From a virus, in IMG/VR virus record IMGVR_UViG_3300006413_000008, positions 1 to 20,669 of that record: DNA of 20,669 nt, one strand, 5' to 3'. The translations under genes and the position numbers were made by a program. How positions within the stretch are numbered: the stretch's first letter is position 1; every line of letters begins with the position of its first letter. This document shows, piece after piece, positions 1 to 20,669 of the stretch. The notes under the pieces are model-generated. The model saw only the letters and a list, made by a program, of their open reading frames with translations, was not told the DNA's origin and ran no database searches.

Positions 1-528
1 AGCTGAGTAGGTTGGTTCTGTCGATGCACCGCCACCGCCACCAGTTGAGGTAATACCTATAGCAGAACTATTGCCACCATTACCACCCGCTTGATAATAG
101 AAGCTCGAAGTTCTGCCCGAACCACCACCGCCAACACTTACATAATTATTCCCTGCGCTAACAGTTTTAGAGCCGTATCTATAGCCGCCACCGCCACCAC
201 CACCGATGCCAGTGCCACCGCCGCCACCAGCAACGACTAAATATGTAACTGTGTTTGACCCTGCACTGTTACCACCATTTGTTATATTAAAGTAGCCACT
301 GCTATAAAAGTAATGCGTTCTGTAATTACCGCTTTGTGAAACGCTACCACCAGTAGCATAAACATAGGCCGCATTTGCTTTACCATAAAATTGGCTCATG
401 CTTATTGTTCCACTTGAAGGAATACCTGATGCTACGCCATAATATTCGCTCAAAGAGTGTGGTGTAGAGCCACCAAATTCAGCCGCAATGTTTGCTAGTG
501 ATATTGCCCCACTGCTTTGTAATGTCAT
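1..528 (-). CDS. glycine-rich tail fibre tip / adhesin-like protein (C-terminus outside window)
   Basis: The frame opens with ATG at 528 and stays open for 176 codons to the left edge, so the protein is truncated by the window. The N-terminus (MTLQSSGAISLANIAAEFGG) is a module I recognise from many marine phage structural proteins. From about residue 92 the chain becomes extremely glycine-rich, with runs of five to seven glycines separated by aromatic and small residues, and a TYLVVAGGGGG segment typical of phage fibre tips. Glycine-rich tips in T-even-type adhesins fold as packed polyglycine helices and contact the receptor; applying that here is inference. It starts three bases after the stop of the S74 fibre gene, so the two are probably made together as shaft and tip. 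The virion role is fairly sure, the exact position less so. Confidence 0.75.
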   Translation of the reverse strand, partial: MTLQSSGAISLANIAAEFGGSTPHSLSEYYGVASGIPSSGTISMSQFYGKANAAYVYATGGSVSQSGNYRTHYFYSSGYFNITNGGNSAGSNTVTYLVVAGGGGGTGIGGGGGGGYRYGSKTVSAGNNYVSVGGGGSGRTSSFYYQAGGNGGNSSAIGITSTGGGGGASTEPTYSA

Positions 529-530
529 AT

Positions 531-1745
531 TTAGCCCTCAATTATAGCTCTCAGCCGCTCTATTTCATCTTGTTGTTCTTTTATGGCTTCAATTAGCAAA
601 CCAACCATGTTGCCGTAAGCAACGGTTTTTATTCCGTCATCATTAGTCATAACCACCTCTGGCAAAACTCTTTCGACTTGTTGAGCAACAACACCAGTAT
701 GTCGTGGATTACCCTCTATGTCGTTACGATTATAAGTAACCCCTTGAATAGCTTTTAGCTTTTGAATGGAGTTTTCTATTGGCTCAATATTATCTTTTAG
801 TTTTTCATCTGAGTAGGCGGTCACGTTACCGTTAGCAGTCCAGTTTCCACTGGTGTCACAATAAGCACCCCAACCACCCCAATTAGATGTTAAAAATCCT
901 TGCGTTCCACCTGAAGCATATAGCTGACCATCCCAAGTATTATTGCTACTCCAAAGTGTAATTCCACAATCTGAACCAGAGCTACCTTGCAACTTCATGT
1001 TTTGGTCACGTTCTTGGCTTAATATGGGTCCTGAAGTATCACCTAACTCTAACGAATTAAGTTGAGCATCATCATCAGGTCTGACAAAATCACCACTGTC
1101 TAAACCGTCAAGAAGGTCAGCATTTAAACCAGAAGCGGGTCCATCTACTGTTAAAAGTTTTGCTAATATTTCACTTGCTGTTTGGTCAGCCGTTGCCGCA
1201 GTTTCAATACCATTTAATTTAGTTTGCAGAGCATCAGTAAAAGCATTTGTATCAGAGTTGTTTTCATACGCTGTTTTTATTTCTGCATCCGATTGGTCAG
1301 CCGTTGCGCTTGCCTCAATGCCGTCCAATTTTGCTCCGTCAGATGCAACATTTCTACCGTCAACATTGCCACTTACGACTATATTTCCAGTTACATCCAA
1401 ACCGCCAGAAGTTGCCTCTGCTTTTGTAGCCCCTGCTAGTTGTAGCCTTTTAAAGTCATCAGCAATAACAGTAATAGAAACCTTTGCACTGCCACTGAGA
1501 GATAACGCACTACCGCCACCGCTGCTTTCGCTTGGAGAGCGTGTTAGTGTTGTTCCACTAGAACTATAGGTTCCTGTTCCTATTTCCCAACTAGAGCCAT
1601 CTTCTATGACATATTGAACAACATCACTATTGGCTACTCCAGCATCAGCAAAAGTTTGAAAGCCAGTTTCAGCCGTTCCTAATGTAACAGTTCCAGCTCC
1701 AGTAGTGGCGGTGTTCATCTTGGCCCTATTAAAAAGTTTTGCCAT
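531..1745 (-). CDS. tail fibre protein with C-terminal S74 self-cleaving chaperone domain
   Basis: A 404-residue fibre. Residues 1-105 are a threonine/serine/glycine-rich N-terminal module common in marine phage fibres. Residues 137-195 hold two copies of a repeat of the [12 protein letters not shown]...[17 protein letters not shown] type, also common in such fibres. Residues 310-404 match the intramolecular chaperone (peptidase S74) domain: [13 protein letters not shown], then [15 protein letters not shown], then [16 protein letters not shown] and a final coiled coil. In this family a serine at the cleavage point and a lysine five residues later form the catalytic dyad, and both are present (S312, K317). 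The domain guides trimerisation and then cuts itself off; that is family knowledge. The start has an AGGAG site (TAATAGGAGATCATC) upstream. The domain call is firm; receptor specificity cannot be read. Confidence 0.9.
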
Positions 1746-1757
1746 GATGATCTCCTA

Positions 1758-2189
1758 TTATGTAAGCGTTAAGATACCGTTTGCGCCAATGTCTATTGTA
1801 AAGGTATCACCATCATTTAGCGTCAATGATGATCCATAATCGTAATAACCTACAATCGGATCGGCTGGTGATGTTGGTGTGTCGTTGTAAATAATTACAT
1901 ATCTAAACGCTGCTACTGAACCACCTGACGCTGTTAAAACTAAGTCATCAGCCGAAAGTTTATATGTGCCACTTGTCTGTGTGCTTGTAACATTTTGCAA
2001 TGTTCTTGCAGAAAGATTAGTGTAACTTATTTCCGTAACGTTCGCTAAAACACCATTACCATCTGTCACGATGCTTGTGCCAGACGTAGGGTCAGTATTG
2101 CAAAGTGCAACTTTTAGCGTGTCGCTGTCTAAGTCCATTGCGTTAGCCAGATTGACCACAAAGTCATTTACTTTAGTAAAACTTGCCAT
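1758..2189 (-). CDS. conserved marine-phage virion protein, function unknown
   Basis: A 143-residue protein dominated by predicted beta strands, rich in T, S, D and G, with no membrane segment. The pattern of an N-terminal FVVNLANAMDLDSDTLKVAL, a central YTNLSARTLQ, a FRYVIIYND strand and a terminal IVGYYDYGSSLTLNDGD...IDIGANGIL is one I recognise from many uncultured marine phages. There it sits next to head-tail adaptor and fibre genes and is left as hypothetical. It starts directly after the TAA of the adaptor gene (2190) and lies just before the S74 fibre, so a tail or tail-tip component is the best guess. That role rests on position and composition only. Confidence 0.7.
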   Translation of the reverse strand: MASFTKVNDFVVNLANAMDLDSDTLKVALCNTDPTSGTSIVTDGNGVLANVTEISYTNLSARTLQNVTSTQTSGTYKLSADDLVLTASGGSVAAFRYVIIYNDTPTSPADPIVGYYDYGSSLTLNDGDTFTIDIGANGILTLT

Positions 2190-2807
2190 TTAGTAGCTCC
2201 TTATTTTCATCCTGCGACCAGAGCCGCCAGTTTTTGCTCGTTCACTCTCCGCATTTATATCATTGATTGCCTTTTGATACAATGCACTCCATTCTGCTAT
2301 TCTATTACCCTCAGATAAATATGGCGCAGAATGAAGTAAAGAACCATATAGATATGCAGAAGGATAATAAGTCATTAACCAGTTTGTGTTGTTTGTAGCT
2401 AAGTCTGGTATTTCTTCATAATAAGTTAGCTCAAGAACATAATCACCATCAGGTGCTGGAAAAACCTCAAAGGCTTGGTCTAAAATTGTATAAAGTTTAG
2501 GAGTACCAACATTATCATTATTCGCTTGCCTTAACTTTGATATTTCCAAAGCACCTACAAGCTCTAATATTTGAAAATTTCCTGTTGTTTTTACTAGTCT
2601 TATTGGCTCAAGAAAGTTTACTGGTAAAGCGGTATATTGAGAATCTATCGTTGCAACAGACCTATCTTCCATTCTCCAATGTCTTATTTCTCTATTTAAT
2701 TGAGCTTCTGCAAGACTAATGAAATCAGGAATAACTGACGTTAAATCATCTCTGTTTAAAAAATCGGCTATACTCGCCTTTAAATCATTGTAATTACTTA
2801 AAGCCAT
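2190..2807 (-). CDS. head-tail adaptor protein (phage SU10-type adaptor family)
   Basis: A 205-residue protein. The N-terminal helix NDLKASIADFLNRDDL, followed by IPDFISLAEAQLNREIR at about residues 25-42, and the later TALPVNFLEPIRLV strand, are the hallmark pattern of the podoviral adaptor family to which the phage SU10 adaptor belongs. These proteins form a ring of subunits under the portal and connect it to the tail. A conserved TYYEEIPDL...NWLMTYYPSAYLYGSLLHSAPYL segment, the helical second half of this family, follows at about residues 128-162. The gene abuts its neighbours at both ends (ATG directly after TAA on each side). If the family call is right, the virion is probably podovirus-like. 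Confidence 0.75.
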   Translation of the reverse strand: MALSNYNDLKASIADFLNRDDLTSVIPDFISLAEAQLNREIRHWRMEDRSVATIDSQYTALPVNFLEPIRLVKTTGNFQILELVGALEISKLRQANNDNVGTPKLYTILDQAFEVFPAPDGDYVLELTYYEEIPDLATNNTNWLMTYYPSAYLYGSLLHSAPYLSEGNRIAEWSALYQKAINDINAESERAKTGGSGRRMKIRSY

Positions 2808-3083
2808 TTAACAATTCCACGCTCTTCGCGACCAATAATTAGCCGACAGTTTACTGTTTTTCCCCTTAATGCCTCCACTCCTAGCACAATATGATTTTTT
2901 TCTGCCAGGCTGATCTTTCTTAATTGACATATTTGGATCGCCAAAGGCTATATATTTAACTTGGTTTCCCTCAACAGCCAAGACTTCAAATTTTTTTCTA
3001 CCGCCACGCCTCGGCTTATTCACGGCTTTAAAATTATGCCGAGCCTTTGCCCTTTTAATTTTTTCGGCTTTAGTTAAGGCCAT
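2808..3083 (-). CDS. small basic conserved phage protein with GDPNMSIKKDQPGRKKS motif
   Basis: A 91-residue, strongly basic protein with no membrane segment. The segment KPRRGGRKKFEV near the N-terminus, the central FGDPNMSIKKDQPGRKKSYCARSGG and a terminal tryptophan-bearing YWSRRAWNC form a pattern I know from marine podoviruses and siphoviruses, where the function is unassigned. Cysteines at about residue 66 and at the end are the only ones and could pair. It lies between the 342-aa virion-region protein and the adaptor, in a continuous operon (3-base gap upstream, no gap downstream). A DNA- or capsid-contacting structural role would fit the charge and position, but this is inference. Confidence 0.65.
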   Translation of the reverse strand: MALTKAEKIKRAKARHNFKAVNKPRRGGRKKFEVLAVEGNQVKYIAFGDPNMSIKKDQPGRKKSYCARSGGIKGKNSKLSANYWSRRAWNC

Positions 3084-3086
3084 TTT

Positions 3087-4115
3087 TTACAACTGTCCTG
3101 CGGCTTTCATTCTTTGATACATATCGTAGGCTGCGGCAGGATCATTTAATAAAGCTCCTTGACCTGGGGTTCTTCTAACTAAATCCATAAATTCATCAAA
3201 CCCAGTGTCACCAGTTGATCTACCAAAACGATCTAAAGACCCAGGCTGTTTAAATGCATCTGCACCAGCAAACATTAAGTCTATACCTCTAACTGGCAAA
3301 CCCATATTTGCTCTTTCACCTCGAGACATAGCATCATATTCTGCCTGAGTTACCTGGCTCATAGCTCTACGCATACGCTCACGATTATCTATGTTTTGTT
3401 GTGCCTGGATACGACCATCCTGGGTAGGATCAATATCACCACCATAAGTAGAAACAGTCGGAGCTCTGTAGCCTGAGTCATAGGTTTGCGAACGTGGGTC
3501 TAGATAATCCATGTTCATACTTGGGCCGCCAAATGGATCGAGCCCCATGCCACGTTCCGCAGCTACACCCGTAATGTTAGGCCCTGGACCGCCGAATGGC
3601 TCTAACGGGTCTCCTGGTTGTGTAAAACTTGCTTCTTGAGCCGCCATCGAAGCCTGATTTGCCACAGTCTCTTCTAAAGAAGCTGGTCTAATTCTTGGCC
3701 TTGGTATTGCTCCCGCCACAGCTTGCTGAATAGGTGATGTGGTAGGGCCTCCAAACATACGCTCACGCTGAGAACCGTATGGCTTAATGCCTATATTGTT
3801 TAATATGCCACTTAAAGGGCCACCCTCAAATGTATCACCGCGAGTATCGCGTCCACCTCCATCTATAGCGTCAATAAAAGCAGGAACATAACGCTTGTTT
3901 ACTTCATCAAAGTAACCAAACCTACCATCAGAATTAGCCGCAGCTCGATCTTCAGCAGATGTACTCTCATATCGAGCCGCACCCTTGTTAGAGCCTAGAC
4001 CGCCTTTTCTCTCCGAAGCCCTAGCCTGGGCTGCGTGCACACCCTTAAATGGATTAGGCTTACCAATTATATCAAAATGTCGCTGTATCCTTTCAGCGTG
4101 CGTCATCTCAGCCAT
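3087..4115 (-). CDS. Gly/Pro/Arg-rich protein of unknown function in virion operon
   Basis: A 342-residue protein with little hydrophobic core. It is rich in G, P, R, A and Q, with repeated short motifs such as DPFGGPS and EPFGGPG around residues 170-200. I see no enzymatic motif or membrane segment. A short N-terminal helix (AERIQRHFDIIGKPNPF) and a C-terminal helical end (FDEFMDLVRRTPGQGALLNDP) flank a long disordered-looking middle. It starts in a TAATG overlap with the 39-aa basic gene and is followed three bases later by the 91-aa basic gene. By place it could be an internal virion, ejection or scaffold-like protein. It is not a portal: it is too short and lacks the fold's segments. Confidence 0.6.
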   Translation of the reverse strand: MAEMTHAERIQRHFDIIGKPNPFKGVHAAQARASERKGGLGSNKGAARYESTSAEDRAAANSDGRFGYFDEVNKRYVPAFIDAIDGGGRDTRGDTFEGGPLSGILNNIGIKPYGSQRERMFGGPTTSPIQQAVAGAIPRPRIRPASLEETVANQASMAAQEASFTQPGDPLEPFGGPGPNITGVAAERGMGLDPFGGPSMNMDYLDPRSQTYDSGYRAPTVSTYGGDIDPTQDGRIQAQQNIDNRERMRRAMSQVTQAEYDAMSRGERANMGLPVRGIDLMFAGADAFKQPGSLDRFGRSTGDTGFDEFMDLVRRTPGQGALLNDPAAAYDMYQRMKAAGQL

Positions 4116-4234
4116 TACTTCTTACCCTTCTTTTTTTTGTTCAATTTGTTAAAATCTGCTTTTGTTATCTTTTTGCGCGGTGGGGCAATAGCAGCAAGCT
4201 TTTTTTGCTTTGGGCTATATTTAGAGTATGGCAT
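4115..4234 (-). CDS. 39-aa lysine-rich conserved phage microprotein
   Basis: ATG at 4234 reads 39 codons to TAA at 4117-4115. The product begins MPYSKYSPKQKKLAAIAPPR and ends in a lysine-rich tail (KKKKGKK). About 14 of its 39 residues are lysine or arginine, and there is no acidic patch. The MPYSKYSPKQKKLA start is one I recognise from other marine phage genomes. Both ends are TAATG junctions: its ATG shares the A of the preceding stop, and its stop shares the A of the next gene's ATG. Such reinitiation junctions strongly support translation of a frame this short. The role is unknown; binding to DNA or to a capsid surface is the obvious guess. Confidence 0.7.
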   Translation of the reverse strand: MPYSKYSPKQKKLAAIAPPRKKITKADFNKLNKKKKGKK

Positions 4235-4467
4235 TACTTCTTTCCCCTTTTACTCTTTGTTTTCCAACTTATCCTAGCTGGGCCTGTCTTACGTTTAGCC
4301 GCCCTCTTTGCAGAAGCAGAACTTGCTTTACTTTTAGGACGACAAGCAGGGTAAGGTCTACCTTTATCTTTCTTGCCGCTCCTACCGCACTTCTTGCCTG
4401 TCTTAACATCTCGCCAATCTTCCTTGAACCATTTAGTCAGTCCACCTTTAGGCTTTCTGCTAGGCAT
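4234..4467 (-). CDS. 77-aa basic conserved phage protein (MPSRKPKGGLTKWFKEDW)
   Basis: I chose the ATG at 4467 over an upstream one at 4515, because the preceding gene ends at 4460 and the two overlap as ATGCCTAG, a common coupling junction. The N-terminus MPSRKPKGGLTKWFKEDWRD followed by CGR...GRPYPACRPKSKA is a pattern I know from small proteins in marine phages and other mobile DNA. Two cysteines (in KKCGR and PACRP) and about one third K/R residues suggest a compact nucleic-acid-binding protein, possibly metal-stabilised. That is inference. It is the third of five tiny basic genes downstream of the terminase that stand in unbroken overlap, plus the 39-aa gene after it. Confidence 0.75.
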   Translation of the reverse strand: MPSRKPKGGLTKWFKEDWRDVKTGKKCGRSGKKDKGRPYPACRPKSKASSASAKRAAKRKTGPARISWKTKSKRGKK

Positions 4468-4624
4468 AAGTACCGCCACGCTTTTTGTACTCACGTACCA
4501 ACCAAGCATTTGCATACGCAGAAGGGTAAACCTTAAATTTTTTCTTAGCAGCTTGCTTTACCCTAGCATATAAAGCAGGGTTTTTAGGCGTTGGACTAGA
4601 TGACTTACGAGATTTCTTGGCCAT
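4460..4624 (-). CDS. 54-aa basic conserved phage protein
   Basis: ATG at 4624 reads 54 codons to TAG at 4462-4460. The product (MAKKSRKSSSPTPKNPALYA, then KFKVYPSAYANAWLVREYKK, ending RGGTYA) belongs to a family I recognise from many phage genomes. There the FKVYPSAYANAW...YKKRGG core is nearly invariant. No function is known to me. The start overlaps the preceding TAA as TAATG and the end overlaps the next ATG by 8 bases, so its translation is coupled on both sides. The aromatic core flanked by basic ends could sit in a capsid groove or on nucleic acid. Confidence 0.75.
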   Translation of the reverse strand: MAKKSRKSSSPTPKNPALYARVKQAAKKKFKVYPSAYANAWLVREYKKRGGTYA

Positions 4625-4800
4625 TATGCTCTCTTTCTTGCTTTTTTCTTGGCAGTCATACTTAATTCGCTAAAATGAAAAAGACGCTTACTACTTTTAG
4701 TATGCGTCTTGCCGCTATGAACCTGACCATTAGGCATTTTATGCATACCACCTTTATGCTCAGTTCCATCTCGAAAATAATGCTTAACGCCTTTAGCCAT
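4624..4800 (-). CDS. 58-aa basic conserved phage protein (MAKGVKHYFRDGTEHKG)
   Basis: ATG at 4800 reads 58 codons to TAA at 4626-4624. The sequence opens MAKGVKHYFRDGTEHKG, continues with HKMPNGQVHSGKTHTKSSKR and ends in a K/R-rich tail. It has seven histidines and no cysteine. The MAKGVKH(Y/F)F.DGTE..G start with a following MPNG...G..HT is familiar from marine phages and always unassigned. TAATG junctions link it to the 17-aa gene before and the 54-aa gene after. The evidence for it being a gene is strong, and for function there is none. Confidence 0.75.
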   Translation of the reverse strand: MAKGVKHYFRDGTEHKGGMHKMPNGQVHSGKTHTKSSKRLFHFSELSMTAKKKARKRA

Positions 4801-4853
4801 TATTTTTTCTTACCACCTTTTTTCTTACCCATTCCTTTACCATAACCTGGCAT
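4800..4853 (-). CDS. 17-aa lysine/glycine microprotein
   Basis: ATG at 4853 follows a strong Shine-Dalgarno sequence (AAAGGAG, 6-7 bases before the ATG). It encodes only 17 residues, MPGYGKGMGKKKGGKKK, and stops in a TAATG overlap with the next gene. Similar MPG-Y-G-lysine microproteins occur in other marine phages I can recall. It holds the best ribosome-binding site of this cluster. It may therefore act partly as a translation entry point for the coupled genes behind it, besides any role of the peptide. Confidence 0.65.
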   Translation of the reverse strand: MPGYGKGMGKKKGGKKK

Positions 4854-4889
4854 AGCTATCTCCTTTGCTGTTTTTTGCAACGTAACACA

Positions 4890-6296
4890 TTATGCGATCC
4901 CACGCAAATTACGTTTTATATTATTTCTCCAACTACTAAATGCGCCAGACAACGCAGTCGCCGCATCACTTGCCATCGTCAAACATAACGCATCAGCCAA
5001 ATCTGGTGACTGTAAGCCACGTTTCCGCATCTCATCCTTACTTTCGGCTTTCATCTTGCCACTAGACGTAAAACTATACCGAATACTGGTTAACTCAGCC
5101 ACCAACTGATCGTCTTTCGGTAATTTACAAGCTCGATCCTCAAGCCAACCCTTCGTCTTAAACCACAACTCAGAACGCAAATTTAGGTAAGTATCGCCCA
5201 TACTAGGGGCTTCTGCCACATTTACACCACGAACAGGCAAACCAATCTCTTTTAACCTATCGACCACACCAGAACCTACACCGATACTGTCCACAAGTAT
5301 CTGTGTAGGTTGGCGTGAAGGGGGTAAACCCTCATACTCAGCCACAACTCGACCAACAGTCTGCATCAAGTCCAACCCGGCCCAGGACCGTAACTCAGTT
5401 ACAATCGGACCCTGGCGTTTACATAACGCTGTTCGGTCAGCACCGAACCTAGCAACATCCAAGCCCCAGACGCTAGACGTTTCATCGTCTATCTCAACAT
5501 CTCTGTGCAATGCATTTTCTACTAGGTGAAACGGAATGATCGTATCATCATCTGCAAGAGGAAACTCACCCAATACACGAATGCGAAACGCATTGCTTTC
5601 CTCGCCATAGCGCAACTTCATCTCTTCAATGAACTCATCACTCACCAAAGGACTATCAACGCACGACCAACGCCTAGTCCACCAACTATCCGCCATTCTG
5701 TTTTGGCTCTCAAAGAAAGTACCACTACTTCGCGTGGGGTTACTTAACATAATTGTTGTAGCATTATGACCGGACATAGACCCTGCCGCCGCCTCAAAAA
5801 CCTGCTCCGGCACACCACTAGCTTCATCTACAACCAACATAACGTGCTCAGAGTGAACTCCGGCTAATGCCTCTGGCGTTTCCGCTCTACTAGTTCTAGC
5901 CGAAATAAACATCTCACTAGGCGCAGATGTATGCTCTACACGATCCGACTTTACATTCAACAAAGCTTGAAACGCTTCCGGCAACTCATTTATCCAGCGT
6001 TTCATCTCAGCAAACAAAGCATCAAACAACTGACTAGAAGTCGGCGCAGTTACAACCACCTTATTGGGGTAATGCATCAAAAAATACCAAAGCATCGCCC
6101 AGGAAGCAGCCGTAGACTTACCAGTACCATGCCCAGAGCGGATCGAAATTTTTCTTTCACCAGACGCAATCGCATCGAGAAACTCCGCCTGGTAATCAAG
6201 GGGCTCAACACCTAACACCTCACGCACAAACAATGATGGCTTTTTGGAGTAACGTTGAGTAAACTCCAACATCGCGTTCTGCGAAAGATCATTCAT
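4890..6296 (-). CDS. terL: terminase large subunit (ATPase and nuclease)
   Basis: This 468-residue protein is the DNA packaging motor and headful or cohesive-end nuclease. The ATPase domain has Walker A SGHGTGKS at 54-61, Walker B VMLVVDE at 152-158 and a coupling motif LSNPT at 184-188. The nuclease domain has three acidic positions of the RNase H-like fold: D280 in GLDVARFG, D336 in LVDSIG and D432/D435 in PDLADAL. The length fits the family. I start at the ATG at 6296: it overlaps the terS stop as ATGAATGA. An upstream in-frame TTG at 6305 would add three residues and is less likely. The next gene downstream is not a portal but a 17-aa microprotein. Confidence 0.95.
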   Translation of the reverse strand: MNDLSQNAMLEFTQRYSKKPSLFVREVLGVEPLDYQAEFLDAIASGERKISIRSGHGTGKSTAASWAMLWYFLMHYPNKVVVTAPTSSQLFDALFAEMKRWINELPEAFQALLNVKSDRVEHTSAPSEMFISARTSRAETPEALAGVHSEHVMLVVDEASGVPEQVFEAAAGSMSGHNATTIMLSNPTRSSGTFFESQNRMADSWWTRRWSCVDSPLVSDEFIEEMKLRYGEESNAFRIRVLGEFPLADDDTIIPFHLVENALHRDVEIDDETSSVWGLDVARFGADRTALCKRQGPIVTELRSWAGLDLMQTVGRVVAEYEGLPPSRQPTQILVDSIGVGSGVVDRLKEIGLPVRGVNVAEAPSMGDTYLNLRSELWFKTKGWLEDRACKLPKDDQLVAELTSIRYSFTSSGKMKAESKDEMRKRGLQSPDLADALCLTMASDAATALSGAFSSWRNNIKRNLRGIA

Positions 6297-6777
6297 GCTC
6301 AACAACCTTCATCTTGCGCAGCGCATCTAAGTGCAAGTCACCAATACTAATGTTGATTTGCTGATTTGCCCTACCACCATACCGCTCCTGGTTCCAGGCT
6401 TGCGCCGCCAAATTGTGCTGACCAACTCTCTGCTTAAGCAAGCCTAAATCAACCTGGCTAACATTTGCCTCACTAATGTCTCGATCCCCATTCAAGGCTT
6501 CCACAATCTCACGCTGCCTACGCTCACCAACCTCAGATATAGCCTCAAACCCTTCCTCAAAATGTGCATCCGCCGCATCTCGCCTTGCATTGTCAACAGC
6601 ACTCGATAACTCAGGGTTCTTCAATATGATATTTCGAAGCGCACCTTGAGACATATCCATGTCAGCCGCAAGGTTGCGTATGGACTTGCCAGACAATATC
6701 CACTCACGCAGATATTCACCGCCACCCCTACGCTCTATCTCGGCTCTTCTCTTCTTTGCCAGTGGTTTGCCCGCCAT
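6289..6777 (-). CDS. terS: terminase small subunit
   Basis: A 162-residue protein directly upstream of terL. A helix-turn-helix lies at about 30-54 (GKSIRNLAADMDMSQGALRN), preceded by a basic N-terminus (KPLAKKRRAEIERRGGG). Small terminase subunits use such a domain to bind the packaging site and oligomerise through the following helices (about 60-130 here). The C-terminal QINISIGDLHLDALRKMKV is a plausible contact to the large subunit. GAGG eight bases before the ATG supports the start. It is the first gene of the leftward packaging operon and borders the control region at 6778-7302, where its recognition site may lie. Confidence 0.88.
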   Translation of the reverse strand: MAGKPLAKKRRAEIERRGGGEYLREWILSGKSIRNLAADMDMSQGALRNIILKNPELSSAVDNARRDAADAHFEEGFEAISEVGERRQREIVEALNGDRDISEANVSQVDLGLLKQRVGQHNLAAQAWNQERYGGRANQQINISIGDLHLDALRKMKVVEHE

Positions 6778-6832
6778 GCTCGTACCTCATTTTTTTCACA
6801 ATTTTAGCATGATATTCTGCAAAAGCAATATA

Positions 6833-6907
6833 GGGGGGTGGGGGGGTCACTGGGAGGATTGTTTTATAGTGTAAGGGAGTAATACCAAAAAACAGGAAAG
6901 TGACCCC
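6833..6907. repeat. G-run pair and 9-bp inverted repeat upstream of terS
   Basis: Runs of six and seven G (6833-6838 and 6840-6846) are separated by one T and followed by TCACTGGGAGG, which gives enough G tracts for a quadruplex on the plus strand. The end of the second run also starts a perfect 9-bp inverted repeat, GGGGTCACT (6843-6851) with AGTGACCCC (6899-6907), spaced 47 bases apart. The inverted arms could be a dimeric protein site. Terminase binding (pac or cos) or a late operator are candidates. Neither is shown. Confidence 0.5.
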
Positions 6908-6946
6908 TAGCAGAACTGTAGCACATATTTCAGTGTGTGGGAATGT

Positions 6947-6952
6947 ATTATA
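6947..6952 (-). promoter_or_regulatory. possible -10 element for the leftward packaging operon
   Basis: A perfect TATAAT on the minus strand, about 165 bases before terS. No good -35 hexamer stands 16-18 bases upstream, so it would need an activator or a phage-specific factor. Weak support. Confidence 0.25.
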
Positions 6953-7166
6953 ATAATAGTAGGTAGAATAAGTTTAGTGGGGGGGGGTCGCACAAAAAAA
7001 ATCCAGTCAAAATCAAGTCAAAAATGTTTTTCGCATAAGATACTTTATGTTAAATGATTTGCTAAGTGTCTGTTTTTAAACTGTTATTTTTAAGCAAAAT
7101 CTCCAGTTTTACCAAAGTATAACAAAAGCGACAAAAACCTTGCAAAGTTTAACGCTTTTTATTATT

Positions 7167-7184
7167 CGCGCGTGCGCGTGCGCG
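7167..7184. repeat. 18-base alternating CG/TG tract
   Basis: CGCGCGTGCGCGTGCGCG is a strict pyrimidine-purine alternation embedded in AT-rich sequence. Such tracts can adopt left-handed Z-DNA under negative supercoiling. It stands about 100 bases before the rightward promoter. A role in origin or promoter melting is speculation. Confidence 0.5.
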
Positions 7185-7272
7185 ACTTGCGCTTTTGTGT
7201 TTTTCGTGTCGGTTTTTTCCTTTTAATTATATTCTTGCATAACTCTATAAAAACGTTGTAGAAGGGTTATAT

Positions 7273-7278
7273 TATAAT
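7273..7278 (+). promoter_or_regulatory. -10 box of rightward operon promoter
   Basis: A perfect TATAAT lies 24 bases before the ATG at 7303, giving a short leader that contains the ribosome-binding site (AAAAGGAAA). A TTGTAG at 7256-7261 is too close to act as a normal -35, and the position 17 bases upstream has no match. The promoter is therefore -10-driven or activator-dependent. Confidence 0.4.
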
Positions 7279-7302
7279 GTGTAACAAAAGGAAATTTAGA
7301 CA

Positions 7303-7596
7303 ATGGCTAGAAATGATAGATTAAGCAACTACAGAACAACTTGGTTTAACAATGATAATTTTGGCGGTGTGCGATATGTGAATACCGACATTGTGACGTG
7401 GAAGGATGGCAAGGTAACACTCAACTCAGATGGTTGGGAAACTGTCACAACCAAGCGCAAAATGAACCAAGCCTCTAATCAATTTGGTTTGCGCTTTGAT
7501 GTTTACCAAGACAACTTCGAATGGTTCGTAAACTTACCAAACGGACAAACCGTCAAATATTATGACGGTATCACATTTGAAATCTTTGGAGGTTAA
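7303..7596 (+). CDS. 97-aa conserved phage protein, function unknown
   Basis: First gene of the rightward block, with AAAGGA nine to ten bases before the ATG. The core GVRYVNTDIVTW, GKVTLNSDGWETVTTKRKMN and FGLRFDVYQD is a pattern I associate with a small hypothetical family in phages and mobile DNA. It is beta-rich with several tryptophans, no cysteine, and no catalytic or helix-turn-helix motif. Its stop codon TAA (7594-7596) forms the first three bases of the long hairpin that follows, so ribosomes finishing this gene would run into that structure. Early expression is likely from its promoter-proximal place. Confidence 0.7.
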   Translation: MARNDRLSNYRTTWFNNDNFGGVRYVNTDIVTWKDGKVTLNSDGWETVTTKRKMNQASNQFGLRFDVYQDNFEWFVNLPNGQTVKYYDGITFEIFGG

Positions 7597-7671
7597 GCAT
7601 CGGTGCAGAGCGGTTATATCCGCTCTCATCCCATGCTTAGTTAAGGCATGAAAACAACAGAGGAAAAAATG
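7594..7671 (+). promoter_or_regulatory. structured RNA leader, copy 1 (two alternative helices)
   Basis: From the stop codon of the 97-aa gene the RNA can fold into a long hairpin. The pairs are TAAGCAT (7594-7600) with ATGCTTA (7633-7639), GGTG (7602-7605) with CATC (7627-7630), and AGAGCGG (7607-7613) with CCGCTCT (7620-7626), closing a TTATAT loop. The 3' strand of the outer helix can instead pair downstream, CATGCTT (7632-7638) with AGGCATG (7644-7650). The two folds exclude each other. The Shine-Dalgarno AGAGG (7659-7663) and ATGACAATG follow. A second copy at 9435 keeps both folds despite base changes. It is too long and U-poor for a simple terminator. A regulatory leader or processing site is the likely role. 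Confidence 0.75.
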
Positions 7672-8232
7672 ACAATGAATATAGAAGAACTACAGAAGGT
7701 CTTTAAGTCTCATGGCTTAAACCTTGAGATAGTCTCTAACGATCAAATCGCATGGCGTGACGAATACGCAAACGTTCTGAGAGTGAGAGTTTATCTAAAC
7801 CAACAACACATCTTTGAATTACATTCGGAATGTCGGTCGATTGGTTATGCAGCCGAACAAATCGAGCATTTGATAGCCGACACAAAGGAAGAAATAGAAG
7901 ATGCTCAAGGATCGGTCTTTAATCCGTTTTATGAGATCGACAAACCGCGAAAAGATGTGACGGCTTGCTATAAATTCGGTCAACTGGCGCAAAAATTTGA
8001 AGTCAGAGTATCTTCGCTAGGAGATTTTTCGCTAGTCAATCTTGAGACCAGATGTGCAATAGATGCTTTTGTAGAAGAGTTTGACTATTACGCTTGCGAA
8101 GCTCCAGAGAGCTTCCAAAATCTAGCTCAAGAATTATTCATCGAAGAGTTAGGAGAAACGGAGGCCGAAAAAATAGATTGGCCTACAATCACAAAGCATT
8201 TTTTATCAAAGGAAGGGAACCAAAATGTTTAA
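7669..8232 (+). CDS. 187-aa protein of unknown function behind RNA leader copy 1
   Basis: I start at the ATG at 7669 (MTMNIEELQ). It stands five bases after AGAGG and corresponds exactly to the start of the other leader-linked gene at 9506. An ATG at 7648 lies inside the leader helix and lacks a site. The protein is soluble and acidic, with helical stretches (AAEQIEHLIADTKEEIEDAQ) and an aromatic-acidic second half (FVEEFDYYACEAPESF). No known domain is visible. It overlaps the next gene by 8 bases (ATGTTTAA). An accessory early role, perhaps against host defences, is a guess from context only. Confidence 0.7.
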   Translation: MTMNIEELQKVFKSHGLNLEIVSNDQIAWRDEYANVLRVRVYLNQQHIFELHSECRSIGYAAEQIEHLIADTKEEIEDAQGSVFNPFYEIDKPRKDVTACYKFGQLAQKFEVRVSSLGDFSLVNLETRCAIDAFVEEFDYYACEAPESFQNLAQELFIEELGETEAEKIDWPTITKHFLSKEGNQNV

Positions 8233-9091
8233 ATTCTATAAGAGAATATTTGCCACGTTAAACGATCCTTATAATGACCAAGATTGGAACGGATTTGTTT
8301 ACTTGTCTTTAGGTGACAAAAAACCATCCAGAGATGATGACTACCACAATTTTTATCACATCCAAAAAAATGATGATAAATGGTTAAAGGCGCAAGCCTA
8401 TAGCGGAATGGGTGGGAAACAATATAGCCTTTTGATCGAACGCTCAGAAATTACAAGCGACAGTTTGGAAGAGTTAGAGAACCACCTTTTCGAATGGATC
8501 AAAGGCGAAGTTGGTTTCGATGATTATCGCATTATTTGGGGTGGTGGTGTTGAGACTGAGTTTCCAAACTATGATGATTTAGAAACTTACTACAAAGCCA
8601 AACTAGATTTGTCTCTTTATGGCTTTGAGGATCAATGTTGGCATAATGAAGCCATGCCTCATCTCTGCAAACCATTAGACAATGAAGATGAGGCCATCCG
8701 ATTTTGGATTGACTTCAAAGATCATAAGTTAAGCGATTTACACTATGACAAAAAAGATGACAAACCTTATTTAAGGTACCTTGTTGAACGTAGCGAATAC
8801 GGTTGCTACGACACAAGGCAAGTTTCTAAAAACTTTGAGACCTATAAGGACGCAATCCACTTTGTCAAAAGCTTGGTAAAAAGTTGTGTCTATATGGTCG
8901 AATGGAAAGAAGGCTATCCAGAGGAAATCCAACCAGAGTTTTTTACGCTTAAAGATTTTATGGGCGAAGAATGGAACCTTGAAGCCTACGACTTATCGGT
9001 GGATGACATTGAAGGGCTTTTGATTGGTCAATCAATGGATAGTGTCGGCGTTACTGATCGAATAACAATAACCAGAATGGGAGATGTTTAG
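8225..9091 (+). CDS. 288-aa acidic, aromatic-rich protein with possible internal duplication
   Basis: The ATG at 8225 follows GGAAGGGAACCAAA and overlaps the previous stop by 8 bases. The protein is rich in D, E, Y, W and F with many DD pairs, and has no membrane segment or known catalytic motif. Two similar stretches, KQYSLLIERSE (65-75) and PYLRYLVERSE (181-191), are each preceded by a DD/K-rich segment and followed by a helix. This hints at two copies of one alpha-beta domain. The acidity is compatible with a DNA-mimic inhibitor, as in phage anti-restriction proteins, but that is only an idea. The family is unknown to me. Confidence 0.7.
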   Translation: MFKFYKRIFATLNDPYNDQDWNGFVYLSLGDKKPSRDDDYHNFYHIQKNDDKWLKAQAYSGMGGKQYSLLIERSEITSDSLEELENHLFEWIKGEVGFDDYRIIWGGGVETEFPNYDDLETYYKAKLDLSLYGFEDQCWHNEAMPHLCKPLDNEDEAIRFWIDFKDHKLSDLHYDKKDDKPYLRYLVERSEYGCYDTRQVSKNFETYKDAIHFVKSLVKSCVYMVEWKEGYPEEIQPEFFTLKDFMGEEWNLEAYDLSVDDIEGLLIGQSMDSVGVTDRITITRMGDV

Positions 9092-9092
9092 A

Positions 9093-9272
9093 ATGAACGG
9101 TCAAGAAGTTTACGAAACGTTTGACCGCATCGAACGAACTCTCAAAGAGTTGAGAGATGCAGAAACGTATCTTGAAAAGACAATGTTAAGAATACGCATT
9201 GCTCAAGGCGAATTGGGAAACTTAATACAATATGTAAGATATGAGGTGAAAAAAGATGACGAATTACGATAA
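9093..9272 (+). CDS. 59-aa helical protein, function unknown
   Basis: I start at ATG 9093 (MNGQEVYETF), nine bases after GGGAG (9079-9083). The in-frame ATG at 9084 touches that site with no spacing. The product is almost entirely helical and charged (RIERTLKELRDAETYLEKTMLRIRIAQG), probably a coiled-coil dimer. It lies directly after the 288-aa gene and its 3' end overlaps the next small gene by 17 bases. No family recognised. Confidence 0.6.
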   Translation: MNGQEVYETFDRIERTLKELRDAETYLEKTMLRIRIAQGELGNLIQYVRYEVKKDDELR

Positions 9273-9366
9273 AAACGCAGTTGATAAAGCAATAGCAACA
9301 TCAACTAAACCCATTAGCAAAAAAGAAGCTAAACTTATTCATGCTTTATTAAAAGGGAATAAATAA
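9256..9366 (+). CDS. 36-aa lysine-rich microprotein
   Basis: ATG at 9256 stands eight bases after GAGG (9244-9247), which lies inside the end of the preceding gene. It encodes 36 residues (MTNYDKNAVDKAIATSTKPI, then SKKEAKLIHALLKGNK). The product looks like two short amphipathic helices. The overlap and the ribosome-binding site support translation. No family recognised, and function unknown. Confidence 0.55.
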   Translation: MTNYDKNAVDKAIATSTKPISKKEAKLIHALLKGNK

Positions 9367-9368
9367 AA

Positions 9369-9437
9369 ATGATTAGTGAAACCATTTTAAGTGCGGTTGC
9401 AATCGCTATGCTATTTGCAATCGTACTATTTGCTTAA
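9369..9437 (+). CDS. 22-aa single-span membrane microprotein
   Basis: ATG at 9369 follows the preceding stop by two bases, with AAGGG 11 bases upstream. The product, MISETILSAVAIAMLFAIVL plus FA, is one hydrophobic helix long enough to span the membrane, with a short polar N-terminus. Its TAA (9435-9437) is the first part of RNA leader copy 2, exactly as the 97-aa gene's TAA begins copy 1. It may be a real membrane peptide, a leader peptide whose translation controls the hairpin, or both. Confidence 0.55.
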   Translation: MISETILSAVAIAMLFAIVLFA

Positions 9438-9508
9438 GTATCGGTGTGGAGCGGTTTAGCCGCTCCCATCCCATGCTTAATCAGAGGCATGACAACAGAG
9501 GGAAAATG
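9435..9508 (+). promoter_or_regulatory. structured RNA leader, copy 2 (covarying duplicate of copy 1)
   Basis: The same architecture as at 7594. TAAGTAT (9435-9441) pairs with ATGCTTA (9473-9479), with a G-U replacing the G-C of copy 1. GGTG (9443-9446) pairs with CATC (9467-9470). GGAGCGG (9448-9454) pairs with CCGCTCC (9460-9466), where the closing A-T pair of copy 1 has become G-C. The alternative helix CATGCTT (9472-9478) with AGGCATG (9485-9491) is kept, although its loop differs. ACAGAGGGAAA and ATGACAATG follow. Retained pairing with changed bases supports an RNA-level function. Confidence 0.75.
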
Positions 9509-9796
9509 ACAATGACAGATTATGTAAAAGTTAGATTTGGATTTTTTGATAATGAAAACGATCCTATTTATGAGGGCTTCTATAATCCTTTAGGTAAACG
9601 TTGGAATGGTTGGTTAAATCCATATGTTACTAAGGAAGTATTTGATAAAATAATGGATGACAATGTGCCAAAAGTTTTTAATCCAGATTGGGATGAAGAG
9701 GAATTTTGGCTTGATTATCTAAACCAAGAACCAAACAAAGATGGGCTTTATTTTTTAGGTTATGGTCTTTGTTGGTATGATGAAAATGATGTTTAA
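9506..9796 (+). CDS. 96-aa acidic aromatic protein behind RNA leader copy 2
   Basis: I start at ATG 9506 (MTMTDYVKVRFGFFD), after AGAGGGAAA and matching the MTM start of the gene behind leader copy 1. An ATG in frame at 9446 lies inside the hairpin and would be an artefact. The protein is very rich in F, W, Y, D, N and G (for example NPDWDEEEFWLDYLNQ, YFLGYGLCWYDEND) and strongly acidic. No known domain, and no membrane helix. The next gene's Shine-Dalgarno site (AAGGAG, 9795-9800) overlaps its stop codon. Confidence 0.65.
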   Translation: MTMTDYVKVRFGFFDNENDPIYEGFYNPLGKRWNGWLNPYVTKEVFDKIMDDNVPKVFNPDWDEEEFWLDYLNQEPNKDGLYFLGYGLCWYDENDV

Positions 9797-9806
9797 GGAG
9801 ATGACA

Positions 9807-10025
9807 ATGGCAAATAAACCAACAATTTCACAATCAGATTTTGTGGAACTTTATAGCACCATCGGAGAGGCTTGGCTTGAGGACGCTTACCTAGGTGAGC
9901 ATATCTGGAACGTGGATGATCCAGAGAACATAGTTTTAACAGAGAGGGCGCAAGACCAGTTCAACTCAATCACCGATCAACTAGACGGAATTTTGCGCCA
10001 GTTTTTAAAAGTAGAAGGAGAATAA
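9807..10025 (+). CDS. 72-aa acidic protein, function unknown
   Basis: I start at ATG 9807 (MANKPTISQ), six bases after AAGGAG. The in-frame ATG at 9801 touches the site. The product is helical and acidic (FVELYSTIGEAWLEDAYLGE, then LTERAQDQFNSITDQLDGIL), with no recognised family. Tight spacing on both sides places it in the same operon as the flanking unknown genes. Confidence 0.65.
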   Translation: MANKPTISQSDFVELYSTIGEAWLEDAYLGEHIWNVDDPENIVLTERAQDQFNSITDQLDGILRQFLKVEGE

Positions 10026-10028
10026 GCA

Positions 10029-10361
10029 ATGATTGACAATGTAATTTTAAAAATAAGAGATAAAGAAAGCGACCAAAACTATTGGGGTTGGGAATTTGTA
10101 AAGGTGTTAAAAGTTTTAGAGGGTCGAACTATAGAGTGGACGCCAACCACCAAGAGAGATGACCCAGACCATAAACATTTTTGGGATCGCTTACCAATCG
10201 GTGATATTCACAAAATAACAACCAAAGAAATAGAAATTTTTATTTACTGTTACGATTTAAATGAAAAGGGGGAACAAGAAAATTCTAGCTTAGAAAGAAT
10301 TTCGGAGGAAGATTTTTGGAATTTGCTTTGTTATGAATATAATGTTTTCACAATAGAATAA
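10029..10361 (+). CDS. 110-aa protein of unknown function, last gene before terminator
   Basis: ATG at 10029 stands about nine bases after AAGGAG. The protein mixes beta strands (DNVILKIRD, HKITTKEIEIFIYCYDL) with tryptophan-rich segments (NYWGWEFVKVLK) and an acidic end (SEEDFWNLLCYEYN). No domain recognised. It is followed within 30 bases by a strong intrinsic terminator, which makes it the last gene of the rightward block. Confidence 0.65.
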   Translation: MIDNVILKIRDKESDQNYWGWEFVKVLKVLEGRTIEWTPTTKRDDPDHKHFWDRLPIGDIHKITTKEIEIFIYCYDLNEKGEQENSSLERISEEDFWNLLCYEYNVFTIE

Positions 10362-10388
10362 TTTTCCTCTAGGCGTAACTGCCCACCT

Positions 10389-10417
10389 AGCCCACGTTTA
10401 ATCGTGGGCTTTTTTTT
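10389..10417 (+). terminator. intrinsic terminator of the rightward block
   Basis: AGCCCACG (10389-10396) and CGTGGGCT (10403-10410) form an 8-bp GC-rich stem around a TTTAAT loop, followed by an unbroken run of T to 10417. It is unidirectional for the plus strand. The stop codon and last codons of the opposing 65-aa gene lie inside it. Confidence 0.9.
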
Positions 10418-10595
10418 GTTCGGCTGCCCCAACTCCGTAGGTGAAGCGCAAGAGATCAAGGGCTTGGTATGACAAATGCAAAAGCTCATCTGTTGGGATT
10501 GTTCCAATGTGTTCACCGTCTATCCAAAGCCTCAAGCCGTCATCGTAAACGCTCCACCTTATCGCGTGCTTTTCTCTATTTCTATTTTGCGCCAT
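10398..10595 (-). CDS. 65-aa small protein, function unknown, end of replication operon
   Basis: I start at ATG 10595 (MAQNRNREKHAIRW), about eight bases after AAAGGG. An in-frame ATG at 10625 is also possible. The short protein has a basic N-terminus and a segment SVYDDGLRLWIDGEHIGTIP that looks like a small beta sheet, then a helix (ELLHLSYQALDLL). It overlaps the end of the repeat-containing gene by 37 bases. Its final codons (KKAHD and stop) are encoded by the arms and loop of the opposing terminator. No known family. Confidence 0.6.
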   Translation of the reverse strand: MAQNRNREKHAIRWSVYDDGLRLWIDGEHIGTIPTDELLHLSYQALDLLRFTYGVGAAEQKKAHD

Positions 10596-10963
10596 TGTAT
10601 CGCCCTTTTTTCGTTTTCGCTCCACTTGGGAACATCTAATTTAAATATTGATCTTCGATTAGCAAATCCTTTGAGCTCATCAATCGTTTTTATCGTCGCT
10701 AATTTTCTTTCTAATTCTTGAATACTGGCGTGATGAGTATTTTCGCTAGGACTATCTTCCCTGGTATTTTCGCTAGGACTATTTTCGCTAGTATTTGTGC
10801 CAGGAGTATTTTCGCTAGGAGTATTTTCGCTAGGACTATTTTCGCTAGGACTGGTCCAGGCCCGGTTTTGCCTTGGCAGCAGTTTGAACGTTGCGCCTGG
10901 AAACACCTCGAGAACCTTTTGTTTTAATTTTTTTAACTGCAACTGATGACCAGGATTTAACAC
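10559..10963 (-). CDS. 134-aa protein with (S/T)PSEN pentapeptide repeats
   Basis: The frame starts with GTG at 10963 (AAGG upstream). A basic N-terminal part (QLKKLKQKVLEVFPGATFKL, residues about 9-28) and a helical, basic C-terminal part (IQELERKLATIKTIDELKGF, later FKLDVPKWSENEKRAIQW) are joined by a linker at about residues 37-75. The linker is built from SPSEN/TPSEN pentapeptides that come from a 15-bp DNA tandem repeat. The linker should be disordered and acidic, while the ends could bind nucleic acid. It follows the primase-helicase gene across a 150-base repeat-rich gap, so a replication accessory role (initiator or helicase loader) is possible but unproven. Confidence 0.65.
   Translation of the reverse strand: MLNPGHQLQLKKLKQKVLEVFPGATFKLLPRQNRAWTSPSENSPSENTPSENTPGTNTSENSPSENTREDSPSENTHHASIQELERKLATIKTIDELKGFANRRSIFKLDVPKWSENEKRAIQWRKIEIEKSTR
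10738..10851. repeat. 15-bp tandem repeat array inside coding sequence
   Basis: The plus-strand consensus is TATTTTCGCTAGGAC. Units begin at 10738, 10753 (12 bp, degenerate), 10765, 10780 (12 bp), 10792 (diverged), 10807, 10822 and 10837. All unit lengths are multiples of three, so the frame is kept. On the minus strand they encode the PSEN linker. As DNA they resemble iterons. Confidence 0.85.
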
Positions 10964-10981
10964 AACCTTAAACCTTACCTA

Positions 10982-11029
10982 ACCGAAACCGAACCGAAAC
11001 GTATTACTATACGTTTTCGGTTTTTCGGT
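10982..11029. repeat. long imperfect hairpin between primase gene and repeat gene
   Basis: ACCGAAA (10982-10988), AACCG (10992-10996) and AAACGTAT (10997-11004) pair in order with TTTCGGT (11023-11029), CGGTT (11018-11022) and ATACGTTT (11009-11016) around a TACT loop. That is 20 bp, with one 3-base and one 1-base bulge. The left arm is built of CCGAA(A) units. No T run follows in either direction, so it is not a standard terminator. An origin hairpin, RNA processing site or operator is possible. Confidence 0.7.
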
Positions 11030-11052
11030 CGTGTATTCGCATTTCCTTATTC

Positions 11053-11085
11053 TTGACCGATTTACGACCGGATTGACCGATTTAC
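11053..11085. repeat. two 13-bp direct repeats, 20-bp period (iteron-like)
   Basis: TTGACCGATTTAC occurs at 11053-11065 and 11073-11085, two helical turns apart, with an extra GACCG at 11066 between them. A related TTGACCGAAAT lies at 11188 inside the primase gene. With the hairpin next to it this looks like a protein-binding array. Confidence 0.65.
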
Positions 11086-11116
11086 TACTCATAACCCATT
11101 GATTTATATACATACG

Positions 11117-13012
11117 CTAAAACGGTTCACTCTTCTCTTTGTCGGATGTTTTGCCATCACTGCCACAGAACCATATTTTGCCCTCATTGACCGAAATATG
11201 ACCATTTTCAAACATTGCATCGAATGTTTGTTTATATGTTTGTTGTGGTTTTTTAACGCCGACAAGTTTACCGATGAAATGTTCTTGCAGAGTATCTTCG
11301 CTAATACACCAGAACTTTGCATTGTCTGGCCATCCGGCTCCGCTAGGGTTGGGTGCGCCTATACCTTCACCTCTTAGCTGCGTGAATACTTGCTTAAATA
11401 ATTTTTGGTTTTTGCCTTTGATCCGTGGTTTCGCTACCTCATTTATTTCGTCATCTGTGGCTTCTCGAATGACACAAGTTGTGACCGGATCGCCATCCTC
11501 ATCTTCGCCCAGGTGAACCACCTCTAGGATAAAGTTAAGCATTTCGCCAGTTTCCATATCTCTTTGCTTTGTGGCTACTGCGGTTCTGATGCGTGTATCT
11601 TCGTCAAATGACAGTTCGATTTCTGTGTCTATTGCGGCTCGAATGCTCGATGCACCACGCAATCCTTTGCTAGTATCTTTGCCGGAGTGCGCGATAAGCA
11701 TAATGTGAACGCCAGTTCTTTCTCTTATTCCGTCTAGCTGCATGATAAATTTTGCCGCTTCTGAGTTCGAGTTCTCATCCATTTGACCCTGTGTGGCTCT
11801 GGATAGCGTGTCGATGACAAGCATTTTGCATTGTCCATGCGACTTACTTATTTCTCTTATTATGGCTTCGACCTTTTCAATGTCCTCTTCTGCGTTAAAC
11901 AAATTGATAGGGCTAGGTCTGATGGCAAGCTTTACATCTGTATGATCCTGGTATTGTTGTCTAAGTGCAACCAGGCGGTTTTGGAATGAATTACCGCCCT
12001 CTGTTGCCAAGTAAACTACTGATCCGCCTTGTACTCGACTATTGAGCCACATTTCGTTTGCGGCTATGTGCCACGATAGGTCTAGGGCAAAGAACGACTT
12101 ACCAACGTTTGACGGGCCGAATACAGCACTAATTGTGTTTTCGGTAAGCCAGCCTTTGACCAGGTATGTTTTCGCTATCTGTGCGACAGCTTGGTCTGGA
12201 AATATAACCTCATCTAAAACATTTTTGGGCTCTAATGCTTTTCTTGTGTACTCTGCACCCCTGGCGATCCAAACGTCATTCCAATCGAGACCTTCGCCAT
12301 GCGGCATGATGCTTTCCACGCCATGATCTGAGAACGCTTTTTCGCACGCTTTTATGCCTGCCTCATCATTATCTCCGGCAATGATAAGCTTTGCGTTTGG
12401 TTTGACTGCTTTGAGCTCTTCAACAACATTTGTAATATTACTGGCATTTAGCGCAAAAACGCATGGTTTTCCGGTGGCTTCCGTTACGCTGCAAGCGGTA
12501 GCCCAACCTTCGCTAATGTAGGCAAAGTCGGTGATTGGCCCGTTTACTACTGAAAAACAACCTTTGTATTGCAAACCATGATTAAATTTCTTTTTGCCAT
12601 TCTCATCTATAAACTGCGTGCCTTGTATTTGCCCTTTGCTATTTATTATTTGTATTTTTAAGTCACCCTCATCAACTTCTGCATTATGTTGTTTTATTCT
12701 TTTTCGCGTTAAATAAGGGTGAACTTCCTCTGTTTCTGGAAAGTTAACCACTGTTTCTTCCTTTGTTGGATACACGTTTAGTCCTCTCAATGCCTCGATT
12801 ATGGCTTTCCAATCTCCGCACTTCCTACAATTAACCTTAACTTCGCCCTGGTAATCCGTAATCCAGAACCTATCTGTGCCGCCACAGTTAGGGCAAGACC
12901 CTTTATATTCATTGCCAAATCGTTTTAGGTTGAGAGCTGACACAATCTGTGGTGCGTATATGCTATATGTTGCGGGTGGATACTTGCCTTTATCTATATT
13001 TTGAACTACCAT
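11117..13012 (-). CDS. bifunctional primase-helicase (zinc ribbon, Toprim, RepA-like ATPase)
   Basis: A 631-residue replication protein. An N-terminal zinc ribbon (C40, C43, C62, C65 in CPNCGGTDRFW...CRKC) resembles those of P4- and T7-type primases. A Toprim domain follows, with E168 in SEGWATA and D214/D216 in IAGDNDEAG, the metal-binding residues for primer synthesis. From about 290 a RecA/RepA-like helicase domain has Walker A GPSNVGKS (299-306), Walker B MLVID (397-401) and a sensor region LIAHSGKDTSKGLRGASSIR. It unwinds the fork and primes synthesis. AAGG precedes the ATG. It lies downstream of the methyltransferase and upstream of a repeat-rich gap that may be the origin. No DNA polymerase is in the window. 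Confidence 0.92.
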   Translation of the reverse strand: MVVQNIDKGKYPPATYSIYAPQIVSALNLKRFGNEYKGSCPNCGGTDRFWITDYQGEVKVNCRKCGDWKAIIEALRGLNVYPTKEETVVNFPETEEVHPYLTRKRIKQHNAEVDEGDLKIQIINSKGQIQGTQFIDENGKKKFNHGLQYKGCFSVVNGPITDFAYISEGWATACSVTEATGKPCVFALNASNITNVVEELKAVKPNAKLIIAGDNDEAGIKACEKAFSDHGVESIMPHGEGLDWNDVWIARGAEYTRKALEPKNVLDEVIFPDQAVAQIAKTYLVKGWLTENTISAVFGPSNVGKSFFALDLSWHIAANEMWLNSRVQGGSVVYLATEGGNSFQNRLVALRQQYQDHTDVKLAIRPSPINLFNAEEDIEKVEAIIREISKSHGQCKMLVIDTLSRATQGQMDENSNSEAAKFIMQLDGIRERTGVHIMLIAHSGKDTSKGLRGASSIRAAIDTEIELSFDEDTRIRTAVATKQRDMETGEMLNFILEVVHLGEDEDGDPVTTCVIREATDDEINEVAKPRIKGKNQKLFKQVFTQLRGEGIGAPNPSGAGWPDNAKFWCISEDTLQEHFIGKLVGVKKPQQTYKQTFDAMFENGHISVNEGKIWFCGSDGKTSDKEKSEPF

Positions 13013-13074
13013 TGCCTTATATCCTTACCTCTGTTTTGGGTATTCATTGTCATAATTTATTTGCTTAAACTAAG

Positions 13075-13101
13075 CCCCAGTTTTATACTGGGGTTTTTTT
13101 T
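13075..13101 (+). terminator. hairpin with T run overlapping the methyltransferase 3' end
   Basis: CCCCAG (13075-13080) and CTGGGG (13088-13093) enclose TTTTATA and are followed by eight T on the plus strand. No plus-strand gene lies close upstream, so it may block antisense transcription. On the minus strand the same stem is followed by a small GCTTA/TAAGC hairpin, which could attenuate between methyltransferase and primase. Confidence 0.55.
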
Positions 13102-14093
13102 ATTGTTTCTCCGATCATCTGTGCGATTTGCGGTACGATTGCATTACCTAATCCTCTAAGTCTGTCCACCCTACCGGGTAGCCCATTAACCACTCGACCC
13201 ACTGGGGGTTCAGGGAGCCAGACGCTTCGTCCGTTTCCGCTACTGCCCTTCTTAGGCAAGTGTCGCCAATGTTGCTTTCCTTCCAGTTCACTACATCGCC
13301 CGACATTTTCCAATCCCTGGCTCTGGGCGTTGGCCACATCGCTACGGCTGTCGCTAGTGGATTGCCGCTCGATGGAACTTTCTTCTTGTCTCCCTTGTGG
13401 TTCTTGTAAGGGCCGCCAGTTGACGCTATCGGCGTTGGCCATGTTGTCGGTTCCTGGGCTTCCTTCCAAGCTTTCACTGTGTCTGGATTGACTTGCTCTC
13501 TGAGGTTCGCTGGCTTCTTTCTGCCCTTGCGTGCTGTTGTGGCTTGCTTCTTGAGAGCTTCCTCTGATCTTTGCGGCAGATGATCCATCGTGTTTGGTGT
13601 TGCCCATATTTCTTCCGATGATCCAAACTCGATCCCGTCGGTGGGGTGCGTCAACGGCAATAGCTGGAACAATAAACGGCCTTGTGGCGTAGCCTTGCCC
13701 TTCCAAATCAGAAAGCACTTCATCGAGACCCAGAGTGACGTGGCCATAAACGTTTTCGAAAACTGTCCAAGTGGGTCGTTTTGCTTTAATAATGGAAAAT
13801 ATTTCTGGCCAGATATGTCGGTCGTCCTCTGTTCCTCTTCTAGGCCCGGCGACACTAAAGGGTTGGCATGGGTATCCTGCGGTGAGGATTTCGCAGTCTG
13901 GAATAAGTTCATCTGGGTCATTGGCTAATACCTTAACATCTTCTGCAATAGGCACATCCGGCCAATGCTTTCTTAAAATTTTTCTACTCCATTCTTCTAT
14001 ATCACAGAATAGAACGGGGCGGCTAAGTTCTGCCCATTCAAAGCCAAGAGCGAAGCCGCCTATTCCAGAGCATAAGTCAACGTGACGAAACAT
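13083..14093 (-). CDS. dcm: C5 cytosine DNA methyltransferase (Dcm family)
   Basis: A 336-residue enzyme transferring methyl from S-adenosylmethionine to carbon 5 of cytosine in a target sequence. Motif I is DLCSGIGGFALG (6-17). Motif IV is GYPCQPFS with catalytic C76. Motif VI is ENV (113-115), motif VIII is APHRRDRVWIIG (149-160) and motif IX/X is RLRGLGNAIVPQ near 310-322. The region 161-300 is polar, low in hydrophobics and carries three N-A/G-N units (162, 217, 252); it replaces an ordinary target-recognition domain. No restriction enzyme is adjacent, so it probably protects phage DNA or marks it. It overlaps the SSB stop as TAATG. A second long frame lies inside it (13148-13921). Confidence 0.92.
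   Translation of the reverse strand: MFRHVDLCSGIGGFALGFEWAELSRPVLFCDIEEWSRKILRKHWPDVPIAEDVKVLANDPDELIPDCEILTAGYPCQPFSVAGPRRGTEDDRHIWPEIFSIIKAKRPTWTVFENVYGHVTLGLDEVLSDLEGQGYATRPFIVPAIAVDAPHRRDRVWIIGRNMGNTKHDGSSAAKIRGSSQEASHNSTQGQKEASEPQRASQSRHSESLEGSPGTDNMANADSVNWRPLQEPQGRQEESSIERQSTSDSRSDVANAQSQGLENVGRCSELEGKQHWRHLPKKGSSGNGRSVWLPEPPVGRVVNGLPGRVDRLRGLGNAIVPQIAQMIGETIKKTPV
13148..13921 (-). CDS. overprinted 257-aa frame inside the methyltransferase gene
   Basis: A frame on the same strand, shifted against dcm, runs 257 codons from ATG 13921 (AAGG nine bases upstream) to TAG 13148. Its product contains three W(A/P)TP units (106, 161, 196), a KCFLIWKGKATPQGRLLFQL segment (68-87) and a C-terminal SLNPQWVEWLMGYPVGWTDL (236-255). 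I recognise all of these as recurring in proteins deposited from phages and bacteria, often labelled as methyltransferase-related. It may be a real second protein. It may also be a shadow of conserved dcm motifs: APHRRDRVW read in this frame gives the THPTDGIEF stretch. The length and the family-like pattern favour a real gene, but this is not proven. Confidence 0.5.
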   Translation of the reverse strand: MTQMNLFQTAKSSPQDTHANPLVSPGLEEEQRTTDISGQKYFPLLKQNDPLGQFSKTFMATSLWVSMKCFLIWKGKATPQGRLLFQLLPLTHPTDGIEFGSSEEIWATPNTMDHLPQRSEEALKKQATTARKGRKKPANLREQVNPDTVKAWKEAQEPTTWPTPIASTGGPYKNHKGDKKKVPSSGNPLATAVAMWPTPRARDWKMSGDVVNWKESNIGDTCLRRAVAETDEASGSLNPQWVEWLMGYPVGWTDLED

Positions 14094-14737
14094 TAAAAAG
14101 GAATTTCGTCATCAAAATCTAGGTTCTCAGTAGTTTCCTGGTCGCTAGATTTAACGTTTTCTTCCTTCTTTTTTTCTGGCGCATCTTCTGCCTTGAAACC
14201 TTTAGTTTGCTCAAATGGGTCTCCACCATCTGAACGCTCTGCAAGTTCTAGGACCTGGACCCCCATTAATCTAAACCCTACACCACTAACTGCGCCAGTA
14301 TTGTAGGCAAAGAGTTTGCCCCAGACATTGCACTTGCTACCAGTGGTAAGCTCAAAATCTTCTGGTAATTTGTTTTTGTCTGCATCTTTTTGCACAGGTG
14401 CTTTGGTTTTTTCACCGTTATATGCGCCCTTCTTTTTGCTTTTACCAGTTGGCACACCGTCAACTTCTTTATAAGGCTCATAAGTTGGCTCTGGCTTCCA
14501 CTTTCTTTTTGTGTCTGCTTTCGCTGCTTCTTTGTAGACCTTTTTAATTTGATTGAGATATGCCTGGGCATCATCATTGTTCATAATAAACTCAAGCGTG
14601 TATGCCGCACCATCATCGAGCGGATCGCAAGGCACAGTTTTGTTTTCACTTGTGTCAAACTTGTAGGTTCTGTTTAGTCTTGGAAACTGTGCGGTTACAT
14701 TTTCAAACACAAGTTCATTAGTATTGAGCATTCTCAT
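14093..14737 (-). CDS. single-stranded DNA-binding protein (phage SSB-like)
   Basis: A 214-residue protein with an N-terminal FENVTAQFPRLNRTYKFD, a mixed charged middle and a beta-rich segment GSKCNVWGKLFAYNTGAVSGVGFRLMGVQVLEL as in phage ssDNA-binding OB-fold proteins. It ends in a disordered acidic tail finishing in NLDFDDEIPF. Such tails with a terminal aromatic recruit replication and recombination partners. I start at ATG 14737, six bases after AAAGGAG; ATGs at 14740 and 14731 are alternatives. It sits between the exonuclease and methyltransferase genes, which fits recombination-dependent replication. The exact SSB family (T7 gp2.5-like or DUF2815-like) is unsure. Confidence 0.8.
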   Translation of the reverse strand: MRMLNTNELVFENVTAQFPRLNRTYKFDTSENKTVPCDPLDDGAAYTLEFIMNNDDAQAYLNQIKKVYKEAAKADTKRKWKPEPTYEPYKEVDGVPTGKSKKKGAYNGEKTKAPVQKDADKNKLPEDFELTTGSKCNVWGKLFAYNTGAVSGVGFRLMGVQVLELAERSDGGDPFEQTKGFKAEDAPEKKKEENVKSSDQETTENLDFDDEIPF

Positions 14738-14753
14738 CATTGTCTCCTTTTTG

Positions 14754-15605
14754 TTAAAATGCTTGATCTTCAACCTCATCTTCCATCCAGTGTGGAAGAT
14801 GCACTTGGTTGACTTCTGGCCAACCCGTACGAAAGTTTTGATGCTCTTCTGCGTGCTTCATACATTCTAGGGTTTGGAACATTCTTTTTTCTGCGTGCTT
14901 TATATATATTTCTGAAAGCACATGAACGCCCACCGCATAGGGTGGCGTTTTTTCTATTGCCACTAAATACATCTCTGAGCATGGCAAGTTAGCACAGCGC
15001 ATGGTGTGCAAGTAAAAGGCTACCTGCAAATCATAGTTATACTTGCGTATCTCTCGTTGAAAACCTTCTGGCGAAGCATCTTGAGTAGTTTTTATGTCAA
15101 TTATTTCGCCTTTGCCTTTGTTGCTTTTTGGAACCAAAAGACCATCCGGTCTGCACTTAATAAGCATTCCAGTCTTTGTGCATCGAGTAAAGATGCTTAC
15201 CTCAGATATAAAGTTCTTTGCGCTTACTTTGCTTCGTAAAAAGTCTGAGTTAAATAATGCGCTTTCTACTATTTCTAAAGCTTCGTCATAGTCTCGCTCT
15301 GTTAATAATATTTTGCCTTGCTGCTCTGCCTGTTGCTTGGCTTCTTTCCATTTATTGCCGCGCCTATCTGATGGGCCACGCACTATAGAAGATTTGCCGC
15401 CTTTACTTTTTGCCTCAAAAATAGCATGAACAGCCTTCCCTTTTTCTAGGGTTGAACTTTCTTTGTATTCTTGGCCTACCCAGTGTAGCAAAGACTTGCC
15501 GTAGACTGTTTTAACGTCACTGCTCGAGATGTGCGGATGTTTTTTCTTATCGTGATAAACATCGTCAGACATTTCGTAATCAATGCTAGTCTCCCATTTA
15601 CCCAT
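14754..15605 (-). CDS. RecE-like PD-(D/E)XK exonuclease
   Basis: A 283-residue protein, started at ATG 15605 because AGGGAG stands eight bases upstream and the ATG overlaps the preceding stop as TGATG. The N-terminal YHDKKKHPHISSSDVKTVYG and GKAVHAIFE (H60) are typical of the RecE/exonuclease VIII group. The nuclease core has E135 (SEVSIF), D154 (CRPDGLL), D170 and K172 (IIDIKTT), then YDLQVAFYLH (191-200). This type degrades the 5' strand of duplex ends to give 3' tails for annealing. With SSB and the resolvase-like nuclease next door it makes a recombination module. A single-strand annealing protein is not seen unless the SSB does that job. Confidence 0.87.
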   Translation of the reverse strand: MGKWETSIDYEMSDDVYHDKKKHPHISSSDVKTVYGKSLLHWVGQEYKESSTLEKGKAVHAIFEAKSKGGKSSIVRGPSDRRGNKWKEAKQQAEQQGKILLTERDYDEALEIVESALFNSDFLRSKVSAKNFISEVSIFTRCTKTGMLIKCRPDGLLVPKSNKGKGEIIDIKTTQDASPEGFQREIRKYNYDLQVAFYLHTMRCANLPCSEMYLVAIEKTPPYAVGVHVLSEIYIKHAEKRMFQTLECMKHAEEHQNFRTGWPEVNQVHLPHWMEDEVEDQAF

Positions 15606-15997
15606 CACATATTCTCCCTTACAATGTATGTGAATGCATCCCATGACATTCTAATTTTTTCTTCATGTAAAGCATTATCTTTCATGACATACGCCAAGCG
15701 CATTACGACTGTGATTGGTTGACGGTCAAATTTGTAAATTAAAACAGGCTCTTTACTGGCGTGCCTGGCAGATTTTTCGACCTGCTCCCACCATTCTGTT
15801 TTATATGTATGACCCTTACCTGCGTATCGTTTGCACTCAATTACATAGCTCCATTTATCGTCATCAACGATAATGTCGCCGTGGTCTGCGGCTCGATATT
15901 GTTCTATATCGCGTTTTGCTTTTATGCCTAAATCTAGTTCCAACGCTCTACAAACCTCTCGCTCAAAACCCGCTCCCTTATTGCGACTGTTTACCAT
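15605..15997 (-). CDS. small PD-(D/E)XK endonuclease, Holliday-junction-resolvase-like
   Basis: A 130-residue protein with the order of residues seen in Hjc-type and related phage nucleases. It begins with an N-terminal NKGAGFEREVCRAL (E12). D41 in HGDIIV, then E54-x-K56 in VIECKRYAG, and a following TEWWEQV helix complete the active site. In the family this cuts branched DNA or acts as a repair and packaging endonuclease. It starts 20 bases inside the end of the regulator gene and ends in a TGATG overlap with the exonuclease. The nuclease call is firm; resolvase activity is inferred from similarity of motifs. Confidence 0.83.
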   Translation of the reverse strand: MVNSRNKGAGFEREVCRALELDLGIKAKRDIEQYRAADHGDIIVDDDKWSYVIECKRYAGKGHTYKTEWWEQVEKSARHASKEPVLIYKFDRQPITVVMRLAYVMKDNALHEEKIRMSWDAFTYIVRENM

Positions 15998-16148
15998 CAG
16001 TCAATACACCTTCGGACTGCAATCGCATAATTACTGCTTCCTCGATGTACACACTTTTAGAGCAACGTTTGCTCTTGGCTTGATCTTTTGCCGCCTCATC
16101 AACACTAGCACGCAAATGCACAGTTCTTTGTATTACTTGCTCTTCCAT
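15978..16148 (-). CDS. 56-aa ribbon-helix-helix DNA-binding protein
   Basis: ATG at 16148 stands seven bases after AGGAG and reads 56 codons to TAA at 15980-15978, overlapping the endonuclease gene by 20 bases. The chain MEEQVIQRTVHLRASVDEAA, then KDQAKSKRCSKSVYIEEAVI and MRLQ fits an Arc/MetJ-type fold. It has a short beta strand (RTVHLRAS), helix A (VDEAAKDQAKSK) and helix B (KSVYIEEAVIMRL). Such proteins dimerise and bind palindromic operators near their own promoters. It is the first gene of the leftward replication operon and faces the rightward 57-aa gene across 82 bases with overlapping promoters, so it likely controls both. Confidence 0.72.
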   Translation of the reverse strand: MEEQVIQRTVHLRASVDEAAKDQAKSKRCSKSVYIEEAVIMRLQSEGVLTDGKQSQ

Positions 16149-16170
16149 TTTAGTCTCCTAAAAAAAATAT

Positions 16171-16199
16171 TTGACTTTGTACATCTTAATTAATACTTT
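16171..16199 (+). promoter_or_regulatory. possible rightward promoter overlapping the leftward one
   Basis: TTGACT (16171-16176), a 17-base spacer and TACTTT (16194-16199). The -35 is good and the -10 weak. It occupies the same 40 bases as the leftward promoter, so the two would compete. Confidence 0.4.
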
Positions 16200-16210
16200 A
16201 ATAATGTCAA
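16183..16210 (-). promoter_or_regulatory. promoter of the leftward replication operon
   Basis: On the minus strand a perfect TTGACA (16210-16205) is followed after 16 bases by TAAGAT (16188-16183). Transcription would begin about 30 bases before the regulator's ATG. A TTAATTAA palindrome (16186-16193) lies over the -10 and could be an operator for the ribbon-helix-helix protein. Confidence 0.6.
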
Positions 16211-16230
16211 GTAACAATGGGAGTAATACT

Positions 16231-16404
16231 ATGACAACCTTAGAAAAGCATTCTAAAGCATACTACAGTGCTTCGAGTAATGCGGAGGCTCTAAGAGCCT
16301 TTATTGAAGAAAATCATCCTAGTTTAAGAGGGATTGCAGAAGAAGTTTGTAGGGGCATAGACCTTATGGACAAGTACACAAATGTGGTCTCACAACCTAG
16401 TTGA
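16231..16404 (+). CDS. 57-aa helical protein, function unknown
   Basis: I start at ATG 16231 (MTTLEKHSKAYY), seven bases after GGGAG. An upstream in-frame ATG at 16171 would lie on the promoter and has no site. The product is helical and slightly acidic (SSNAEALRAFIEENHPSLRG, then AEEVCRGIDLMDKYTNVV). No known family. It is the first gene of the second rightward block and divergent from the ribbon-helix-helix gene. Confidence 0.6.
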   Translation: MTTLEKHSKAYYSASSNAEALRAFIEENHPSLRGIAEEVCRGIDLMDKYTNVVSQPS

Positions 16405-16477
16405 TTTTATATTAGAAATGCATGGCGTCCGTCTAGTATGGACGCCATCATACGAAGGCGAAGAGCCACCGTTTTAG
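16382..16477 (+). CDS. possible 31-aa microprotein
   Basis: ATG at 16382 inside the end of the 57-aa gene reads 31 codons (MWSHNLVDFILEMHGVRLVW, then TPSYEGEEPPF) to TAG 16477. The amphipathic composition and the way it fills the gap between two genes favour it, but no clear Shine-Dalgarno is seen. The hairpin at 16422-16448 lies in its middle. It could equally be untranslated leader. Confidence 0.35.
   Translation: MWSHNLVDFILEMHGVRLVWTPSYEGEEPPF
16422..16448 (+). promoter_or_regulatory. 9-bp hairpin before the zinc-ribbon gene
   Basis: ATGGCGTCC (16422-16430) and GGACGCCAT (16440-16448) pair perfectly around a nine-base loop. There is no T run, so it is not a classical terminator. It stands 40 bases before the ATG at 16488 and may influence mRNA stability or translation. 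Confidence 0.55.
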
Positions 16478-16487
16478 AGTAATAGAT

Positions 16488-16670
16488 ATGAACTGCAAAA
16501 AATGTAATAATAAAAAATATATTGAGGTGGAAGTAACGTATCCAATCTTTTTTTTACCAGGCGTTGGGTACGTCCAAGTAGAAAAGAAACCATGTGCGGA
16601 GTGTAACCATGTTGGAAATAACACCAGCGGATCGAGCGATACTGACCCATCTGCGCCAGTGCGTAGATAG
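16488..16670 (+). CDS. 60-aa zinc-ribbon protein
   Basis: The product has two CxxC pairs (C3/C6 in MNCKKC and C36/C39 in PCAEC) about 30 residues apart, joined by a beta-rich stretch (YIEVEVTYPIFFLPGVGYVQ). That is the spacing of a four-cysteine zinc ribbon or of a DnaJ-like zinc knuckle. The tail after residue 40 is polar and overlaps the next gene by 62 bases. Only a weak AGAG precedes the start. Small zinc ribbons in phages often bind host polymerase or chaperones, but nothing here tells which. Confidence 0.6.
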   Translation: MNCKKCNNKKYIEVEVTYPIFFLPGVGYVQVEKKPCAECNHVGNNTSGSSDTDPSAPVRR

Positions 16671-16791
16671 ACTACAAGAAGAGGAATTTAGGTTGGATGC
16701 TCATCCAAACGTCAAACAAGACCTATTTAGAGCTAGGCAAGAATTAAAAACGTTTACATCACAGTTGAGACAAAAGGGAGTAAATATATGA
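16609..16791 (+). CDS. 60-aa coiled-coil protein, function unknown
   Basis: I start at ATG 16609 (MLEITPADRAIL), seven bases after GCGGAG. A GTG at 16594 would add five residues. The product is helical and charged (THLRQCVDRLQEEEFRLD, then KQDLFRARQELKTFTSQLRQ) and likely a helical hairpin. It overlaps the zinc-ribbon gene by 62 bases and ends in an ATGATG/TGA overlap with the next gene. No family recognised. Confidence 0.6.
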   Translation: MLEITPADRAILTHLRQCVDRLQEEEFRLDAHPNVKQDLFRARQELKTFTSQLRQKGVNI

Positions 16792-17057
16792 TGATGACTA
16801 AAGATGACATAGATAGTGTAACTAAAGCTATTAAATCTCATTTAGACCCTGAGAATAGTTGGCACTATATAGAAGTATCTAATGACGCCGCAAGAGCTAA
16901 GTCGGCGGCGATAGAATTAGATGATAGCGAATATTGGGAAAGATTTGAGGAATATTCACAAAAAATAAAAGATATTGAATGGAGATATGATCAAGTAAAA
17001 AGGTTTGTAGATGAATTATCTTCCCAAGCAAAAATGATAATTGAGGTAAAAAAATGA
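16788..17057 (+). CDS. 89-aa helical protein, function unknown
   Basis: ATG at 16788 stands seven bases after GGGAG and overlaps the previous TGA. Three consecutive ATG codons make the exact start uncertain by two residues. The sequence is acidic and helical (IDSVTKAIKSHLDPENSW, WERFEEYSQKIKDIEWRYDQ), with an aromatic core at 24-28 and 49-53. No domain recognised. It ends in an ATGA overlap with the 50-aa gene. Confidence 0.6.
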   Translation: MMMTKDDIDSVTKAIKSHLDPENSWHYIEVSNDAARAKSAAIELDDSEYWERFEEYSQKIKDIEWRYDQVKRFVDELSSQAKMIIEVKK

Positions 17058-17206
17058 CTGAGGAAGAGATAGCAAAGCTATGGAAAAAGATGGCTAAAGA
17101 AGAGCAAGACAGGCATCGCAAAGCTTTGCATGGCTCTTCCAAAAGCATATCTTCAGGAAATAAATTTAGACTTTTGAAAAACAATGGTAAGAGATGCACA
17201 AAATAG
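17054..17206 (+). CDS. 50-aa basic protein, function unknown
   Basis: ATG at 17054 overlaps the previous stop as ATGA and has GAGG seven bases upstream. It encodes 50 residues (MTEEEIAKLWKKMAKEEQDR, then HRKALHGSS..., ending KRCTK): a helical charged N-terminus and a basic, flexible C-terminus. It overlaps the PP-loop enzyme gene by 13 bases. Translation is supported by the overlap on both sides. No family is recognised. Confidence 0.6.
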   Translation: MTEEEIAKLWKKMAKEEQDRHRKALHGSSKSISSGNKFRLLKNNGKRCTK

Positions 17207-17937
17207 CGGTTTGGTTTTCGTGCGGTGCGGCTAGTGCGGTAGCGTCATATTTAACTTTGCAGAAGTACGGCAAGGATTATGACGTTAGGATCGTCAACAA
17301 TCCGGTTGCAGAAGAGGATGATGACAATAGGCGTTTCCTCAAAGATGTTGAGACCTGGTTAGACCATGAGATTGAGATAGCGCAAAACCCAAAGTTTCCA
17401 TCGCATTCCGCAGTAGATGTTTGGGCAAAACGTAAGTTTATGTCTGGACCTCTTGGGGCTCCATGCACAATCGAGTTAAAGAAAAACGCTAGGATTTTGT
17501 GGGAAGAGACAAACAAACCCGACTGGCACGTTCTAGGATTTACTTCAGAAGAAAAAGATAGGCACGACAGGTTTACTCTTACAGAAAGAGACAATGTTAT
17601 TCCTATATTAATTGACGCTAGAATGACTAAGGCGGATTGCTACAGAATGCTCAAGCATCACAAGATAGAGCCACCGCAGATATACAAGCTTGGCTATCCT
17701 AACGCTAACTGCATTGGGTGCGTAAAGGCTACGTCACCGACATACTGGAACCATGTTAGAAAAGAACATCCAGAGGTTTTTGAGCAAAGAGCAAAGCAAT
17801 CTAGGGAGATTGGCTCAAGGTTAGTTAGGGTCAATAATGAACGTATATTTCTAGACGAGCTATCACCTCATGCAAAAGGTCGCCCCATGAAAAGCTTAGA
17901 CTTTGAGTGTGGTTTATTTTGTGAGGAATGGGAGTAA
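17194..17937 (+). CDS. PP-loop ATP pyrophosphatase, PAPS reductase-like phage enzyme
   Basis: A 247-residue member of the adenine nucleotide alpha-hydrolase/PAPS reductase superfamily. The PP-loop WFSCGAASAVAS at 7-18 replaces the usual SGGxDS serine-glycine loop, a variant I know from phage members. Cysteines C91 (GAPCTIELKK), C173/C176 (NCIGCVK) and C239/C243 (ECGLFCEEW) could bind an iron-sulfur cluster or act in sulfur transfer. Relatives reduce PAPS, thiolate tRNA or take part in DNA sulfur modification, so the substrate is open. No sulfate-assimilation gene is nearby. A role in modifying phage DNA or host tRNA is as likely as sulfur assimilation. The start lies 13 bases inside the preceding gene. 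Confidence 0.8.
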   Translation: MHKIAVWFSCGAASAVASYLTLQKYGKDYDVRIVNNPVAEEDDDNRRFLKDVETWLDHEIEIAQNPKFPSHSAVDVWAKRKFMSGPLGAPCTIELKKNARILWEETNKPDWHVLGFTSEEKDRHDRFTLTERDNVIPILIDARMTKADCYRMLKHHKIEPPQIYKLGYPNANCIGCVKATSPTYWNHVRKEHPEVFEQRAKQSREIGSRLVRVNNERIFLDELSPHAKGRPMKSLDFECGLFCEEWE

Positions 17938-17939
17938 TC

Positions 17940-17993
17940 GTGAGGAAACCTAAAGCAGATTTAAGTTCGAGCAGGAACATGAAAGACCGATGA
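17940..17993 (+). CDS. possible 17-aa GTG-started microprotein
   Basis: GTG at 17940 stands five bases after GGGAG and three bases after the enzyme's stop. It reads MRKPKADLSSSRNMKDR to TGA 17993. The ribosome-binding site is good, but the peptide is very short and no homolog comes to mind. The surrounding 100 bases (17938-18041) hold nothing else clear. Confidence 0.3.
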   Translation: MRKPKADLSSSRNMKDR

Positions 17994-18041
17994 CTAAAAG
18001 CTTCCTCTGCAAAGATAATAACATAACAGAAAGTAGAGGCA

Positions 18042-18248
18042 ATGGAATATTACACATTACTTACAATAGTTTATCCATTAATAGAACATGATTGGCAATT
18101 CAGTATTTGGTTTCCAAGCGAAGATGAATGTTGGAGCGTGCTAACAGGCGTAAACACAATTTATGACAGAATTAATGCCACAGAAGGTTACTGCCAGGTT
18201 AGTGATGTTGCGTCTAAGATAGTAAGACCAGTGGCTAGGCCGTGGTAA
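18042..18248 (+). CDS. 68-aa small conserved phage protein
   Basis: ATG at 18042 follows AGTAGAGGCA (short spacing). The sequence starts with a hydrophobic MEYYTLLTIVYPL, continues with FSIWFPSEDECWSVLTGVNT and a second cysteine in EGYCQV. The FPSEDECW...(x)n...C pattern recurs in small marine phage proteins, often after a signal-like hydrophobic N-terminus. Two cysteines could form a disulfide if exported. It converges with the endolysin gene and overlaps its stop by 14 bases inside a hairpin. Confidence 0.6.
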   Translation: MEYYTLLTIVYPLIEHDWQFSIWFPSEDECWSVLTGVNTIYDRINATEGYCQVSDVASKIVRPVARPW

Positions 18249-18257
18249 GCCACTGGT
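18227..18257. terminator. hairpin at the convergent gene ends
   Basis: ACCAGTGGCT (18227-18236) and AGCCACTGGT (18248-18257) pair perfectly over 10 bp around an 11-base loop. It covers the stop codons of both convergent genes. T runs are weak on both sides, so it is a probable but not strong bidirectional terminator. Confidence 0.6.
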
Positions 18258-18864
18258 AAATCTTCTTAGTTTGCTCTTCTCGATCTTTGAGACCATGCGT
18301 GCCACCATTGACACGCTTGGTCACAGCCTTAATTGTTTCATCGTCAACACCCTGGTCACATATAGTAAATAGTTTGTTGGCTCTAAAAAACCACAAAGCA
18401 CTTTCAAAGGCGTATTCAGTCTGCACAAATGATGGATGATCTACCACCTCTGGTATTCTCATGTCAGATGCAAATGATCTGTAATTAGAACGTCCTGTGA
18501 GTTGGATGAAACCAGCCCCAGCATACTTGAAACCATCCCCTGATGCTTCGTCACCATTTCCCATGCGGTTAGCATATACGTTGTTTGCTAGTGCTTCTGG
18601 GTTCTTAACGTAAGGCTGTGCAGCTTCTACAGATTTAAATCTACTAGGCCAAACCGCCATTAGTCTCTCTGGCGTACTGTAATACAAACCTTCTTTGGTG
18701 CGCTTAAAGCCACCGCTCTCATGGTGGGCCTGGCCCAGAAGATGCGCTCCACGCTTATCTGATAGCTCATAATGCTTTGCGATAGCTCTAGCTGTGTTGG
18801 GGCCAAACGATCCATCGTCAGCCACACCGCATCGAGCTTGTAATATTTTTAATGCATCACTCAT
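18235..18864 (-). CDS. endolysin: peptidoglycan-binding domain plus GH19 chitinase-like lysozyme
   Basis: A 209-residue lysis enzyme. Residues 3-32 (LKILQARCGVADDGSFGPNT) are a short peptidoglycan-binding repeat. The rest is a GH19-type glycosidase: HHESGGF with catalytic E49, a second acidic residue E58 in TKEGLYYS, then YAGAGFIQLTGRSNY around 113-127, which is the RGxxQLTGR.NY signature of the family with A in place of R. It cleaves the glycan backbone of the wall. There is no signal peptide, so export depends on the holin encoded just upstream, with which it shares a TAATG junction. It is the last gene of the lysis block. Confidence 0.9.
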   Translation of the reverse strand: MSDALKILQARCGVADDGSFGPNTARAIAKHYELSDKRGAHLLGQAHHESGGFKRTKEGLYYSTPERLMAVWPSRFKSVEAAQPYVKNPEALANNVYANRMGNGDEASGDGFKYAGAGFIQLTGRSNYRSFASDMRIPEVVDHPSFVQTEYAFESALWFFRANKLFTICDQGVDDETIKAVTKRVNGGTHGLKDREEQTKKIYQWLTTA

Positions 18865-19247
18865 TATTTTTTCCTTACAAACTGCTTGTAACCTTTCACA
18901 CCGAAAGAGGCTGAAATCGCAATACCCAAACTGTAAAAATACCAGTCCGGTGCCTTGTGAAGCTGCTCAAATCCTCTGTCTACAATACCCTCGGCACCAG
19001 GTATGAAGGCTAAAATAAGCGGGATTGATAGCACAATTACAAAAAATTCGTCTTTCCAGGACGATTTGCTGTTCTCCGCCATTATGCGCTCCCAATCGGC
19101 AACGCTTGTTTTTTCTGACAATAATATTTTTGCTTTTGCCTCGGCTTCTGTAAGCTTTAGCTTTGCTTCTGCAGCTTGCTTTGTAGTCTTTGCATCAAGC
19201 CAACTACTGGCTAAACCTGCGACTGGTCCTAATAATTGTCCTATCAT
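18864..19247 (-). CDS. holin of the three-helix GTA type
   Basis: A 127-residue membrane protein. A moderately hydrophobic N-terminal stretch (IGQLLGPVAGLASSW, 2-16) is followed by an alanine/lysine/glutamate helix (20-60). WKDEFFVIVLSIPLILAFIP (64-83) and DWYFYSLGIAISASFGVKGY (101-120) are two clear spans. The WKDE...SIP...F(I/V)PG and PDWY...G.A..ASFG.K pattern is the family named holin for gene-transfer-agent release. It forms membrane lesions that release the endolysin. It starts in an ATGA overlap with the EF-hand membrane gene and ends in a TAATG overlap with the endolysin. Confidence 0.82.
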   Translation of the reverse strand: MIGQLLGPVAGLASSWLDAKTTKQAAEAKLKLTEAEAKAKILLSEKTSVADWERIMAENSKSSWKDEFFVIVLSIPLILAFIPGAEGIVDRGFEQLHKAPDWYFYSLGIAISASFGVKGYKQFVRKK

Positions 19248-19549
19248 TCTTTAGACCCCATGTTTGTAAATCCATAATATGCTGCAACAATAGCGGCAAT
19301 ACTGACATAGTATATATTGCTCATGCTCGATAACATCTCTGACGCTCTAGGAAGCTCCATCCACTCTGTAAAGACTACGCCAAACGGAAACAAAAGCATA
19401 CCTGTAAGGCTAAACCATGCCATGCGCCTTTGTGCATCGCGCTTTGCGTCTGCGTCCATCATAATTCTACGGCGATCTTCGAGCATAATCTCACGCTCAT
19501 CTGGATCAATCTTTCCGTTGTCGTTTAGGTCGTAGTTTTGTTTGGGCAT
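19244..19549 (-). CDS. EF-hand membrane protein in the lysis block
   Basis: Started at ATG 19549 (MPKQNYDLND), seven bases after AGGAG; an ATG at 19555 is too close to the site. The 101-residue product has a canonical EF-hand loop at 7-18 (DLNDNGKIDPDE, with ligands D7, N9, N11, D15, E18). A charged helix rich in M, R and D follows, then two membrane spans (about 44-61 and 80-94). I know close relatives in marine phage genomes, unassigned. The position directly before the holin suggests a calcium-responsive partner, antiholin or second holin. This is inference. It overlaps the preceding 73-aa gene by 44 bases. Confidence 0.75.
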   Translation of the reverse strand: MPKQNYDLNDNGKIDPDEREIMLEDRRRIMMDADAKRDAQRRMAWFSLTGMLLFPFGVVFTEWMELPRASEMLSSMSNIYYVSIAAIVAAYYGFTNMGSKE

Positions 19550-19727
19550 ATGCATACTCCTGTACTATTCTTCTTTCGTACCCCAATATTAGCAGCTTAC
19601 CACTTTTATCGTATGCTGCAAACTTCTTACCTCTTTCTATGATTGTTGGGCGTTGACTTCGAGGCAAGCTACTTTCATCGAATTGTGTGTTACTAGTATT
19701 TTTGCTTTTTCTGCCTGTGCTAGACAT
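19506..19727 (-). CDS. 73-aa basic protein, function unknown
   Basis: A short soluble protein with a serine/threonine-rich N-terminus (MSSTGRKSKNTSNTQFDESS) and a beta-type core (FAAYDKSGKLLILGYERRIV), ending in a basic tail (KLRPKRQRKD). Only a weak AAAGAG precedes the ATG. Its end overlaps the EF-hand gene. A nearly palindromic ATAGGAACCTAT lies about 25 bases upstream. No family is recognised. Confidence 0.5.
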   Translation of the reverse strand: MSSTGRKSKNTSNTQFDESSLPRSQRPTIIERGKKFAAYDKSGKLLILGYERRIVQEYAYAQTKLRPKRQRKD

Positions 19728-19809
19728 TGCTCTTTGTCCGAATAGGTTCCTATCTGGTAGTAATGCAAGTTGTCTGTGTTTATAAAATGTAAAAATATTA
19801 ATACATAAA

Positions 19810-20265
19810 TCATCTAAAATAATCCCTCACATCAATCCACTCCATATAATGCATATAAGCTGTGGCTCCAACAAATGTAAAAATCAATAAAACAACTATA
19901 CCAAAGATTGTAATCATAAGCTCTTGCTGTGCTATCTGATCCCTTCGAGCCTGGGCTTCCGCTTCTCTTTTTTCTGCAAGCACTTCTCGCCTAATTTTGA
20001 GTAACTCTAAGTATTTACTTCTGCCATACGTTTGAGTGATCCACTCTTTGAGTTCTTCTTCTGCTTCTGCTGCTTGGCGTATTTTAGCCCAACGATCCAA
20101 CGCCGTAGCATTTGCACTTTTGCTTGATACACCCTTTTTTTGTAGAGTTTTCTTTGCTTGGTCAGTTGCGTCAAAGAATTGCCCAATCTGCTTACTTAGC
20201 CCTGCAACAGTTTTACCAGCAGCAAGCCCTGTTTTTATGCTTGCAAGGATTGTTATGGGGTCCAT
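19810..20265 (-). CDS. 151-aa coiled-coil protein with C-terminal membrane anchor
   Basis: The N-terminus MDPITILASIKTGLAAGKTV followed by LSKQIGQFFDATDQAKK is a pattern I recognise from many marine phages, where it is annotated hypothetical. The middle (55-116) is a long charged helix with EAEEELKEWI and KREAEAQARRDQ. A single membrane span (MITIFGIVVLLIFTFVGATA, 117-136) precedes a short tail. The architecture would suit an inner-membrane lysis or injection accessory protein. It is cotranscribed with the spanin-like gene before it, two bases away. Confidence 0.65.
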   Translation of the reverse strand: MDPITILASIKTGLAAGKTVAGLSKQIGQFFDATDQAKKTLQKKGVSSKSANATALDRWAKIRQAAEAEEELKEWITQTYGRSKYLELLKIRREVLAEKREAEAQARRDQIAQQELMITIFGIVVLLIFTFVGATAYMHYMEWIDVRDYFR

Positions 20266-20267
20266 AG

Positions 20268-20669
20268 TTACATCCCATCATTTTTTGTAAACTGCATCGT
20301 TTTTTCCAAAACTGCGACCCTTGCTTGTAACTTAATTATAGCCATCATATGTTGAGCCATAGAAGCAGTTTCCTCATGAAGCGCATCGATCTCTTCGTAT
20401 ATCTCATCAATCGTTTCGCCACCGTCCTCTTCAACATCTACAATGTAATCTATAATCTCATCTATTTGTTCGCTATTTGCTTCTACATCCCTAATCAAAT
20501 TAGTTCTATCAGTTGCATTATTCTCAATAGTCAACCTTTCTACTTCTGCACTAAGCCCCTCAATAATAGAAGCTTGGCTAGAAGCATACCATATGCCACC
20601 ACTTATTGTGCCGACAATCGCTACTATCATTGTGCCAGCGGTTAATATGTTAACCTTGGGCAAATCCAT
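20268..20669 (-). CDS. 133-aa membrane-anchored coiled-coil protein (spanin-like or virion accessory)
   Basis: The ATG coincides with the right edge of the window, so the true start could lie further out. The visible part has an N-terminal membrane anchor (ILTAGTMIVAIVGTISGGIW, 8-27) followed by a long, very acidic coiled coil (LSAEVERLTIENNATDRTN, EQIDEIIDYIVDVEEDGGET, HEETASMAQHMMAIIKL). An N-anchored coiled coil near holin and endolysin is the shape of an inner-membrane spanin, which links to an outer-membrane partner. No lipoprotein partner is visible. A tail or chemotaxis-like signalling protein is not excluded. Confidence 0.6.
   Translation of the reverse strand: MDLPKVNILTAGTMIVAIVGTISGGIWYASSQASIIEGLSAEVERLTIENNATDRTNLIRDVEANSEQIDEIIDYIVDVEEDGGETIDEIYEEIDALHEETASMAQHMMAIIKLQARVAVLEKTMQFTKNDGM

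Follow-up and report, generated by a model that had tools for sequence, protein, structure and literature searches.

An RNA hairpin family anchored at stop codons between phage genes: a candidate portable intercistronic operator

In podoviruses, the RNase III sites of T7 early mRNA are hairpins located between early genes, and to bacterial RNase III itself a loose specificity is usually ascribed. In anti-CRISPR operons, Aca2-type RNA operators are hairpins that precede the ribosome-binding sites of genes for counter-defence, with Aca2, an anti-CRISPR-associated HTH protein, being the described regulator of such a translational RNA operator, and the PeSL cassettes of T4-type phages join an early promoter to a stem-loop. 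The nearest analogue found to the element considered here is the ESAS/SAS of cluster K mycobacteriophages, repeats just upstream of the starts of a subset of non-structural genes (PMC3203893). ESAS is an inverted repeat with a variable spacer, its 17-bp repeats adjoin the 13-bp SAS, its occurrence is mainly in one mycobacteriophage cluster, its function is unknown and, for its authors, an mRNA hairpin had little support (PMC3203893).

How does the present locus compare? The 20,669-nucleotide virus record IMGVR_UViG_3300006413_000008, the whole of which is the window below, has two plus-strand members of one motif, each a hairpin followed by AGGCAUG (copy 1, 7594-7650; copy 2, 9434-9491), and CATCCCATGCTTA is present exactly twice in the record, in these copies only. 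As with ESAS, an inverted repeat precedes the starts of non-structural genes, but the sequence differs, strong covariation and occurrence in 33 lineages are on the side of the new motif, and the published SAS consensus GGGATAGGAGCCC is, by sequence, absent before both window start codons. The folds, and positions in the phages CRP-361 and CRP-114, resemble T7 RNase III sites in that a hairpin of approximately two turns is between early genes; unlike those sites, the motif has a near-invariant core and begins at a stop codon, and cleavage of it is putative. With Aca2-type operators it shares a hairpin before the ribosome-binding site, but its sequence differs, its downstream genes are many and unrelated, and the incomplete flanks revealed no Aca-like shared regulator. 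Like PeSL it provides stem-loops at gene borders tied to gene-cassette exchange, but neither window hairpin was called as an intrinsic terminator (G+C-rich stem plus T run) in the window terminator scan, and a promoter scan confined to sigma-70-like types gave no match overlapping either.

Both elements are inside a plus-strand cluster of small genes, from ~7.3 to 10.4 kb, which ends at a terminator-like site at 10389-10410; the minus strand carries the structural genes, terminase among them, and by large terminase the nearest named phage is Sinorhizobium phage phiM5 (54.8% identity). Two G runs, at 6835-6850 and 6980-6988, are in the divergent region that separates the plus-strand cluster from the terminase genes. 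In copy 1, TAA 7594-7596 is the in-frame stop of the ORF at 7303-7596 and also the first three bases of the 5′ strand (UAAGCAU, 7594-7600) of the outer helix, P1, as judged from sequence, ORF list and P1 covariation. The gene ending there matches Kyano_Gp96/phrog_554, a function-unknown family named for cyanophages. The 5′ side of the core (7601-7606) comprises the mismatched C7601, GGUG at 7602-7605 and the linker C7606, and was delimited by near-invariance and by compensated core pairs in variants; it is followed by the inner hairpin P2 (AGAGCGG-UUAUAU-CCGCUCU, 7607-7626), for which there is the fold and covariation in all 6 modelled pairs, and by the 3′ side of the core (7627-7632), namely CA, a bulged U7629 that is kept while the flanking pairs vary, CC and the mismatched C7632. 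Fold and covariation also identify the 3′ strand of P1 (AUGCUUA, 7633-7639). Beyond it, AGGCAUG (7644-7650) can pair with CAUGCUU at 7632-7638 to form an alternative helix, a subtype feature seen in folds and considered below, and an SD-like GAGG and the start ATG 7669 (or 7675) of ORF 7669-8232 are located within 7660-7677 (sequence and ORF list).

Copy 2 is opened by the stop of an ORF for a 22-amino-acid hydrophobic peptide (MISETILSAVAIAMLFAIVLFA, 9369-9437), evident from the sequence and conserved in relatives. Its P1 5′ strand, UUAAGUAU (9434-9441; sequence, fold and covariance model), includes that stop, TAA 9435-9437. Core and P2 (9442-9472; fold, covariance model and covariation) consist of C9442, GGUG 9443-9446, P2 at 9448-9466, CA, the bulged U9469, CC and C9472, and the P1 3′ strand, AUGCUUAA, is at 9473-9480 (fold and covariance model). 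From the fold, AGGCAUG at 9485-9491 can form the alternative helix with 9472-9478, and an SD-like GAGGG with the start ATG 9506 (or 9512) of ORF 9506-9796 is within 9498-9514 (sequence and ORF list). In several relatives the peptide directly 5′ of the element is kept and a different gene follows the element. That the ATG of GGCATG has a coding role was discarded: read by eye, copy 1 has it in frame and copy 2 does not, and relatives vary in this respect. The first-pass annotation had described two elements of the same architecture, each opening at the stop of the preceding gene, with the closing pair of the inner stem changing from A-T (7607/7626) to G-C (9448/9466), and the sequence bears it out on all three points. 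It was right too that an outer pair covaries, but not about its identity: 7598/7635 is C-G and 9439/9475 is U.G, rather than G-C and G-U.

Is the structure real? Against dinucleotide shuffles the isolated hairpins had z values of -5.7 and -5.45, with none of the 200 shuffles folding as well. A pair of copies is little proof on its own, and it is the covariation in relatives that settles the matter. In the motif as a whole, P1, about 7-10 bp long, starts from the upstream stop and has within it a 1x1 mismatch (C.C, U.U, A.C or C.A); then come the GGUG/CAUCC core, with two GG/CC pairs, the bulged U and two UG/CA pairs, the variable P2, and, after the hairpin closes, the ribosome-binding site and the start codon. 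Rather than helices broken without compensation, the full set (alignment A3) has compensatory double changes at 16 of 18 modelled pairs, with a covariation score of 0.568 versus 0.147 when shuffled and at most ~0.1 with slid partners. When each of the 33 lineages contributes a single sequence, there are 106 double-changed cells versus 29.7 +/- 3.9 in shuffled alignments. What had been proposed as a structured, covarying RNA leader is thus just that, since its hairpins beat shuffles and the covariation of relatives is far above that of shuffled sequences. As the search patterns fixed the core and the sequences were filtered on P2, both are biased for covariation and P1 provides the least biased evidence; there, column pair 11/72 is GC in 26, UA in 4 and AU in 3 of the 33 lineages. 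With the three mismatch columns of P1 excluded, G.U is found in 70 cells and A.C in 2, and tolerance of the one and not the other means that the structure forms in sense RNA. At columns 12/71 an A.C mismatch is present in 17 of the 33 lineages, usually opposite the A of UGA; it may be functional, as a weak helix end, or may be a by-product of the stop codon. The core changes as well, from GGUG/CAUCC to GAUG/CAUUC, with the bulged U kept, and the rare compensated variants ACUGGUG..CAUCCUGU and UACCGAUG..CAUUCCGUA also retain it. That the core is strongly conserved despite the free sequence of P2 points to specific recognition. The motif itself is well established.

Its distribution became apparent with progressively looser searches. 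Nine contigs of close relatives matched an exact pattern; a pattern with inner stem and spacing free, and GCATGA required, found 53 contigs, many from unrelated phages; and two without the GCATGA requirement found 102 and 49. An inner stem of at least 5 pairs was taken to define the real class, matches with 3 pairs or fewer (short or none) being discarded as chance and a borderline locus with 5 pairs (L165) also being set aside. A search for further copies with a covariance model (R2, from 55 sequences; threshold E<=3e-4) yielded 147 in 78 searched sequences, changed-core variants included. When contigs sharing a protein of at least 75% identity over 100 amino acids are joined, the carriers form 33 lineages without a closely similar shared protein. 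The motif recurs in no fewer than 33 phage lineages that otherwise differ, and phages infecting Paracoccaceae are among its carriers. Named carriers are the Roseobacter phages CRP-361 and CRP-114 and Paracoccus prophages. Some contigs (L101, L081, L098 and L072) have dense arrays of four to seven elements with variant cores, one before most small genes, and L101 has seven copies in 4.8 kb (1847-4779). No match was obtained in SIO1, DSS3phi2, RDJL Phi 1, HTVC010P, RcTitan, phiM5 or CRP-403, and with so many named phages lacking the element, its occurrence is patchy and there seem to be few false positives. BLAST of the short element against phages and plasmids returned mostly chance matches, though CRP-361 and CRP-114 surfaced, and a pattern scan of genome contigs gave three chance-like matches, none of which was scored by the covariance model. 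The initial opinion that no named motif matches agrees with Rfam 15, no family of which exceeded its gathering threshold in the window or ten related loci; an LhrC match at E<=5, elsewhere than in the elements, was put down to chance. Literature searches, from which subscription papers were mostly missing, found no description of it. Thus, with neither Rfam 15 match nor description found, this is a previously uncatalogued RNA hairpin family.

The positional rule is strict. Of 104 pattern matches, 101 have a stop codon, of whichever type, where P1 begins, and UGA, UAA and UAG are all used. For 131 copies the preceding ORF was usable, having 30 codons or more or extending past the contig end, and in 109 of these copies the ORF's in-frame stop is inside the 5′ strand of P1. 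Downstream of nearly every copy are an SD-like site and a start codon, and orientation is fixed relative to the genes and the SD. In CRP-361, gp4 ends at 2305, the match is 2295-2359 and gp5 starts at 2376; in CRP-114 the element is exactly between the CDSs gp5 and gp6; in Pben1, p12 ends at 4503, the minus-strand match is 4455-4504 and the start of p11 is 4436; and in the Paracoccus sp. TOH p1 prophage the match of 604253-604317 has before it a DUF2303 gene, with its end at 604258, and after it a gene that starts at 604324. The anchoring at stops could merely reflect tight gene packing, as P1 cannot easily extend into coding sequence.

What flanks the element? Mostly small proteins without known function, with the recognised families including ArdA, ArdC, an Acb2/Tad1 hairpin, DUF932, DUF3560, GP88, RadC and methyltransferases; among the 146 flanking proteins scanned, named anti-defence families are a handful. 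Within the incomplete flanks examined every protein family was confined to 5 or fewer of the 33 lineages, and this speaks for a host factor rather than a shared phage-encoded one. Seventeen clusters have the same upstream gene followed by different downstream genes, and 18 the reverse. Compared with window positions 7600-8223, three close relatives (L007, L014 and L015) are without the element and without gene 7669-8232, and another (L006) keeps the element with that gene absent. Within the window's family there are also breakpoints without an element, 9259/9369 and 10021/10359, and as these are at element-free gene borders the region is variable in general and exchange is not specific to the element.

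To the reading that we prefer, that of a portable intercistronic RNA operator in several unrelated phage lineages, some at least infecting alphaproteobacteria, we give, from sequence comparison, a probability of roughly 0.4. Given the usual ribosome footprint, a ribosome terminating on the upstream stop would cover the 5′ strand of P1 and GGUG, leaving only P2; on its departure P1 would refold, and the folded core with its bulged U would be recognised by a host factor that binds or processes RNA. In this way the element would separate expression of the downstream cistron (translation and/or mRNA stability) from that of the upstream one, and would let early gene cassettes swap while each keeps its own control signal. 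A more specific version, a termination-gated switch that senses a ribosome stopping at the preceding gene, has its bulged-U core read by a host factor, decides expression of the next gene and is reused by unrelated phages for early, partly counter-defence cassettes, is possible but doubtful.

The main rival is that the hairpin is a site for host RNase III, or another endonuclease, whose cuts would free separate early cistrons as in T7 early mRNA. The length of about two helical turns and the location between early genes are in accord with this, T7-like CRP phages carry the element in the same left-end early region, and a host factor alone would suffice, which fits the spread over unrelated phages; base-by-base conservation of the core, however, exceeds what loose specificity requires, and with P1 so often having an A.C mismatch we consider this rather unlikely. 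Distinctly unlikely is an Aca2-like translational operator at which a phage-encoded regulator represses early or anti-defence genes: the hairpin is short and directly before the SD, a genome can have several, and anti-restriction or anti-defence proteins (ArdA, ArdC, Acb2/Tad1) are among the neighbours, all of which fits, but the SD is outside the structure, the flanks examined have no protein family common to carriers and the named anti-defence families are so few. The switching of gene content at element borders in close relatives raises the issue of an inverted repeat acting in double-stranded DNA, as recombination linker or DNA operator, but the preference for G.U over A.C, the fixed orientation and the breakpoints where the element is absent make this very improbable. 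An RNA anti-CRISPR, i.e., a solitary mimic of a CRISPR repeat, also appears unlikely because even within one phage the copies have different P2 stem sequences.

The model of the first-pass annotation was a two-state translational switch driven by the ribosome, with termination moving CAUGC from P1 to the GCAUG just before the SD. In two variant copies both strands of this alternative helix have changed together, to CGUGC..GCACG (L119) and CGUAC..GUACG (L038), so it is a real feature of its large subtype. It is not general: loci found only by the pattern that required GCATGA are uninformative here, and of the 49 unbiased canonical copies 12 have GCATG near, 4 have it further away and 33 are without it within 60 nt. 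The fold energies are near-balanced, and with the stop region blocked in ensemble folding the mean probability of the alternative helix in the GCATG subtype rises from 0.39 to 0.95, so the predicted effect of a terminating ribosome on the helix was reproduced in the modelling. A consistent effect on the SD was not: between modelled states there is no consistent shift in accessibility of SD and start, the mean unpaired values for the SD being 0.62 versus 0.56, and 0.45 versus 0.50, and in the window they go in opposite directions, from 0.45 to 0.72 in copy 1 and from 0.77 to 0.17 in copy 2. SD sequestration as a general mechanism was accordingly rejected, the two-fold switch is at most a feature of one subtype, and as an account of the element overall it is improbable.

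Whether or not the portable operator is the right reading, what crosses at least 33 phage lineages is an RNA family that covaries and keeps strictly to one order, stop codon then hairpin then SD, and the carriers apparently have a control or processing signal in common. The motif gives a direct way into the question of how phages divide up operons made of small early genes, and it is a conserved bait with which to find the factor, of host or phage, that reads the hairpin. Since the element flags early accessory cassettes, some of them for counter-defence, it could also help in finding new early genes.
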